Shown in pieces: positions 1 through 57,169 of a DNA stretch of 57,169 bases. Numbering within the stretch: the first letter of the stretch is position 1; every line of letters begins with the position of its first letter. Under the pieces are notes generated by a model that saw nothing but the letters and a program-made list of their open reading frames with translations, was not told the DNA's origin and made no database searches. The position numbers and the translations under genes were made by a program. Source of the stretch: Methanoculleus chikugoensis (GTDB lineage Archaea > Halobacteriota > Methanomicrobia > Methanomicrobiales > Methanoculleaceae). The stretch lies in NCBI RefSeq assembly GCF_900095385.1, contig NZ_FMID01000014.1:1-57169 (forward strand). The letters are read 5' to 3'.

Positions 1-2
1 CC

Positions 3-779
3 CTCCTCTGTACAGCCGGCTGCACCACCCAGCCGTCGGTCGCCGGGGAGAACGCCACCCCAACCGTAGCGGACACCTCGCTCCTCGTCTACTCCGGCGC
101 AGGCCTCAAGAAGCCGATGAGCGAGATCGGAGAGGCATTCACCGATAAATACGGCATCGGTGTCGAGTACACCTTCGCCGGTTCGGGCACGCTCATGACC
201 CAGATGGAACTCTCCCGGAAGGGCGACGCCTTCATCCCCGGCGGAACGCCGGACTACCGCATCGCCCGGGAGAAAGGGCTGGTCGGAGAGCCGGGGTACG
301 TCGCCTACCACGTCCCGGTGATCGCCGTCCAGAAGGGCAACCCGCACAACATCACGTCGGTCGACGACTTCGCCCGGCCGGGGCTGAAGATCGCGCTCGG
401 CGGCGTGAACTCGACCTCGATCGGCAGGGCCGGCGACAAACTCTTCCGGGCGCACGGTATCCACGACGCCGTTGAAGCGAACGTCGTTCTCCGGGCGCCG
501 ACGATCAACGAAGTCGTGGTCGCGATGAACATGGGCACGGCCGATGCCGCGCTCCTCACGCTGGACCAGATCAACCCCGAGAAGATGGATGCGATCGATC
601 TCCCACAGGAGGACAACCTCGCCCTCATCGTTCCGATAGGAGCGACCACCTTCACAACGCAGCCCGACGCCGCTCAGGCGTTCGTCGAGTTCGTCACCTC
701 CGACGAAGGGAAGGCGATCTTTGCAAAGCACGGGTTCCCGACCTACCCCGACCCGGCGTACGCAGGGATCGAACCATGA
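3..779 (+). CDS. Molybdate/tungstate ABC transporter substrate-binding lipoprotein (5' end cut)
   Basis: Extracytoplasmic oxyanion-binding component of a ModABC/WtpABC-type importer. The frame is open to the window edge and begins with LLCTAGC, the end of a lipoprotein signal peptide with lipobox TAGC, so only about 15-20 residues are missing. After a Thr/Pro-rich linker the protein reads as a periplasmic binding protein: LLVYSGAGLKKP near the start, a PGGTPDYRIAREKG segment, and a C-terminal region typical of ModA (FVTSDEGKAIFAKHGFPTY). Its stop overlaps the start of the trmO-like gene (ATGA), and permease and ATPase genes follow, so this is the first visible gene of a four-gene operon. Whether molybdate or tungstate is bound cannot be read from sequence; methanogens use both for formylmethanofuran and formate dehydrogenases. 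Confidence 0.88.
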   Translation, partial: LLCTAGCTTQPSVAGENATPTVADTSLLVYSGAGLKKPMSEIGEAFTDKYGIGVEYTFAGSGTLMTQMELSRKGDAFIPGGTPDYRIAREKGLVGEPGYVAYHVPVIAVQKGNPHNITSVDDFARPGLKIALGGVNSTSIGRAGDKLFRAHGIHDAVEANVVLRAPTINEVVVAMNMGTADAALLTLDQINPEKMDAIDLPQEDNLALIVPIGATTFTTQPDAAQAFVEFVTSDEGKAIFAKHGFPTYPDPAYAGIEP

Positions 780-1258
780 GCGGTGCTGAGTACCCCTGCA
801 GGGCCATCGGGATCGCCCGGACGCCGTTCTCCGATCCGGCCGCCACCCCGATCCAGGCGGCCTTCTCCACCGCCCGCGGGACGGTGGAGGTCTACCCTGA
901 GTTCCGGGACGGTCTTGCGGCCCTCGCGGAGTTCTCCCACATCATCCTCATCTATCGGTTCCACCGGGCCGCCGGCGAAGAACTCAGCGAGCGGGCGCTC
1001 ATCGACGGTGCGGAGCCGCACGGCATCTTCGCCACCCGGCACTTCAACCGCCCGAACCGGCTCGGCATATCGGTCGTCAAGATCGTCGGGATCGACGGCA
1101 CGACGCTCACCGTCGAGGGTGCCGATCTCCTGGACGGGACTCCGGTCCTCGACATCAAGCCCTATATCCCGGCGTTCGACTGCATCCCGAATGCGACCTC
1201 CGGGTGGGTGACGCCTCAACACGTCGGGCGGATCAGAAACCAGAGCGCATCCATCTAG
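776..1258 (+). CDS. TrmO/TsaA-like tRNA m6t6A37 methyltransferase family protein (UPF0066)
   Basis: 160 residues covering the whole UPF0066 beta-barrel. Family features include the N-terminal IGIARTPFSDP strand, the FSHIILIYRFHRA segment, FATRHFNRPNRLGISVVKI (family ATRSPxRPNxIGLSVVxL), and LDIKPYIPAFD. Bacterial TrmO uses SAM to N6-methylate t6A37 in tRNA. The family assignment is strong, but the archaeal substrate is inferred. The gene sits inside the Mo/W transporter operon, overlapping the binding-protein gene by 4 nt (ATGA) and ending 11 nt before the likely permease start. This suggests co-transcription and a possible link to metal-cofactor metabolism rather than tRNA alone. Confidence 0.85.
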   Translation: MSGAEYPCRAIGIARTPFSDPAATPIQAAFSTARGTVEVYPEFRDGLAALAEFSHIILIYRFHRAAGEELSERALIDGAEPHGIFATRHFNRPNRLGISVVKIVGIDGTTLTVEGADLLDGTPVLDIKPYIPAFDCIPNATSGWVTPQHVGRIRNQSASI

Positions 1259-1269
1259 GTTGGTCGGCC

Positions 1270-2082
1270 GTGCCCCCGAACCGGGATGCCCTCCCCCACC
1301 CCACACCGTTCAAGGCGCTCTTTCTCGCCGCCCTCTTCGGCCTTATCGCCTACATGGTCGTCGTCATCGTCGGCCTCGTTGCCTATCCGCCGCTCCCGGC
1401 CCTCCTCGAGAGTCTCGCATCCCCCGAGATCCTCTTTGCCGTCGAACTCTCGCTCGTCACCTCCGCGATCTCCACCGCCCTCTGTGTAACCGCCGCCGTG
1501 CCGGTCGCCTACTCGCTCGCCCGGTTCTCGTTCCCCGGCAGGAGGATCGCGAACACCATCTTCAACATCCCGCTCGCCCTCCCGCCCCTCGTAGCGGGCG
1601 TGGCGCTGCTCATCTTCTACGGTCCTTCAGCGTTCGGGCAGATGCTCTCCGCCTGGGGGCTCGACGTCGTCTACACCCCGCTCGGCATAATTGTCGCCCA
1701 GTTCTTCGTCAACCTCCCCTACATGGTCAGGGTCGCCCGGTCGGCCTTCGAGACGATCAACCCCCGCTACGAATATGTCGCCCGGACACTCGGCTGCACC
1801 GAATGGGGCGCGTTCCGCCAGGTCACCCTGCCTCTCGCCCGAAACGGCCTTATCGCGGGCCTGGTCATCACCTGGTCGAAGTCCATCGGCGAGTTCGGCG
1901 CGGTCCTCATGCTCGCGGGAGCCACGCAGATGAAGACCGAGACCCTGCCCATCGCGCTCTTCCTGAACATGTCGACCGGGGACCTCGACCTCGCCATCGC
2001 CGCATCCGTCATCCTGATCGTCATATCGGTGGCGTCGCTCTCCGTCTTCGAACGGTACTCCGATACCCGGGAGGTCTTCTGA
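1270..2082 (+). CDS. Molybdate/tungstate ABC transporter permease
   Basis: Membrane subunit of the oxyanion importer. About five to six hydrophobic segments begin at FLAALFGLIAYMVVVIVGLVAY. The cytoplasmic EAA loop is clear (ARTLGCTEWGAFRQVTLPLARNG) and is followed by the ModB-like SIGEFGAVLMLAG. An ATG lies at 1204 in frame but would overlap trmO by 55 nt and add an unlikely polar leader. I prefer GTG at 1270, 11 nt after the trmO stop, preceded by an AGGT-containing site. That gives about 270 residues, normal for ModB/WtpB. The ATPase gene starts 1 nt after its stop. Confidence 0.85.
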   Translation: MPPNRDALPHPTPFKALFLAALFGLIAYMVVVIVGLVAYPPLPALLESLASPEILFAVELSLVTSAISTALCVTAAVPVAYSLARFSFPGRRIANTIFNIPLALPPLVAGVALLIFYGPSAFGQMLSAWGLDVVYTPLGIIVAQFFVNLPYMVRVARSAFETINPRYEYVARTLGCTEWGAFRQVTLPLARNGLIAGLVITWSKSIGEFGAVLMLAGATQMKTETLPIALFLNMSTGDLDLAIAASVILIVISVASLSVFERYSDTREVF

Positions 2083-2083
2083 G

Positions 2084-3133
2084 ATGCTCGGGATCGCCGG
2101 ACTCTCCAAACGCCTCGGGGATTTCACGCTCACCGATGTGAACCTGACCGTCGCGGACGCCGAGTACTTCATCATCCTCGGCCCGACCGGCGCCGGGAAG
2201 ACGATACTCCTTGAGACGATCGCGGGGATCTACGCTCCCGACGCGGGAACGATCACCCTCGACGGCCTCGATGTGACCGCCACCGACCCGAAGGACCGGG
2301 AGGTCGGCATGGTCTACCAGGACTACATGCTCTTCCCCCACCTCACGGTCGCGGAGAACATCGGGTTCGGTCTCCTGCAGCGCAAGGCCGAACCCGCCCG
2401 CATCCGGGAGAGCGTGCAGGAGATCGCAGGCCTCCTCGGGATCGGCCACCTTCTTGAACGCACGCCGGGGACGCTCTCCGGCGGCGAGCAGCAGCGGGCG
2501 GCGATCGCCCGGGCGCTCGTCCTCCGGCCCCGCGTCCTGCTCCTCGACGAACCGCTCTCGGCGCTCGACGCCGTCACACGGGACCGGCTCCGGGAGGAAC
2601 TGAAAGCCGTTCACCGGGCGACCGGGACGACGGTCGTTCACATCACCCACCACTTCGAGGACGTATTCGCCCTCGCCGACCGGGTCGCAGTGATGCAGGA
2701 CGGAAGGATCGTCCAGACAGGCACGCCCGACGAGATCTTCCGGAGACCCGCCACCGAGTTCGTCGCCGCCTTTACCGGCATGGAGAACGTCTACTGCGGG
2801 GTATCACGCGTCCGGAACGGGGAAGCGGCGATCGACCTCGGGGAGATCGTCGTCCGGACGGTCACCGCGATAGAAGGCGACGTCTGCGTCGGCATCCGGC
2901 CGGAGGAGGTGATCCTCTCCCGCCAACCGTTCGAGTCGAGCGCCGCGAACACCTTCCGGGGCACGGTCACGGCGATCCGGCAGAACGGCATCTTCTCGCG
3001 GGTCTTCGTGGACACAGGGCTGCCCTTCGTCGCCGTCCTGACCCCGCAGAGCGTCGCCCGCCTGGGCCTCGTCGAGGGGGAGCCCGCCTACGTCACCTTC
3101 AAGGCATCTGCGGTCCACGTCTTCAAACGGTAG
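2084..3133 (+). CDS. Molybdate/tungstate ABC transporter ATP-binding protein
   Basis: Cytoplasmic ATPase energising the oxyanion importer. Motifs in order are Walker A GPTGAGKT (about residues 33-40), a Q-loop in GMVYQDYMLFPHLTV, signature LSGGEQQRAAIARAL (about 132-146), Walker B VLLLDEPLSALD, and H-loop VVHITHHFEDV. Residues from about 235 onward form a TOBE-type regulatory domain (IRPEEVILSRQPFES), usual for ModC/WtpC/CysA-like subunits. At 349 residues it is full length. It is the last gene of the operon; the next gene starts 34 nt downstream and could still be co-transcribed. Confidence 0.9.
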   Translation: MLGIAGLSKRLGDFTLTDVNLTVADAEYFIILGPTGAGKTILLETIAGIYAPDAGTITLDGLDVTATDPKDREVGMVYQDYMLFPHLTVAENIGFGLLQRKAEPARIRESVQEIAGLLGIGHLLERTPGTLSGGEQQRAAIARALVLRPRVLLLDEPLSALDAVTRDRLREELKAVHRATGTTVVHITHHFEDVFALADRVAVMQDGRIVQTGTPDEIFRRPATEFVAAFTGMENVYCGVSRVRNGEAAIDLGEIVVRTVTAIEGDVCVGIRPEEVILSRQPFESSAANTFRGTVTAIRQNGIFSRVFVDTGLPFVAVLTPQSVARLGLVEGEPAYVTFKASAVHVFKR

Positions 3134-3167
3134 CATTTATCCGGTCGCCCGGCGCAGGGGCGAACCG

Positions 3168-3692
3168 ATGGAGACCGACGAGATCCGGGAAGAACTCATC
3201 TTTGCCGCCCAGGAAGCCGCCCTCGCCGAGCGGTTCGGGATACCTGCCGAGGCGCTCGTCCCCCTCCTCTTCTCACTGTGCTACGGGGGCGACTGGAGCT
3301 ACGCCGCGGAGGGTCTCACCGCCATATCGGCCGTGAAGAAGACCACGGTCTACGATGATGAACGGCTGGTCGGCTACTCCCTCGAAGAGATCTACCTCTT
3401 CGTCGACCCGGTACTCCTGCACCGGGAAGGAACCGTCTACCGGCTGGAGAAGTGCGGCAGCGCTCCCGCACGGCTACTCGTAAAACGGCCCTACCGGGTA
3501 CGGCTCGGCGCCCGCCGTATCATCAGGGCGACCGTTCACCCGCTTGAGCGGACGATCCGGACTGAAGACCTCGGTGCCGTGGAGATGGCGTTTACGGGCT
3601 CCACCGCCTACGGGATCGACCACGAGATGGAGCACCTCGCCGGACGCGGGATCCACGGGGAGGGGCTCCGGACCTTCCGGTGGGGAGGTTGA
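3168..3692 (+). CDS. Peptide-deformylase-like protein
   Basis: 174 residues with two of the three peptide deformylase motifs. EKCGS (residues 94-98, Cys96) corresponds to EGCLS and is followed by VKRPYRVRLGARR, close to the VKRP segment after motif II in true deformylases. DHEMEHLAG (residues 151-159; His152, Glu153, His156) matches the HExxH zinc motif HExDHLxG. The first motif, GxGLAAxQ, is not recognisable; the N-terminal 80 residues are helical and unlike canonical PDF. The metal ligands Cys, His, His and the catalytic Glu are therefore present. Archaea initiate with unformylated methionine, so the substrate is unlikely to be formyl-Met peptides. The gene follows the Mo/W transporter operon by 34 nt. 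Function is otherwise unknown. Confidence 0.7.
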   Translation: METDEIREELIFAAQEAALAERFGIPAEALVPLLFSLCYGGDWSYAAEGLTAISAVKKTTVYDDERLVGYSLEEIYLFVDPVLLHREGTVYRLEKCGSAPARLLVKRPYRVRLGARRIIRATVHPLERTIRTEDLGAVEMAFTGSTAYGIDHEMEHLAGRGIHGEGLRTFRWGG

Positions 3693-3774
3693 GAGTCCAC
3701 TCCGCGGCTCTCGCGCTCAAAAAGACTTCCTGCCCTCTCATACGCCGGATCTTCGTGGGGCTCTGACCTGCCCC

Positions 3775-3933
3775 TTACGCCTTCCGGAACAGGTTCTTCT
3801 CCGCACCGCACCGGGAGCACGCCCAGGTTTCGGGCAGGTCTCCAAACTCCGTGCGGGGCTCGATACCGTGACCGGGCTCGCCGGCCCTGGGGTTGTAGAC
3901 GTAGCCGCAGAGTCCGCACCGGTATGAATCCAT
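3775..3933 (-). CDS. Rubredoxin (copy 1)
   Basis: A 52-residue rubredoxin. It has two Cys pairs in CGLCGYVY (after MDSYR) and CSRCGAEK, separated by the usual region ending in DLPETWAC, which ligate a single Fe(Cys)4 centre. It acts as a soluble one-electron carrier, typically in oxidative-stress reductase systems of anaerobes. The minus strand reads GAGGTGAAGAG then ATGATG; the second ATG (3933) has the better 8-nt spacing from GAGGTG, and the start at 3936 would add one Met. Too short for routine ORF listing. A paralogue lies about 250 bp away on the same strand. Confidence 0.92.
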   Translation of the reverse strand: MDSYRCGLCGYVYNPRAGEPGHGIEPRTEFGDLPETWACSRCGAEKNLFRKA

Positions 3934-4186
3934 CATCTCTTCACCTCACCGCCCCGACCGGCCGCAACGTCGACGGGGGCACGGCACCATGTACCCTCGT
4001 GGGGATAAGTACTCCGGTCAGGGGATCGGGAGATAAGGTTCCCTGCCGAGAGGGTCGTCACGGCCGAATCGCTCTTCGAGGCGGGGAGATGGGGGTTCCG
4101 GTTCAGGCGAAAAAGAGGAGGCAATACGCCAATCGGCGCATATCGCCGGGATAAAAGACCGAATCCCGGTCAAGAAAGGCTCTCCC

Positions 4187-4345
4187 TTACACCTTCTTAA
4201 ACCGGCTCTTCGGCGCACCGCACCGTGGGCACTTCCAGGTCTCGGGCAGGTCTTCAAAGGCAGTGCCGGCCTTGACACCATGGGCGAAATCGCCGACAGC
4301 GGGACTGTAAACGTAGCCGCACAGCGTGCAGCGGTATGAATCCAT
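4187..4345 (-). CDS. Rubredoxin (copy 2)
   Basis: A 52-residue rubredoxin, same length and strand as its neighbour at 3775-3933. Iron ligands are in [10 protein letters not shown] and CPRCGAPKS, with the DLPETWKC signature before the second pair. The start ATG at 4345 lies 8 nt after GAGAGGTGA on the minus strand. The two copies differ at many positions between the conserved blocks, so the duplication is not recent. Which electron donors and acceptors they serve cannot be inferred here, since no rubrerythrin, desulfoferrodoxin or FprA gene is adjacent. Confidence 0.92.
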
Positions 4346-4430
4346 TGCTTCATCACCTCTCCGCCCACCGGCCGCGAGGGCGGCAGGACATGAGATCTCG
4401 TATACTCCTGCGTGAGAATAAACACTCCGG

Positions 4431-6053
4431 TCACGAGCCCGGAAAGAGCAACTCTTTCCCCGTGCACCCGTCGAGAACGATCGAGCGGTCTCCCCGCTCC
4501 GAGGCGAACCGGATCAGGTAGACCGGGTAGTAGATCGTATCGAACCCCACGATCTCCGCCGTGGGTTCGAGCCCTTTGAGGATCGTCCGGAGCGACGACT
4601 CCGTGGCCTTCGCCTCGAGAGACTCCCCGCGGAGGGGCTCCATCGGGAGGTCGCCTGACCCCGGACGGAGAGCGGAGAGCGCGGGGACATCCTCCGCGAG
4701 CAGGGGGACGTAGACCGTCGTGTCGCCCACCGTCTTCATCTCCGTGATGAGTTTCGCACCGGTAAGACTCTTTATCGCCTTCTTCACCGCAGCCGGCGGG
4801 AGATGGGTGTCGGCCTCGATCTCGGTCAGGGTCGAGCCGCCGTTCGCGAGCCCGGCAACGACCCTCACCGCGGCCTCATCGAGCCCCAGGAGCTCCGAGA
4901 ACCCCGGCCGGACTTTCAGGCCGCGATCCATCTCGACGATGCAGCCGGTAAACCCGTCGATGACGAACGACGCTGTTTTCGTAGATCTCCGGAGCAACCC
5001 GCCGATGTAGCGGATATCCACCCGGTGGAGCGGCCGGTAGACCCGCTCTCCGGAGACGATCCGCTCTTCCGGCTCAAGGATCAGGAACCGGCGTTTCCGC
5101 CTGGCCTTCGCGATATCGAGCGCCTCCTCGCGGAGCAGCACCGGGATAACCGCATTCGCGGCGGCCTGCGGTGCTTCTGCCGGTTCTTCCCGGGGGAGAT
5201 CCTCGGGGCCGCACGGTTCGGTGCGGGCCGGTTCCGCCCGGGCGGGTTCGGCCGGCCTGGGCTCTGCCGGCCTGACCGGCCGCGCGGGCACGAGCCGGGG
5301 CGTCAGCCCCCGGTGCTCGCAGAGCCGGTCGCGAAACCGCATCCTCACCTTCTCGCGGGAGAGGCCGCCCATCACGAAGAACTCCCCCGGCTCGAGTTCC
5401 GCGAGCTCCGCGACCTCTTTACGGGACGAAAAGAAGAGGCTGACCGCTTTTAAGTCGTTTTCGATCGAGAGTTTCCCGATGACCTGGTTGTTGCACTGCG
5501 AGAGGACGTTCTTCGTCACGAGCGACGGGCGCTGGGTCGCGACCAGCATCCCGAGCCCGCGTTTGCGCCCCCGGCGGGAGATCTCCTCGATCTTCTTGAT
5601 GGAGTCGCCGGACTGGGGGATGAACTTGTCCGCCTCCTCCACGATCAGCAGGAAGGGTTTCTTGAGCCCGCTCTCGAGATCGTAGAGGATGTCGGCGAGG
5701 AGAGCCACCTTCTCCTGCATATCGGTCTCCGAGACGTCGAAGATCACCGCCGTCCGGGAACAGATCGCGTTCTGCATCAGTTCCCGGAGGTTCGCCCGCT
5801 CGATATCGATGTCGCAATCGTCGCCGGAACCGATCCAGAGGAGGTGGAACCGGTCCCTGAGCGAGGAGTACTCCCCTTCCGTATCGATGAGACAGAACCC
5901 CACCCGCGCCTGCAGGAGCTGCTCGCAGATGACCGCGATGCTCCAGCTCTTCCCGGCACCGGACTGCGCGATGATGCAGGTTCTTCCCGTGACCAGTTCC
6001 TGGGCGTCGACGGCGACGTCGCGGTCGCCGTCCTTCCCGATGACGATCTCCAT
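4431..6053 (-). CDS. HerA-like ATPase with C-terminal winged-helix region
   Basis: 540 residues. The N-terminal half is a HerA/FtsK-superfamily (DUF87-type) P-loop ATPase: Walker [11 protein letters not shown] (about residues 34-43), Walker [12 protein letters not shown] (about 133-143), then [22 protein letters not shown] containing the sensor and arginine finger. A Pro/Ala/Glu-rich linker (about 255-300) leads to a C-terminal half with a probable winged helix ([28 protein letters not shown]). Family members are hexameric DNA translocases, some linked to end resection and others to mobile-element or defence functions. No NurA, Mre11 or Rad50 gene is adjacent, so a role in end resection is not supported. 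It starts at an ATG with only a weak upstream site. Confidence 0.8.
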
Positions 6054-6143
6054 CCGCTCAAGAAGATCACAGGACGGCGGGAGGTTTAACGCTTCCTTTT
6101 CGATTCAGGAGGGTTCGTTCGGGGGATTCGGAGCCTCTCATCA

Positions 6144-7517
6144 CTATTTGTTCCTGCGGAGCGAGAGAACAACCCCGAAGGCCGAGAGGACCGCGAGCGC
6201 GAGGAAGATCAGGTGCAGGCTCAGCAGAAAGTCCGGGAACACCGCCGGCGTGACGACGGTCGACCCCATGACGACCGCAAAGACCACGAGAACCGCTCCC
6301 ATGCTGAGCATCATGCCGAGCGACCGCATCATTGCCGTCATCGCGGATGCACACCCGTAATCCCGCTTCGTGACGGAGCCCATGATGGCGGTGGTGTTCG
6401 GGGACGAGAAGAGCCCGACCCCGACGCCCAGCAGGACCAGGAGGGCGACGATCGCGGCGATCGGCATCGTCGGAGAGAGGAAGGAGAAGCCGAAGAGGGC
6501 CACGGCCGAGAGCCCCATCCCCACCGAGGCGACGAGCCCGGGCTGTATTCGGTCGGCGAGGCGGCCCGCCGCCGGGGCGACGAAGATCTGGACGACCGGC
6601 TGGACCAGGAGGAGGGTGCCTGCGGCGGCGGGTTCGTAGCCCCGGACGTACTGGAGGTAGAGGGAGAGGAGGAACCCGACCGCATACGTGGCGCTGTAGT
6701 TGATCAGGGCGGCCCCGTTCGAGGCGGCAAAGACCCGGTTCGACGCAAGCAGCGAGACCGGGAGGAGAGGGGAGGGATGCCGCCGCTCCACCTGGTAGAA
6801 GGCTGCGCCGAGCAGGAGGGCTGCCGCGAGGAATGCGAGGCCGGTCGGGGTGGTCGCTTTGGCCAGACCCAGGAAGAGGCAGAGGATCAGGGCCGAGGAG
6901 AGGACCAGCCCGGGGATGTCAAAATCTTCGCGGTGCCGATCGTTCAAGAACGCCGGGAATTTGTCTGCAGAGAAGAGGACCGGGACGGCGATGAGCGCGG
7001 TCACGACGAAGATGCTCCGCCAGCCGAAGAACTGGGTCAGGATGCCCCCGAGGAACGGCCCGAGCGAGAGCGCGGCGTAGACGGCCGTGATGTTGAGCCC
7101 GATCGCATAGCCCCGCTCGCCGGGCGGGTAGAGGTGGGTGATCAGGGCCACGCTGTTTGCGTAGAGCATGGCGCCGCCGATCCCCTGCAGGAACCGGAAG
7201 ATAAGGAGCGTGCCTATCGTGGGCGTGAAGATGGTGAGGATGGCCCCGGCGGTGTAGACCACGATCCCGGCCATGAAGACGGTGACCTTCCCGCGCGAGT
7301 CGCCAAGCTTCCCTGCGGGGAGGAGGAAGATGACCGACGCGAGGAGGTAGGCGCTGGAGACCCAGGCAAGCGTAGTGGCGTCGGCTGAGAACTCGGTCCC
7401 GATGACAGGCAGGGCAAGATTGATCGCGGTGCCTGTGAAGGGGTTGAGGAACGTGGCGATGGTGATCAGTATCAGGATGAGTTTTCGCGAATACGGCTTG
7501 CTGTCTTCCTGCTCCAC
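6144..7517 (-). CDS. MFS transporter, EmrB/QacA (DHA2) type
   Basis: 457-residue polytopic membrane protein with roughly 13-14 hydrophobic segments, starting LILILITIATFLNPFTGTAINLALP. The loop motif PAGKLGDSRGKVTVF is the MFS motif A equivalent (GxLaDrxGrkxxl), and the fifth segment holds the antiporter-like ALSLGPFLGGIL. These point to a drug or metabolite/proton antiporter; the substrate is unknown. The start is GTG at 7517, 7 nt after GAGGGATAT on the minus strand. It is divergent from a second, unrelated MFS gene. Confidence 0.85.
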   Translation of the reverse strand: MEQEDSKPYSRKLILILITIATFLNPFTGTAINLALPVIGTEFSADATTLAWVSSAYLLASVIFLLPAGKLGDSRGKVTVFMAGIVVYTAGAILTIFTPTIGTLLIFRFLQGIGGAMLYANSVALITHLYPPGERGYAIGLNITAVYAALSLGPFLGGILTQFFGWRSIFVVTALIAVPVLFSADKFPAFLNDRHREDFDIPGLVLSSALILCLFLGLAKATTPTGLAFLAAALLLGAAFYQVERRHPSPLLPVSLLASNRVFAASNGAALINYSATYAVGFLLSLYLQYVRGYEPAAAGTLLLVQPVVQIFVAPAAGRLADRIQPGLVASVGMGLSAVALFGFSFLSPTMPIAAIVALLVLLGVGVGLFSSPNTTAIMGSVTKRDYGCASAMTAMMRSLGMMLSMGAVLVVFAVVMGSTVVTPAVFPDFLLSLHLIFLALAVLSAFGVVLSLRRNK

Positions 7518-7650
7518 GGATATCCCTCGTGCCCCCGAAGCGTCCCGATCCCGGCCCGGGTATGCGTGATAAGGGTATTTGCGGCGGGCGCAGATAAGGG
7601 CACCGTCGCCGCCCGCGGACTACTTTAACGAGAACAGCACCGGAGAGGAT

Positions 7651-8865
7651 ATGCCCGACCCTCCTCCGGAGACCCGGGAGGATCTCCACGACCTCTCGAT
7701 CCGGCTCATCCTCCTCCTCGGCACGGCAAGCCTCTGCGGGAGCCTCGTCTCGAACGGTGCCAGAAGCGTCACCGGCCCCTATATCCTCCTCCTCGGGGGG
7801 AGCGCGGCAATCGTCGGGCTGGTCGCCGGGGCCGGCGAGTTCATCGGGTATGCCCTGCGGTCGGCCACCGGCATCTACGTCGGCAAAGACCACCACTACT
7901 GGAGGGCGGCGACGGCCGGCTACAGCCTGCTCGGCGCCATCCCGCTCCTCGCCGTCGCCGGCCGGTGGGAGACCGCCGCCGTCCTCATCATCGCCGAGCG
8001 GATTGGAAAAGCCGTCCGGACACCAGCCCGCGATACGATCCTCTCCCACGCGACGACCGCCGTCGGGAGGGGATGGGGGTTCGGCGTCCACAAGGCGCTC
8101 GATCAGGTCGGTGCGGTCGCCGGCCCGCTGGTCATGGTCGCCGCGCTGGCCGTCACCGGCGGATACGCTCCGGGATTCCTCCTGCTCGGGGTCCCTCTCG
8201 CCGGCGTTGCAGCCGCACTCTTCCTCGCCCGGTCGGAGGTGCCGGTGCCGGGATGCCTGGAAAGCGAGGAAGAGGGGAACAGGAACGATCTACCCGGGAT
8301 CGTGCCGTATGCCGCGTTCATATTTCTCGGTATGGCCGGGTTTGCCGGTTTCCCGCTCATCTCCTTCCACTTAAAAGCCCAATCGGTCGTCCCCGACGCC
8401 GCCATACCCCTCTTTTACGCCGCCGCGATGACGGTCTCGGTCGCCGTGGCACTGCTTGTCGGGCGGGCCTTCGACCGCGCCGGCACCCACGTCCTCCTCG
8501 CCATCCCCGTCCTCAGCATCGCAACGGTCGTGCTCGCATTCTCGCCAGAACCGGGCGCGGCCATCGCGGGATCGCTTGTCTGGGGAGCCGGGATCGGGAT
8601 CTTCGAACCGGTTCTCCGGGCATCGATCGCAGAGTCAACGGCGCTCGACCGGAGAGGGATGGTCTACGGAAGCGTGAGCGCGGTCTTCGGGACGGCATGG
8701 TTCGTGGGGAGCGCCGTGATGGGCGTCCTCTACGAGGTGTCGATCGGGCACATCATCGCATACGTCGTCGCCGTCGAGGCTGCGGCGGTCGCCGCCTACC
8801 TCTGGATGTACCGCTCCCGGATCGCGGTGAGGCTCCAGGAGGGGCTCGGGGATATCATCCCGTGA
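7651..8865 (+). CDS. MFS transporter (12-TM type)
   Basis: 404-residue membrane protein with about 12 hydrophobic stretches, from LSIRLILLLGTASLCGSLVSNG to VAVEAAAVAAYLWM. The central loop is acidic (LESEEEGNRND), as in two-bundle MFS proteins. An in-frame ATG at 7579 lies upstream, but 7651 is preferred: it is preceded by GGAGAGG at 6-nt spacing, while a TATA-like CTTTAA at 7622-7627 lies between the two starts. Substrate unknown. Its 3' end overlaps the convergent DUF5518-like gene by 11 bp. Confidence 0.8.
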   Translation: MPDPPPETREDLHDLSIRLILLLGTASLCGSLVSNGARSVTGPYILLLGGSAAIVGLVAGAGEFIGYALRSATGIYVGKDHHYWRAATAGYSLLGAIPLLAVAGRWETAAVLIIAERIGKAVRTPARDTILSHATTAVGRGWGFGVHKALDQVGAVAGPLVMVAALAVTGGYAPGFLLLGVPLAGVAAALFLARSEVPVPGCLESEEEGNRNDLPGIVPYAAFIFLGMAGFAGFPLISFHLKAQSVVPDAAIPLFYAAAMTVSVAVALLVGRAFDRAGTHVLLAIPVLSIATVVLAFSPEPGAAIAGSLVWGAGIGIFEPVLRASIAESTALDRRGMVYGSVSAVFGTAWFVGSAVMGVLYEVSIGHIIAYVVAVEAAAVAAYLWMYRSRIAVRLQEGLGDIIP

Positions 8866-9229
8866 CCCTGCACCGCGAGACCATCCATGCTTTCAGCGCC
8901 CCGCCGATCGCACCGCCGACGGCGCCGAGGATACCGAAGTAGACAGCGAGGGCAAAGAGGAGGACGGCGATCCCGAGGCCGATGAGGGCGCCGATAGGGC
9001 CGAGGAGCGCCGTCCCGCCGACGACGGCGACGACCGAGAAGATCGCGGCGACGATGAGCCCGCCGAAAAGTCCGCCGAGCGCGCCCCGAGCCGCCCCCGG
9101 AGGCCCGAGATAACCGCCGATGATTCCTCCGACGATCGGACCCCCTACCGGGAAGAACGGGCTGATGAAGAGCATGAATACGATGCCTACAAGCGCAGAA
9201 AGCCAGTAGGGGCGATCCTGTTTCGCCAA
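8855..9229 (-). CDS. Small glycine-rich membrane protein, DUF5518-like (copy 1)
   Basis: 124 residues with four glycine/alanine-rich hydrophobic helices (WLSALVGIVFMLF, GPIVGGIIGGYLG, GGLIVAAIFSVVAVVGGTALLG, IGLGIAVLLFALAVYFG), resembling archaeal DUF5518 proteins. The start is TTG at 9229, supported by a strong GGAGG 6 nt upstream on the minus strand; no ATG start fits. It lies 54 nt downstream of a same-strand paralogue and is probably co-transcribed with it. Function unknown; no catalytic residues are apparent. Confidence 0.7.
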   Translation of the reverse strand: MAKQDRPYWLSALVGIVFMLFISPFFPVGGPIVGGIIGGYLGPPGAARGALGGLFGGLIVAAIFSVVAVVGGTALLGPIGALIGLGIAVLLFALAVYFGILGAVGGAIGGALKAWMVSRCRVTG

Positions 9230-9283
9230 ACGCGCCTCCGAAATGAGAAAAACCGGGGAAGGGGGCCGGCGTTCGACCTCCGA

Positions 9284-9622
9284 TTACCGCCGGATCGCCC
9301 CGGCGATGACGCCGCCGATCAGGGAGAGAAGACCCTGGTAGACGAACGCCATCACGATGATGACGAGCGACGTTCCAAGGCCCGCGATGAACCCGAACGC
9401 CCCGAGGAGAACCGTGCCGCCGATGAGAAGCAGCACCGCGATGACGACGGCACCGAGGATGCCGGCAAACAGCCCGGCCTTCGCACCGTTCCCTACCCCG
9501 CCCCGGACCATCCAGCCCGCGACGAACCCGCCGATCAACGGCCCTATGACCGGCAGCAGGAAGCCGAGAACAAGCCCCACGAGCCACCCGACGATGACGC
9601 CGGTCCAGAAGTTATCCGCCAT
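9284..9622 (-). CDS. Small glycine-rich membrane protein, DUF5518-like (copy 2)
   Basis: 112 residues, almost all membrane-embedded: GVIVGWLVGLVLGFLLP, GPLIGGFVAGWMVRGG, AKAGLFAGILGAVVIAVLLL and a C-terminal segment ending in GGVIAGAIRR. The internal GPLIGGFVAGW and GxFAGILGAVV patterns mirror the paralogue downstream. The start ATG at 9622 is preceded by GGTGATGG and by a clear TATA element about 36 nt upstream (9658-9665). This indicates the promoter for a two-gene operon of paralogous membrane proteins. Function unknown. Confidence 0.72.
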   Translation of the reverse strand: MADNFWTGVIVGWLVGLVLGFLLPVIGPLIGGFVAGWMVRGGVGNGAKAGLFAGILGAVVIAVLLLIGGTVLLGAFGFIAGLGTSLVIIVMAFVYQGLLSLIGGVIAGAIRR

Positions 9623-9657
9623 ATTCTTCCATCACCGCCGGGGATTCGGAGACGTGG

Positions 9658-9665
9658 TATATAAG
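9658..9665 (-). promoter_or_regulatory. TATA box for the DUF5518-like pair
   Basis: The minus strand reads CTTATATACC, an excellent archaeal TATA element, 36 nt before the ATG at 9622. That places transcription start about 10 nt before the start codon. Confidence 0.6.
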
Positions 9666-9684
9666 CGTTGGGGCGGGTGACCGG

Positions 9685-10629
9685 TCACGGGCGGATCCGG
9701 GTTCCCGCCCGCCCGGAAAGCGCCCGGAAGGCACCCTCCAGCGACGCGATGGTCGCCCGCTTCCCGCCGGCTTCGAGGAACCCGAGAGCCGCCTCGATCT
9801 TCGGCCCCATCGTCCCGGGAGGAAACTGCCCCGCCGCGAGGTGGCGTTGCGCTTCGCGAACCGTCATCTCGCCGATCTTCTGCTGGTCCGGCCGCCCGTA
9901 GTTCAGGGCGACACGCTCGACGTCGGTCAGGATCAGGAGGTCTTCGGCACCGACGAGCCGGGCAAGGAGGGCTGCGGTGAGGTCCTTGTCCACGACCGCC
10001 TCGACGCCCCGGAGGGTGCCTCCACCGTCCGCGACCACCGGGACGCCTCCGCCGCCCGCGGCGATCACGATCGTCCCGGCTGAGAAGAGGGTGGCGATCG
10101 CCCGCTCCTCCACGAGAGCGACCGGACGCGGGGAGGGGACGACACGCCGGGAACCCTGCCCCGGGATCCGGACCATCCGCCAGCCCTTCTCACTTTCGAG
10201 CCTCCTCGCCTGCATCGCGGTGTAGAACGGGCCGATGGGTTTCTCGGGGTTCGTAAATGCCGGATCGTCGCCGTCGACCAGGGTCTGGGTGAGCACCGTC
10301 GCGACCGGGCGGTCGAGCCCGGCCTCCCGGAGCGCCTCCTGCATCGACTGCTGGAGCATGTAGCCGATCATCCCCTGGCTCTCCGCCCCGCAGACGTCGA
10401 GCGGCATCGGCGGGAGGGTCTCCTTCGCGAGCTCGTTTTTGAGGAGGATGTCCCCCACCTGCGGCCCGTTCCCGTGGGTGACCGCGACGGCGTAGCCTTC
10501 GGCTGCGATCGTTGCGATCTGCCGCGACGCCTTTTGGACGTTCGCGAACTGCTCCTCGGCCGTCCCCGTCTCCCGGTGCTGCAGGATGGCGTTGCCGCCG
10601 AGCGCGATCACCACGGCTCTCCCCGGCAT
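9685..10629 (-). CDS. arcC: Carbamate kinase
   Basis: 314 residues, full length for carbamate kinase, which transfers phosphate from carbamoyl phosphate to ADP, yielding ATP. Family blocks are ALGGNAIL at the N-terminus, AVAVTHGNGPQVG (about residues 49-61), VVPSPRPVALVE, IVIAAGGGGVPVV (about 191-203), VDKDLTAALLA, and the C-terminal GTMGPKIEAALGFLEAGG. The start ATG at 10629 lies 4 nt after the stop of the arginine deiminase gene, so the two are translationally linked. No ornithine carbamoyltransferase gene is present between or beside them; that step must be supplied elsewhere. Confidence 0.93.
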   Translation of the reverse strand: MPGRAVVIALGGNAILQHRETGTAEEQFANVQKASRQIATIAAEGYAVAVTHGNGPQVGDILLKNELAKETLPPMPLDVCGAESQGMIGYMLQQSMQEALREAGLDRPVATVLTQTLVDGDDPAFTNPEKPIGPFYTAMQARRLESEKGWRMVRIPGQGSRRVVPSPRPVALVEERAIATLFSAGTIVIAAGGGGVPVVADGGGTLRGVEAVVDKDLTAALLARLVGAEDLLILTDVERVALNYGRPDQQKIGEMTVREAQRHLAAGQFPPGTMGPKIEAALGFLEAGGKRATIASLEGAFRALSGRAGTRIRP

Positions 10630-10633
10630 CCCG

Positions 10634-11932
10634 TCACCCCCGCTCCAGCGTGCAGGTCATGCAGTGGGGGCCGCCGTAGCCCCCCGTCAGGTTCTCGAGG
10701 TGCAGCGGGAAGACCTCGATGCCGTGCCGGGCGAACTCCGGCTTGTGCGGGAAGATCCGGCCTTCGTTCATTATCCGGCGATAATCCTCCTTCGCGTGGC
10801 GTAAAAGCCGCCCGTAGCGCTCCGGGTCGCGGGCGGCCTTCCGCTCCAGGTTAAGGAGCACCGTCCGCATCACCCGTTCCCCCTCCACCGCGAGGATGCT
10901 CCCGTCCCGGACACAGAGGACGTTTGCGGCGTAGGAGAGCTGTTCGAGAATAGAGAGATCGATCACGGAGAACCCCTTCGACCGGATGTAGTCATAGAGG
11001 GTTGTCGTCTCGCCGGAAGGCTCGTAACCCCCTTCCGACCGGTGCCGGACCTCGACCTGCGCCCGCCGGAGGAGACGCTCTGAACCGAGCACCACCCCGC
11101 TTCCCGCGACGTTGAAGTAGGTGTCGAGGTGCATGTCGACCATCGGGTCGGGCCGGTCGCCCGGGATGAGCGGGTGGCCCGGCTGGTGAACGATGCCGAT
11201 CTCGTCGAACCCCGGGGCGAGATCGAGGAACCGGGATACCCCCTCGCGGTTCGTCCGATCTCCGGTGCCGACGAGGGCGAACTCCCCCATCGGCATGAAG
11301 TCGCCGCCCTCGAACGTCCCCGGGTCCTCGACCGTCCCGGCGATCGGGATGCCGAGGATCTCCCAGAGGAACCGGGTGATCTCGGGCTCCCTTGCCCGCT
11401 GCCGTTTTGCTGGCCGGCCGACGACGAGACCGCGGGCGGTCGCCGCCTGCTGGTCGCGCATGAAGTAGAGGTTTGCAAGCGGGCTCTGCCCGAGGATACG
11501 GACGTCCACCCCCCCGCGGGCACCCCTCCCGCCCACGTCGATGATCGGATTCAGGAGCAGGAGGGTGAAGAAGTGCAGCGAGTCCAGGGCATCGGCGTTC
11601 TGCTCCATGCTTCGCCGGGCTTCCGCCACCTCCCTTCTGCCGCCCCGGACGGCGACGGTCTCGTGCACCCAGTCGACGAGCCGCCGCCGCACCGCCGGAT
11701 CGCGGTCGGCTGCATCGAGAATCGTCTCCTTGAGCCGTAGCACCCGAACCCCGAACTCCTCCCCGAGCGTGCGCTGGAGAGCGTCGTGCTCGCACCGCGC
11801 CTCGTAGCGGCTGAACGCCCGTTCATAGAGCGCCGCGTACGGCTCAAGCAGCCCGAAGAACATCTCGATCCCCGGCCGGTGGACGGCCACCGTCCGGAGG
11901 CGGTCCCATTCCGCCCGAACCCCCGCCGCCAT
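10634..11932 (-). CDS. arcA: Arginine deiminase
   Basis: 432 residues from ATG 11932, preceded by GAGAGGTGA on the minus strand. The frame stays open much further upstream but without homology. It hydrolyses arginine to citrulline and ammonia. Substrate-pocket and catalytic blocks are present: FEGGDFMPMGE, HLDTYFNVAG (catalytic His in the HLDT segment), and the C-terminal GGPHCMTC with the nucleophile probably Cys424. Together with the following carbamate kinase it forms the first and last steps of the arginine deiminase pathway, giving one ATP per arginine. Acid or nitrogen stress could be the physiological context, but that is inference. Confidence 0.92.
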   Translation of the reverse strand: MAAGVRAEWDRLRTVAVHRPGIEMFFGLLEPYAALYERAFSRYEARCEHDALQRTLGEEFGVRVLRLKETILDAADRDPAVRRRLVDWVHETVAVRGGRREVAEARRSMEQNADALDSLHFFTLLLLNPIIDVGGRGARGGVDVRILGQSPLANLYFMRDQQAATARGLVVGRPAKRQRAREPEITRFLWEILGIPIAGTVEDPGTFEGGDFMPMGEFALVGTGDRTNREGVSRFLDLAPGFDEIGIVHQPGHPLIPGDRPDPMVDMHLDTYFNVAGSGVVLGSERLLRRAQVEVRHRSEGGYEPSGETTTLYDYIRSKGFSVIDLSILEQLSYAANVLCVRDGSILAVEGERVMRTVLLNLERKAARDPERYGRLLRHAKEDYRRIMNEGRIFPHKPEFARHGIEVFPLHLENLTGGYGGPHCMTCTLERG

Positions 11933-11937
11933 CCGGT

Positions 11938-12102
11938 TCACCTCTCCCCCCGGGGAGCGGCGAAGAAGTACGCGATCATCACCCCGACCGCCGTCGCCGC
12001 CGCGAGCACCCAGTTCACCCGGCCGCCGAGGGTGAAACTGATGCCCGCAAAGACGATGAACGCAAGTATACCGTAGAGGAGGAGTTTTACGTATCGCTGC
12101 AT
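11938..12102 (-). CDS. Small two-helix membrane protein upstream of arcA
   Basis: A 54-residue protein beginning MQRYVKLLLYGILAFIV, with two hydrophobic helices (LLLYGILAFIVFAGISFTL and WVLAAATAVGVMIAYFFAA) and a charged PRGER tail. It starts at ATG 12102 and stops 5 nt before arcA, and its 3' end carries the arcA ribosome-binding site. It is thus the likely first cistron of the arc operon. No family is recognised. A role as a membrane partner of the arginine pathway is only suggested by position. Confidence 0.65.
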   Translation of the reverse strand: MQRYVKLLLYGILAFIVFAGISFTLGGRVNWVLAAATAVGVMIAYFFAAPRGER

Positions 12103-12307
12103 CGGAAGAGTTTCCTCTTCCGGAGAACGGATAAACCTGTCGTAGGCCGGGGCCGGAATCCGGGATCCGGGAAACAGTGCAGGAAAACCGGTTTCGGGGC
12201 TTCAGATGCGCCCGTACCCGGCCGGGAAACAAAACCGCAAAAAATATCACCCGGAGAAACAACCCACACTCAAACCAGTGCTCTATCCGGCACACGGAGG
12301 TGTCCAC

Positions 12308-12508
12308 ATGAGGATCAGACCGTATAAACCCCCCATCTCGACGACCGCAAAGCCGTTTCGAATAGTGCGGAGACTGCAGCGCAACCCGACCTACACCCCG
12401 ATCAGGATCGGGCCGGCGATGAACGCCGCCGTCCTCGCAGCCCTCTCGGCGACATCCTCCATGTCGGGGCTGACCATCGGGGTCTGTATGCGTCTCGTGG
12501 GGCTGTGA
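12308..12508 (+). CDS. Small basic hypothetical protein
   Basis: A 66-residue protein starting MRIRPYKPPIS. The first 35 residues are strongly basic and proline-rich, and the C-terminal half is a single hydrophobic helix (AAVLAALSATSSMSGLTIGV). Start choice is firm: GGAGGTG lies 5 nt before the ATG, and a TATA-like AAAAAATATC at 12238-12247 precedes it. The strong signals support a real gene although no family is recognised. It could be a small membrane-anchored or nucleic-acid-binding protein. Confidence 0.5.
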   Translation: MRIRPYKPPISTTAKPFRIVRRLQRNPTYTPIRIGPAMNAAVLAALSATSSMSGLTIGVCMRLVGL

Positions 12509-12634
12509 TACGCTCCGGACGCGGAACCGGATCTGTTTCCCTTCTTTCCGCCGGAGATCGCACCGTTAGCCTGCGCTGTCCAGAAGCGACGTCCTGACGG
12601 AACAGAGTTCGAGAAGACGCGAAGGGGAAGACAG

Positions 12635-13129
12635 TTACAACCCGATAAGATCCATCGCCCAGAGCCCGAACCGGACCATCCCCGTCCGCAACGTGCCGAG
12701 GAGGTTGTTCCCCTCGACCGTGGCCGTGCCGTTTTGCATCGCCGCCCGGAAGGTGTCGAACGGCCGGTCGGAGACCATGACCTCCTCCACCGTCGCGGCG
12801 TCGGCGGTCACCGTGGCGATCGGGTCCGGGCAGCCCTTCGCGTCGAACTGGACGATCTTTTTGTCGTGGAACGTGATCCCGATGACCAGCACGCCGTCGG
12901 GAGACACGACGTAAAGGTTGACCTTCTCATCCGCAAACGGCCCGGTCACCCATCCCGGCAGCCGGTCGGCGTACTCGTTGTAGGTCAGGGTATACTCCCG
13001 CATCGCGAAGAGGAGTTTCACCTCCGCCGGGGTCAGGTCGGCGTTCTCGACCACGAGCGCGCCCGCCGGTGCGGTGAGCGCCAGCGCCGCGAGGAGAAGG
13101 ACGAGGACCATCCGGGCGCCCGGGGTCAT
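12635..13129 (-). CDS. Exported protein, possibly SCP2-like fold
   Basis: 164 residues with an N-terminal signal segment (MVLVLLLAALALTAPAGALV, cleavage likely near residue 24). The mature region is alpha/beta. The C-terminal stretch (VEEVMVSDRPFDTFRAAM, then GTATVEGNNLLGTL) resembles the sterol-carrier-protein-2 pattern of an aspartate, an Ala/Met helix and GxxxVEGD-like strand, as seen in archaeal exported proteins of unknown function. This likeness is weak and not assignable without a profile search. A second in-frame ATG (residue 7) is an equally good start. It is divergent from the DrrAB-like ABC genes. Confidence 0.6.
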   Translation of the reverse strand: MTPGARMVLVLLLAALALTAPAGALVVENADLTPAEVKLLFAMREYTLTYNEYADRLPGWVTGPFADEKVNLYVVSPDGVLVIGITFHDKKIVQFDAKGCPDPIATVTADAATVEEVMVSDRPFDTFRAAMQNGTATVEGNNLLGTLRTGMVRFGLWAMDLIGL

Positions 13130-13466
13130 CGAAGAGCCCCCGCCCGCGCTCCGCGCTCCGGTGCGCCGGCCCGGGAAGCGATGCTCAGCGTGGAGCGAGC
13201 CCGCTCATCCCCTCCCCGGGTCGTCAAACTGCTGCCGTACATGCCGTCTCCGGAAATGGATGGCCTATCCTGGTATTTCAGGATATCTATCCGGCCCGGG
13301 TGCCGAAGGGACGCCGGGGCGTATTTGCCGCCCCGGCCGGCACCCCGAAGACGCGGGGGGGGCGACTGCGCAGGTTCACGCACGGGGCCGCCGCATTCCG
13401 GGAGGGAAAAGGAGATATGACGGCATCGTGCATGGGGTATAAAGGCGCGGGAGCGGACGGCAACCG
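13130..13466. other. Divergent intergenic region with a GC-rich hairpin and TATA box
   Basis: 337 bp between divergent genes without convincing coding sequence. It contains a perfect 8-bp inverted repeat, GCCGGGGC at 13313-13320 and GCCCCGGC at 13330-13337, with a 9-nt loop. A TATA element (GGTATAAAGG; TATAAA at 13438-13443) serves the rightward ABC genes. The spacing from TATA to the ATG at 13467 is about 29 nt, so the transcript is probably leaderless. Confidence 0.55.
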
Positions 13467-14417
13467 ATGGGAGGAGACGATATCATCGAGGTGCGAGACC
13501 TCGAACATGCGTTTGGCGACTTCGCGGCGGTTCGCGGCATCAGTTTCACCGTCAGAAGAGGCGAGATCTTCTCCTTCCTCGGCCCTAACGGCGCGGGGAA
13601 GAGCACCACCATCAACATCCTGACGACCCTCCTCCCCCTCCAGAAGGGTGCGGTGCGCGTGGCCGGGTACGATGTCGCACGGGAGTCCGGGGAGGTCAGG
13701 AAGGCGATCGGCATCGTCTTCCAGGACGACGTGCTCGACCGGGATCTCACCGTTCAGGAGACGATGGAGTTCCACGGCCGGCTCTACAGCATCCCCCGGG
13801 AAGAACGGCGGCGGCAGATCGACGACCTGCTCCGGGTCGTCGAACTTGAGTTCAAACGGGACGAGCGGACAAAGAACCTCTCCGGCGGGATGAAACGGCG
13901 GCTCCAGATCGCTCGCGGCCTGATGACCCGGCCCGAGGTGCTCTTCCTGGACGAGCCGACGCAGGGGCTCGATCCCCAGACGCGGATGCGGATCTGGGAC
14001 TATATCCGGCAGGTGAACGGGGCCGGGACGACGATATTTTTGACGACGCACTACATGGAGGAGGCCGATATGCTCTCCGACCGTATCGGCATCATCGACC
14101 ACGGCAGGATCGTCGTCACCGGAACCCCGGCCGAGCTGAAGAACGCCCTCGGCGAAGACGTCGTCTACCTGGAGACCGACGACGACAGAAGGGCCAGGGA
14201 TGCCCTTTCGGGGATCGAAGAGATCCGGTCGGTCACGGATTCGACCCGCGGCCTCTCGGTCACGATATCGGCAGACGGGAGTCACTGCCTTCCGATAATC
14301 GTCGATGCGGTGCGCAGCGCCGGTATTGGGATCTCGAGCGTGAACCTGAAGAAACCCACGATGGACGACGTCTTCGTCCACTACACCGGAAGAGAACTGC
14401 GCGATACGGGGGCATGA
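13467..14417 (+). CDS. ABC-2 type exporter ATP-binding protein (DrrA-like)
   Basis: 316-residue ABC ATPase of the daunorubicin-resistance family. Walker A GPNGAGKST (about residues 44-52), Q-loop in IGIVFQDDVLDRDL, signature NLSGGMKRRLQIARGL, Walker B VLFLDEPTQGLD and H-loop IFLTTHYMEEADML are all present. The C-terminal segment ending in KKPTMDDVFVHYTGRELRD is characteristic of DrrA subunits. The cognate membrane subunit starts 5 nt downstream. Expected to power export of a hydrophobic compound or lipid; the substrate is unknown. A TATA box at 13438 suggests a leaderless message. Confidence 0.9.
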   Translation: MGGDDIIEVRDLEHAFGDFAAVRGISFTVRRGEIFSFLGPNGAGKSTTINILTTLLPLQKGAVRVAGYDVARESGEVRKAIGIVFQDDVLDRDLTVQETMEFHGRLYSIPREERRRQIDDLLRVVELEFKRDERTKNLSGGMKRRLQIARGLMTRPEVLFLDEPTQGLDPQTRMRIWDYIRQVNGAGTTIFLTTHYMEEADMLSDRIGIIDHGRIVVTGTPAELKNALGEDVVYLETDDDRRARDALSGIEEIRSVTDSTRGLSVTISADGSHCLPIIVDAVRSAGIGISSVNLKKPTMDDVFVHYTGRELRDTGA

Positions 14418-14421
14418 ACGG

Positions 14422-15258
14422 ATGGCATGGGAGTTCCTTACCGTCTACTGGCGGGAGATGATCCGGTTCGTCAGGTTCAGGACACAGCTCTTCTCGTCGC
14501 TCCTGCAGCCGGCGCTCTGGATGGCGTTCTTCGGCGTCGCGATGTCCTCGAACTTCGACCGGTTCACGTCGTCGATCCCGGCCCCGGCCGGCGTCGTCCC
14601 CCTCGACTACCTCACCTTCATGGCCGCCGGGGTGATCGCGATGACGACCCTCTTCACGAGCCTGTTCGGAGGGATGAGTCTCCTCTTCGACAAGAACTGG
14701 GGGCTGATGCGGGAGATGCTCGCAAGCCCCATGCCCCGGACGCACATCATGCTCGGGGTCAGCCTCTCGGGGATGACGAAATCGTTCATCCAGGTCTCCA
14801 TCATCATGGCCTTCGGCCTCCTCCTCGGGGTGCAGTTCTTCCCGGGGTATTCGGCCGCCCGGACCGTCCTCTCGATCCTCGGCATATTCGCGTTCGTCGC
14901 CGCCTTCTCGCTCGGGTTCCTGCTCTTCTCCTCCGCCATCTCGATGCGCCTCGAAAGCCCCGAAGGGCTGCAGGGGATCATGACGCTCCTCACCCTGCCG
15001 CTCTTCTTCGTTTCGAACGCCCTCTACCCGATCCAGGCGTTCCCGCCGCTTTTGCAGGCGCTTTCGATCTACAACCCCCTGACCCACCTGGTCAACGGGA
15101 TCCGCTACTTCGCCCTCGGAAACGATTTCTTCGCCGTCGGCGCCCGCTACACCTCCAGCACGGTCGACGTCCTCGGGTCGTTCGCGTACCTGGCAATCTT
15201 TGCGGCGGTGATGTATCTCCTTGCCCGGCGGACGTTTGAGAAGGCGGTCGTGACGTAA
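14422..15258 (+). CDS. ABC-2 type transporter permease (DrrB-like)
   Basis: 278 residues with six predicted membrane segments and the ABC-2 signature region near the C-terminus (FFVSNALYPIQAFPPLLQALSIYNPLTHLVNGIR, shown here as the family consensus block at about residues 193-226). The N-terminus WREMIRFVRFRTQLFSSLLQPALWM is typical of DrrB-like subunits. It forms the channel for the ATPase encoded 5 nt upstream. The next gene (DUF4097 lipoprotein) starts 34 nt downstream on the same strand and may be co-expressed. Confidence 0.88.
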   Translation: MAWEFLTVYWREMIRFVRFRTQLFSSLLQPALWMAFFGVAMSSNFDRFTSSIPAPAGVVPLDYLTFMAAGVIAMTTLFTSLFGGMSLLFDKNWGLMREMLASPMPRTHIMLGVSLSGMTKSFIQVSIIMAFGLLLGVQFFPGYSAARTVLSILGIFAFVAAFSLGFLLFSSAISMRLESPEGLQGIMTLLTLPLFFVSNALYPIQAFPPLLQALSIYNPLTHLVNGIRYFALGNDFFAVGARYTSSTVDVLGSFAYLAIFAAVMYLLARRTFEKAVVT

Positions 15259-15291
15259 GGGTAATCTCCTATTGCAGCAGAGAGAACGACC

Positions 15292-16152
15292 ATGCAGCGA
15301 ACCGTATACGCGGTGCTGGCCCTTGCCGTCCTCACCACCGTTCTTGCCGGATGCACCGGGGTGCCGGGCCTCGAGGAGACGGAGCAGTTCGACCGGACGG
15401 TCGCGATGGAGCCCGGGAGCGGCATCGTCGTGATCAACCGCAACGGAAACGTCGCCGTGACCGTCCGCGAGGGGAATGACGTCGGCATCACGGCGGTCAA
15501 ACGATCCGTATACGGCCGGGGCGAACTCGATAAGGCCAGAATCGAGGTGACGGAGGGCGATCCCCTCAGGGTGGAGACGGTGCATACCGGGTTCAACCCG
15601 CGGGTGAGCGTCGACTACACGATATCCCTGCCGCCGACCGTCGTCCTGCAGAGGATCGAGAGTTCGAACGGCGGGATCAAACTCGCGGGAGTGCGGGTTA
15701 CAGAGACGGAACTCCTGACGTCGAACGGCCGGGTGATCGTCGACGGCGCTCCCGGCGGCGATCTCGCGGCGACCTCCTCGAACGGCCGGATCGAACTCTC
15801 GGGCGTCGAGGGCTACGTTACTGCGACGACCAGCAACGCCGGCATCACGGTGGAGGACTGCGGGGGAGTTGCAGGGCTCTCGACCTCGAACGGAGCAATA
15901 TCCACCGAGATTTCCGCCATCCGGGGGGACGTGACGGTATCGTCGAGCAACGCCGGCATCACGCTCAGGTTCGCAGAGGATCTGGACGCCCGGCTGGCCG
16001 CCACCACCTCGAACGGCAGGATAGCGGTTCACGGTCTTATGCTCCGGCTCGAAGAGTCGACGGGTACCTCGGTCTCGGGAACGCTCGGCAACGGGGGGCC
16101 GACCGTCACCGTCACGACCTCGAACGCCGGCATCGACCTCTTCGGCCCCTGA
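15292..16152 (+). CDS. DUF4097-type repeat lipoprotein
   Basis: 286 residues. An N-terminal signal peptide ends in lipobox LAGC (Cys at about residue 21), so it is an exported lipid-anchored protein. The rest is a run of short strands alternating the phrases TSNGRI and TSNAGI (at least seven, for example STSNGAIST and TTSNAGIDLFG), the hallmark of the beta-helix-forming DUF4097 putative adhesin family. Function is unknown; the family is often encoded near transporters or anti-sigma factors. Co-orientation with the upstream ABC exporter suggests a cell-envelope role. Confidence 0.8.
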   Translation: MQRTVYAVLALAVLTTVLAGCTGVPGLEETEQFDRTVAMEPGSGIVVINRNGNVAVTVREGNDVGITAVKRSVYGRGELDKARIEVTEGDPLRVETVHTGFNPRVSVDYTISLPPTVVLQRIESSNGGIKLAGVRVTETELLTSNGRVIVDGAPGGDLAATSSNGRIELSGVEGYVTATTSNAGITVEDCGGVAGLSTSNGAISTEISAIRGDVTVSSSNAGITLRFAEDLDARLAATTSNGRIAVHGLMLRLEESTGTSVSGTLGNGGPTVTVTTSNAGIDLFGP

Positions 16153-16216
16153 CCGGCGCGCTCCCCGTAACCTTTTATCTCCTCCGCACATATCTTCGAG
16201 CATCCGATGATCCGCC

Positions 16217-17188
16217 ATGACGCACCTTCTGTTCTTTGCCGTTGAGGGGATACCCTGCGCTCTTCCTCTCGCCGATATCCGGCAGGTTGTCGGCATGGTG
16301 GAACTCCAGCCGGAGACCGGCAAACGCCGCGGGGGAGCGGGAACCATGAACCTGCACGGCAGAACCGTCCCGGTCTACTCGCTCCGGAGTCTTCTCGGGC
16401 TCGCCGAGCGCCCTCCTCTCCCCACCGACGTCCTCATCATCGCTCACCCCCCCGGAGAATGCGCGGCCCTCTGGGCGGACGGGGTGCGGGGGGTGCAGGA
16501 GAGCCGGGTGCAACTCCCGCCCGACGCCTCCCCCTCTCCCGGCGCGCTGCCGACCGAAGAAGGAGAGATCATCATCCACGATCTCGGCGCGTTCCTTGCA
16601 GCGGAAGAGACCGCGCACCACCTCCTCCCGGCCGGCGCGACCGTTACCGGGGGGGCGGCACCGCCTCACGACGCCGAAAAGGCCGGTGAGATCCTCGCAG
16701 AACGGGCGCGGGCGTTCGCGCGGCCCGAGAAAGAGAATGGCGAGACCCCGTTCTCGGAACTCCTCACGTTCAGGCTCGCGGGTCAGGAGTACGCCATCAA
16801 GACACAGTACATCCGCGAAGTCTTCATCATGCACGAGATCACCCCGGTCCCCGGGGTTCCCGACTTCATCGTCGGGATCTGTGCCGTCAGGGGCGAGATC
16901 ATCTCCGTCGTCGATCTCCGCGCACTCTTCTCGATCCCGAAACACGGCCTGACCGACCTCAACCGGGTCATCGTCCTCTCCGACGGGACGGTGACCTTTG
17001 GAATTCTTGCGGACTACATCACGGACATCTACATCCGGCCGACCGATCAGTTCTCCCCCATAGAGCCCGGCACGACGCCTATCGAGCAGCGTTACCTCCT
17101 GGGCGCCATAGACGAATCGGTGATCGCCCTCGACGCGGCCGCGATCCTCGCCGACCCCGCGATGGTGATTGACCAGACGAGAAAATAG
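16217..17188 (+). CDS. Double CheW-domain chemosensory coupling protein
   Basis: 323 residues carrying two CheW domains. The first (about 1-135) starts LLFFAVEGIPCALPLADIRQV and has the NLHGRTVPVYSL strand. After an Ala/Glu-rich linker the second (about 180-320) reads LLTFRLAGQEYAIKTQYIREV, with the CheW core VPGVPDFIVGICAVRGEIISVVDL. CheW couples receptors to CheA; two domains in tandem could bridge receptor and kinase arrays. The first domain is more diverged and shorter than the second. A TATA-like CTTTTATC at 16171-16178 lies upstream. The chemoreceptor gene follows at 17318. Confidence 0.85.
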   Translation: MTHLLFFAVEGIPCALPLADIRQVVGMVELQPETGKRRGGAGTMNLHGRTVPVYSLRSLLGLAERPPLPTDVLIIAHPPGECAALWADGVRGVQESRVQLPPDASPSPGALPTEEGEIIIHDLGAFLAAEETAHHLLPAGATVTGGAAPPHDAEKAGEILAERARAFARPEKENGETPFSELLTFRLAGQEYAIKTQYIREVFIMHEITPVPGVPDFIVGICAVRGEIISVVDLRALFSIPKHGLTDLNRVIVLSDGTVTFGILADYITDIYIRPTDQFSPIEPGTTPIEQRYLLGAIDESVIALDAAAILADPAMVIDQTRK

Positions 17189-17250
17189 ACCGGTTTTATA
17201 TCCCAATTAGCGGTAACGGGAGCCCTGAACGTCATTCACGGGACAGATCA

Positions 17251-17258
17251 TTATTTAA
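17251..17258 (+). promoter_or_regulatory. TATA box for the chemoreceptor gene
   Basis: TTATTTAA followed by CCGG, in an otherwise GC-rich spacer. Transcription start is expected near 17280, downstream of an in-frame GTG at 17267. This makes ATG 17318 the more credible translation start. Confidence 0.5.
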
Positions 17259-17317
17259 CCCGGAGTGTGCATCAATCTATTAAGTCGTCGTACAAGAGCG
17301 AGTGGAACGGAAGTAGC

Positions 17318-19699
17318 ATGTTCACATTTTTTTCAGACATGAAGGTCGGGACGAAGATCCTCGTCATCTGCCTATTTCTGGCGATCATCCCGACGCTTAT
17401 GCTCGGCATAGTGGCGTATACCAGTTCGAGCGGTGTGATCAACGACCAGATCGAGACGCTGCTCGAGACGCAGGTGCACGACGCGCGGGGATGGACCAAC
17501 GACGTCTACAAACTCACGCGCAACAAGGTGAACAGCGACCTCAACGTCCTCCGGGAGAACTTCTATGCGCGGGGCACCCCCGAGGTCATCGACGGGAAAC
17601 TGACCCTGGTTGACGGGGACAGCAACCCGTACGTCATCAACGACAACTTCGAGATCGTCGACCAGGTGCAGTCCCTGGTCGGCGGGGCGGCAACGGTATT
17701 TCAGGTCTACGACGACAACGCCATCAGGGTCTCGACAAACGTCATCGGGACCGACGGCAGCCGGGCGGTCGGGACGGAACTGACCCAGAACGTCTACGAC
17801 GTCGTGGTGAACCAGGGGGAGACCTACTACGGGAGCAGGGATCTCTTCGGCAAGCGTTACGTCACTGCGTACGAGCCGATAAAGGACAGCCGCGGAAACA
17901 TCGTCGGCGTTCTCTTCGTCGGGACGGAGGAGCAGGAGACGCTCGACGTCGTCAAATCAAGCCTTAAAGAGACCGTCATCGGCCAGAACGGCTATATGTT
18001 CGTCGTCGACAGCAACGGCCAGCTGCTCGTGCACCCGGCCCGGGAGGGGGAGAACATAGCCGACGAGGATTACATCCAGGAGATGATCGAGAATAAGGTC
18101 GGCATCATCCGCCACCAGGTCGACGGAACGGATATTATCGACGCCTACACCTACTTCGAACCGCTCGACTGGCACATCGTCTCGCGTGCCGAACTCTCCG
18201 ACTTCACCGGGCCGATAGACACAATCAGGAACACCATCGTCATCGTCGTCCTCGCATCCATCGCCTTCGGCGTCGCGATCGCCATCCTCTTCGGCCGCTC
18301 GATCTCCGAACCCCTGCAGCAGGTCGTGCTGATGCTCAATGAGCTCCGGAGCGGGCATCTCTCCGCCCGGCTCAACATCAAGCGGCAGGACGAGATCGGG
18401 GTCATGGCCGCAATGATGGACGAGTTTGCCGGCGACCTCCAGACGAACGTCGTCGGGAACTTAAAAAAGATCGCCCTCGGCGAGTACGTCCAGGAGTTCC
18501 CGGTCGCCGACGAGGGCGACGAGATCCGCCCCGCGCTCGCGATGATGGTCCAGTCGCTCGACCATCTCCACAAAGAGACGCTCAAACTCACCGACGCCGC
18601 CCGGGCGGGCGACCTCTCCATCCGCGGCGATGAGAAGGCGTTCCGCGGCGGCTACCGGATGATCATCGCCGGGTTCAACAAGACCCTCGAGTCGATCACC
18701 GAACCGGTGAACGAAGCGATGCGGCTCGCGCGATTCTACGCTTCCGGCGACTTCACCGCCCGGTTCGACGAGAAGATCCCGGTCGCCGGCGAGTTCGTCG
18801 CCTACCGCGACGCTCTCAACACCATCGGCATCGAACTCTCGCGGCTGATGAAACTGATCAGCGAGGAACTCTACGAAGGCGTCTCGGTTCTCTCGCTCGC
18901 TTCAAACGAGATCCTGGCGGTCACGACCCAGCTCTCCGCCGCCAGTTCCCAGACCGCCGCAACGGTGAACGAGACATCGGACTCGGTCGAGAGCGTCAGG
19001 AAGAAGACCGAACTCGTGAACCAGAAGACGAAAGGCGTCTCGGAGAAGGCGATGCGGGCGCTCGACGTCTCCAAAGACGGCCAGAAGTCCGTGCGTGAGA
19101 TCCTGGAGGGGATGAACCAGATCCAGCGGGAGATGGATATCGTCCGGATGAACGTCATCCGGCTCTCCGAGCAGAGCCAGGCCGTCGGCGAGATCATCGC
19201 GACCGTGACCGACATCTCCGAACAGTCCAACCTGCTCGCGGTGAACGCCTCCATCGAGGCTGCAAAGGCCGGAGAGTTCGGGAAAGGGTTTGCCGTCGTC
19301 GCGAACGAGATCCATAACCTCGCCGAGCAGTCGAAGAAAGCAACCTCGAACATCCGGGCTATCCTCACCGATATCCAGCAGGGGGTCTCCTCGACCGCGG
19401 TCTCGACCGAGCAGGGGATCCGGTCCGTCGCGGACGCGGTCCGGCTGACGAACAACGCGCAGGAGGCGATAGAGGTGCTCGCCCGGTCGATAGCCGACTC
19501 CTCGCAGGAGGTCATCGAGATCGCCTCCTCGATCCAGACACAGGCCTCCGGGGTCGATCAGATCTCGCGCGCGATGGAGAACATCCGTGACGCGGCACAG
19601 AAGAACCTCGAAACCACCCATAAGGCGGAGAAGACCGCCGAGGACCTGCACGAGCTCGGTGCCCGCTTAAAGAGGATCACCCAGCAGTACCGGGTCTAG
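17318..19699 (+). CDS. Methyl-accepting chemotaxis-type receptor (Cache-HAMP-MA)
   Basis: 793 residues from ATG 17318 (an upstream GTG at 17267 precedes the probable transcription start). The first membrane helix is [21 protein letters not shown]. An extracellular Cache-type sensor follows (about 35-305), with the repeated Yxx[20 protein letters not shown] elements of Cache_3-Cache_2-type domains. The second membrane helix (about 307-330, [21 protein letters not shown]) leads into tandem HAMP-like segments. The cytoplasmic signalling hairpin tip is [19 protein letters not shown], then [11 protein letters not shown], identifying an MCP domain. It should sense a small extracellular ligand and control the CheA encoded 11 nt downstream. 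Confidence 0.9.
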
Positions 19700-19710
19700 C
19701 ACGACCTGCC

Positions 19711-22020
19711 ATGACCGGACCGGACGACGTATTTCGTGCCCGTCTCCTCGAGACGTTTCGCGAGGAGGCGGACGGGCACCTTGAAGCAATCACCGAGGGG
19801 CTGATCGCGCTCGAGAAGGCCGGGCCGACGCCCGAACTGGTCGAGCGGATTTACCGGACGGTCCACAGCCTGAAAGGAGCGTCGCGCGCGGTCAACCTCC
19901 GGGATATCGAGTCCATCTGCCAGAACATCGAGACCGTCTTCTCCCTTGTGAAGCGGGGCGAGTACGTCCCGGGAGCGGACGACTTCGATCTCTTCCACCG
20001 GGCAATCGCGGTCATAAAGAGTCTCCTCCGGGGAGAGCGGCCCGAGACCCCGCCGGCGGAGATTAACGCGGCGCTCCGGGCCGTCCCCGGCAGGAAGGAG
20101 ACGACCGGGAGCGATCTCCCGGAAGATCGGCCGGCCGGATCGGGTCCGGCCTCCGGGGGGAACCACGCGGCCGATATGCCGGGGCCCTATAACGGCAGCG
20201 AGCAAGGAGCCGACCGGGGCATGGTGCGGATCGCCGCCCACAAACTCGACCGGCTCACCGCCGGAGCCGAGAGCCTCCTCACGACCCGGCTCTTCATCAC
20301 GCAGAGGATACGCGAACTCGAGGAGATGCTGACCCGTTTCTCCCTCTGGCAGTGGAACTACTCCCAGGCGTTCAACGACCTGCAGGTGATCCGCGGGAGA
20401 GCCTTCGGGGAAGAGAAGGCGACGATTCCTCCCGATCTTGTCCTGCCGCTCCAGCGGACGGTCGAGTTTCAGGAGTACAACCGCGAGTTCATAACCAACC
20501 TCCAGCACGATGTCGCCACGCACCTGCGTTCTATGGAGATCGACCGGTCGGCACTCGAGACGAGCACATCCGAGATCTCCGACCTCGTCCACGATGCCGC
20601 GCTGCTCCCGGCTTCAACCATGCTCGCCCCCTTCTCCGCGTTCGTGAGAGAGTTCTCCCGCACCTCGGGGAAATCGGTCGACCTCGCGATCGAGGGGGGC
20701 GAGATCGAGGTCGACCGCCGGATCCTCGATGCGTTGAAGGATCCCATCACGCACCTCATACGGAACAGCATCGATCACGGCATCGAGAGCCCTGAGGCCA
20801 GAAGAGCGGAGCAAAAACCGGCCACAGGTTCCGTGCGGATCCGGGTCTTCCACCGGTCGGGGAGCAGGGTCGGCATCGAGGTGGCCGACGACGGCGCCGG
20901 CATCGACAGCAGCGCGATCCGGAGGACCGCCGTCGAGAACGCCGTGATCACGGAGGACGAGGATAGAGCCCTCACGGACAGCGAGGCGATCTGGCTCATC
21001 TTCCGCTCGGGGATGACCACGAGCCGGATCGTCACCGATCTCTCGGGGAGGGGGCTCGGGCTTGCGATCGTGGAAGACACCGTCTCCCGTCTCGGGGGAA
21101 CAGTGACGGTCTCCTCGACCGTCGGCAGGGGGACGGCGATAACCCTGACCGTCCCGGTGAGGATGGCCACCCTCCGCGGGCTGCTCGTCCGCTCTGAGCG
21201 GCAGGTATACGTCCTCCCGATGCAGCAGGTGAAGCAGGTTCTCCGGGTTCGCCCGGACTCCCTGACCATCACGAAGGGGCGGCCGACGATCAGCCTCGCG
21301 GGGGAGACGATCGAGGTCATCCGGCTCACCGACGCCCTGGGCATCCCCTCGTCCGGCCCTGCCGGGGAGGAGGAGCGGCCGAAGCCCCTCGTCATCATCG
21401 CCTACGGGGCCGGGCAGATCGCGGGGATGGTCGACGAGGTGATCCGGGTCCAGGAGATCGTCGTCCGGCCGCTCGGAAGCCAGCTCGTCTCTGTGCGGAG
21501 GATCGACGGGGCCGTGACCCTCGGGGACGGCCGTCTGGCGCTCGTCCTCGATCCGCTCGAACTGATCCAGGACGCGATGCAGGCGGAACGGCCGGTGCCT
21601 GCATCCGCGCTCCCGCAGGCGGCACAGCAGCGGATCCTGGTTGTCGATGACTCGGTCACGTCGCGTGCCCTGCTGCAGGCGATACTCGAAGGGGCCGGAT
21701 ATCAGGTGGAGACCGCTGTCAACGGGATCGACGCATTCGCAAGGCTTAAGCAGCATGAGTTTGATATGGTCGTTTCAGATGTTGATATGCCCCGGATGAA
21801 CGGTTTTACGCTCACCGAGAAGATCCGGGCCGAAGGCGGGCAGGTTGCCCGGACCCGGGTGGTGCTCGTCACCTCGCTCGGTTCACCTGAAGACCGGGAG
21901 CGGGGAAAGACGGTCGGGGCGGATGGATATATCGTCAAGAAGAGCTTCGAGGCGGAAGAGTTTCTCAAGATAGTCCGGCGCCTGATGCGCCGCCGCGAGG
22001 GAGAGAGAGAGGAGCGATGA
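19711..22020 (+). CDS. Hybrid CheA histidine kinase with C-terminal receiver domain
   Basis: 769 residues. Domains: Hpt (P1) with phospho-acceptor His52 in TVHSLKGASRAV; a linker of about 90 residues with no recognisable P2 domain; a dimerisation region; an HATPase domain with N-box HLIRNSIDHGIE and G-boxes DDGAGI and GRGLGLAIV; a CheW-like regulatory domain (about 480-620); and a receiver domain with the phospho-acceptor near Asp690 in VVSDVDMPRMNG and the switch Lys in GADGYIVKK. This fused architecture provides its own receiver sink. No separate cheY, cheB, cheR, cheC or cheD lies nearby, so the output is probably not classical archaellum control. It ends 1 nt before an in-frame ATG of the next gene. 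Confidence 0.9.
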   Translation: MTGPDDVFRARLLETFREEADGHLEAITEGLIALEKAGPTPELVERIYRTVHSLKGASRAVNLRDIESICQNIETVFSLVKRGEYVPGADDFDLFHRAIAVIKSLLRGERPETPPAEINAALRAVPGRKETTGSDLPEDRPAGSGPASGGNHAADMPGPYNGSEQGADRGMVRIAAHKLDRLTAGAESLLTTRLFITQRIRELEEMLTRFSLWQWNYSQAFNDLQVIRGRAFGEEKATIPPDLVLPLQRTVEFQEYNREFITNLQHDVATHLRSMEIDRSALETSTSEISDLVHDAALLPASTMLAPFSAFVREFSRTSGKSVDLAIEGGEIEVDRRILDALKDPITHLIRNSIDHGIESPEARRAEQKPATGSVRIRVFHRSGSRVGIEVADDGAGIDSSAIRRTAVENAVITEDEDRALTDSEAIWLIFRSGMTTSRIVTDLSGRGLGLAIVEDTVSRLGGTVTVSSTVGRGTAITLTVPVRMATLRGLLVRSERQVYVLPMQQVKQVLRVRPDSLTITKGRPTISLAGETIEVIRLTDALGIPSSGPAGEEERPKPLVIIAYGAGQIAGMVDEVIRVQEIVVRPLGSQLVSVRRIDGAVTLGDGRLALVLDPLELIQDAMQAERPVPASALPQAAQQRILVVDDSVTSRALLQAILEGAGYQVETAVNGIDAFARLKQHEFDMVVSDVDMPRMNGFTLTEKIRAEGGQVARTRVVLVTSLGSPEDRERGKTVGADGYIVKKSFEAEEFLKIVRRLMRRREGEREER

Positions 22021-22051
22021 TATGGAAGGGAAGCATGCAGGAGGAACGAAA

Positions 22052-23344
22052 ATGCGCGTTCTGGTGGTAGAGGATAGCAGGACGCAGGCCGAGTTCATCC
22101 GTTACGTTCTTGAGACGGAAGGATACGACGTCACCCTGGCCGCCGACGGCACCGAGGCGATACGGCGGATGGAGGTCGACATGCCCGATATCGTCCTGAC
22201 CGACATCATGATGCCCGGGATGGACGGGTACGAACTCTGCCGCCGGATCAAGCAGCAGAGGCCGGATACACCCGTCATCCTGGTCACCAGCCTCTTCGAT
22301 CCCGCCGACGTGCTGAAAGGGCTTGCATCGGGAGCGGACAATTTCATCGTGAAACCCGTCGACCCGGAGCACGTCCGCTCCCAGATCGAGGCCGTCACGC
22401 GGGTGCGGGAGATCTCCGAACCGGAAGATTCTCCCGCCGAACTGGAGATCCCCTTCGCCGGCAGCACCTACACCATCGCCGCAGGACGGCTCAAGATCCT
22501 GAACACCCTTCTCTCGACGTACACGATCGCGGTGACGAAGAACACCGAACTCCAGGAGGCGCAGGAGCAGCTGCACTCCCTGAACGAACAGCTCCAGGAG
22601 GCCGTCGCGGATCTCTCGCGCAGCAACGAGAGCCTGGCCGCCGAGAACCAGGAACGGCGCCGCGTGGAGAAAGCGCTCGCGGATGCCAACCGGAAACTCC
22701 AGCTCATGGCAAGCATCACCCGCCACGACCTCTTGAACCAGCTCGCGGCGCTCTGGGGGTATCTCGACCTGGCCCAGATACTGCGCGAGCGCGAACCGGA
22801 AAACGCGTGGCGCCACGTCGATAGCGCTGCCGAGATGGTGAACCGGATCAACAACACCGTCCGGTTTACGGCCGAGTACCAGAAGGTGGGGTCGGCGGCT
22901 CCGACCTGGCAGGAGATCAGGACGATTGTGGAGCGGTCGGAGAAGTACGTCTCGACGGGCAAGGTCACCCTTGAGAACGCCGTTCCGGCGGGGGTGGAGA
23001 TCTTCGCCGACCCGCTCATCGAGAAGGTATTCTCGAACCTTATCGAGAACGCGCTGCGCTACGGGGAGACGATCACCACCATCACCTTCAGCCTCAAACA
23101 GGACAAAGAGACCTACACCCTCCTCTGCGAGGATGACGGGGTGGGGATTCCTGCCGACGAGAAGGAGAAGATCTTCACCTACGCGCACGGCATGAACACC
23201 GGACTCGGTCTCTTCCTCGCGCGGGAGATCCTGGCCATAACCGGGATCTCCATCCAGGAGACGGGGACCCCCGGGAACGGAGCACGGTTCGAGATCCTCT
23301 GCCCGGCAGAGACGATCCGCGCTCCCGGCCGGCAGACCGGATGA
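22052..23344 (+). CDS. Receiver-histidine kinase hybrid (REC-coil-HK)
   Basis: 430 residues. An ATG exists at 22022, but 22052 is preceded by AGGAGG 7 nt upstream and begins directly with the receiver strand MRVLVVEDSR. Receiver: Asp51 in VLTDIMMPGMDGY, Lys101 in FIVKP. Then a coiled coil (about 160-215), an H-box with His225 in ITRHDLLNQL, and an HATPase domain with SNLIENALRYGE, CEDDGVGIP and GLGLFLAREILAITGI. This soluble orphan-type methanogen kinase could be driven by phosphotransfer from CheA-REC and pass the signal on. The adjacent kinase gene is a paralogue whose His is replaced. Confidence 0.88.
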   Translation: MRVLVVEDSRTQAEFIRYVLETEGYDVTLAADGTEAIRRMEVDMPDIVLTDIMMPGMDGYELCRRIKQQRPDTPVILVTSLFDPADVLKGLASGADNFIVKPVDPEHVRSQIEAVTRVREISEPEDSPAELEIPFAGSTYTIAAGRLKILNTLLSTYTIAVTKNTELQEAQEQLHSLNEQLQEAVADLSRSNESLAAENQERRRVEKALADANRKLQLMASITRHDLLNQLAALWGYLDLAQILREREPENAWRHVDSAAEMVNRINNTVRFTAEYQKVGSAAPTWQEIRTIVERSEKYVSTGKVTLENAVPAGVEIFADPLIEKVFSNLIENALRYGETITTITFSLKQDKETYTLLCEDDGVGIPADEKEKIFTYAHGMNTGLGLFLAREILAITGISIQETGTPGNGARFEILCPAETIRAPGRQTG

Positions 23345-23372
23345 TCCAGGACGATAACCACAGGCTCCCCTC

Positions 23373-24779
23373 ATGAACGTCACCGACATTCAGACCGCGC
23401 TTGTCACCGATACGCGCAACCGCATCGCGATCATCGCCGGGCTAGCCGTGCTGACCCTCGGCGGCAACCTGCTCGCCATGGTCCTCGGCGCACCGGAGAG
23501 CCTTCTCCCCCTCCCCACCCTCCCGCTCACCATCCCGATCATCATTGCGAGTTACTGGTACCCGCGGCGGGGCATCCCCGTCTCCGTCTGCTTCGCATCC
23601 GTCTATGCCGTCACGACCTACATCCTCTCTCCGCCGGGCCCCCTGCTCGCGTATACCATCCTCCTGCGTGCGATCCTCCTCGTCCTCATCGGCGGCGTGG
23701 TTGCGTTTCTCGCGACGAAACTCCGGGAGTCCGAGCAGCAGATGAACCAGATCATCGAGTTCCTGCCCGACGCGACCTTCGCCATCGACCGCGAGGGGAA
23801 GGTCATCGCCTGGAACCGCGCGATCGAGGAGATGACCGGGGTGAAGAAAGAGGCCATCCTCGGTCGGGGGGGCTACGAGTACGCCGTGCCCTTCTACGGC
23901 GAACCGCGGCCGCTGCTTGCAGACCTTATCCTCCACGGCGATCCCGAGACCGGGTACCCGTCGGTCAGGAGGGACGGCGACGTCCTCGTCGCGGAGATCC
24001 ACACCCCTCTTCTCAGGGGCGGGCAGGGGGCGCATATCAAGTTCGCGGCGACCGCGCTTCTCGACCGGAGCGGAGAGGTCACCGGGGCCATCGAGTCCAT
24101 CCGGGACGTCAGCGACGAAGTGATGACGGAGGCCGCACTGCAGAACGCCGGCCGCCAGTTGAGCACCCTCACGGGGATCCTGCGCACCGACCTGGCGAAC
24201 CGGCTTGCGGTCCTGTACGGGCATCTCTCGGTGGGCGTGATGAAGTTCGACGATCCCGCGGTACTCTCCTTCATCGACGACCTGAACAATGCCGCAAACG
24301 GGATCCGGCGGCAGATCGAGATCTCCCGCGAGTTCCGCGACATCGGGACGTCGCCGCCGGCGTGGATCCCCGTGCAGCAGGCTGTCCGGAAGGCAGCCGC
24401 CACCCTCTCCTTCGGGAACGTCTCCCTCGATGCGTGGACGGAACGGCTCGAGATCTTCGCCGACCCCCATCTTGCGACGGTCTTCACGCACCTCTTCGAG
24501 AACTCGCTCGCTCCGGCGACGAAGGCGAGCAGGATCGTCGTCACCTACCACCTGCGCCCGGAGGGCTGTGCGATCATCGTCGAGGACGACGGGACCGGTA
24601 TCCCGGACGCGGAGAAGAAAGGTCTTTTTGCGCAGAAGGCGGAGAGTTACGGGCACGGGCTCTTCCTCGCCCACGAGATCCTTGCCATCACCGGGATCTC
24701 AATACGCGAGACCGGGACGTTCGGGACGGGGGCGAGGTTCGAGATCCTGGTGCCGCCCGAAGGATACAGGGTGGTATGA
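23373..24779 (+). CDS. Membrane PAS histidine-kinase-like protein lacking the phospho-acceptor His
   Basis: 468 residues. Four membrane helices lie in the first 115 residues (AIIAGLAVLTLGGNLLAMVLG; LTIPIIIASYW; SVCFASVYAVTTYIL; ILLRAILLVLIGGVVAFLA). A PAS domain follows (about 122-248; FLPDATFAIDREGKVIAWNRAIEEMTGV), then a kinase core. At the H-box the protein reads ILRTDLANRL, with Thr272 where the neighbouring paralogue has ITRHDLLNQL. The ATPase region keeps EDDGTGIPDAEKKGLF and GHGLFLAHEILAITGI, so nucleotide binding may persist. It may therefore be a pseudo-kinase or a sensor phosphorylating another protein's His in trans. Spacing and orientation place it in the chemosensory operon. Confidence 0.85.
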   Translation: MNVTDIQTALVTDTRNRIAIIAGLAVLTLGGNLLAMVLGAPESLLPLPTLPLTIPIIIASYWYPRRGIPVSVCFASVYAVTTYILSPPGPLLAYTILLRAILLVLIGGVVAFLATKLRESEQQMNQIIEFLPDATFAIDREGKVIAWNRAIEEMTGVKKEAILGRGGYEYAVPFYGEPRPLLADLILHGDPETGYPSVRRDGDVLVAEIHTPLLRGGQGAHIKFAATALLDRSGEVTGAIESIRDVSDEVMTEAALQNAGRQLSTLTGILRTDLANRLAVLYGHLSVGVMKFDDPAVLSFIDDLNNAANGIRRQIEISREFRDIGTSPPAWIPVQQAVRKAAATLSFGNVSLDAWTERLEIFADPHLATVFTHLFENSLAPATKASRIVVTYHLRPEGCAIIVEDDGTGIPDAEKKGLFAQKAESYGHGLFLAHEILAITGISIRETGTFGTGARFEILVPPEGYRVV

Positions 24780-24789
24780 GGCTATCGGG

Positions 24790-25344
24790 ATGATAACGGC
24801 TGTTATTTCAGGAAACGGGATGGCGGCAACCGGGATCCGGCCGGAGGTTCGTGAACTGACGAGCGCGGAGTTCCCCGCTGCAAACGAGGTATGGCGCGAT
24901 TACCACGGCACAATCGGCGAACCCGCACGGGACCGGATCTTCGCGACCTTCCTTGCAGGGCAGATCGTCTCTCTCGCCCGGTGCAGGGGACCTCGCCCGG
25001 GTCCAGGCCCGGCAGCGGCTCGTCTTGCAGGGCAGATCGTCTCTCTCGCCCGGTGCAGGAGGCATCCCGACGGCCTGGAGGTCGACGGCGTCTTCACGCC
25101 CGACGCCTGCCGCAACAAGGGGTATGCCCGGATGGTGATGAGCGCTCTTGTTGTGGCCTGCCACAACGACGACCTCTACATGTACGCCGTCGAGAGCCTC
25201 GCCGGGTTCTACGCGGGATTCGGGTTCATCTCGATACCGGAACGCGACCTCCCGCCCGGTATCCGGGAGCGCTACACCTGGGCGGCGGGGAACATGGAAG
25301 GCGCCGAGGTCCGGCCGATGTTCAGGAGAGCCGGGCTGTTGTAG
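24790..25344 (+). CDS. GNAT-family N-acetyltransferase with an internal 24-residue duplication
   Basis: About 184 residues. The acetyl-CoA-binding core is visible: LEVDGVFTPDACRNKGYARMVMSAL corresponds to the GNAT V-x-P-x-x-RxxG/AxxL element (here RNKGYAR) and is followed by LYMYAVESLAGFYAGFGFISIP, the strand-helix before the substrate site. A 36-nt sequence occurs twice, at 24952-24987 and 25024-25059, 72 bp apart and in frame. The product thus carries LAGQIVSLARCR twice, separated by a Pro/Gly/Ala-rich linker, within the first beta-strand pair. ATG 24820 (preceded by AGGAAA) is an alternative start. The substrate is unknown; it lies 10 nt after the kinase gene. Confidence 0.75.
   Translation: MITAVISGNGMAATGIRPEVRELTSAEFPAANEVWRDYHGTIGEPARDRIFATFLAGQIVSLARCRGPRPGPGPAAARLAGQIVSLARCRRHPDGLEVDGVFTPDACRNKGYARMVMSALVVACHNDDLYMYAVESLAGFYAGFGFISIPERDLPPGIRERYTWAAGNMEGAEVRPMFRRAGLL
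24952..25059 (+). repeat. In-frame 36-bp direct repeat with 36-bp spacer inside the GNAT gene
   Basis: Two identical 36-nt copies (24952-24987 and 25024-25059; both begin CTTGCAGGGCAG) separated by 36 nt. The extra 72 bp equals exactly 24 codons, so the reading frame is preserved. Confidence 0.9.
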
Positions 25345-25738
25345 GCCCGGCGCCTCACGGACTTTCATCGCAGTCGCACCTCCGGTGCTCATGCTCCGGT
25401 TCTTACGAACCATCGCGCTCCGAACCGCCGCACTCGCATCTGCGGTGCTCAAGCTCCGTTCCCTTCGAGAAAAGTCGTCCTTCGTGGCTTCGCGCTCTTC
25501 GCGCGAGACTGTACTGGTATCTTCACCCATCAACTCACGCGAAGGCGCGAAGAACGCGAAGGGAAGTCGACGGGTTGACCTTTTGAGAACGACCTCAGCC
25601 ATTTTAGCGAAGTACTGAGACTGTATCGTTATCCCCGGCAAGTAATTCACGCGAAGAACGACATTCATCGCACCTAACGGTGCTCAAACTCCGTTCCTGA
25701 CGAAACGTCGTAAGTCACACCTGATGATGCTCAGGCAC
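25345..25738. repeat. Non-coding spacer with dispersed hairpin-repeat modules
   Basis: 394 bp with no credible gene. It contains copies of the dispersed palindromic module GCACC-N3/4-GGTGC followed by CTCAnnCTCCG: 25376-25388 and 25670-25683, plus a degenerate copy around 25436-25448. It also contains a second family, GCGAAG-rich sequence: CCTTCGTGGCTTCGCGCTC near 25479-25497 and GGCGCGAAGAACGCGAAG at 25544-25561. An 18-nt identical match to the latter lies beside the TnpB element at 32054-32071. The modules also recur at 42.5, 44.2, 47.7 and 53.5-53.9 kb. Confidence 0.75.
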
Positions 25739-25975
25739 TCACGCCCCGCCGCCGCGCTCCTCGAAGTAGCGCAGCGCCTCGGGAACCTGCGCCCTGACCG
25801 TCCGCAGGAAGTAGTTCGTGAGGTCGGGGTCGGCCACCAAGAACGAGTGCTGCATCGCCCGTTCGGTATCCTTGGTGAGCCCGCCGCGCTCGTCTATCTC
25901 CGCTCTCATGTCATGGACGGCGTTATCGACGTCCTGTTCGCTCTCCCACTTCAATACCGATATCGTTCGTGCCAT
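25739..25975 (-). CDS. Small hypothetical protein
   Basis: 78 residues, starting MARTISVLKWESEQDV, mostly helical and charged, with no Cys or membrane segment. No family is recognised. Codon use matches the neighbouring genes, and its amino-acid composition is that of an ordinary soluble protein, which favours it being real. It stands alone between a repeat-rich spacer and the ZPR1-type gene on the same strand. Confidence 0.55.
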   Translation of the reverse strand: MARTISVLKWESEQDVDNAVHDMRAEIDERGGLTKDTERAMQHSFLVADPDLTNYFLRTVRAQVPEALRYFEERGGGA

Positions 25976-26053
25976 TGCTCTTCACCCCACGGCGCCGCCG
26001 TATGGGGAGAGGTTCTATTTCAGGTTAACCCTCGCGGGATTGGGAAAAAAGGG

Positions 26054-26581
26054 TCAGACGTCTCCCGGATCGAGGAGCATCTTTTCGGCTTTCTCGCTGA
26101 CGAGCGCGCTGTTCCCGGCAGGATCCTCGAGGATGACCGTGAACGGGAAGGCCACCTCCCGTGCGGCGGCGATCGTCTCCATCATCCTGAGTGCGGCCGC
26201 CCGCTCGTCTTCGCTCCCGGGGTTCGCGAGGATCGTCTCCACCGCCTGCTCGAAGCGGTAGAGGACCCCCTCGATATTGGTGACGAACCCCTCGCAGGCG
26301 GTGCCGGGTTCGACCGCGAGGCCGAGTTCCGGGATCTCGATCGTCCCCGTCGTGCTCCGCGCCACCCGGATGGCAAGGTCGCCGGGCTCCTCCACCCGCA
26401 CCGTCCACCGGACGGGGACGCCCTCCCCGAGGATGATGGTGTCGGTGTGCCGGTAGCCGCAGGCGTCACAGGCGATAGAGACGAGCAGGAGGTCCGGGAA
26501 GTGGGGGATGTCGAGACGGTGATGGACGATCCGGATCTCGCTCCCGCAGGCGGGGCAGGTTCCCGGATGGGACTCCCGCAC
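26054..26581 (-). CDS. ZPR1-type zinc-finger protein
   Basis: 175 residues. An N-terminal treble-clef zinc site is formed by CPACGSEI (residues 8-15) and CDACGYRHTD (about 38-47), the arrangement of the ZPR1 zinc finger. A beta-rich domain with VRVARSTTGTIEIPELGLAVEPGT follows, which is the archaeal ZPR1-related pattern. Eukaryotic ZPR1 chaperones elongation factor 1A; the archaeal role is unproven. Translation starts at GTG 26581, whose G is shared with the TAG stop of sepF, so the two genes are translationally coupled. The C-terminal 60 residues are an acidic helix. Confidence 0.82.
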   Translation of the reverse strand: MRESHPGTCPACGSEIRIVHHRLDIPHFPDLLLVSIACDACGYRHTDTIILGEGVPVRWTVRVEEPGDLAIRVARSTTGTIEIPELGLAVEPGTACEGFVTNIEGVLYRFEQAVETILANPGSEDERAAALRMMETIAAAREVAFPFTVILEDPAGNSALVSEKAEKMLLDPGDV

Positions 26582-26958
26582 TAGAGGCCCCCGCCGATCT
26601 TCTCGCGGGAGACCTTGACGGACATGGGCGTGATGACGACGTACTTCTGCTCGCCGAGGCCGACGATGTCGCCGTTCACGTCCTTTGCCACGTCGCGAAG
26701 ATCCTTTAAGACCCGCTCGAACGTCACCTTGTCCATCTTCAGCCGCCCGATGTCGACGATGACGATATTGCCGTTGTAAACTTCGTCTTTGACGCGGGGG
26801 GTGTCTTTGAGATCGGCGATGGTGGCGATCTTGATGTACATGGATGCCGGCACTTCTTCGCTTGATCCCTCGTAGGAGGCGAGATCGAGTTCCATGTAGT
26901 CCTCTTCGTTCCGGGCCGGACTTTTGCCGAGGATGCTGTCAAAGAGTTTTTTAACCAT
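26581..26958 (-). CDS. sepF: SepF-like cell division protein (archaeal SepF)
   Basis: 125 residues. The N-terminus MVKKLFDSILGK is an amphipathic membrane-targeting helix, followed by a short acidic linker (to about residue 35) and the SepF core: SMYIKIATIADLKD, NGNIVIVDIGRLK, ERVLKDLRDVAKDVNGDIVGLG and YVVITPMSVKVSRE. In archaea that divide with FtsZ, SepF dimers anchor FtsZ to the membrane. The core ends without the bacterial C-terminal extension, as expected for archaeal forms. Downstream ZPR1 overlaps by one base. A TATA box 20-29 nt before the ATG suggests a leaderless transcript. Confidence 0.88.
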   Translation of the reverse strand: MVKKLFDSILGKSPARNEEDYMELDLASYEGSSEEVPASMYIKIATIADLKDTPRVKDEVYNGNIVIVDIGRLKMDKVTFERVLKDLRDVAKDVNGDIVGLGEQKYVVITPMSVKVSREKIGGGL

Positions 26959-26977
26959 AGAAAAATTGAGGAATGAA

Positions 26978-26987
26978 TTTTATTTAA
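26978..26987 (-). promoter_or_regulatory. TATA box for sepF
   Basis: The minus strand reads TTAAATAAAA, 20-29 nt before the sepF ATG at 26958, in an AT-rich gap of 50 bp. The spacing implies transcription starts at or very near the start codon. Confidence 0.6.
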
Positions 26988-27008
26988 TAGTATCCATTAT
27001 TTTCTCCG

Positions 27009-27506
27009 TCAGATCTCCAGATTCCAGAGATCGTCCCCGACATAGTGGACGCTTTTGACGGACTTGCCCTTCTCCTGCTGCTCCATATCGGCTGCATCCA
27101 GGAGCGCAATCCCCACAGCGAGCGGTTTTCCATGCCGTTCCTCGACGACCTGCACCGGGTGCCCCAAACAGACGTCCGGCGAGATCGATACGATCCCGGG
27201 GCGCATGGCATCCGCGCCGTTTGCTACGAACCTGACCGCGCCGGAATCGACCACCACCCGCCGCTCGGGGATCGGGTGCTCGACGAGCCCCCGCAGGGTC
27301 GGAAAGGCCCAATCTTCGGCCCCCATCAGGAGGGGTTTTTTGTCGACGAGGTAGATCCCGACGGGAGCATCCGTATCCACCCGCTCGATCCTGTCCGACC
27401 GGAAGAGGTCGGCGGATGCCCCGATCTCGTCGGTGAGCCGCTCGAGAAGTTCGCTGATCTGCGATTTCCGGATAACGTGGCGTTTTTTAACGGTAATCTT
27501 TGGCAT
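27009..27506 (-). CDS. PUA-domain RNA-binding protein
   Basis: 165 residues from ATG 27506, preceded by GAGGTTT about 7 nt upstream (an in-frame ATG at 27545 lacks a site and lies upstream of the probable transcription start). The basic N-terminus (MPKITVKKRHVIRKSQ) and a small alpha/beta domain precede a C-terminal PUA domain: RRVVVDSGAVRFVANGADAMRPGIV, then VVEERHGKPLAVGIALLD. This two-part layout resembles archaeal MCT-1/Tma20-like proteins that bind tRNA or the ribosome. It is divergent from the LSm-L37e-PurF operon. Confidence 0.8.
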   Translation of the reverse strand: MPKITVKKRHVIRKSQISELLERLTDEIGASADLFRSDRIERVDTDAPVGIYLVDKKPLLMGAEDWAFPTLRGLVEHPIPERRVVVDSGAVRFVANGADAMRPGIVSISPDVCLGHPVQVVEERHGKPLAVGIALLDAADMEQQEKGKSVKSVHYVGDDLWNLEI

Positions 27507-27550
27507 GTCTCGAAACCTCGGGGTGCGCTGACGTTCGCGCAGCAACGCGG

Positions 27551-27584
27551 TTATATTTAAGTAGCTTCCTCACTCAAATATATT
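27551..27584. promoter_or_regulatory. Divergent promoter pair for PUA protein and LSm operon
   Basis: Minus-strand TATA TTAAATATAA at 27551-27560 faces the PUA gene (ATG 27506, leader about 20 nt). Plus-strand TATA CAAATATATTA at 27574-27584 faces the LSm gene (ATG 27615), giving a very short or no leader. The two boxes are about 15 bp apart, so the initiation complexes may compete. Confidence 0.55.
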
Positions 27585-27614
27585 ACTCCAGAATGGACGG
27601 CAAAGGGTAATCAT

Positions 27615-27842
27615 ATGACGCCAAGACCGTTGGATATTTTAGATCAGGTACTGAATCGTCAGCCCGTCATCATCAGCCTGAAAGGTGGGAGGGAGATCCG
27701 GGGGATCCTCCAGGGATACGACGTTCACATGAATCTGGTACTGGACAAGGCAGAAGAAGAAGTGGACGGCGCGGCGCAGAAACTCGGCACGTTGATCGTC
27801 CGCGGTGACAATGTGATCTACATTACCCCTTCAGTCGAGTAA
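27615..27842 (+). CDS. LSm (Sm-like archaeal) RNA-binding protein
   Basis: 75 residues forming a complete Sm fold. Sm1 is [20 protein letters not shown] followed by [11 protein letters not shown] (about residues 17-48), and Sm2 is [15 protein letters not shown] (about 58-72) with the conserved RGD(N) of the uridine-binding pocket. Archaeal LSm proteins form heptameric rings that bind U-rich RNA. The gene directly precedes rpl37e with a 16-nt gap, an arrangement conserved across archaea. Confidence 0.95.
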
Positions 27843-27858
27843 CATTAGGTGAGAGAGC

Positions 27859-28041
27859 ATGTCAAAAGGCACACCATCGATGGGCAAACGCCAGAAGCGC
27901 ACTCACATCGCCTGCAGGCGATGCGGCAAGATCTCGTTCCACGCACAGCACAAAGTCTGTGCGGCCTGTGGATTCGGCAAGAGCCGGAGGATCCGCAGTT
28001 ACCGCTGGACGGAGAAGAAGGCAAAGGTACCGACGCATTAG
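27859..28041 (+). CDS. rpl37e: 50S ribosomal protein L37e
   Basis: 60 residues, the usual length. The N-terminus [21 protein letters not shown] is the L37e signature, and the zinc finger is formed by CRRCG (about residues 19-23) and CAACG (about 34-38). The tail [16 protein letters not shown] is basic and binds rRNA. It starts after GGTGAGAG and ends 9 nt before purF. Confidence 0.96.
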
Positions 28042-28050
28042 AGTTGCATC

Positions 28051-29487
28051 ATGTGTGGTATCGTTGGCATCGTCGATGCTGGCGGTGTCTCGTTTCCGCT
28101 GTACTACGCCCTGTACGCTCTCCAGCACCGGGGGCAGGAGAGCGCAGGGATCTCCACTTTTGAAGGCACGACCCTGCACACGCACAAAGCCCAGGGGCTC
28201 GTGGCCGAAGTCTTCAACAGCCAGACCCTGCAGGATCTGCCGGGGAACGCCGGAATCGGACACGTCCGCTACCCGACAACCGGGTCGAAGGTCTCAGAGA
28301 ACGTTCAGCCGTTCAATTTCCGGTACCGGGGCCTCAATCTCTCGATCGCCCATAACGGCAACCTGGTTAATACGGCCGAACTCCGCGAAGAATACGAACG
28401 CCGGGGACAGATCTTCTGTACCACGACCGATACCGAGATCATGGGGAACATCATCGCCGATGCGCTCCGGACCTCGAAGAGCATGGAGGATGCCGTCCTG
28501 CTCTGTATGCGGCGGCTGCGCGGCTCCTACGCCACCGTGGCTCTCCTGAACAACACCGTATACGCCTTCCGCGACCCGCTCGGCATCAAACCGCTCTGTA
28601 TCGGGAAACTCGATCACGGCTACATCGTCGCGTCGGAGAGCGTGGCCATCGATGCGCTGGACGGCACGTTCGTCCGGGACGTGCGTCCCGGCGAACTCGT
28701 CCGGATCGACGAGTCCGGGCTCACTTCCATTCAGATCGCGACCGCGAACCGGAAGGCGTACTGCATCTTCGAGTACATCTACTTCGCCCGCGCCGACTCG
28801 GTGATAGACGGGACGCTGGTCTACGACGTCCGGCGGCGTATCGGGCAGAAACTCTACGACACATGCCCCATTGAAGGCGACACGGTCTGTCCGGTTCCCG
28901 ACTCCGGGATCGCGTACGCCGCGGGCTACGCCAAGCAGTCCGGGATCCCGTTCCTCGAGGGGCTGATGAAGAACCGTTACATGGGCAGGACGTTCATCAT
29001 GCCGACCCAGCAGCAGCGCGAGCGGGCGGTCCGGATCAAGCTCAACACCGTTCGGGGAAACCTGAAGGATAAGCGGGTGGTGCTCATCGACGACAGCATC
29101 GTCCGGGGGACGACCTCCCGCCGGATCGTGAACATGATCCGGGATGCGGGGGCCGAAGAGGTCCATCTCCGGGTCGGTTCCCCGCCGATCATCGCCCCCT
29201 GCTATCTCGGGGTGGATATGCCCACCCGCACGGAGTTGATTGCAAGCGGCAAGGAGGTCGAGGCGGTGCGCAAAAGCATCGGCGCGACGTCGCTCACCTA
29301 CATCCCGCTCGAAGACCTGGTGGAGGCGATCGGGTGCGGCGAGCGGAACCTCTGCACCGGGTGCCTGACGGGATGCTATCCGGTGGAGATCAACAACGAG
29401 AAGAGCTGCCACTGCATCGTGGACTACGGGGCCGGCACCCACCAGTCCGACCTCTCGACGTTCAGGGCCGGAAAGGGACGGACATAG
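28051..29487 (+). CDS. purF: Amidophosphoribosyltransferase
   Basis: 478 residues. It catalyses the first step of purine synthesis (PRPP plus glutamine to phosphoribosylamine). The N-terminal Ntn glutaminase begins MCGIVGIVDAGG, with the nucleophile Cys2 exposed after Met removal; there is no propeptide. The glutaminase domain continues through SAGISTFEG and IAHNGNLVN. The PRTase domain carries the PRPP loop RVVLIDDSIVRGTTSRRIV (about 346-364). The C-terminus has CTGCLTGCYP, a Cys cluster seen in iron-sulfur PurF enzymes. Third gene of the LSm-L37e-purF operon. Confidence 0.96.
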   Translation: MCGIVGIVDAGGVSFPLYYALYALQHRGQESAGISTFEGTTLHTHKAQGLVAEVFNSQTLQDLPGNAGIGHVRYPTTGSKVSENVQPFNFRYRGLNLSIAHNGNLVNTAELREEYERRGQIFCTTTDTEIMGNIIADALRTSKSMEDAVLLCMRRLRGSYATVALLNNTVYAFRDPLGIKPLCIGKLDHGYIVASESVAIDALDGTFVRDVRPGELVRIDESGLTSIQIATANRKAYCIFEYIYFARADSVIDGTLVYDVRRRIGQKLYDTCPIEGDTVCPVPDSGIAYAAGYAKQSGIPFLEGLMKNRYMGRTFIMPTQQQRERAVRIKLNTVRGNLKDKRVVLIDDSIVRGTTSRRIVNMIRDAGAEEVHLRVGSPPIIAPCYLGVDMPTRTELIASGKEVEAVRKSIGATSLTYIPLEDLVEAIGCGERNLCTGCLTGCYPVEINNEKSCHCIVDYGAGTHQSDLSTFRAGKGRT

Positions 29488-29698
29488 GCGGCCGTTCCGG
29501 ATCGCCGTTCCCTTTCTCCGGCACGACGAGATTTTTTGTTTCGTCCGGACTCGTTCGAGTCTGGACCCCTTCTGCGCGGCTCACAACCCTTATCTCAGGC
29601 GGAGCGGCCGCATGCATGTGTTTCGTCCGGGGAAAAACCTGAGGTGCAGGAGACGGATAACGAAGAAAAAACGTGCAAAAACAAGAAGCACCTTTCAT
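29488..29698. other. Spacer between purF and tRNA-Met
   Basis: 211 bp without coding potential. Toward the tRNA the minus strand is T-rich just beyond the tRNA 3' end (T5 and T6 runs between about 29657 and 29680), which fits archaeal oligo-T termination of the leftward tRNA transcript. Confidence 0.4.
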
Positions 29699-29772
29699 AG
29701 CGAGGGATGGATTTGAACCATCGATCTACGGGTTATGAGCCCGCCGGGATATCCTGACTACCCCACCTCGCT
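29699..29772 (-). tRNA. Initiator tRNA-Met (CAU)
   Basis: A 74-nt cloverleaf on the minus strand. Acceptor stem AGCGAGG pairs with CCTCGCT, giving the A1-U72 pair typical of archaeal initiators. The D arm is in TAGTCAGGATATCCCGG. The anticodon loop CTCATAA (anticodon CAU) closes on three consecutive G-C pairs (GGG with CCC), the universal initiator hallmark. The T arm GATGG-TTCAAAT-CCATC is canonical. CCA is not encoded. A TATA-like GATATATATC (29810-29819) lies about 40 nt upstream, so a 5' leader is removed by RNase P. Confidence 0.95.
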
Positions 29773-29874
29773 TCCGGCCTGTGAGGTATATGCATTGTTT
29801 TTTGAGGGATATATATCTTTGTGCGGGCCGACCGGCGCGGGTCCGGGGTGCCGGTGCCCGGCGCAGGGCTAACC

Positions 29875-29882
29875 ATTTAATA
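29875..29882 (+). promoter_or_regulatory. TATA box for thioredoxin gene
   Basis: CCATTTAATATG with core ATTTAATA, 26-33 nt before the ATG at 29908. The spacing predicts a leaderless or nearly leaderless transcript. Confidence 0.55.
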
Positions 29883-29907
29883 TGAGCGAGCGGCATACTT
29901 CCGTCAT

Positions 29908-30324
29908 ATGGATGGAGAGAGGCCGCTTGACGACGAACTGCAGCGTCTCCGGGAAGAACGTCTCCGGAAACTCGAAGAACGGCTGACGGGTACGCCGGGC
30001 AGTGTCATCGAGATCGACGATGGTGCGCTCCAGAAGATCCTGCAGGAGCACTCCGCCCTGGTCGTCGACGTCTGGGCGGAATGGTGCGGCCCCTGCCGGA
30101 TGGTGGCCCCGGTCGTCGAGGACCTTGCGCGTGAGTTCGCCGGCAGCGTGACCTTCGGCAAGTGCAACGTCGATCAAAACCCCACGATAGCAGCGAGTTT
30201 CAGTATAACGGCGATACCCACGCTCCTGTTCTTCGCGAACGGCATGCTGGTCGACCGGGTGGTCGGCGCACTCCCGAAAGAGGCGATCAAAGCACGGGTC
30301 ATGCGGTCGTTCGGCACCGGCTAG
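29908..30324 (+). CDS. Thioredoxin-fold protein
   Basis: 138 residues. The thioredoxin domain (about 32-135) has the redox motif WCGPC in VVDVWAEWCGPCRMVAPVV, the cis-Pro in ITAIPTLLFF, and the normal NVDQNPTIAASF segment, so it should be an active disulfide reductase. It differs from ordinary thioredoxins by a charged helical N-terminal extension of about 30 residues (DDELQRLREERLRKLEERL), likely a coiled coil. It converges on and overlaps the PCD-like gene by 4 bp. Confidence 0.92.
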   Translation: MDGERPLDDELQRLREERLRKLEERLTGTPGSVIEIDDGALQKILQEHSALVVDVWAEWCGPCRMVAPVVEDLAREFAGSVTFGKCNVDQNPTIAASFSITAIPTLLFFANGMLVDRVVGALPKEAIKARVMRSFGTG

Positions 30325-30668
30325 AGGAACGCGCCCTGCCGGCACCGGAGCCACTCGGAGAGCCGCGCGGCCATGACGAAGTCGTTTTGGGAGAGTCCGC
30401 CGATGGCGTAGGTATACCAGGCGACGTCCACGTACCTCGCAGCGTGGATACCGAGGTCCGGAGGATGGTTCTCCCGCGCGGCAAATTCGGCGACCTCGTT
30501 GAGGAACGTCACCGCTTCATCGAACCCTTTGCAGGAGAACCGGGCGGTAAGCCGCCCGTCTTCGAGCGACCAGTCCGGGACTTCCGGCAGGAGGTCGGCG
30601 ATCTCCCGCCGGGTCAACGGTGCCGTATCCGCGACATCCGGGACGATCGCCTTAGACGAAAGATCCAT
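30321..30668 (-). CDS. Pterin-4a-carbinolamine dehydratase-like protein
   Basis: 115 residues with the PCD/DCoH fold: LLPEVPDWSLEDGRLTARF, then FDEAVTFLNEVAEFA, then ENHPPDL and a strand leading to GGLSQNDFVMAARL. In active enzymes the centre is an H-H-P motif plus a later His before GGLT. Here the second His of H-H-P is Pro and the later position is Tyr (WYTYAIGGLS), so one catalytic His at most remains. It may have lost dehydratase activity or act on a different pterin such as a methanopterin derivative. Length is normal. Confidence 0.8.
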   Translation of the reverse strand: MDLSSKAIVPDVADTAPLTRREIADLLPEVPDWSLEDGRLTARFSCKGFDEAVTFLNEVAEFAARENHPPDLGIHAARYVDVAWYTYAIGGLSQNDFVMAARLSEWLRCRQGAFL

Positions 30669-30740
30669 GGTGATCTCTCATCGGAGAGGAAGAAAAAGGT
30701 TATTCCCCGGAGCGCTGGCGCCTGAAGACTTTCAGGTTGC

Positions 30741-30900
30741 GTCAACTACCCCGCCCTGAAGGGCGGGGCTTGAGACTCTATCTTGTCGATAGTTCTCGTC
30801 CGGGTGGTTGACTGCACCCCTGCACCTCCAAGGTATACCTGTAGGTGCGTGCTCTGGACTCGATGTTCCGAGCACCGATAAGATCGGCATGGAGGGAGTG
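30741..30900 (-). ncRNA. Candidate omega/reRNA at the tnpB right end
   Basis: By analogy with characterised TnpB systems, the guide RNA scaffold overlaps the 3' end of tnpB and ends at the element boundary. Here the terminal hairpin (30749-30768) lies just inside GTTGAC. The guide would be the flanking sequence immediately beyond, about 30721-30740 read on the minus strand. The extent at the 5' side is a guess. Confidence 0.4.
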
Positions 30901-31962
30901 CCGGCAGCATTCGCAGACAAACGACCTTCCATTCCGATTATCCTTGCTGATATGGTTGCATCGGGGGCAGGTCTGGGAGGTATAGGCAGGATCGACATAG
31001 ACCGTCGATATACCCTTCTCCCGCGCCTTATACTCGATGAAGGACTGAAGTTCAAAGAACGCCCAGGAATGATGGGTGTATCTCCGCTTCTTGGGAGGGG
31101 TATCTGGCCGATCCCTGATCCCGGAGAGATCCTCCAACCCGATCACATCGACCCTGTTCTGAACGGCAAACCAAACGATCTCCTTCGAGACGCGGTGGTT
31201 CATATCAGTCATTAGCCGTCTCTCCCGGCCGGAGAGATGCTTCAGCATCCTCTTTGCCGACCGGGTGCCCTTCGACTGCAACCGTTTCCGCATAGTAGAA
31301 TAGATGTTGCGGAGATCCTTGGCTTTCCCGCCACAGAAGAACCGACACTTTTTGTCGGTCGTCGAGGCAACCGCAAGGAAGTTCTGCCCCACATCCACTC
31401 CCATAAAGGTTGAAGACTCCGCGACCTCACGACTCTCTGTCTCCCTCTCGCAACAGAGGTGGAAGTAGTATGTCCCGTCCTTGTGTTTCACCAGTTTCGA
31501 CGCGCCAAACTTCCAGGTTCCGTCGAGATACTGTATCATGTGAGGATACCGGAAGAACCGGTACTTCTTTCTCCCTTCGAGGGTCGTAAGACCGATCTTG
31601 TCTCCGTCAAGGGAGAAGTCTCGCCCGAAGGAGAAGGTCATAGAGGTGGGAGCATACGTGACCTGCTGCCACTCTGTTTTTTTCGTTCTGACCTGTTCCT
31701 GAAGTGTCCGATAGGTTCCAGCAACCTGTCGGACGACATTGCAGGACATCTGGGATTTCAGACCGATCTCTTCTCGGAGGGCAGGATAGACGATCTTCTG
31801 GAGGGCAGTAGAACCTTTTGGTTTCCCGAGGTTGTATACGACCGCAGAGACGTAGTTCATCCCCTCGGTGTAGGTCTGTACCGTCCGGTCAAGAAGATCG
31901 GAGTCGGGACAGTCCATCTTGAGGATGACGGTCTTCGTGGTGAGCACACATACCAATTTCAC
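30778..31962 (-). CDS. tnpB: TnpB, RNA-guided nuclease of an IS605-type element
   Basis: 394 residues, full length. The RuvC-like nuclease triad is intact: Asp190 in FMGVDVGQNF, Glu277 in VIGLEDLSG and Asp360 in LHADLIGARN. The zinc ribbon lies between the last two (CPRC at 332-335 and a Cys pair at 350/353). The N-terminal domain is the usual helical/beta RNA-binding region. TnpB uses an RNA from the element's right end to cut DNA next to a short target motif, which helps the element persist. An intact frame suggests recent activity or selection. No HTH-type tnpA accompanies it, so mobility would depend on a transposase elsewhere. Confidence 0.92.
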   Translation of the reverse strand: MKLVCVLTTKTVILKMDCPDSDLLDRTVQTYTEGMNYVSAVVYNLGKPKGSTALQKIVYPALREEIGLKSQMSCNVVRQVAGTYRTLQEQVRTKKTEWQQVTYAPTSMTFSFGRDFSLDGDKIGLTTLEGRKKYRFFRYPHMIQYLDGTWKFGASKLVKHKDGTYYFHLCCERETESREVAESSTFMGVDVGQNFLAVASTTDKKCRFFCGGKAKDLRNIYSTMRKRLQSKGTRSAKRMLKHLSGRERRLMTDMNHRVSKEIVWFAVQNRVDVIGLEDLSGIRDRPDTPPKKRRYTHHSWAFFELQSFIEYKAREKGISTVYVDPAYTSQTCPRCNHISKDNRNGRSFVCECCRHSLHADLIGARNIESRARTYRYTLEVQGCSQPPGRELSTR

Positions 31963-32144
31963 TCAAAAATATTTAGTGTTGTGTGGGTGAACCGCGATTC
32001 CTCCCCGGCCTGAAGACCGGGGACTCCTTGCGGAATTACTTGAACTCCCTTCAGGCGCGAAGAACGCGAAGATCGGTTATCCGAGAAGAAACCCCCTTCG
32101 CGGCTTCGCGCACTTCGCATGAGTTGATCTCAGTGGGCTGCACA

Positions 32145-32714
32145 CTAACGCAGCTTCTTGATCAGGAATGCGACGTTCTCGGCGAATCGCCGGACCGTTC
32201 TCATCCCTTCTTCGTCGCCCAGGGCTTCTCCCGGCGTCCTCCCGAAGACCATATTCCAGTAGGTCGAGCCCGGCACGATCATGTCGTTGATGAGGTAAAA
32301 CATCAGCAACTCCTGGAGCGTGGCGGTATGCCCGCCTCGCCGGGCCACGGCGATCGGGCCGCCCACCTTCCGCGAGAGGAAGGAGTCGGACGACATCGAG
32401 ACCATCCCGATCCGCTGCAGGGCCGCCGTGACGTCGCCGCGGGCGGTGCCGAAGTAGACCGGGGTCCCCACGATGAACCCCCCGGCCTCCCGGATCTTCT
32501 CGATGATCTCGTTCAAGCCGTCGTCGAGGGAGCATTCCCCTTCGGTGCAGAGCCCGCAGGCGGTGCAGGAGAGGATACGCATCTCTCCGAGCATGACGGT
32601 CTCGGTCTCGACACCCTCGCGCTCGAGGACCTTCGCGCACTCCCCGAGCACCTGTGCGGTGTTCCCCTCGCGCCGGGGGCTCCCGCAGAGCAGTACAACT
32701 CTTCCGGTCGACAT
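32145..32714 (-). CDS. Iron-sulfur flavoprotein (flavodoxin-like NADPH-dependent FMN reductase family)
   Basis: 189 residues. The FMN phosphate loop is GSPRREGNT (residues 11-19). A compact cysteine motif CTACGLCTEGEC (Cys50, 53, 56, 61; CX2CX2CX4C) is the [4Fe-4S] site of methanogen iron-sulfur flavoproteins. The second flavin loop is GTPVYFGTARGDV. The family forms dimers or tetramers and moves electrons between ferredoxin-type carriers and acceptors such as oxygen or peroxide. The stop codon of the DUF362-ferredoxin gene lies 2 nt upstream, so the two probably work together. Confidence 0.88.
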   Translation of the reverse strand: MSTGRVVLLCGSPRREGNTAQVLGECAKVLEREGVETETVMLGEMRILSCTACGLCTEGECSLDDGLNEIIEKIREAGGFIVGTPVYFGTARGDVTAALQRIGMVSMSSDSFLSRKVGGPIAVARRGGHTATLQELLMFYLINDMIVPGSTYWNMVFGRTPGEALGDEEGMRTVRRFAENVAFLIKKLR

Positions 32715-32715
32715 C

Positions 32716-33819
32716 TCACACCTCGATCAGCCGGTAGGTCTCTTCCCCGAGCCCGATCCCGGCGGCGTAGGCGAACTGGTACCTGCCGTCCGTGTAGTCC
32801 CAGATCCCCTTAAACTTGTCCTCCCCGGGAGCGAAGTTCCCCGCAAGCAGCGTCCGGGAGAACCCCTGCTCGCTGTTGACGAGGTCGAAACTCGCGCGGT
32901 CGATCGCGACCGGGTCGGTGGAGGCGAGGATCCCGATGTCGGGGACGACCGCCGCGTCGCTCCAGGAGACGCAGTCGCAGTCCGGGGTGATGTTGAGGAG
33001 GAAGTTGATGTAGCCGACCCTTCCGGGTTTGCCGCGGACGGCGCCGAGGGCATACTCGCAGAGCCGCTCGATGAACGGGCGGATCTCCGTCGTCCAGTCG
33101 AACTCGATCGCGCCCGTCGGGCAGGACCGCATGCAGTCGCCGCACCCGACGCAGTGCTCCGGGTTGAGCACCGCCCGCCCGTCGGCGAGGGTCATCGCCG
33201 CCTGGGGGCAGACCGTGGTGCACTTCCCGCACCCGCCGCACCGCTCGATCTCCACGTACGGGCGGCCCGCGTGCTGCTCCGCCTTTCCCGACGACGGGGC
33301 GCAGCCCATCGCCAGGTTCTTGATCGCGCCGCCGAACCCGGCAAGGTCGTGGCCCTTGACGTGCGAGAGGACGATCATGCTGTCGGCGTCGAGGATGCTC
33401 CCGGCGATCCGGACGCGTTCGAAGTGCTTTCCGCCGACGGCGACCTCCCTCCAGTAACCGCCGGTAAGGCCGTCGGCGATGATGACCGGGGCGCCGGCCA
33501 CCGCGTAGGCGAACCCGTGCTCGATCGCGGTGACGGTGTGCCGGACGGCGTCGGCCCGGCTCCCGGCGTAGAGGGTGGCGGTATCGGTGAGGAACGGCTG
33601 CGCTCCACGCTCTTTTATCTTATCGACCACCTGCCGGGCAAAGAGCGGGTGGATGTAGGTGTCGCACCCGCGTTCGCCGACGTGCAGTTTGACGGCCGCA
33701 AGGTCCCCCGGCCGGATAGCCGCGTCAAACCCGGCCGCGTCAAAGAGGCGGCGGATCTTCGCGACTTTGCTTTCGTGCGGACCCCGTGCCCTGAGGGCGG
33801 CAAAATAGACGTCTGCCAT
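32716..33819 (-). CDS. DUF362 protein with two [4Fe-4S] ferredoxin clusters
   Basis: 367 residues from ATG 33819, which is preceded by AGGGAG; the frame stays open upstream to 33930 but without family likeness. The N-terminal DUF362 part (MADVYFAALRARG, then GDLAAVKLHVGERGCDTYIHP) leads to two ferredoxin motifs, CGGCGKCTTVCP and CVGCGDCMRSCP, at about residues 190-235. The C-terminus again matches DUF362. Such proteins are presumed redox or cofactor enzymes of unknown reaction. It lies immediately upstream of the iron-sulfur flavoprotein gene, consistent with an electron-transfer pair. Confidence 0.88.
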   Translation of the reverse strand: MADVYFAALRARGPHESKVAKIRRLFDAAGFDAAIRPGDLAAVKLHVGERGCDTYIHPLFARQVVDKIKERGAQPFLTDTATLYAGSRADAVRHTVTAIEHGFAYAVAGAPVIIADGLTGGYWREVAVGGKHFERVRIAGSILDADSMIVLSHVKGHDLAGFGGAIKNLAMGCAPSSGKAEQHAGRPYVEIERCGGCGKCTTVCPQAAMTLADGRAVLNPEHCVGCGDCMRSCPTGAIEFDWTTEIRPFIERLCEYALGAVRGKPGRVGYINFLLNITPDCDCVSWSDAAVVPDIGILASTDPVAIDRASFDLVNSEQGFSRTLLAGNFAPGEDKFKGIWDYTDGRYQFAYAAGIGLGEETYRLIEV

Positions 33820-33913
33820 CGATCCATGCTCCCTTGCGGGTACTTTCCGGCTGCCGGGGGATAAGAATTGCGCCGGGTCCCGGTAACCGTTCAAAGAGGG
33901 GAGAGAAAGACCT

Positions 33914-34909
33914 TCACCGGATCTCCCCACCCTTCAGCCGCACGCCGGGCTCCTTCGTCACCTCGCCGACCACCCGGGCGTCGGGGACGATCGCCCGGAT
34001 CGCGGCGACGCTCTTTTCCGGGGCGACGAAGGCGTAGCCCATGCCCATGTTGAACGTCCGGTACATCTCCGCGTCGCTGATCTTCCCGGCCTCCTGCAGC
34101 CAGGAGAATATCTCGGGAACCTCCAGGGGATCGGTGATGGAGAACCCGTACTCCGAGAGCCTCTTGAAGTTCAGGAGGCCGCCGCCGGTGACGTGGCACA
34201 TCCCGTGGATCTCGCAGGCCTCCGTCACCCGGAGCACCTCCGCGTAGATCCGGGTCGGCGTCAGGAGTTCTTCGCCGAGGGTCTTGCCGTTCGAGAGACG
34301 GGTCTCGTAGGATCCGCAGTCCTCGGCGACCTTGCGGGCGAGCGTCAGGCCGTTGCTGTGGATGCCGCTCGAAGGGACCCCGACGATCACGTCGCCGGGG
34401 ACGATCCCCTCGCCGGTGACAACCTTCTCCTTCTTCTGGACCCCAAGACACGTCCCCGCGAGGTCGAGACCGTTCACGAGCCCCTTGAGGGTCGCGGTCT
34501 CGCCGCCGACGATGTTCATGTTCGAAAGTCTCGCCCCCTCGTTCAGTCCTTCGCCGATCTGGGCCATCTTCTCCGGCGAGAGGGCGTCGGTCGCGATATA
34601 GTCGACGAACGCCACGGGCTCGAGGTTCATCACGTAGAGGTCGTTCGTGTTCATCGCGATGCAGTCGATCCCGACGGTACTCCAGTCCTCGAGGGCGTCC
34701 GCGACGAGCATCTTCGTGCCGACGCCGTCGACCGCGAGCGCGAGGACGTACGGCCCGCAGTCGATCAGCCCGGCGAAGTGCCCGACCTTTCCGAGCATCG
34801 AGAAGTCGCCGGATCTCCGGTAGGTGAGGGAATCGATCAGCGCCCGGACCGCCCGGGCCTCAAGGTCGATATCGACCCCGGCTTCACGGTAGGTATGTTC
34901 TTCAGTCAT
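33914..34909 (-). CDS. purM: Phosphoribosylformylglycinamidine cyclo-ligase (AIR synthetase)
   Basis: 331 residues from ATG 34909, overlapping the aspartokinase stop by 8 nt; an upstream in-frame ATG (34972) would add an unrelated cysteine-rich leader. It catalyses ATP-dependent closure of FGAM to AIR in purine synthesis. PurM blocks are YREAGVDIDLEARAV, ALAVDGVGTKMLVA, DCIAMNTNDL, NIVGGETATLKGL, VGVPSSGIHSNGLTLAR, and the C-terminal AHITGGG equivalent CHVTGGGLLNF. Purine genes here are split between this locus and purF at 28 kb. Confidence 0.95.
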   Translation of the reverse strand: MTEEHTYREAGVDIDLEARAVRALIDSLTYRRSGDFSMLGKVGHFAGLIDCGPYVLALAVDGVGTKMLVADALEDWSTVGIDCIAMNTNDLYVMNLEPVAFVDYIATDALSPEKMAQIGEGLNEGARLSNMNIVGGETATLKGLVNGLDLAGTCLGVQKKEKVVTGEGIVPGDVIVGVPSSGIHSNGLTLARKVAEDCGSYETRLSNGKTLGEELLTPTRIYAEVLRVTEACEIHGMCHVTGGGLLNFKRLSEYGFSITDPLEVPEIFSWLQEAGKISDAEMYRTFNMGMGYAFVAPEKSVAAIRAIVPDARVVGEVTKEPGVRLKGGEIR

Positions 34910-36302
34910 CTGAGTTCTCCGATAGTCGGAATTCATCGTGCAGCACCTGCAGGGCGCGTTTCCCGTCCCCACCCTTCACGACGAAGGAGACGTTCACCTC
35001 GCTTGAACCCTGCGAGATCATCATCATGTTGATGCCGGCCCGGCCGAGCGCCGAGAAGATCCGGCCGCCGGTTCCCGGCGTGCCGGCCATCCCCGCACCG
35101 ACTACCGCGAGCGCGGCGACGTCCCGGTCGTAGGTGACCTCGCGCACGACCCCCTGTTTCACGATCGGGTTGAGGGCGGCGATCGCGGCGTCCAGGTGCG
35201 ACTCGTCGATGATGAGGGAGATGTTCGCCTCGCTCGAACCCTGCGAGATCATCATGACGTTCACCTCCCGCTCGGCGAGCGCGGAGAAGATCGTCTTCGC
35301 CACGCCGGGGCGGCCGACCATCTGGGCGCCGTTGATGTTGACCAGCGCCACCTTCTCGATAAGAGCGAGGGCCTTGACCACCCGCAACTCCCGGTGCTCG
35401 TCCCGGAGGACGAGGGTGCCGGGGACTTCGGGCCGGAACGAGTTCTTGACCCGGATCGGGATATCCTTCTGCATCGCGGGTTCGATCGAACGCGGGTGAA
35501 GGACCTTCGCGCCGAAGAAGGAGAGTTCCATCACCTCAAGGTAGGAGATGTCGTCGAGCACCCGGGCGTCTTTGATGATCCGGGGATCAGAGGTCATCAC
35601 ACCGTCGACATCCGTCCAGATCCAGATCTCGTCGGCATCGACCCCGGCGCCGACGACGGCGGCCGAGTAGTCGGAGCCGCTCCGCCCGAGGGTGGTGACG
35701 ACGCCCTGCTCGGTCGTCCCCATGAACCCCATGATCACCGGGACGGTATCGGCGAGCAGCGGGGCGACCCGGGCACGAATGTTCTCAGCGCTCACCGGGA
35801 GGGCGCGGGCATCCCCGTGGTTTGCGGTCGTGACGATCCCGGCCTCGGCGCCGTCGAGGACGACCGAAGCGATCCCGCGCTGCCGCAGGGCGGCCGCGAC
35901 GATCGGGGCGGAGAGCCGTTCCCCGAAGGAGATGATGTAGTCGCGGGACCGGGGCGTCAGTTCCTTTAAGGTATGCACCGCGGTGAGGATGTTCTGCAGC
36001 CGGGTGAGCCGGTCGTCGATGATCGCGGTCACCTCGCGGGCGTGGTCGGGAGCCACCTTCTCAAGGAGCCGGGTGTGCCGCTCCCGTATCACCGAGAGAG
36101 ACGTCTCAATCCGGGGCTGCTCCTTGCTTGCCATGACCTCGTCGGTCACCGCGATGATCTGGTCGGTGACCCCCGAGCATGCCGATACGACTAATGCAAC
36201 CTCGTCGCCTGCGCTACGATGCGATTCCACGATGTCTGCGACCCTCCCGATACAGTCGGTCTCTCCGACGGAAGTGCCGCCAAATTTCATTAAAAGCCTC
36301 AT
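34902..36302 (-). CDS. lysC: Aspartate kinase
   Basis: 466 residues. It phosphorylates aspartate as the entry step to lysine, threonine and methionine. The N-terminal kinase domain starts MRLLMKFGGTSVG and includes TTLGRSGSDYSAAVV and the DPRIIKDARVLDDISYLE segment. The C-terminal third holds two ACT domains (each with the MMISQGSSE-N-S pattern: QGSSEANISLII and QGSSEVNVSFVV), which bind the feedback inhibitor. It overlaps purM by 8 nt, so both are translated from one message, and is divergent from tfrA. Confidence 0.95.
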   Translation of the reverse strand: MRLLMKFGGTSVGETDCIGRVADIVESHRSAGDEVALVVSACSGVTDQIIAVTDEVMASKEQPRIETSLSVIRERHTRLLEKVAPDHAREVTAIIDDRLTRLQNILTAVHTLKELTPRSRDYIISFGERLSAPIVAAALRQRGIASVVLDGAEAGIVTTANHGDARALPVSAENIRARVAPLLADTVPVIMGFMGTTEQGVVTTLGRSGSDYSAAVVGAGVDADEIWIWTDVDGVMTSDPRIIKDARVLDDISYLEVMELSFFGAKVLHPRSIEPAMQKDIPIRVKNSFRPEVPGTLVLRDEHRELRVVKALALIEKVALVNINGAQMVGRPGVAKTIFSALAEREVNVMMISQGSSEANISLIIDESHLDAAIAALNPIVKQGVVREVTYDRDVAALAVVGAGMAGTPGTGGRIFSALGRAGINMMMISQGSSEVNVSFVVKGGDGKRALQVLHDEFRLSENSDD

Positions 36303-36362
36303 TCTGGCTCACTTGTCCCCTGCAATTACTTTATGGTATTATACAACGCACCGACTAATAAG
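36303..36362. promoter_or_regulatory. Divergent promoter region, lysC-purM and tfrAB
   Basis: 60 bp between divergent start codons. Rightward, CTTTATGGTATTATAC at 36329-36344 contains TATA-like sequence 20-30 nt before the tfrA ATG (36363), implying a leaderless mRNA. Leftward, the complementary strand offers ATAATACC and CATAAAG for lysC. No Shine-Dalgarno sequence precedes tfrA. Confidence 0.45.
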
Positions 36363-37994
36363 ATGCATGCAGACGAGATTGTGGACGCGCACGTGCTGGT
36401 TGTCGGAAGCGGCGGCGCCGGGGTGCGGGCCGCCATCGAGGCTTCCCGGTACGGCGACGTGGTCATGGTCTCCAAGACCATCGCCGGCAAAGGCGGGTGC
36501 ACGACGATGGCGGAAGGCGGTTACAACGCCGTGCTGCGGGACCGGGACTCGGTCGACGTTCACCGCGAAGATACGTTGAAAGGCGGGGCGTACCTCAACG
36601 ACCCGGCCCTCGTGGATGCGCTGGTCCGCGAAGCGCCGGAGCGGATGGCCGACCTCGTCCGGTGGGGCGCGGTCTTCGACGTCACGGAGGACCGAGAGAT
36701 CGCGCAGCGGCCGTTCGGCGGGCAGCGGTTCCCCCGGACCTGCTACGCCGGAGACCGGACGGGCCACGAGATGATCATGACCCTCCTCGACCGGCTCGAC
36801 GCGACCGATACGCACCTCTACCAGGAGGTCTCGGTCGTCGACCTCGTGAAAGACGAGAACGGTGCGGTCGCCGGTGCGATTGCTCTCGACCGGGACGGGG
36901 ACGTCGTCCTCTTCCGCGCGGACGCGACGGTGCTCGCGACCGGCGGGGGGACGCAGGTCTACGATATATCGACGAACTCCGCCGCAGGAACCGGCGACGG
37001 GTTCGCTATGGGTTACCGGGCGGGGGCGGAACTGATCGATATGGAGATGATCCAGTTCCACCCGACCGGGGCTGTCTACCCCTACGACGCCCGCGGCCGC
37101 CTGGTGACGGAGGCCGTCCGGGGCGAGGGGGGCATCCTCTTGAATGCGCGGCGGGAGCGGTTCATGAAGCGCTACGACCCCGACCGGATGGAACTCTCCA
37201 CCCGGGACGTGGTGGCGCGGGCGATCGCGACCGAGGTGCTGGAAGGCCGGGGAACGAACCGGGGCGGGGTCTACCTGGACGTGACCCACCTCCCCGCGGA
37301 AAAGATCGAGACCCGGCTCCCGGTGATGCTGGAGCAGTTCCTCGCCTACGGTGTGGACATCCGGCGGGAGCCGATGGAGGTCGCCCCGACCGCCCACCAC
37401 ATCATGGGGGGGCTGCGGATCACCCCGGAGTGCCGGACGACTCTCCCGGGCCTCTTTGCCTGCGGGGAGGTCGCCGGCGGGGTGCACGGGGCAAACCGTC
37501 TCGGCGGGAACGCTCTCGCGGAGACGCAGGTCTTCGGGAAACGCGCCGGGGAGTCCGCCGGGAAGGCGCCCGCACGGAACGGCCGGTTTGATGAGGGTGC
37601 AATCGACGAGCAACTCCGGATGCTCGACGGTTTCTTCGAGGGAGCGATAAGCCCCGCAGACGTCAGGAGAGACCTGAAACTCACGATGTGGAACCAGGCC
37701 GGGATCTTCCGCAACGCCCCCGACCTCCGGACGGCGCTCGGGCACGTCCGCCGGCTCGCCGACCAGCGGCTCTGCGCCGCCTCGACCGCGAACCTGCTTG
37801 AATGTTGTACGGTCCGGAACATGTGCACCACGGCGTCCCTGATCGTCCGGTGCGCACTCCTGCGGCCGGAGAACCGTGGGGCGCACGTCCGTCTGGACGC
37901 GGAGATCGCGACTGATCCGGCGACGTCGCCGTTCTCCCACACCTACGTCTCGCTCGCCCGCGAGGGGATCGAGCGGCGGGAGGTCACGGCATGA
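36363..37994 (+). CDS. tfrA: Thiol:fumarate reductase (CoM/CoB) subunit A
   Basis: 543 residues from ATG 36363 (an ATG 30 nt upstream overlaps the promoter). This flavoprotein of the fumarate reductase/succinate dehydrogenase family has FAD-binding VLVVGSGGAGVRAAIEAS, the histidyl-FAD/substrate region GKGGCTTMAEGGYNA, IQFHPTGAVYPYDARG, and the GGLRI-then-ACGEVAGGVHGANRLGGN block. In methanogens TfrAB reduces fumarate with coenzymes M and B, yielding succinate for the reductive TCA branch and the heterodisulfide. It overlaps tfrB by 4 nt (ATGA). Confidence 0.94.
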   Translation: MHADEIVDAHVLVVGSGGAGVRAAIEASRYGDVVMVSKTIAGKGGCTTMAEGGYNAVLRDRDSVDVHREDTLKGGAYLNDPALVDALVREAPERMADLVRWGAVFDVTEDREIAQRPFGGQRFPRTCYAGDRTGHEMIMTLLDRLDATDTHLYQEVSVVDLVKDENGAVAGAIALDRDGDVVLFRADATVLATGGGTQVYDISTNSAAGTGDGFAMGYRAGAELIDMEMIQFHPTGAVYPYDARGRLVTEAVRGEGGILLNARRERFMKRYDPDRMELSTRDVVARAIATEVLEGRGTNRGGVYLDVTHLPAEKIETRLPVMLEQFLAYGVDIRREPMEVAPTAHHIMGGLRITPECRTTLPGLFACGEVAGGVHGANRLGGNALAETQVFGKRAGESAGKAPARNGRFDEGAIDEQLRMLDGFFEGAISPADVRRDLKLTMWNQAGIFRNAPDLRTALGHVRRLADQRLCAASTANLLECCTVRNMCTTASLIVRCALLRPENRGAHVRLDAEIATDPATSPFSHTYVSLAREGIERREVTA

Positions 37995-39454
37995 AGACGA
38001 TCACGCTACAGGTCTCGCGTTTCGACCCGGCCGTGGACGCGGAGCCGCACTTCGAGGAGTACGCCGTCCGGGTCAACGAGGGCGCCCGGGTGCTTCACGC
38101 CCTCCACGCCGTCCGCGACGGGCACGACCCGACGCTCACCTACCGCTACTGCTGCGGGTCGGGGCAGTGCGGGAGCTGCGCCGTCCGGGTGGACGGGAAA
38201 CCCGTCCTCGCCTGCATGGAGGAGGCCCGGGACGGGATGACGGTCGAGCCGCTGGACCTTCCGGTCTTAAAAGACCTGACGGTCGATATGGAGCCGGTGA
38301 TCGCGAAGATCGCCCGGATCTGCCCGGCGCCGGACGCAGTGCTCCCGGCAAAGGAAGAGATCGAGGCGATCAAGCCGCTCCGGGACTGCATCGAGTGCCT
38401 CTGCTGCGTATCGGCCTGTCCGGCGCTCCAGGTGACGGATTTCGCGGGGCCGACGGTGATCCGGCAGGAGATGCGCCTCGCCCTCGACCCCCGCGACTCC
38501 GGGGACAGGATCGCCGACGCGATCGCAAAAGGGCTCTTCTACTGCACGACCTGCAAGCGCTGCACGGAGGTCTGCCCGAAAGAGATCGACATCCCGGGGA
38601 AGGCGATCGAGAAACTCCGGGAGATCGCGAACCGCCGCGGGCTGACCCTCCCCCGCCACCGGGAGGTGGCGCGGCTGGTGCAGGAGACCGGCCGGAGCGT
38701 CGAGCGGACACAGCCGACCTTCCTCGAACAGGTGCCGGAGGTTATCGAGCCCGACGGCCCCGTCCGCGGCGAGGTGGGGTTCTTCGTCGGGTGCATGTTC
38801 AACGGCCGGGTGCCGCAGACGGCGCTCGACGCGATGGAGGTGATGAAGCGCAACGGCATCCGGGTGATCGTCCCCCACGACCAGGTCTGCTGCGGTTCGC
38901 CGCTGATCCGGACGGGGCAGACATCGTTTGTAGAGGATCTTAAGAAGAAGAACATCGAGGCCTTCGCCCGCCGGGGGATCGCGACCGTGATGACGATCTG
39001 CGCCGGGTGCGGGGCGACGCTGAAGAACGACTACGAGACGCCGTTCGAGGTGAAAGACGTCACCGAGATCCTCACCGAATACGGGATCGAGCCCACGGCG
39101 CGACTGGACGTCACGGCGACCTACCATGATCCCTGCCACCTCCTCCGCGGCCAGGGGATCAGCGAGCAGCCGCGGGCGCTCCTCCGCGAGGCCGTCCGGG
39201 AGTTCGTCGAGATGCCGACGCAGTGCTGCGGCGCCGGCGGCGGCGTCCGGTCGGGGGTGCCGGAGGAGGCGAAGGCCCTCGGGGCGAAACGCGACGAGTG
39301 CGTGAAGGCGACCGGCGCGGACGTAGTGGTGACGGTCTGCCCGTTCTGCGAGTTCCATATTGCCGACTGCACGGACGTGCCGGTGAAGAACCTGACGACG
39401 ATCCTCCTCGAGGGCTACCGGAAGAAGGACGCGGAGCGGGAAGGCTCCGCGTAA
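37991..39454 (+). CDS. tfrB: Thiol:fumarate reductase (CoM/CoB) subunit B
   Basis: 487 residues combining the iron-sulfur subunit of fumarate reductase with heterodisulfide-reductase-type domains. The N-terminal [2Fe-2S] motif is YCCGSGQCGSCAVRV, then the distal Cys in LACMEEA. Two clusters follow: CIECLCCVSACP and CTTCKRCTEVCP. Two CCG domains (CMFNGR and QVCCGSP; DPCHLLRG and CCGAGGG) resemble HdrB and form the site for CoM-SH/CoB-SH oxidation. This fused layout is diagnostic of TfrB. A short T-run follows the stop. Confidence 0.95.
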   Translation: MKTITLQVSRFDPAVDAEPHFEEYAVRVNEGARVLHALHAVRDGHDPTLTYRYCCGSGQCGSCAVRVDGKPVLACMEEARDGMTVEPLDLPVLKDLTVDMEPVIAKIARICPAPDAVLPAKEEIEAIKPLRDCIECLCCVSACPALQVTDFAGPTVIRQEMRLALDPRDSGDRIADAIAKGLFYCTTCKRCTEVCPKEIDIPGKAIEKLREIANRRGLTLPRHREVARLVQETGRSVERTQPTFLEQVPEVIEPDGPVRGEVGFFVGCMFNGRVPQTALDAMEVMKRNGIRVIVPHDQVCCGSPLIRTGQTSFVEDLKKKNIEAFARRGIATVMTICAGCGATLKNDYETPFEVKDVTEILTEYGIEPTARLDVTATYHDPCHLLRGQGISEQPRALLREAVREFVEMPTQCCGAGGGVRSGVPEEAKALGAKRDECVKATGADVVVTVCPFCEFHIADCTDVPVKNLTTILLEGYRKKDAEREGSA

Positions 39455-39507
39455 TTCTCTTTTTTTTGTGTAACACCCGATAGCCGCCGGCCAGAAGGTA
39501 TTCGGTG

Positions 39508-39612
39508 CCTCAAGAAAGTCGGCTTTGAGGCAGCGGGCACCCAGAAAAGCCATCAGATGCACCACAGGGAAACCAGGTGCGAAGATCTCCAGATATTCGG
39601 GGGGTTGATCGG
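39508..39612 (+). pseudogene. HicA-type toxin relic
   Basis: In one frame the DNA reads CLKKVGFEAAGTQKSHQ then MHHRETR, which corresponds to the HicA core (LKKxGFxxxxxxGSHxxxxH). There is no start codon and the rest of the domain is lost. It lies about 200 bp upstream of an intact HicAB pair on the same strand, so it is probably the remains of an earlier or duplicated hicA. Confidence 0.5.
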
Positions 39613-39718
39613 GAACAGAAGAGATATGCTTGTTCCGCCACCCTAACTGGTACAGGACAGATGACATCTTGCCGGGGGTTCCTGGAGGCTTCGGTCACTG
39701 AGAGCGGGTGGGGAAAGA

Positions 39719-39916
39719 ATGAAAGTGAGAGAATGCATAAAGATGATCGAAGCAGACGGATGGTATCTGGTGGCGACCCGGGGCAGTCACCGGCAGTACA
39801 AGCATCCGTCAAAGGCGGGCAGGATCACTATCGCCGGGCATCCGGCAGATGTTCTTGCTCCGGGGACGCTGAACAGTGTCCTCAAGCAGGCCGGGCTTAA
39901 AATGAGGGATGAATAA
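39719..39916 (+). CDS. hicA: HicA-family toxin (putative mRNA interferase)
   Basis: 65 residues, a complete HicA/YcfA double-stranded-RNA-binding-like fold. It has MKVRECIKMIEADGWYLVATRGSHRQYKHP with the catalytic His in GSHRQY, then AGRITIAGHPADVLAPGTLNSVLKQAGL. HicA toxins cut mRNA and tmRNA in translation-coupled or free mode. It is directly followed by hicB, whose A of ATG overlaps the last base of the hicA stop. Toxin-first order is typical of hicAB. Confidence 0.92.
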   Translation: MKVRECIKMIEADGWYLVATRGSHRQYKHPSKAGRITIAGHPADVLAPGTLNSVLKQAGLKMRDE

Positions 39917-40134
39917 TGTACCGATTTCTTGTTATCGTCGAGCAGATCGACAGCAATTACTCTGCATACTCCCCGGACCTTCCGGGGTGCGTGGCGACCG
40001 GGGCGACCCGTGAGGAAGCGGAAGAACGGATGCATGAGGCGATCGAACTCCACATCGAAGGGCTCCGGGAGGACGGGGTCCCGATTCCTCCCTCGCGGTC
40101 TTCAGCCGTCTATGTAGCAGTCAATCGAGGGTAA
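39916..40134 (+). CDS. hicB: HicB-family antitoxin
   Basis: 72 residues with the partial RNase H-like HicB fold: YRFLVIVEQIDSNYSAYSPDLPGCVATGATREEAEERMHEA corresponds to the family pattern Y-x-A-x-x-PDLPGCxxxGxTxEEAxxN. It lacks a C-terminal DNA-binding ribbon-helix-helix or HTH domain, so autoregulation may need another protein. It neutralises HicA by direct binding and is translationally coupled to hicA by a one-base overlap. Confidence 0.9.
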   Translation: MYRFLVIVEQIDSNYSAYSPDLPGCVATGATREEAEERMHEAIELHIEGLREDGVPIPPSRSSAVYVAVNRG

Positions 40135-40421
40135 CTCCACTCCGGTGTCGAGATCTTTTGCCGGGGCATCTCTACGGTTCGTTCCCTGTGCGGAACGACT
40201 TTCACGACACCGATAGAGGCCTTCGTATCGCCTATCAAACTGTAGACACCTACAATCCCTATCACGGGAGCGACAGGGATATCGAGGATACAATCCATCT
40301 CTGAGTGTTGTTCCAGGAGAGACTGGACGGCGATCTCCTGCGATCATTCATGGAACACCTGCAGGTTCGAGGGGAGCAGTGTGGAATCAGAATCGGCGGG
40401 GCGTCCTGTTCCGGAAGGGTG

Positions 40422-41564
40422 TCACTCCTGCCCGTCGCCGCGTTTCAAGAGCATCATGCTCGTGAAGATCCCGGAGAAGACGACCTGCATCCCGGCGAGG
40501 AAGAGGGCCAGCGCCCAGACGGCGTTTGCGATCTGGAAGAGCGGGCCGAACCCGGCGGCTGCCCAGTCCCGGAGGATCCCGAGCCCGACGAGGCCGCCGG
40601 CGGTCATCAGGAGGATCCCGGCGAGGAGCTCCCACTCGAGGCTGTGGTAACTCATGAGCTGGGAGATGAACGGGCCCGCCTCGCCGTAGCCCTGGACGGC
40701 CGAGTAGACGGCGATGTTGAGCCCGGCAAAGAGCGCCTGGAGCCCGCCGACAAAGAAGAGAGCGGCGAGGATGAAGGAGTGGATGAACGAGGTCTCGACC
40801 TCTCCCCGGAAGGCGAAGATGACCATCAGGAAGAAGCCGAAGACCGTGAAGAGCAGCCCGGGAACGGTGATGAACGGGATCGGCCGGTAGAGGAGCATGA
40901 ACCGGACGTGCCGCCAGCCGTCGGAGAAGCTCTGCAGTTTCGAGGGGGCGACCCGGGCGGAGTAGGTGATCGGGACTTCGTCGATCCGGAGATTGGCCTT
41001 CGCCGCCTCGATGATCATCTCGCTTGCAAACTCCATCCCCCCGGTCTTGACGTTCATTCGTTCGAGCGCCTCCCGCCGGAACGCTCGAAACCCGGTGTGC
41101 GCATCCGATATCCGGATGCCAAACACCCGGTTCAGGAGCCAGGTGAGGAAGGGGTTTCCCACATAGCGGTGGAGGGGGGGCATCGCCCCCGGCCGGATCT
41201 CCCCCCGGAGCCGGGAGCCGAGGGCCATGTCGGCGCCGGCATCGAGCAGGGCGAGGAGTTTCGGGATCTCGAGGAAGTCGTAGGTGTTGTCCGCGTCCCC
41301 GATGACGATGTACTCCCCCCGGGCACGCGCGAGCCCCGCGAGGTAGGCGTTGCCGTAGCCCCGCTTCTCCGGCCGGACGACCGTGGCCCCAAGGTCCCGG
41401 GCGATCGCCGCCGTCCGGTCGTCGGAGGAGTCGGCGATGATGATCTCGCCGTTGATCGAGAGGTCGGCAAAGACCTTCCGGATCTTATTGATGCACTCGC
41501 CGATGGTGGCCTCCTCGTTGAGCGCGGGGAGGACGACGGAGAGGGCGGGAGCGGGGGTGTCCAT
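40422..41564 (-). CDS. Glycosyltransferase family 2 (dolichyl-phosphate sugar synthase-like) with membrane domain
   Basis: 380 residues from ATG 41564; the frame is open to 41654 but without homology. The N-terminal GT-A domain begins ALSVVLPALNEEATIGECI and carries the DxD-type GDADNTYDF. The acceptor region has GFRAFRREALERM and ITYSARVAPSKLQSFSDGWRHVRFML, typical of DPM1-like enzymes. Four hydrophobic helices after residue 230 (VPGLLFTVFGFFLMVIFAF onward) anchor it. It probably makes a polyprenyl-phosphate sugar for surface glycans or N-glycosylation. It marks the start of the sugar-related genes that include the dehydrogenase at 44.5 kb. Confidence 0.88.
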   Translation of the reverse strand: MDTPAPALSVVLPALNEEATIGECINKIRKVFADLSINGEIIIADSSDDRTAAIARDLGATVVRPEKRGYGNAYLAGLARARGEYIVIGDADNTYDFLEIPKLLALLDAGADMALGSRLRGEIRPGAMPPLHRYVGNPFLTWLLNRVFGIRISDAHTGFRAFRREALERMNVKTGGMEFASEMIIEAAKANLRIDEVPITYSARVAPSKLQSFSDGWRHVRFMLLYRPIPFITVPGLLFTVFGFFLMVIFAFRGEVETSFIHSFILAALFFVGGLQALFAGLNIAVYSAVQGYGEAGPFISQLMSYHSLEWELLAGILLMTAGGLVGLGILRDWAAAGFGPLFQIANAVWALALFLAGMQVVFSGIFTSMMLLKRGDGQE

Positions 41565-41598
41565 ATTCTCAAATAGTATCGGGCTTTCGCCGTATAGA

Positions 41599-41832
41599 GT
41601 GTATCGATTGAAGTTCGGGAAGCGCGGGGTGAAGGATCTCGAAAAGATCTCCACGGCCCTCTACGTGACAAAAGAGGTACCGGGCCGGGGATGCGGGGTC
41701 AGAGCACACCGGATCACCGAACTCAAGCCTCACATCACCCTTGATGAAGCAAAAGAGGCCGTTTGCTTCATCGACGAGATGTTTCAGGAGGCGGAACCGG
41801 TGATAAAGAAAGTCAGGGAGGGGGAGACCTGA
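41599..41832 (+). pseudogene. C-terminal gene fragment (possibly Panacea/YwgA-like)
   Basis: 77 residues readable from GTG 41599, beginning VYRLKFGKRGVKDLEKISTA and containing RAHRITELKPHITLDEAKEA, a well-behaved protein sequence with no N-terminal domain. The pattern of a helix, LYVTKE, then LKPHITxxEAxEAV resembles the C-terminus of Panacea/SocA- or YwgA-like archaeal proteins, but this is a weak recognition. The 5' part is missing and runs into the promoter region of the divergent glycosyltransferase, so I treat it as a truncated remnant at the edge of the island. Confidence 0.4.
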
Positions 41833-41921
41833 TGTGCCGGAGTTCGCCATCGAACTTCAGTGCTCCGGCCGCATCGTCACTTTTCCGCGCTATGATCAGT
41901 CGGCGCTGTTAGCACCCCGGT

Positions 41922-42470
41922 TCACCGGCAGGTTGCGGACCTCACTGATAGATTGCTACCACTCTCAAGGATGACGCGGAAAGAAGAGGAGTACAACTGC
42001 CGTGTTGCATAATGTCCACCGTGTTCCTCCTGCCGGTCTCTGTTGCGCTCTCGCTCAGACCACCATCGCCATCGGCATATTGTAGGTGTTTTCATCCTGA
42101 CCTCGCGAAACATCCCTGCCCGGGACGTCGCTCGCACACCTTCGCCGAAGATCCGTTTGATGCTGGAGAAGACTCCTTCAGCTTTCCATCGCATCCCGTA
42201 GGTGGTTATCCACGACCACACCTGGTATCCTCCCCATCGGATCCGGCCTCTGACACACTCCGATAGGGCATCTGCAGGAAGACGTGAATGTAGGTCATCC
42301 ACGCAATGAAAGGGCAGGATACAGATACGGGCGGCCATGTTTCCCGGCATTCATCTGCACGAGAAGCTCGTCCCACTGATTAATGAAATCAAGTGCGAGG
42401 TAGAACTCCCCGTGCCGCACCAGGTGTTCATTGAAATTGTCCCAAAACCTCTTTGCCGGGAGAGGGTGAC
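41922..42470 (-). pseudogene. IS5-type DDE transposase wreck
   Basis: Both ends of a transposase can be read on the minus strand in different frames. The N-terminal part (about 42460-42290) reads FWDNFNEHLVRHGEFYLALD, then GKHGRPYLYP and, after a frameshift, SFIAWMTYIHVFLQMPYRSVS. The C-terminal part (about 42190-42080) reads YGMRWKAEGVFSSIKRIFGE, with the conserved catalytic Glu neighbourhood of IS5/ISNCY DDE transposases (here the Glu of RWKAEGVFSSIKR). The central catalytic region is deleted and the 3' end is degraded. It is inactive debris of an old insertion. Confidence 0.65.
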
Positions 42471-42905
42471 GCCCCCTCCCGATCCCTCCCCCGAGTGGCG
42501 ATATGCGATGGTTCGTAGAACCGGAGGAGAAGCACCGTCAGGTGCGATATCCGATGGGAAGCCGTTTCACCCCCCCTGCCCGGAAATATCGTTCAGAGGG
42601 TAGAATCCTCGGAGGTGAGCGTTCTGACCTGGGTGTACGGAACGTTTATAGATCTTTCTGGGATGACCTCAGTGACACGTCGACAACCTCGCCGTCATCG
42701 AGCACGACCTCCACTGAGCCCCGGGTCCTCTGGAAGGAGCGGTCGCGATCATCATACCGGACCCGGACACCGTATCCTGCGCCGACATGACTGCCGAACC
42801 TTCAGGGGGACGCAATTATTGTTATCGATGTAGTCTCTACCAGTCTACGATGTATCCGTTCACATCGTGGAAACCTTCATCGTGTAGACATGAGTATACA
42901 TCTGT
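42471..42905. repeat. Non-coding spacer with dispersed repeat and gene debris
   Basis: 435 bp with no intact gene. It holds a dispersed hairpin module in inverted orientation (GGTTCGTAGAACC at 42510-42522, then GCACC-GTCA-GGTGC at 42532-42545). A short minus-strand coding-like stretch at about 42660-42800 (VEVVLDDGEVVDVSL) has no start codon and is probably a fragment. Confidence 0.5.
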
Positions 42906-43139
42906 ATGACAAGCATCACAGTCAGGATCGACTCCAACCTCCGGGACCGGCTCAACGCCCTGAAAACCCATCCCCGGGAGTCATATAACGAGGTGATCGG
43001 GCGCCTGGTTGATATGGCGGTCGATGAGGAGCCTCTCAGCGACGAGGCTATCCGGGATCTCGAACGGTCGCTTGAAGATCTTCGCGCCGGGAGAGTCTAC
43101 ACCCTGGATGAGGTCATGGCGGAGCTGAAGGGGGAATGA
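42906..43139 (+). CDS. RelB-like antitoxin (ribbon-helix-helix type)
   Basis: 77 residues. The N-terminus MTSITVRIDSNLRDRLNALK is a ribbon-helix-helix DNA-binding strand-helix, followed by a helix (YNEVIGRLVDMAVDE) and an acidic C-terminal toxin-wrapping region with TLDEVMAELKGE. This matches archaeal RelB/DUF7557-type antitoxins. Its stop overlaps the start of the RelE-like toxin gene by 4 nt (ATGA), the standard coupling. It presumably represses its own operon. Confidence 0.85.
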   Translation: MTSITVRIDSNLRDRLNALKTHPRESYNEVIGRLVDMAVDEEPLSDEAIRDLERSLEDLRAGRVYTLDEVMAELKGE

Positions 43140-43408
43140 CCTATCAGGTGATCATCACCGCGACGGCCCGCCATAACCTCAGGAACATTCCAAGGCCTAT
43201 AGCAATCCGGATAGGTGAAGAGATTGCGTTGCTCGCCGACGAGACCGACCCGAAAGCACACCTCAAAAAACTGAAAGGTGCGGATAACCCACCGTTTTAT
43301 TCGCTCCGGGTCGGGGATTATCGGGCGGTTCTTTCGATAATAGATGACCTCCTGGTGATCAATCTCATCGGTGTCGGACGCCGAAGCAGGATTTACCGGA
43401 AGTTTTGA
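43136..43408 (+). CDS. RelE/ParE-family toxin
   Basis: 90 residues with the RelE fold: YQVIITATARHNLRNIPRPIAIRI, then LKKLKGADNPPFYSLRVGDYRAVLSIIDDLLVINLIGVGRRSRIYRKF (shown in part; the final strand at about residues 65-90). The Arg of VGDYRAVL and the basic C-terminal RRSRIYRKF correspond to RelE catalytic residues, so it should act as a ribosome-dependent mRNA endonuclease. The upstream antitoxin overlaps by 4 nt. Confidence 0.9.
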   Translation: MTYQVIITATARHNLRNIPRPIAIRIGEEIALLADETDPKAHLKKLKGADNPPFYSLRVGDYRAVLSIIDDLLVINLIGVGRRSRIYRKF

Positions 43409-43537
43409 CCGGGGTATCACTACAGGGGTGCCTACGGACTCAACTGGTGCCCGGACCCGCGGGGAAGAGATTGCTCCGCTGCAAGCCTCCGGCGATGCGT
43501 ATTCTATCAGAAAGCCATATCCGCACAATGAAATTAA

Positions 43538-43633
43538 CGCAAAAAATCCAGAGTACCCTTCAATATCCCGGTCATCATCGCCTACATACCGGACGTTGAA
43601 GACTGGATCGACATACGAGCGAGAAGAGAATGA
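43538..43633 (+). pseudogene. DUF4258-type toxin remnant before the YgiT-type antitoxin
   Basis: The last 31 codons of a frame ending at 43633 read VPFNIPVIIAYIPDVEDWID then IRARRE, the typical C-terminal strand of DUF4258 proteins (V-x-VYxPDxxxWxxxxxRR). Its TGA overlaps the ATG of the YgiT-type gene (ATGA). An in-frame stop at 43535 and lack of the N-terminal His-containing domain show it is truncated. The antitoxin is thus left without a complete partner. Confidence 0.55.
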
Positions 43634-43836
43634 TTCCAGAGAGATGCACCCTCTGTAAAGGAACCCTGCAGGAAGGAAAGACCGAGTTCATTGCACGGGT
43701 CGGGGACAAGATTGTTGTCGTCAGGGATGTCCCGGCGCTCGTCTGCGACCGGTGCGGCGAGGCATACTACAGTGCGGAGGTCTCAAGGAAGATCGACGCC
43801 GTGATGGCGGATGCCCATAGCAGCAGGCGAGGTTGA
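43630..43836 (+). CDS. YgiT-type zinc-finger antitoxin-like protein
   Basis: 68 residues. Two CxxC pairs (CTLCKGTL at about residues 6-13 and CDRCGEAYYS at about 39-48) form the zinc site of MqsA/YgiT N-terminal domains, with the characteristic VVRDVPALVCDRCGE between. There is no C-terminal HTH, as is common in the archaeal short form paired with DUF4258 toxins. The expected toxin upstream is only a remnant, so this may be an orphan antitoxin. Confidence 0.82.
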   Translation: MIPERCTLCKGTLQEGKTEFIARVGDKIVVVRDVPALVCDRCGEAYYSAEVSRKIDAVMADAHSSRRG

Positions 43837-44523
43837 ACTCACGGGGTGACTGCTCCCACGACCGAAGTCGTGGGCGTTCTCCCTATTCAATCGTACAGGA
43901 AGAGGCCGACAGGTCCGCCGGGACGGGTACAGTAACTTCTTTACCGGCGGCAACACTCTGCGACCGGATAAGCGTTTTTTTCAACGAGATTCCTGCATAT
44001 AGTCGTCATGGTCAGGCTATTTCCCTCCACCGTCATAGTCTTCACCAGGATGACCGAAGAGAAGACTACCCGGGATCGCGGTCTTACGAGACGAACCGGG
44101 ACGTGAAGTGGACCTGTAGAGCGCGACGGTTCGCTAGAACCGGAGCGTGAGAAGGCGAATCGTCTTCGAGGCGCGATGGGCCGTAGGGTGCGAACGTAGT
44201 GAACTTGAGAAGACCAAAGGTCTTTGAACCGGAGCACGAGCACCGCCAGGTGCGATTCCTTCCCCGGCGTGGACGGCATCTTCGGCGGCAATTCCGTCGG
44301 CGCCGAGGGCGATCGGGAGACACTCTCCGCTCAACAAACCATGATAAACAGAATATGACCGGACACTTTCTTCCACGGAGTTGTCATGATCGACGTATCT
44401 CATCCCCCATGCTATATGCATTATACACCACCCAAAACCCGGCGGCGCCCCGTTCTCCAATAAGATACCTTTTAACTTCCCGGAACCCAATTCTGACGTA
44501 ACAGACCGGAGGATCACGAAACG
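43837..44523. repeat. Non-coding region with IS-end-like hairpin and repeat modules, then promoter
   Basis: 687 bp without a gene. A perfect hairpin CCCACGAC/GTCGTGGG (43855-43874, loop CGAA) resembles an IS605-superfamily end. From about 44105 to 44260 several dispersed repeat modules are strung together: CTAGAACCGGAGC, GAATCGTCTTCGAGGCGCGATG, AAGACC-AAA-GGTCTT (44210-44223) and GCACC-GCCA-GGTGC (44240-44253). The last 60 bp hold the dehydrogenase promoter (TTTTAAC at 44470-44476) and GGAGGA ribosome site. Confidence 0.65.
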
Positions 44524-45789
44524 ATGCGGATAACTGTCGTCGGCGGCGGCTACGTCGGCCTGGTCACGGGGGCCTGCTTTGCCGAGCTCGGGCATACGGT
44601 CGATATCGTCGAGATCGATGCGGAGAAGGCGGCGGCGATCAACGCGGGGCGCGCCCCGATCCACGAGCGGGGGCTCGATGCGCTCCTGGAGAAGCATGCC
44701 GGCAAGCGGCTCCGTGCGGGGACGGACTATAGCCCGGTCGCCGACGCGGATATCTCGTTTGTCTGCGTCGGAACCCCGCCGGCTGCCGACGGGAGCGCCG
44801 ACCTCTCGATGGTCGCCGCGGCGAGCCGGTCGATCGGGGAGGCGCTCCGCGCCGGGAAGGAATCGCACACCGTCGTGGTGAAGAGCACCGTGCCGCCGGG
44901 GACGACCGCGGGCCTCGTCGTGCCCACGGTTCTCGAATGCTCCGGCCGGGACGATGTCGGGTTTGCGATGAACCCGGAGTTCCTCCGGGAAGGGCGTGCG
45001 GTGGAGGACTTCCTGCACCCGGACCGGATCGTGATCGGGAGCCGGGACGATCGCTCCGGTGATATGGTCGCCGCGGTCTACCGCGGGCTTTCTGCCCCGG
45101 TGGTCCGGTGCGGGCTCACCGCCGCGGAGATGATCAAGTACGCCTCGAACGCCCTCCTCGCGACGAAGATCTCGTTCGCAAACGAGGTGGGGAACGCCTG
45201 CAAACGCCTCGGGATCGACGTCTACGAGGTGATGGACGGCGTCGGGATGGACCACCGCGTCTCGCCGCACTTTTTATCCGCCGGCGCCGGGTTCGGGGGG
45301 AGCTGCTTCCCGAAAGACGTCGCGGCCCTCGTCAGCCTCGCGGAGTCGCTCGGGGAAGAGCCGTCGCTCCTCCGGTCGGTCCTCGACGTCAACGACCGCC
45401 AGCCGCTCCGGATGGTGGGGCTGCTTGAGGAGAGGATCGGCGACCTCGCGGGGAAGCGGGTCGCCGTCCTCGGCCTCGCCTTCAAGGACAACACCGACGA
45501 CATCCGGGAGTCCCGGGCGATCCCGGTCATCGCGGAACTCCTCCGGCGGGGAGCGACGGTCGCCGCCTACGACCCCCTCGCGGCGGCCCCGATGCGACGG
45601 GTCTTCCCCGGGATCGACTACGCCGCCTCGGCCGCGGACGCCCTCCGGGGGGCCGACGCCTGCCTGGTGATGACGGAGTGGCCGGAGTTCTCCGATCTCA
45701 ACGGGGAGTTCGACCTGATGAGGACCCGGGTCGTCATCGAGGGGCGCCGTATCCTCTCCTGCGACGGGAAAGAAGGGATCTGCTGGTGA
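44524..45789 (+). CDS. UDP-sugar 6-dehydrogenase (UDP-glucose/GDP-mannose dehydrogenase family)
   Basis: 421 residues, complete. The NAD+ Rossmann motif is GGGYVGLVTGACFAELGH (residues 7-24). The central domain includes VVKSTVPPGTT and NPEFLREGRAVEDF, and the catalytic Cys lies in GAGFGGSCFPKDVAAL. The C-terminal domain has VAVLGLAFKDNTDDIRESRA. The enzyme oxidises UDP-glucose (or a related nucleotide sugar) twice to the uronic acid for surface polysaccharide. A ribosome site CCGGAGGA lies 10 nt upstream. A truncated near-identical copy of the first 130 codons, with its promoter, is at 54.1 kb. Confidence 0.92.
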   Translation: MRITVVGGGYVGLVTGACFAELGHTVDIVEIDAEKAAAINAGRAPIHERGLDALLEKHAGKRLRAGTDYSPVADADISFVCVGTPPAADGSADLSMVAAASRSIGEALRAGKESHTVVVKSTVPPGTTAGLVVPTVLECSGRDDVGFAMNPEFLREGRAVEDFLHPDRIVIGSRDDRSGDMVAAVYRGLSAPVVRCGLTAAEMIKYASNALLATKISFANEVGNACKRLGIDVYEVMDGVGMDHRVSPHFLSAGAGFGGSCFPKDVAALVSLAESLGEEPSLLRSVLDVNDRQPLRMVGLLEERIGDLAGKRVAVLGLAFKDNTDDIRESRAIPVIAELLRRGATVAAYDPLAAAPMRRVFPGIDYAASAADALRGADACLVMTEWPEFSDLNGEFDLMRTRVVIEGRRILSCDGKEGICW

Positions 45790-46223
45790 GCGGGAAAAGG
45801 TACTATGAGACGGCGCCACCGATCGTCGGATACTTCTCCAGAATCATTCTTCCTCCAGGTTCCGTGAATCGATGCAATGTTCGTTATCCTGTGTAGTCGG
45901 TAATTACCCGAAGGTCTCGAGTCGATGCTTCGCCACTCTCGCACGGTCACACCTTCCGGAGAGCGGAACCTATCCCGAAAACGGCGCGGCTCTGATCGAG
46001 TTTGTTCCAAAAGCCCCTGCCGGGAGGGGGACACCCGCTCCTGCCCCCGGGAATCGATTAACCCGAGCCGCGCGGGGGAGGTCGCCCTCATACCACCCGG
46101 TTACGGGCATGTGGCCGCCAAACGGTAAGGGGAAGTTCATCAATGTAACGGTCATGTCTCCGGCCGGACCACCGGCGCTTACCGATCACCTTAAGTGATT
46201 GTTGACCACAAAGTAGTATACTT
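45790..46223. pseudogene. Spacer with decayed gene fragments (MNT start, cupin/PGI-like relic)
   Basis: 434 bp with no intact gene. Just after the dehydrogenase, TACTATGAGACGGCGCCACC (45801-45820) matches the start of the MNT genes at 48994 and 53298, suggesting a 5' MNT scrap. At about 46070-46150, GEVALIPPGYGHVAA continues, after a frameshift, into GKGKFINVTVM. This resembles the metal-site region of archaeal cupin-type phosphoglucose isomerase (IPPGYGH). The last 70 bp match sequence at 52.1 kb upstream of the ATPase relic. Confidence 0.4.
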
Positions 46224-47657
46224 ATGTATCAACATTCCTTCGTAGACCGGGCAAGTGAACTGCAGTTCCTCACCGATCGATATCGTTCCCCGGTTCCGGA
46301 ATGCCTGATCCTGTATGGAAGGCGGCGCGTGGGAAAGACAACGCTTCTTGCCCGATTCCTGCAGACTGTCCCGGGATTTTATTTCCTGGCCTCAGAAGAA
46401 GGGACGGCAAGGAATCTCCAGGATTTCTCCCACTACGCAGGGGAGTTCCTGAACGATCCGGATTTCGAGCGGAGCAGATATCCCGACTGGGAGACCGTCA
46501 TAAAGGCGCTGGTCAGGCACCGGAATTTCTCCCCTCCTCCGGGGCAGAAAGTGGTGATCGTCATCGATGAGTTCCCCTATCTCATCGCACGCGACCGGGC
46601 CACGCCTTCCGTCTTTCAGAAGGTTTGGGACACGGTGCTCTCCCGGGAGCCGGTGATGCTTATCTTGTCTGGTTCATCGGTCAGCACGATGGAGACCGAG
46701 GTGCTGGGGTACACAAGCCCGCTCTACGGCAGGAGGACGGGGCAGTGGCAGCTTGAGCCTCTCTCCTATCCCTACCTTCGTCGGTTCCTCCCCTACGACG
46801 AGGAGGATCTCGTCATGACATGGTGCGCGATCGGTGGAGTTCCTGCCTATCTCCGTCTGTTTCGCCCCGACCGATCGTTCTGGGAGAACGTGGAGGAGCA
46901 GATTCTCCGCAAAGGAGCATACCTTTACTCCGAAGCCGAGATCCTGATGCAGTATGAGTTCCGCGAAGCAGGGAACTACATGGCCATTCTCCGCGCTCTC
47001 GCCGCGGGATACACCGTTCTGGGACCCCTCTGCCAGGAGACCGGGCTAGATAAAGGGTTGGTCTCCAAGTACCTTGCCGTCCTCTCGCGTATGCACCTGA
47101 TCGACGACGAGGTGCCGGTGACCGCCCATGCCGGCTACCGGAGGAGGCATTATCGGCTGACCGATCCCTACCTCACGTTCTGGTTCCGTTTCGTGTATCC
47201 CCGGAGGGGGGAGACCGAGACGGGGCAGAGCGGGGAGGTGCTCGCCTCCATCAGGGAAGAGATCGCGCCGTATTGCGGGCAGATGTTCGAACAACTCGCT
47301 CTCGACCTCGTTCGCAGGGGGATCCTGTTTGGCTCCTCGTATTCGCGGCTGGGACGGTGGTGGCAGAAGGAGACGGAGATCGATCTCGTAGGCCTGAATG
47401 AGGCCTCCGGGGATGCCCTCTTCTGCGAATGTAAATGGTCTGCCCTCAACCGCCGCCAGGCCCGCGGCATCCTTGCGGTGCTCCGGGAGAAATCCCGTGA
47501 GGTGAGATGGCGAAACGAGAGCAGGAACGAACGCTTCGCCCTGGTAGCAAAGAGCATAGAAGGCAAAGAGGGATTGAGAGAGGACGGCTACCTGGTCTGC
47601 GACCTGGAGGATATCGCCCGGCTTTCGCGGGAGTACCTGACACGGATGGGCGGGTGA
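46224..47657 (+). CDS. Archaeal-type ATPase with DUF234 nuclease-like C-terminus (copy 1)
   Basis: 477 residues. STAND-like archaeal ATPase domain: Walker A LYGRRRVGKTT (about residues 30-40), Walker B VVIVIDEFPYLI (about 112-123), and LILSGSSVSTMET with the sensor. A winged-helix segment (GLDKGLVSKYLAVLSRMHLIDD) follows. The C-terminal DUF234 domain ends with EIDLVGLNEAS and ALFCECKWS, which fits the D-x(n)-ExK core of PD-(D/E)XK nucleases. These ATPases are common in archaeal accessory regions and their roles are unproven; defence, plasmid maintenance or DNA transactions are possible. A TATA-like AGTATACTT lies directly before the ATG, as in the relic at 52.1 kb. Confidence 0.88.
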   Translation: MYQHSFVDRASELQFLTDRYRSPVPECLILYGRRRVGKTTLLARFLQTVPGFYFLASEEGTARNLQDFSHYAGEFLNDPDFERSRYPDWETVIKALVRHRNFSPPPGQKVVIVIDEFPYLIARDRATPSVFQKVWDTVLSREPVMLILSGSSVSTMETEVLGYTSPLYGRRTGQWQLEPLSYPYLRRFLPYDEEDLVMTWCAIGGVPAYLRLFRPDRSFWENVEEQILRKGAYLYSEAEILMQYEFREAGNYMAILRALAAGYTVLGPLCQETGLDKGLVSKYLAVLSRMHLIDDEVPVTAHAGYRRRHYRLTDPYLTFWFRFVYPRRGETETGQSGEVLASIREEIAPYCGQMFEQLALDLVRRGILFGSSYSRLGRWWQKETEIDLVGLNEASGDALFCECKWSALNRRQARGILAVLREKSREVRWRNESRNERFALVAKSIEGKEGLREDGYLVCDLEDIARLSREYLTRMGG

Positions 47658-47708
47658 GGGAGGAGATCCCGCTGCATGTCGCGTGATCGTTCCCACCCGC
47701 CGTTTGAG

Positions 47709-47760
47709 GTCTCGGGCAGGTGTTCGAGCACCGGAGGTGCGACTTGAGGATCTTGAGGGC
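47709..47760 (-). repeat. Dispersed hairpin-repeat module
   Basis: Contains GAGCACCGGAGGTGCGA, that is GCACC (47728-47732), GGA, GGTGC (47736-47740), and CTTGAGG beside it, in the inverse orientation to the copies at 25.4 and 53.8 kb. Confidence 0.6.
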
Positions 47761-47775
47761 CGGCTCCACAGAGGG

Positions 47776-48012
47776 CTAGAGCCTGCCATAGCGTTTATGC
47801 GCCTGCTCGATGGTCATCAGAGCGCGGTAAACGATCGGCCGATATGGAGGCGAAATACCTCCATGCCATCCGTATTCAGGCGTTCTTTGTCTCCCCCGCT
47901 GCCGGGATACGGATCGGTCTTCAGAACAGCAAGCTTTTCCGTGATGATGCGTCGCGACTTCTCAGGCAGGCGCATTCAGGAAGTCAGCCGCCTGAACAGA
48001 ACAATGAGCCAT
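47776..48012 (-). pseudogene. RelE-family toxin pseudogene
   Basis: The pieces of a RelE toxin homologous to the one at 51712-52002 can be read on the minus strand. QAADFLNAPA (start at ATG 48012) shifts frame into EKSRRIITEKLAVLK and PYPGSGGDKERLNT and FRLHIGRSFTA. A deletion then removes the segment matching YNINSDEKLVYITHI before the final TIEQAHKRYGRL. The frameshift and the internal deletion both inactivate it. The adjacent antitoxin-like frame lies upstream. Confidence 0.65.
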
Positions 48013-48152
48013 CGCCGTGAGATCTCCACGAGGTCCTCCGTCCCCTGGATCCGCTTGATCTCTTCGACAAGCCGCCGCTTCTTCTCGTGCTCGATCATCT
48101 CCTCCAGCAGATCCGAGAACGTCAGCCCCGGCTCACCCCGGCGTGCAGTCAT
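47976..48152 (-). CDS. RelB-like antitoxin, C-terminally altered
   Basis: 58 residues beginning MTARRGEPGLTFSDLLEEMI, with the charged helix EHEKKRRLVEEIKRIQ and GTEDLVEI, the same layout as the antitoxin at 51530 (which ends DEFVELDL). The normal stop near DLVEI is lost and the frame runs on through SRRWLIVLFRRLTS into sequence that should be the toxin start. Its ATG overlaps the TGA of the HEPN gene upstream. It may be translated but is probably decaying with its toxin. Confidence 0.5.
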   Translation of the reverse strand: MTARRGEPGLTFSDLLEEMIEHEKKRRLVEEIKRIQGTEDLVEISRRWLIVLFRRLTS

Positions 48153-48563
48153 TCCGGGAGAAGACGGTCCCGGAGCATCGCCCGAATCAGATCCCGGTAT
48201 CGATTCATCACGGGAAGATCGTCCTTGAGCACCCCATAGACCTCGTCCAGATCCAGCCGGCAGTAAAGGTGGACCAGAACGTTCCGAAAGCCCGCGAGGT
48301 CTGAGAGCTGGGCCCCGAGGTCTTCCGGAATCAGCCCCTCATCACAGAGAATGATGAAACTCTCCCGGTAGGTTTCGGGCCGCCGGGAGCTCGAGGCCGC
48401 GACCAGGTGGTTGGCGATATCGATCGATGCCTGGATGCTGACGAGGAGCGCATGCAACACCATGTTCCTCTTATCGCGGTCGGTTCTCAGATCTTCGAGG
48501 CTGATGGATCGGTAGCGTTCCCAGTCCCCGGAGGTGAGCGAGGACCCCTTCGTCCCGGACCAT
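48149..48563 (-). pseudogene. HEPN-domain toxin (HepT-like), frameshifted copy
   Basis: A paralogue of the intact HEPN gene at 52433-52867. It starts ATG 48563 (MVRDEGVLAHLR), but a 20-nt deletion, visible by comparing GTCCCCGGAGG here with the longer sequence at 52810-52836, shifts the frame. The short repeat CCAGT flanking the missing stretch suggests slippage. Downstream, from ATG 48463, the frame is open and keeps the HEPN RNase motif RNVLVHLY (R-x4-H-x-Y). An N-terminally truncated toxin could be made only by re-initiation. Confidence 0.75.
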
Positions 48564-48565
48564 CC

Positions 48566-48994
48566 TCAGGCCCTCGTGAGCAGAACCCGGTCGAACCAGT
48601 CGAGCGTATCCGCGTAGTCGAGGTACAGGGAGAGCACGCCCGCCTCGTACCGGACCCTCCGCTCTCTGTCGCGCAGGAATACGGGTCGGCCGCTCTTGAT
48701 GACCTCGTACTGGAACGAGACCGGGACGGTGTTGAGGATCTTCACATCGGCCTCAAAACGGTAACAGAACCCTCGCTCAAGTTCCCGCTCGATCTTCCGC
48801 GCGAACCGCATCGCCTGGTAGGGGATAGGGTCGCCGGTGACGAGGATTGCCACGTCCACGTCGCCGAAATCTCCCTGCGAGAACGTTCCAAAGACATACC
48901 CCACCTCGATCTCGTCAAATCCGGCGAGGACCGTGCGGATGGTGCGGACAACCCCTTCTTTCTCTTCCGCATCAAGCAGGTGGCGTTGTCTCAT
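48566..48994 (-). CDS. MNT-family nucleotidyltransferase antitoxin (MntA-like), copy 1
   Basis: 142 residues from ATG 48994 (ATG 49015 is possible). It has a minimal nucleotidyltransferase fold: VGYVFGTFSQGDFGDVDVAIL corresponds to the GS(x)n-DxD active site, with Asp-x-Asp present in DVDVAIL but Thr replacing the Ser and a shorter loop. In HepT-MntA (type VII) systems MNT AMPylates the HEPN toxin to silence it. Its partner HEPN gene begins 2 nt downstream but is frameshifted. About 90% of residues match copy 2 (52870-53298). Confidence 0.82.
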   Translation of the reverse strand: MRQRHLLDAEEKEGVVRTIRTVLAGFDEIEVGYVFGTFSQGDFGDVDVAILVTGDPIPYQAMRFARKIERELERGFCYRFEADVKILNTVPVSFQYEVIKSGRPVFLRDRERRVRYEAGVLSLYLDYADTLDWFDRVLLTRA

Positions 48995-49346
48995 AGTATC
49001 GTATCCTTCCCGCATCGCATATCATTCTTTCCCGTCGCAGGAGAGGGGGCGGCACCCACCATATTCTCGCTCCACCCCGGGGAGGTGGTGCCGGGGACTG
49101 AGGTGATGGTGCGTGGTGAAGGCGAGGTGTGCGCAGGATGAACGTGAAGGGGGGTGGTCCCCTGATGCCGTCTGTCCGCAATTGTCCGGATACTGCTACC
49201 GGGTTCAATGCCCGTTCCTCTGATTTTCGGCAGTTTTGCTCGTTGGGTATGGGTTTTACCCTTCTCCCTCAGTCCGGGTTCTGTCCGGGATTGTCCGCAA
49301 CTGTCCGCAATGACCGCAATGTTGGATTGAGCACATATCGCCGCAG
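48995..49346. other. Intergenic region with TGTCCGCAA-type repeats
   Basis: 352 bp without a gene. Around 49175-49200 and 49270-49325 the motif TGTCCGCAA or TGTCCGGA/G recurs at least five times (TGTCCGCAATTGTCCGGA; CTGTCCGGGATTGTCCGCAA; CTGTCCGCAATGACCGCAAT). Such reiteration could be a binding array, or plain slippage. The 5' part matches the 5' flank of the second MNT gene only over the first about 30 bp. Confidence 0.4.
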
Positions 49347-49598
49347 TCACCCCTCCCGTTTCACAGCAATGATACCCATTTCGGCAAGAGCGGAGAGATC
49401 GCGTCGGGCAGTCCGTGCGGTGCATCCGTAGCTGTTTCCGTACTCTTCTGTCGATATGGAGGGATGCATCTTGAGGTGCTCTATAACTCCACGCTGCCGC
49501 TCATTCAGCAGTTCCGGGCGCTCTAGTCGAGGGGTGGCGGCGATTCTGCGGGTGAGGATGGCAAAACCGTCGTGCTCACCCCTGTCCGACACCAGCAC
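49347..49598 (-). CDS. Winged-helix fragment (Fic/RecG-like C-terminus)
   Basis: 83 residues. From residue 29 it reads LNERQRGVIEHLKMHPSIST, then EEYGNSYGCTARTARRDLSALAEMGII (shown by its key residues: Arg-Asp-Leu before the wing), the C-terminal winged helix found in Fic-domain and RecG-like/AlbA_2 proteins. No Fic or ATPase domain precedes it. Either it is a stand-alone small DNA-binding protein or the tail of a larger gene lost by rearrangement. The latter fits the island. Confidence 0.5.
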   Translation of the reverse strand: MLVSDRGEHDGFAILTRRIAATPRLERPELLNERQRGVIEHLKMHPSISTEEYGNSYGCTARTARRDLSALAEMGIIAVKREG

Positions 49599-49643
49599 CC
49601 TCTCCCGAAAACCCTAAATAGTACACTCTATAGTATGTTACTT

Positions 49644-51059
49644 ATGGGTGTCTTCCTCAACCGGGGCCGGGAACTCTCCCACCTCCATGAGCGGTACCGG
49701 AGCGACGGTGCAGAATTCGTCGTGCTCTATGGCCGGCGGCGGGTCGGAAAAAGTGAACTGATCGACCAGTTCCTCCGTACCGCCACAGGAATACACCTGG
49801 TCGCACGGGAAGAGTCGAAACACCTGCAGCTCCGGAGATTTTCTGCAGACCTGAGCGCCTATTTCCAGGATCCATTTCTTCAGAAAAACGGTTTTTCTGA
49901 CTGGGACAGCTTTTTCGAGTATCTTATCCAGCACGCGACCGATCGTGTCGTGATCGCCATCGATGAATTCCCCTATCTGATCAAGGAGGATCCCTCCCTC
50001 CCTTCGATGCTTCAGGAATACTGGGACAGGCGCCTGAAAGAGACCCGGATATTTCTCATTCTGTCGGGGTCGAGCATATCGATGATGGAGTCCGCGACCC
50101 TGGAGTATGGGAGCCCTCTTTTTGGCAGGAGGACGGGGCAGATCCTCCTGCAGCCCCTCCGGTTCATCCATGTGCTCGATTATATAGGGAACATGAAGAG
50201 GGCGGTCGAGTTCTACGCGGTCTTTGGGGGGACGCCGGCATACATCATGGCCGTCGATCCGGAACGGGACATCCTGAAGAACATCGAGGAGAAGGTGATG
50301 AGGGAAGATTCGTTTCTCTTCAGGGATGTGGAGTTCGTGCTCAGGGCCGAACTTGTCGAACCGAGGTATTACTTCTCCATCCTCTTCTCTCTTGCCGGGG
50401 GAAACCACCGGATCGGGCTCATCTGCAACGATACCGGCCTTTCCAAGAGTGTCGTCAACAAGTATCTCTCGATCCTTATCGACCTGAAGCTGGTGCACCG
50501 GCGCATTCCCGTGACTGAAGGCCACAGGAGCAGAAAGGGGCTCTACTTCCTCTCGGACAACCTCTTCGACTTCTGGTTTTCTTTCGTCAATCCCCATCTT
50601 GATATGCTCGAACGCGGCAATGCCCCGCTGGTTGTGGACCAGTATGTACGGCCGCAATTCGCGCGGTATGTCGGAAAGCACTTCGAGGAGATGGTGATGG
50701 ATCTCTTCGACCATATCAACGGAGAGGGTTTCCTGCCGTTCGTATTCACCAGGAGCGGGAGCTGGTGGCACCGCGGGGAGGAGATCGATATCGTCTGTCT
50801 TGCTGAGAACCCGTACCGGATCCTGTTCTGCGAGTGTAAATGGCAGGATGGGGTCGATGCCGCAGAGGTCTTTGCGGGGCTGCGGCGGAAGGCACCCCTC
50901 GTCTCCTGGCACAACGACCGGCGGAGCGAGTACTTCTGCGTCGTTGCGCGGTCGTTCTCGCGCAGGGCCGAAGGGGAGGGGATCACTCTGGACCTCGATG
51001 ATTGTACGGCGCTCATGGAACGTGGGCAAAGGGGCAGGGAGCGAGTTTCCCCGCCCTGA
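49644..51059 (+). CDS. Archaeal-type ATPase with DUF234 nuclease-like C-terminus (copy 2)
   Basis: 471 residues from ATG 49644 (in-frame ATGs at 49572 and 49635 lie upstream; the position matching the paralogue start is 49644). Walker A VVLYGRRRVGKSELI, Walker B VVIAIDEFPYLI, sensor LILSGSSISMME, winged helix GLSKSVVNKYLSILIDLKLV, and the C-terminal EEIDIVCLAENP and LFCECKWQDG with the PD-(D/E)XK-like Glu-x-Lys. Same architecture as the gene at 46224 but clearly diverged, so it is an older paralogue. A TATA-like CTATAGTATG precedes it. Confidence 0.88.
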   Translation: MGVFLNRGRELSHLHERYRSDGAEFVVLYGRRRVGKSELIDQFLRTATGIHLVAREESKHLQLRRFSADLSAYFQDPFLQKNGFSDWDSFFEYLIQHATDRVVIAIDEFPYLIKEDPSLPSMLQEYWDRRLKETRIFLILSGSSISMMESATLEYGSPLFGRRTGQILLQPLRFIHVLDYIGNMKRAVEFYAVFGGTPAYIMAVDPERDILKNIEEKVMREDSFLFRDVEFVLRAELVEPRYYFSILFSLAGGNHRIGLICNDTGLSKSVVNKYLSILIDLKLVHRRIPVTEGHRSRKGLYFLSDNLFDFWFSFVNPHLDMLERGNAPLVVDQYVRPQFARYVGKHFEEMVMDLFDHINGEGFLPFVFTRSGSWWHRGEEIDIVCLAENPYRILFCECKWQDGVDAAEVFAGLRRKAPLVSWHNDRRSEYFCVVARSFSRRAEGEGITLDLDDCTALMERGQRGRERVSPP

Positions 51060-51075
51060 CGGATGGGGCCTCCTG

Positions 51076-51411
51076 CTAGATCCTGAACAGTTTGGCGAAT
51101 TTTACATTGACCTCTGCCTGGAGGCCGTCATCAAGTTCTCCAAGTTCTCCGACCATCAGGTCTTTCAAGACCGTTGCGATCTTGTCCAGTCGGATCACCG
51201 AATCAACTTTGAGACCGCTCTTCAAGAAACCTGCGTGGGAGGCGGTCACCATAACCCCTGCCGGGCCCGCTCCGGCATAGACCTTTGGCGAGATGAAAGC
51301 AAGGACAACGTCGCGTTCACCCTCATAGAGACCAAGCGCAGGGCGCAGCTTTGCTGCCGTAAGGTCGTTGAAAGGAAACGGTAGCAGAACAATCTTCCCT
51401 TTTATCGGTAC
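51076..51411 (-). CDS. MazF/PemK-like toxin ORF without an obvious start codon
   Basis: About 108-110 residues readable on the minus strand: IKGKIVLLPFPFNDLTAAKL then RPALGLYEGERDVVLAFISP, and KVDSVIRLDKIATVL near the C-terminus. These are the MazF/PemK signatures (KRGDIVLVPFPFxDLxxxKxRPAL; RLDKIxTL). The frame has no ATG, GTG or TTG near the expected start (it begins in GTACCGATAAAA). It may use a rare start, be translated by coupling to the overlapping upstream frame, or be broken. The fold appears complete to the stop at 51076. Confidence 0.6.
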   Translation of the reverse strand, partial: VPIKGKIVLLPFPFNDLTAAKLRPALGLYEGERDVVLAFISPKVYAGAGPAGVMVTASHAGFLKSGLKVDSVIRLDKIATVLKDLMVGELGELDDGLQAEVNVKFAKLFRI

Positions 51412-51478
51412 ACAGCCCTGATATCCTTGATGGTATAGAGGTCGGGCTCCTCGGAAAGAAATACCGGCTGATGACTCC
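51402..51478 (-). pseudogene. Antitoxin C-terminal fragment upstream of MazF-like ORF
   Basis: A frame ending at TAA 51402-51404 reads EARSHQPVFLSEEPDLYTI then KDIRAVYR, overlapping the MazF-like frame at its first codons. It looks like the tail of a typical antitoxin coupled to the toxin. The upstream part appears lost where the divergent RelBE locus begins. Confidence 0.35.
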
Positions 51479-51529
51479 GTGCCTCCGGTGATGAAAGGTC
51501 TATGTATGATCAGCGCCTATCAGGATTCA

Positions 51530-51715
51530 ATGTCTGTTACGGAGAACATACCCGTATCGGAAGAGACCTATAATCAGATCCTGGATCTCAGGCGCCCGGA
51601 CGAGACGCTCAACGACACGCTCGCGAGACTTGTAGATAAAATAAAAAAGCAGAGACTCACGGACGATATCGAAGAAGTCATGGCCCGCGATGAGTTCGTG
51701 GAGTTAGACCTGTGA
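51530..51715 (+). CDS. RelB-like antitoxin
   Basis: 61 residues from ATG 51530 (preceded by AGGA; in-frame ATGs at 51479 and 51506 exist). It reads MSVTENIPVSEETYNQILDL, then TLNDTLARLVDKIKKQ, a ribbon-helix-helix-like start, and an acidic tail (EEVMARDEFVELDL) that should wrap the toxin. The toxin gene overlaps its stop (GTGA). This is the intact relative of the decayed pair at 47.8-48.15 kb. Confidence 0.8.
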   Translation: MSVTENIPVSEETYNQILDLRRPDETLNDTLARLVDKIKKQRLTDDIEEVMARDEFVELDL

Positions 51716-52002
51716 CATTCCGCCTCATGGCGGATGAGCGTGCGCTCAATTTTTTAAATTCTCTCGATGCCAAAGACCAACGGGTTATCAAAGCCAAACT
51801 GAAAATTCTACGGGATATTCCTTATCCCGGTTCGGATGGGGACAAAGAAAAACTTCACACCAATAAAAAGCGTGAATCGTACCGACTCCACATCGCACGT
51901 ACGTTCACCGTAATCTACAATATCAATTCGGACGAAAAACTCGTTTATATCACCCACATCATGCCCATTGAAAAGGCACATCGAAGATACGGGCGCATTT
52001 GA
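51712..52002 (+). CDS. RelE-family toxin
   Basis: 96 residues starting at GTG 51712. RelE fold: FRLMADERALNFLNSLDAKD, then VIKAKLKILRDIPYPGSDGD, YRLHIARTFTVIYNI and LVYITHIMPIEKAHRRYGRI. The Arg in YRLHIARTF and the C-terminal HRRYGR are the expected catalytic/basic positions. Codon use is notably more AT-rich than the housekeeping genes, suggesting recent acquisition. Coupled to the antitoxin by a 4-nt overlap. Confidence 0.88.
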   Translation: MTFRLMADERALNFLNSLDAKDQRVIKAKLKILRDIPYPGSDGDKEKLHTNKKRESYRLHIARTFTVIYNINSDEKLVYITHIMPIEKAHRRYGRI

Positions 52003-52094
52003 ACTCCCCGGCGGTAACCGGGACACGAGGTAGAACAGCCCGAGTGTTGTGTTGAATAAGTCCGGTCACCCGACCACAAACGTAAAGATGACGG

Positions 52095-52212
52095 GTGCCC
52101 AGACCGGACCACCGGCGCTTACCGACGGCCTCAAGTGGGTCGTTGACTAGAAAGTAGTATACTTATGGGTCAACGTTCCTTTGTGAACCGGGAACGTGAA
52201 CTGCAGTTCCCA
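52095..52212 (+). pseudogene. 5' relic of a DUF234 ATPase gene with its promoter
   Basis: The sequence from about 52108 matches the flank of the ATPase at 46224: the block GGACCACCGGCGCTTACCGA is shared, then AAGTAGTATACTTATG. The frame reads GQRSFVNRERELQF (compare YQHSFVDRASELQF at 46224) and ends after 14 codons. It is a third ATPase copy deleted to its first codons. Confidence 0.7.
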
Positions 52213-52432
52213 TCCAATTATAGCGCGGAGACCCCGCCTTCAACCGGGGAGAGGCAGCCCCGTCAGAGAGGAGTTACCGGGTAGGTTCGCTATCGAGCAT
52301 CTCCTCGACCACCCCCGGGCGACATTCATCGAGGGAAGCATCACCGACCTCGATCTGCTCGTGGAGACGTGATGGCCCGGGAGGCCGGAGCGATGGGAGG
52401 ATCTCCTCCCGGTTCACTCCAGCGCGCAGTCG
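52213..52432. other. Rearranged spacer: IS-end-like hairpin and epimerase fragment
   Basis: An imperfect hairpin with stems CCCCG/CGGGG (52232-52249) resembles the left end of the TnpB element. Next, at 52283-52371, one frame reads RFAIEHLLDHPRATFIEGSI then TDLDLLVET and stops. This looks like the second strand-helix of NAD-dependent sugar epimerases (FxxGSITDLDLL). No intact gene is present. The pieces suggest that a surface-sugar cluster once stood here. Confidence 0.4.
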
Positions 52433-52867
52433 TCACTCCGGGAGGAGGCGGTCCCGGAGTATCATCCGAACCAGATCCCGGTACCGGTTTACGATCGGAA
52501 GGTCGTCCTGAAGCACCCCGTAGACTTCGTCCAGGTTCAGCCGGCAGTAGAGGTGGACCAGAACATTCCGAAAGCCCGCGAGGTCTGAGAGCCGGACCGC
52601 GAGGTCTTCCGGGATCAGCCCCTCGTCACATAAAATCGCGAAACTCTCCCGGTAGGTCTCGGGCCGCCTGGAGCTGGAGGCCGCGACCAGGTGGTTGGCG
52701 ATATCGATCGATGCCTGGATGCTGACGAGGAGTGCGTGCAGCACCATGTTTCGTTTGTCCCGGTCGATCCTGAGGTCTTCGAGGGTGATGGACCGGTAGC
52801 GTTCCCAGTCCAGAGCTGCCTCGTCCAGTTCCCGGAGGTGACCGAGAACCCCTTCGTCCATGATCAT
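52433..52867 (-). CDS. HEPN-domain toxin, HepT-like (intact copy)
   Basis: 144 residues, helical. The RNase motif R-x4-H-x-Y is present as RNVLVHLY (Arg100, His105, Tyr107) in LAGFRNVLVHLYCRL, the defining feature of HepT (DUF86) toxins. The preceding MNT-like nucleotidyltransferase stops 2 nt before its ATG, the standard type VII toxin-antitoxin arrangement with the antitoxin first. In the frameshifted copy at 48149 a 20-nt stretch corresponding to about residues 13-19 here is missing. Confidence 0.88.
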   Translation of the reverse strand: MIMDEGVLGHLRELDEAALDWERYRSITLEDLRIDRDKRNMVLHALLVSIQASIDIANHLVAASSSRRPETYRESFAILCDEGLIPEDLAVRLSDLAGFRNVLVHLYCRLNLDEVYGVLQDDLPIVNRYRDLVRMILRDRLLPE

Positions 52868-52869
52868 TC

Positions 52870-53298
52870 TCAGGCCCTCGTGAGCAGAACCCGGTCGAAC
52901 CAGTCGAGCGTCTCCGCATAGTCGAGATACCGGGAGAGCACGCCTGCCTCGTACCGGACCCTACGCTCTCTGTCGCGGGAGAGCACGAGTCTGCCGCTCT
53001 TGATGACCTCGTACTGGAAAGAGACCGGGGCGGTGTTGAGAATCTTCACGTCAGCCTCAAAGCGGTAACAAAACCCCCGTTCGAGCTCCCGCTCGACCCG
53101 CCGCGCGAACCGCATCGCCTGGTAGGGGGCGGGCTCGCCGGTGACAAGGATTGCCACGTCCACGTCGCCGAAATCCCCCTGCGAGAACGTTCCGAAGACA
53201 TACCCCACCTCTATCTCGTCAAACCCGGCGAGGATCATGCGGATGGTGCGGAGAACCTCTTCTTTCTCTCCGGCTTTTAGCAGGTGGCGGCGTCTCAT
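52870..53298 (-). CDS. MNT-family nucleotidyltransferase antitoxin (MntA-like), copy 2
   Basis: 142 residues from ATG 53298 (an upstream ATG at 53325 is possible). The active-site strand is GTFSQGDFGDVDVAIL, with the Asp-x-Asp pair at Asp45/Asp47. The C-terminus ends VLSRYLDYAETLDWFDRVLL. Predicted to AMPylate and silence the HepT-like toxin encoded immediately downstream. Its ATG overlaps the stop (TGA 53295-53297) of a third, disrupted nucleotidyltransferase frame upstream, so the three frames were once one operon. Confidence 0.85.
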   Translation of the reverse strand: MRRRHLLKAGEKEEVLRTIRMILAGFDEIEVGYVFGTFSQGDFGDVDVAILVTGEPAPYQAMRFARRVERELERGFCYRFEADVKILNTAPVSFQYEVIKSGRLVLSRDRERRVRYEAGVLSRYLDYAETLDWFDRVLLTRA

Positions 53299-53755
53299 AG
53301 CATTGTATCTCTTCCCGCATCGCATATCATTCTTTCCTGCTTATTTCCCGGGGCATACCGGACACTCCTGAGGATGTACGGCGCGAGAGCCGGCTTGACG
53401 GTATCGCGGTCGACGAGGTCGACTCTCTTCCTGAAGAGCTCTTCAAGGAAGAACTTGAAATCCATATACGCATCAAACGAGCGTCCTCCCTCCTCGAACT
53501 CGATGAGGATATCGAGATCACTCTCTTCGCGCTCTGTTCGAAACCCATCGGGTTTCTCAAACTCCGCTCTTTCAGGACGTCGTTCTCCGGAGCGTCGTTC
53601 CTATCGGGACATCGCACCCTTCAGCCAGTCGCGTTCCAGAGCGTCGTTTCCCCCCGGACGAAAGAGCCAAAGAGCCCGATCCGCCGGATGCCGAGGCTCC
53701 TGATCCGCTCCCAATGCTCCGCCAGCGTTCCGAGGATGCTCTCAGCCGTAAGACT
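53295..53755 (-). pseudogene. Second-family MNT nucleotidyltransferase gene interrupted by a dispersed repeat
   Basis: The N-terminal half (minus strand, from about 53755) reads LTAESILGTLAEHWERIRSL, then IRRIGLFGSFVRGE. The C-terminal half reads REESDLDILIEFEEGGRSFD, then FKFFLEELFRKRVDLVDRD. These join perfectly into an MNT fold (GSFVRGE followed by SDLDILIEF), but about 110 bp of hairpin-repeat DNA (roughly 53530-53645) with a stop codon and frame change sits between them. The start codon is also replaced by repeat sequence. The gene is therefore inactivated. Confidence 0.75.
53530..53645 (-). repeat. Dispersed repeat inserted in the MNT gene
   Basis: On the minus strand: GGAACGACGCTCCGGAG, then GAGCGGAGTTTGAGAAACCC and GATGGGTTTCGAACAGAG. 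The same succession of modules (GGAACGACGCT..., GCGGAGTT(T/C)GA, AA-CC-x-GG-TT hairpin) recurs at 53825-53875, and its hairpin form at 44200-44225. Confidence 0.7.
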
Positions 53756-54101
53756 CGCACCTGGCGGTGCTCGCGCTCCGGTCCTCGCACCTTTGGTGCT
53801 CATGCTTACTATGTTCGCACCTCGAAGACCTTCGGTCTTTTCGAACTCCGCTCCGCGAAGCGTCGTTCCTACCGGACCATCGCGCATACCCGATCATATT
53901 TCTGTTACCCGCCGATCAGGATAACGCTTTTCCCCGGGTTTGCCGGTCGCGATGAGGGAAGGGCACAAACGCTACACCGGGGCGAGAGATGCCCGGCAAC
54001 GATCCACCTGATAGGCACACTGCTCCCGACCGGCGACAATGAGTCATCTTTAACCATCCCAGAGCCCAATTTTGACTAACGAACCGGAGGATTACGAAAC
54101 G
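53756..54101. repeat. Repeat cluster, then promoter of the truncated dehydrogenase
   Basis: Dispersed modules in tandem: GCACC-TGGC-GGTGC (53757-53770), GCACC-TTT-GGTGC (53787-53799), TCGCACCTCGAAGACC-TTC-GGTCTTTTCGAA (53814-53842 region) and CGCGAAGCGTCGTTCC. From about 54040 the sequence matches the promoter of the complete dehydrogenase (CTTTAAC at 54047-54053; CCGGAGGA before the ATG). Confidence 0.65.
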
Positions 54102-54506
54102 ATGCGGATAACTGTCGTCGGCGGTGGGTACGTCGGCCTGGTCACGGGGGCCTGCTTTGCCGAGCTCGGGCATACGGTCGACATCGTCGAGATCGATGCG
54201 GGGAAGGCGGCGGCGATCAACGCAGGGCGCGCCCCGATCCACGAGCGGGGACTCGATGCGCTCCTGGAGAGGCATGCCGGAAAGCGGCTCCGTGCGGGGA
54301 CGGACTACGATCCGGTCGCCGCCGCGGACCTCTCCTTCATCTGCGTGGGCACCCCGCCGGCAGCCGACGGGAGCGCCGATCTCTCGATGGTCGCCGCGGC
54401 GAGCCGGTCGATCGGGGAGGCGCTCCGCGACGGGAATGGTTTGCACACCGTTGTGGTGAAGAGCACCGTGCCGCCGGGGACGACGGAATCTGGAGCGTCA
54501 ATATAG
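54102..54506 (+). pseudogene. Truncated UDP-sugar 6-dehydrogenase copy
   Basis: 134 codons, near-identical to the first 127 codons of the gene at 44524 (MRITVVGGGYVGLVTGACFA to VVKSTVPPGTT) with scattered synonymous and conservative changes. After PGTT (about 54485) homology ends abruptly and the frame continues seven codons (ESGASI) to a stop. The catalytic-Cys and C-terminal domains are absent, so the product cannot be an active dehydrogenase. A hairpin resembling IS ends lies 36 bp further on. Promoter and ribosome site are retained. Confidence 0.85.
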
Positions 54507-54816
54507 ACACGTCCGCATGGAGTCCCCTGACGGCTGAGGGGGGATGCAGGCGAACAGTCCCGCCCCTTGCCTGATCCCCCGGTTCGGGGCTGAGACGCCG
54601 AACCGGATGCTGGAAATGTGGATTGCGGGGCGGATGATTGAGTCCTAATTCCTGCTGATATCGCGTGACTTCTTGCTGAGTTCCTGCCGACACATATATC
54701 GAGCGAATTTTATTTTTCCAAAAAACCAGTAGATGATAACTTTTATTTTCGAAACGTTTTTATAATGAAAAAATGCACCCCCAATGTAATAAATAAGAAC
54801 CCAGAAGGCGAAACAA
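54507..54816. other. Island edge: IS-end-like hairpin and AT-rich promoter region
   Basis: 310 bp. A hairpin TCCCCT/AGGGGG-type (54523-54542) and a GC-rich CCGGTTCGG...CCGAACCGG inverted repeat (54579-54605 region) may be debris of an IS605-type end. From about 54640 the base composition switches to AT-rich. A TATA element TTTTTATAAT (54757-54766) precedes the protease by about 50 nt, giving a leader of roughly 25-30 nt with AGAAGG before the ATG. Confidence 0.5.
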
Positions 54817-57169
54817 ATGGTAAGAAAAGTCTTAAAATTATTTATTTTCACAACTCTGCTTCTCTTCTTCACTCTAAGTGCCACTGCATCCGCGCAGCCC
54901 GACGACAACACTTCACTCACCGAGTCCGGTAATTATTCGACCGCCGAATTGGTACCCATAAACGAAAGCGAAGAATTGCCGTTAACCAAGGGTAACACAT
55001 CGCCATACTTTGCTAAAGATTCGTTCACGGACCTCGCTCCCGTTGTCGGTCAACTCGATGCCCATGCGGGACCTGGAGGTCTCGATTACGTTCCGGGGGA
55101 GGTGATCGTCGAGTTCAAACCAACCGCTACGATCAAATCGGCGAACGGTCAGGAGATCTCCCAGAGCGTGCATTCACGCATCGGAAGCAGTGTCAAGAAA
55201 GACTTCACCCGAACCGGACTTGCCGGCGTTCAGTTAGTCCAGCTCTCCCCCGAAACGAGCGTCGAGGAAGCGGTGAACTTCTACCGGAGCGATCCGAACG
55301 TACTCTCCGTATCGCCGAACTACATCGACCACCTTGACTGTACCCCAAACGACCCTCAGTTCAATACCCTCTGGGCCCTCCACAACACCGGCCAGACAGG
55401 AGGGACAGCAGATGCCGACATTGATGCGCCGGAAGCCTGGGATCTCGCACAGGGCTCGACGGGTATTGTCGTGGCCGTGATAGATTCCGGCGTAGATTGC
55501 ACCCATCAGGACCTTGCGGCGAACATATGGACGAATTCCGGCGAGATTCCCGGCAACGGTATCGACGACGACAGAAATGGCTACATCGACGATGTCCATG
55601 GGTATGACTTCGTCAACGACGACAACAATCCGTACGACGACAACGGGCACGGCACCCACTGCGCCGGAACAATTGCTGCGGTCGGCAACAACGCAAACGG
55701 CATCACCGGGGTGAACTGGAATACGAAGATCATGCCCCTGAAGGCGGGATCTGCGGACGGAATGTTAACCATAGCCGACGAGCTTGAGGCGATTTCATAC
55801 GCCACTATGATGGGCGCCGACGTCATCAGTTGTTCTTTCGGGGGAACTAACTATGTTTCTTCCGTCGAGACCGCTATCGCGGCTTCTCCTGCGGTGGTGG
55901 TCTGCGCGGCAGGAAACGACGGTACGAACAACGACGTGACCCCCCACTACCCGGCGAACTACAACTGCGCAAACATCATCGCGGTGGCGGCGACCGATCA
56001 TAACGACAATCTGGCGTCGTTCTCGAACTACGGCGCCACCACCGTCGACGTCGCCGCACCGGGGGACGGCATCTACAGCACCGTTCCGGGCTACACGACG
56101 GTCTTTTCGGACAGCATGACGACGCTTGCCAACTGGAACGTCCAGAGCCCGTGGGGGCTGACCACGGCAGTCTACTACAGCGCTCCCTCGAGCGTCACCG
56201 ACAGCCCCGGCGGGTACTATTCAAATAATGCTAACTGCGCGCTAACCCGGAAGAACCCGATCGACCTGTCCTCGTGTTCCGATGCATGTCTTCGATTTAT
56301 AATCGGGGGGGAAGCCGAATCCGAGTATGATGGTTTACTCATCGAATGCTCCCACGACGGGGCTACATGGACCACGGTCGACAGCATTTCCGGCAGTACC
56401 GGCGGTTACTTCTACTCCTGGGAAACCGATCTGTCGGACTACTGCGGCGATTCCAGCGTCTACCTGCGGTTCAGGTTCGTATCCGATTCAGCTAATACCT
56501 ACGACGGCTACTACATCGACGACGTTGAGGTTTTCTACCATGCCCCTAACGGAAACAGCTACGGCTACAAGAGCGGCACGTCGATGGCAACGCCGCACGT
56601 CTCCGGGCTTGCAGCGCTCGTCAAAGCCGCCGACCCGAGCCTTTCCACAAGCCAGATCAAGCAGACCATCCTCAGCACCGTCGACGCCAAGTCCTCGCTT
56701 ACCGGCAAAGTTGCAACCGGGGGACGGATCAACGCGTATCGTGCGGTGAATTCCGTTGCCACTGTGGTCGACGCCGCAGTCGTTTCCGATACCATCCCTA
56801 CAACCATGACCGCAGGACAGAGTGCCTCGGTTTCCGTCACCATGCAGAACACCGGTACGACGACCTGGTCCGAGGGAGACCGGATCCGGTTGGGCGCTGT
56901 GGGGGATGCGGCGCTGTTCGGGCCGGCACGGGTCACGATCCCGGCGGGAGTGACCGTGGCGCCGGGAGCGTCCCACATCTTCACCTACACCATGACCGCA
57001 CCCGCAACAGCAGGCACCTACACTCCCCAGTACCGCATGGTCTGGGAACTCCACCAGTGGTTCGGGGAGACACTCACAAAGACCGTTCAGGTGACGGCAG
57101 CCGTCGATGCCGCGGTTGTTTCGGACACCATCCCGGCAACCATGACTGCAGGAGAGAGTGCCTCGGTCG
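54817..57169 (+). CDS. Secreted subtilisin-like serine protease with inserted and C-terminal beta domains (3' end cut)
   Basis: 784 residues to the window edge. The signal peptide is KVLKLFIFTTLLLFFTLSATASA. A prodomain with VPGEVIVEFKP follows (about 85-170). Peptidase S8 triad: Asp223 in VVAVIDSGVD, His278 in GHGTHCAG and Ser589 in GTSMATPHVSG; the oxyanion Asn is in CAAGND. Between His and Ser, about 150 residues (approximately 428-575) form an inserted jelly-roll domain resembling MAM/immune-inhibitor-A-like modules (SDSMTTLANWNV; YYIDDVEVFYH). Then tandem Ig-like domains of the NBR1 type begin (VVDAAVVSDTIPTTMTAGQS; WELHQWFGET) and repeat at the edge. Likely cell-surface or secreted. Confidence 0.9.
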   Translation, partial: MVRKVLKLFIFTTLLLFFTLSATASAQPDDNTSLTESGNYSTAELVPINESEELPLTKGNTSPYFAKDSFTDLAPVVGQLDAHAGPGGLDYVPGEVIVEFKPTATIKSANGQEISQSVHSRIGSSVKKDFTRTGLAGVQLVQLSPETSVEEAVNFYRSDPNVLSVSPNYIDHLDCTPNDPQFNTLWALHNTGQTGGTADADIDAPEAWDLAQGSTGIVVAVIDSGVDCTHQDLAANIWTNSGEIPGNGIDDDRNGYIDDVHGYDFVNDDNNPYDDNGHGTHCAGTIAAVGNNANGITGVNWNTKIMPLKAGSADGMLTIADELEAISYATMMGADVISCSFGGTNYVSSVETAIAASPAVVVCAAGNDGTNNDVTPHYPANYNCANIIAVAATDHNDNLASFSNYGATTVDVAAPGDGIYSTVPGYTTVFSDSMTTLANWNVQSPWGLTTAVYYSAPSSVTDSPGGYYSNNANCALTRKNPIDLSSCSDACLRFIIGGEAESEYDGLLIECSHDGATWTTVDSISGSTGGYFYSWETDLSDYCGDSSVYLRFRFVSDSANTYDGYYIDDVEVFYHAPNGNSYGYKSGTSMATPHVSGLAALVKAADPSLSTSQIKQTILSTVDAKSSLTGKVATGGRINAYRAVNSVATVVDAAVVSDTIPTTMTAGQSASVSVTMQNTGTTTWSEGDRIRLGAVGDAALFGPARVTIPAGVTVAPGASHIFTYTMTAPATAGTYTPQYRMVWELHQWFGETLTKTVQVTAAVDAAVVSDTIPATMTAGESASV

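Follow-up and report, generated by a model that had tools for sequence, protein, structure and literature searches.

NifL combines a PAS domain with a histidine kinase-like nucleotide-binding module and acts by contact with its partner, a transcription factor, and not by phosphotransfer, and in the cAMP-GNAT proteins of mycobacteria a ligand-sensing domain is joined to a GNAT acetyltransferase and controls it. In actinobacteria, a sensor domain is fused to the GNAT in the ACT-GNAT proteins (PMC6434083). DivL of Caulobacter has been described as a pseudo-histidine kinase that carries Tyr550 at the phospho site and works without kinase activity (PMC4211667). Among methanogens, the histidine kinase-like RdmS and MsmS of Methanosarcina acetivorans (MA_type 2) have no phospho-acceptor His, and RdmS binds and hydrolyses ATP without showing autokinase activity (PMC11784639). 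For chemosensory clusters, CheA3-CheS3 of Rhodospirillum centenum provides a case in which a receiver-bearing CheA phosphorylates a receiver-bearing kinase (PMC3868531).

The stretch of DNA analysed here (the window; 57,169 nucleotides of Methanoculleus chikugoensis, order Methanomicrobiales) is one complete contig of a 2.65-Mb genome. Downstream of the genes for a protein with two CheW domains (CheW2), a chemoreceptor (MCP), CheA and a receiver-bearing histidine kinase (REC-HK), and upstream of a GNAT gene, it encodes a histidine kinase-like protein, T-HK (Table 1). NifL addresses a transcription factor, whereas the partner proposed for T-HK is the GNAT, and instead of the ligand-sensing domain that controls the GNAT in ACT-GNAT and cAMP-GNAT proteins, the sensor predicted here is a histidine kinase that has degenerated and carries PAS and membrane segments. 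T-HK resembles DivL in its PAS domain, predicted DHp-CA fold and non-His phospho site; DivL, however, belongs to the alphaproteobacterial cell cycle, where it reads DivK~P, while T-HK is archaeal, membrane-bound, GNAT-linked and variable at this site among its orthologues. RdmS and MsmS lack the whole H-box region, which T-HK keeps with one residue replaced, and the available part of their description holds no mention of a GNAT (PMC11784639). With CheA3-CheS3 the locus shares a CheA with a receiver and a receiver-bearing histidine kinase within one chemosensory cluster, but that system has no pseudo-kinase-GNAT pair, and here only CheW2, MCP, CheA and REC-HK adjoin the pair.

Table 1. Positions of T-HK, its parts and its neighbours in the window, and of the related gene pair on contig C18 of the same genome (locus L188)
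Feature	Position	Strand	Details or basis
Protein with two CheW domains	16217..17188	+	
Chemoreceptor (Cache, HAMP, MCPsignal)	17267..19699	+	Pfam
CheA: Hpt-HATPase-CheW-REC	19711..22020	+	Pfam
REC-HK	22022..23344	+	His235, codon CAC at 22724
T-HK, putative pseudo-histidine kinase, 468 aa	23373..24779	+	Membrane segment, PAS, DHp-like, HATPase_c
T-HK hydrophobic N-terminal region, residues 14-115	23412..23717	+	AlphaFold2 helices, Kyte-Doolittle peaks
T-HK PAS domain, residues 123-249	23739..24119	+	Pfam PAS_4, PAS
T-HK DHp-like two-helix region, residues 253-330	24129..24362	+	dN/dS, model
T-HK phospho-acceptor position, Thr272	24186..24188	+	Codon ACC
T-HK HATPase_c / CA domain, residues 340-462	24390..24758	+	Pfam
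T-HK N-box His373-L-F-E-Asn377	24489..24503	+	
GNAT acetyltransferase	24820..25344	+	40 bp downstream of T-HK
C18 HK-like protein	L188 5788-7155	-	Canonical N-box, no His
C18 Usp-Usp-GNAT protein, 411 residues	L188 4543-5778	-	After the HK-like gene

Pfam matched the PAS and HATPase_c domains of T-HK (the latter at residues 366-462, E 1.3e-9) and no DHp family, and neither Pfam nor NCBIfam returned a dedicated family for T-HK or for its GNAT. The AlphaFold2 model, a monomer of modest confidence (mean pLDDT 78.5), shows four helices in the N-terminal region, where three Kyte-Doolittle peaks rise above 1.6, and two long helices at residues 247-286 and 295-323. A Foldseek search with this model returned histidine kinases in general and no specific match; the structures of DivL (4q20) and NifL-NifA (9qq6) were among the hits. 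The H-box of T-HK, ILRTDLANRL, aligned without gaps with ITRHDLLNQL of REC-HK, the preceding gene, so that Thr272 takes the place of His235, as the preliminary description had stated. Its second statement, that the ATP-binding G-boxes are kept, was also borne out: Asn377, Asp405, Gly407/409 and Gly427/429 are present, and the boxes read DDGTGIP (G1), GHGL (G2) and GTG (G3). The N-box HLFEN is not fully canonical, as His373 replaces the first Asn of NLxxN. Taking His373 as proof of a dead ATP site was considered and dropped, because CheA of the same operon, with the similar N-box THLIRN, has His at that place too. Of the features of HisKA-type histidine kinases, T-HK has a CA domain in which the N, G1 and G2 motifs are recognisable but lacks the H-box His, and it shows the DivL-type combination of PAS with a non-His residue at the phospho site; the gap-free H-box alignment sets it apart from MA_type 2 proteins, in which this region is absent.

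T-HK orthologues were found in 23 of 35 genus genomes (identity at least 71%), and all 23, from separate assemblies, have Thr at site 272; a sequencing error was therefore rejected. Thr is also fixed in the four f2 orthologues. Across the order, 54 of 232 genomes gave an orthologue at E 1e-100, with the residues T27, H23, I1, Y1, N1 and L1 at the site (51 aligned rows with T27, H20, I1, Y1, N1 and L1, plus three later rows, all H). Thr is hence fixed in the genus and not in the order. His orthologues, named beforehand together with a sequencing error as grounds for refuting the pseudo-kinase reading, do exist outside the genus (23/54); as they come with no sign of such an error, they point to a dispensable phospho site and leave that reading standing. 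On the tree of the 51 aligned orthologues, a minimum of four His/non-His changes and six residue changes at site 272 were required, and the Ile sequence was nested within the Thr clade. That sequence (L046 / L054) belongs to a genome of another family (G047) whose T-HK falls inside the Methanoculleus clade, and its cluster was likely acquired by horizontal transfer. REC-HK served as a control: in the same genomes, 51 of its 53 rows keep His, and the two exceptions are duplicated copies in one family. In the Methanocalculus family (L072-L077), the T-HK orthologue has His and Gly replaces the +1 acid, and REC-HK is duplicated, some copies having either His replaced by N or D, or Gly in the +1 position. 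No substitute His is invariant in the DHp region of the aligned orthologues; His373 is nearly so (50/51) and belongs to the N-box. Judged from the alignments, site 272 is not a Thr-specific design, and His is dispensable there.

The surroundings of the site were compared in the same 51 orthologues. The +1 position is acidic (Asp273) in 45 and Gly in six, and the +4 position reads N27, R14, K6, E3 and A1; the roles of the +1 acid and of Asn or Thr at +4 in HisKA kinases were taken from PMC3510030. Gly407, 409, 427, 429 and Leu430 are present in all 51, and Asn377 and Asp405 in 46 each. Both latter residues were lost together in five orthologues of one family, of which four have His at 272, and the three later-added orthologues include two (G213 and G214) that likewise lost both residues and kept His, so that His and the ATP site seem to decay independently in different branches. 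Independent pairs, too few in number, gave no signal of a link between His loss and Asn377 loss.

Among 20 genus members, the median pairwise dN/dS of T-HK was 0.258 for the whole gene, 0.437 for the membrane part, 0.284 for PAS, 0.196 for CA and 0.118 for DHp, compared with 0.167 for the DHp region of REC-HK. The DHp region is thus the most constrained part of T-HK despite the loss of its reactive residue, from which it follows that the gene is not decaying, and a contact surface is likely behind this conservation. With the acceptor replaced by T, I, Y, N or L among the orthologues under strong purifying selection elsewhere in the protein, the proposal that T-HK is a pseudo-kinase gains in support.

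The constant partner of T-HK is the downstream GNAT, a gene which the preliminary description had left unmentioned. Of the 52 genomes whose contig leaves room for it, 48 have the GNAT gene directly downstream of T-HK or fused with it (45 of 51, with two of the other six lacking contig room, plus all three added genomes). Fusions occur in 8 of the 54 genomes, as stop-free frames in seven genomes and in L174. Four orthologues have no adjoining GNAT (G014, G031, G019 and G022); two of these genomes, G014 and G031, have lost the CheW2-MCP-CheA-REC-HK block together with the GNAT from the same gene-order position, and the T-HK copy left behind is frameshifted in G031 and intact in G014. The four orthologues without a GNAT, and with them the case of G014, in which T-HK outlives CheW2, MCP, CheA, REC-HK and GNAT alike, speak against a regulator of the GNAT. 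Conversely, all 11 opened CheA-REC-HK clusters without T-HK are also without GNAT. In G040, some 2 kb of additional DNA interrupts the T-HK gene (L081 3977-6007).

The GNAT itself is present in 166 of 232 genomes of the order (E 1e-20), and all 65 hits among 392 sampled genomes of the phylum (E 1e-25) lie within its own order. By sequence, only remote GNATs were matched in PDB (ElaA, E 8.7e-7). Twenty GNAT loci were opened, picked by genus for spread before any H-box had been seen: 13 have an HK-like protein adjacent or fused, three of these with His at the site, and the other seven have no same-strand HK-like neighbour and encode Usp-GNAT proteins only (L193, L196, L197, L199, L202, L208 and L209). 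It may be that this GNAT is regulated by Usp modules in some cases and by HK-like modules in others.

T-HK belongs to a wider clade of 4TM-PAS-DHp-ATPase proteins which are adjacent to or fused with this one order-specific GNAT. Its next best relative in the genome, on contig C18 (37% identity), reads RSDL at the site, and the GNAT domain of the Usp-Usp-GNAT protein encoded beside it is 52% identical to the window GNAT; in the genus relatives of this HK-like protein that were compared, the site is N, S or R and never His (9/9). HK-GNAT fusions of 607-627 residues in Methanoregulaceae have Asp at the site, followed immediately by His in eight of nine; these xDHL (one xDYL) proteins are at L113, L116, L195, L198, L200, L201, L205, L206 and L207. 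Asp, Ser, Asn, Arg and Gln all occur at the phospho site of linked relatives.

For a census, all HK-like domains of every fetched locus were collected and duplicates removed (237 rows), giving 72 GNAT-linked domains (17 fused, 55 adjacent) and 137 unlinked ones with a readable site. Rows were excluded if their locus ended less than 1500 bases downstream, which removed 27 (24 with His, 3 with Thr); a further row has a gap at the phospho site and was excluded as well. Five REC-HK rows scripted as adjacent were moved to the unlinked class, as the next ORF was a fused T-HK-GNAT, and L203, whose GNAT sits in a longer overlapping frame, was moved to the linked class by hand. The canonical His was found in 24 of 72 linked vs. 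126 of 137 unlinked domains, and His, acid, N-box Asn and G1 Asp, a minimal kinase set, occur together in 13/72 vs. 120/137, or 1/72 vs. 118/137 when Asn/Thr at +4 was added, while the pair of ATP-site residues was present in 64/72 vs. 131/137. Relatedness among the rows and their retrieval by similarity inflate the Fisher value (p 7e-19), which is given no weight. By the residues tested, 13 of the 72 linked domains could still be kinases.

In a tree of 117 domains (59 linked, 58 unlinked, after thinning of the linked rows and of the unlinked rows with His), the linked rows, T-HK among them, form one side of a 100/99 branch, and the linkage label needs a single change. His/non-His changes number seven among the linked and three among the unlinked rows. 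L117, with a very long branch, was left out, and a quicker tree that includes it needs two linkage changes; the four T-HK orthologues without a GNAT neighbour fell outside the tree owing to unknown linkage, duplicates and dropped rows. Groups without His exist among unlinked HK-like proteins as well (L088 10403-12346, L121, L149, L150, L183; L106, L131, L170), with the motifs TFxDIQN and TRKDLTN / TRRELTN.

The loss of His, the conservation of the rest of the protein, the ATP-site residues, the single GNAT-linked clade and the adjacency or fusion are direct observations. Building on them, we see an even chance that T-HK is a nucleotide-binding pseudo-histidine kinase which serves as sensor and regulator of the adjoining GNAT. 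The membrane segment and PAS domain would sense a signal, the DHp-like helices would dimerise and relay the state, the CA domain would still bind ATP or ADP, and the output would go to the GNAT, which is fused C-terminally in some relatives, and not to a receiver via phosphotransfer. No phosphate need then pass through His, which would explain the repeated replacement of His alongside an ATP site that is mostly retained. The T-HK-GNAT pair would have been added to a chemosensory operon (CheW-MCP-CheA-REC-HK) in this branch, where the DHp surface might additionally dock the receiver of REC-HK or CheA as a second input. Against regulation of the GNAT by a pseudo-kinase stand the retention of His in about a third of the linked domains, the 13 that could still be kinases, and the seven opened GNAT loci without an HK-like neighbour. 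One sub-clade has lost ATP-site residues, and in seven of its eight rows shown His is kept or lost in no fixed order; ATP binding is therefore not universal.

Docking of a receiver could instead be the main task, with T-HK as a reader of the DivL kind whose DHp region binds the phosphorylated receiver of REC-HK or CheA and relays this, the GNAT link being secondary. The fixed place of T-HK behind CheA-REC and REC-HK, the strong constraint on its DHp region and the presence of 4q20 among the structural matches agree with this, as does the report that DivL, which carries Tyr at the site and has neither kinase nor phosphatase activity, binds DivK~P (PMC4211667). We nevertheless consider it unlikely, because the wider clade is GNAT-linked without adjoining chemosensory genes, which rules out receiver docking as the general function, and the model matches histidine kinases generally. 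It is improbable, too, that T-HK is a phosphatase-only kinase relative which, lacking His, is unable to phosphorylate and strips phosphate from a receiver through its +1 acid and +4 Asn (T-D-x-x-N). HisKA kinases use Asn or Thr at +4 for their phosphatase activity (PMC3510030), and the +4 Asn is kept in 27 of 28 rows of the T and I lineages (one Lys), but R, K, E or A takes its place in orthologues outside these lineages, and N or T is found in just 25 of 72 linked domains, so that such an activity could hold for this branch only.

The preliminary description had T-HK acting in trans on REC-HK. In its full form, T-HK and REC-HK would build a heterodimer in which the CA domain of T-HK phosphorylates His235, or in which pairing tunes REC-HK; the two genes are adjacent, their DHp regions are related, and 20 of the 35 genus genomes retain both. 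This idea fared poorly and has a slender chance of being right: REC-HK has its own His, ATP site and full set of kinase residues, it occurs with CheA and without T-HK in all 11 opened clusters and survives alone in G010 and G030, and T-HK stands alone in G014. That Thr272 became a new phospho-acceptor of a Ser/Thr-type autokinase would fit its presence in all genus and f2 orthologues, but is very improbable given Ile nested in the Thr clade and Leu, Asn, Tyr and His elsewhere, residues which rule out Thr as a conserved acceptor in general, and given the variety of residues in the linked relatives. The frameshifted copy in G031 and the split copy in G040 would suit a decaying gene without function, a reading that is scarcely credible with the frame open in the window and most orthologues and the dN/dS values reported above.

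Pseudo-histidine kinases have so far mostly been single cases, and the GNAT-linked proteins offer a natural series in one operon family, with His kept or replaced by at least six residues, the ATP site kept or lost, and the partner adjacent or fused, in which one can ask what a kinase core does once phosphotransfer is gone. For most members of this clade, annotation as a histidine kinase is incorrect. Should the GNAT be the output, components of archaeal two-component systems would feed protein or metabolite acetylation directly; our literature searches found no published link of this kind, and the main text of a census of archaeal two-component systems does not mention acetyltransferases (PMC5847659). 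More tentatively, and with somewhat less than an even chance, the clade could be an order-wide Methanomicrobiales family in which the kinase core was turned into a nucleotide-gated acetyltransferase sensor that passes environmental signals on to acetylation, and which is here plugged into a chemosensory array.

Two further observations were made in the window. A 35-base direct repeat (at 24952 and 25024; span 24952-25058) lengthens the GNAT gene by 24 in-frame codons that are absent from the nine relatives aligned with it. Tandem Repeats Finder reported nothing for this piece, and the duplication was found by direct match; it might alter the activity of the window GNAT or be an assembly fault. 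A TnpB-like gene with OrfB_IS605 and Cas12f1-like_TNB domains (Pfam) lies at 30778-31962 on the minus strand.
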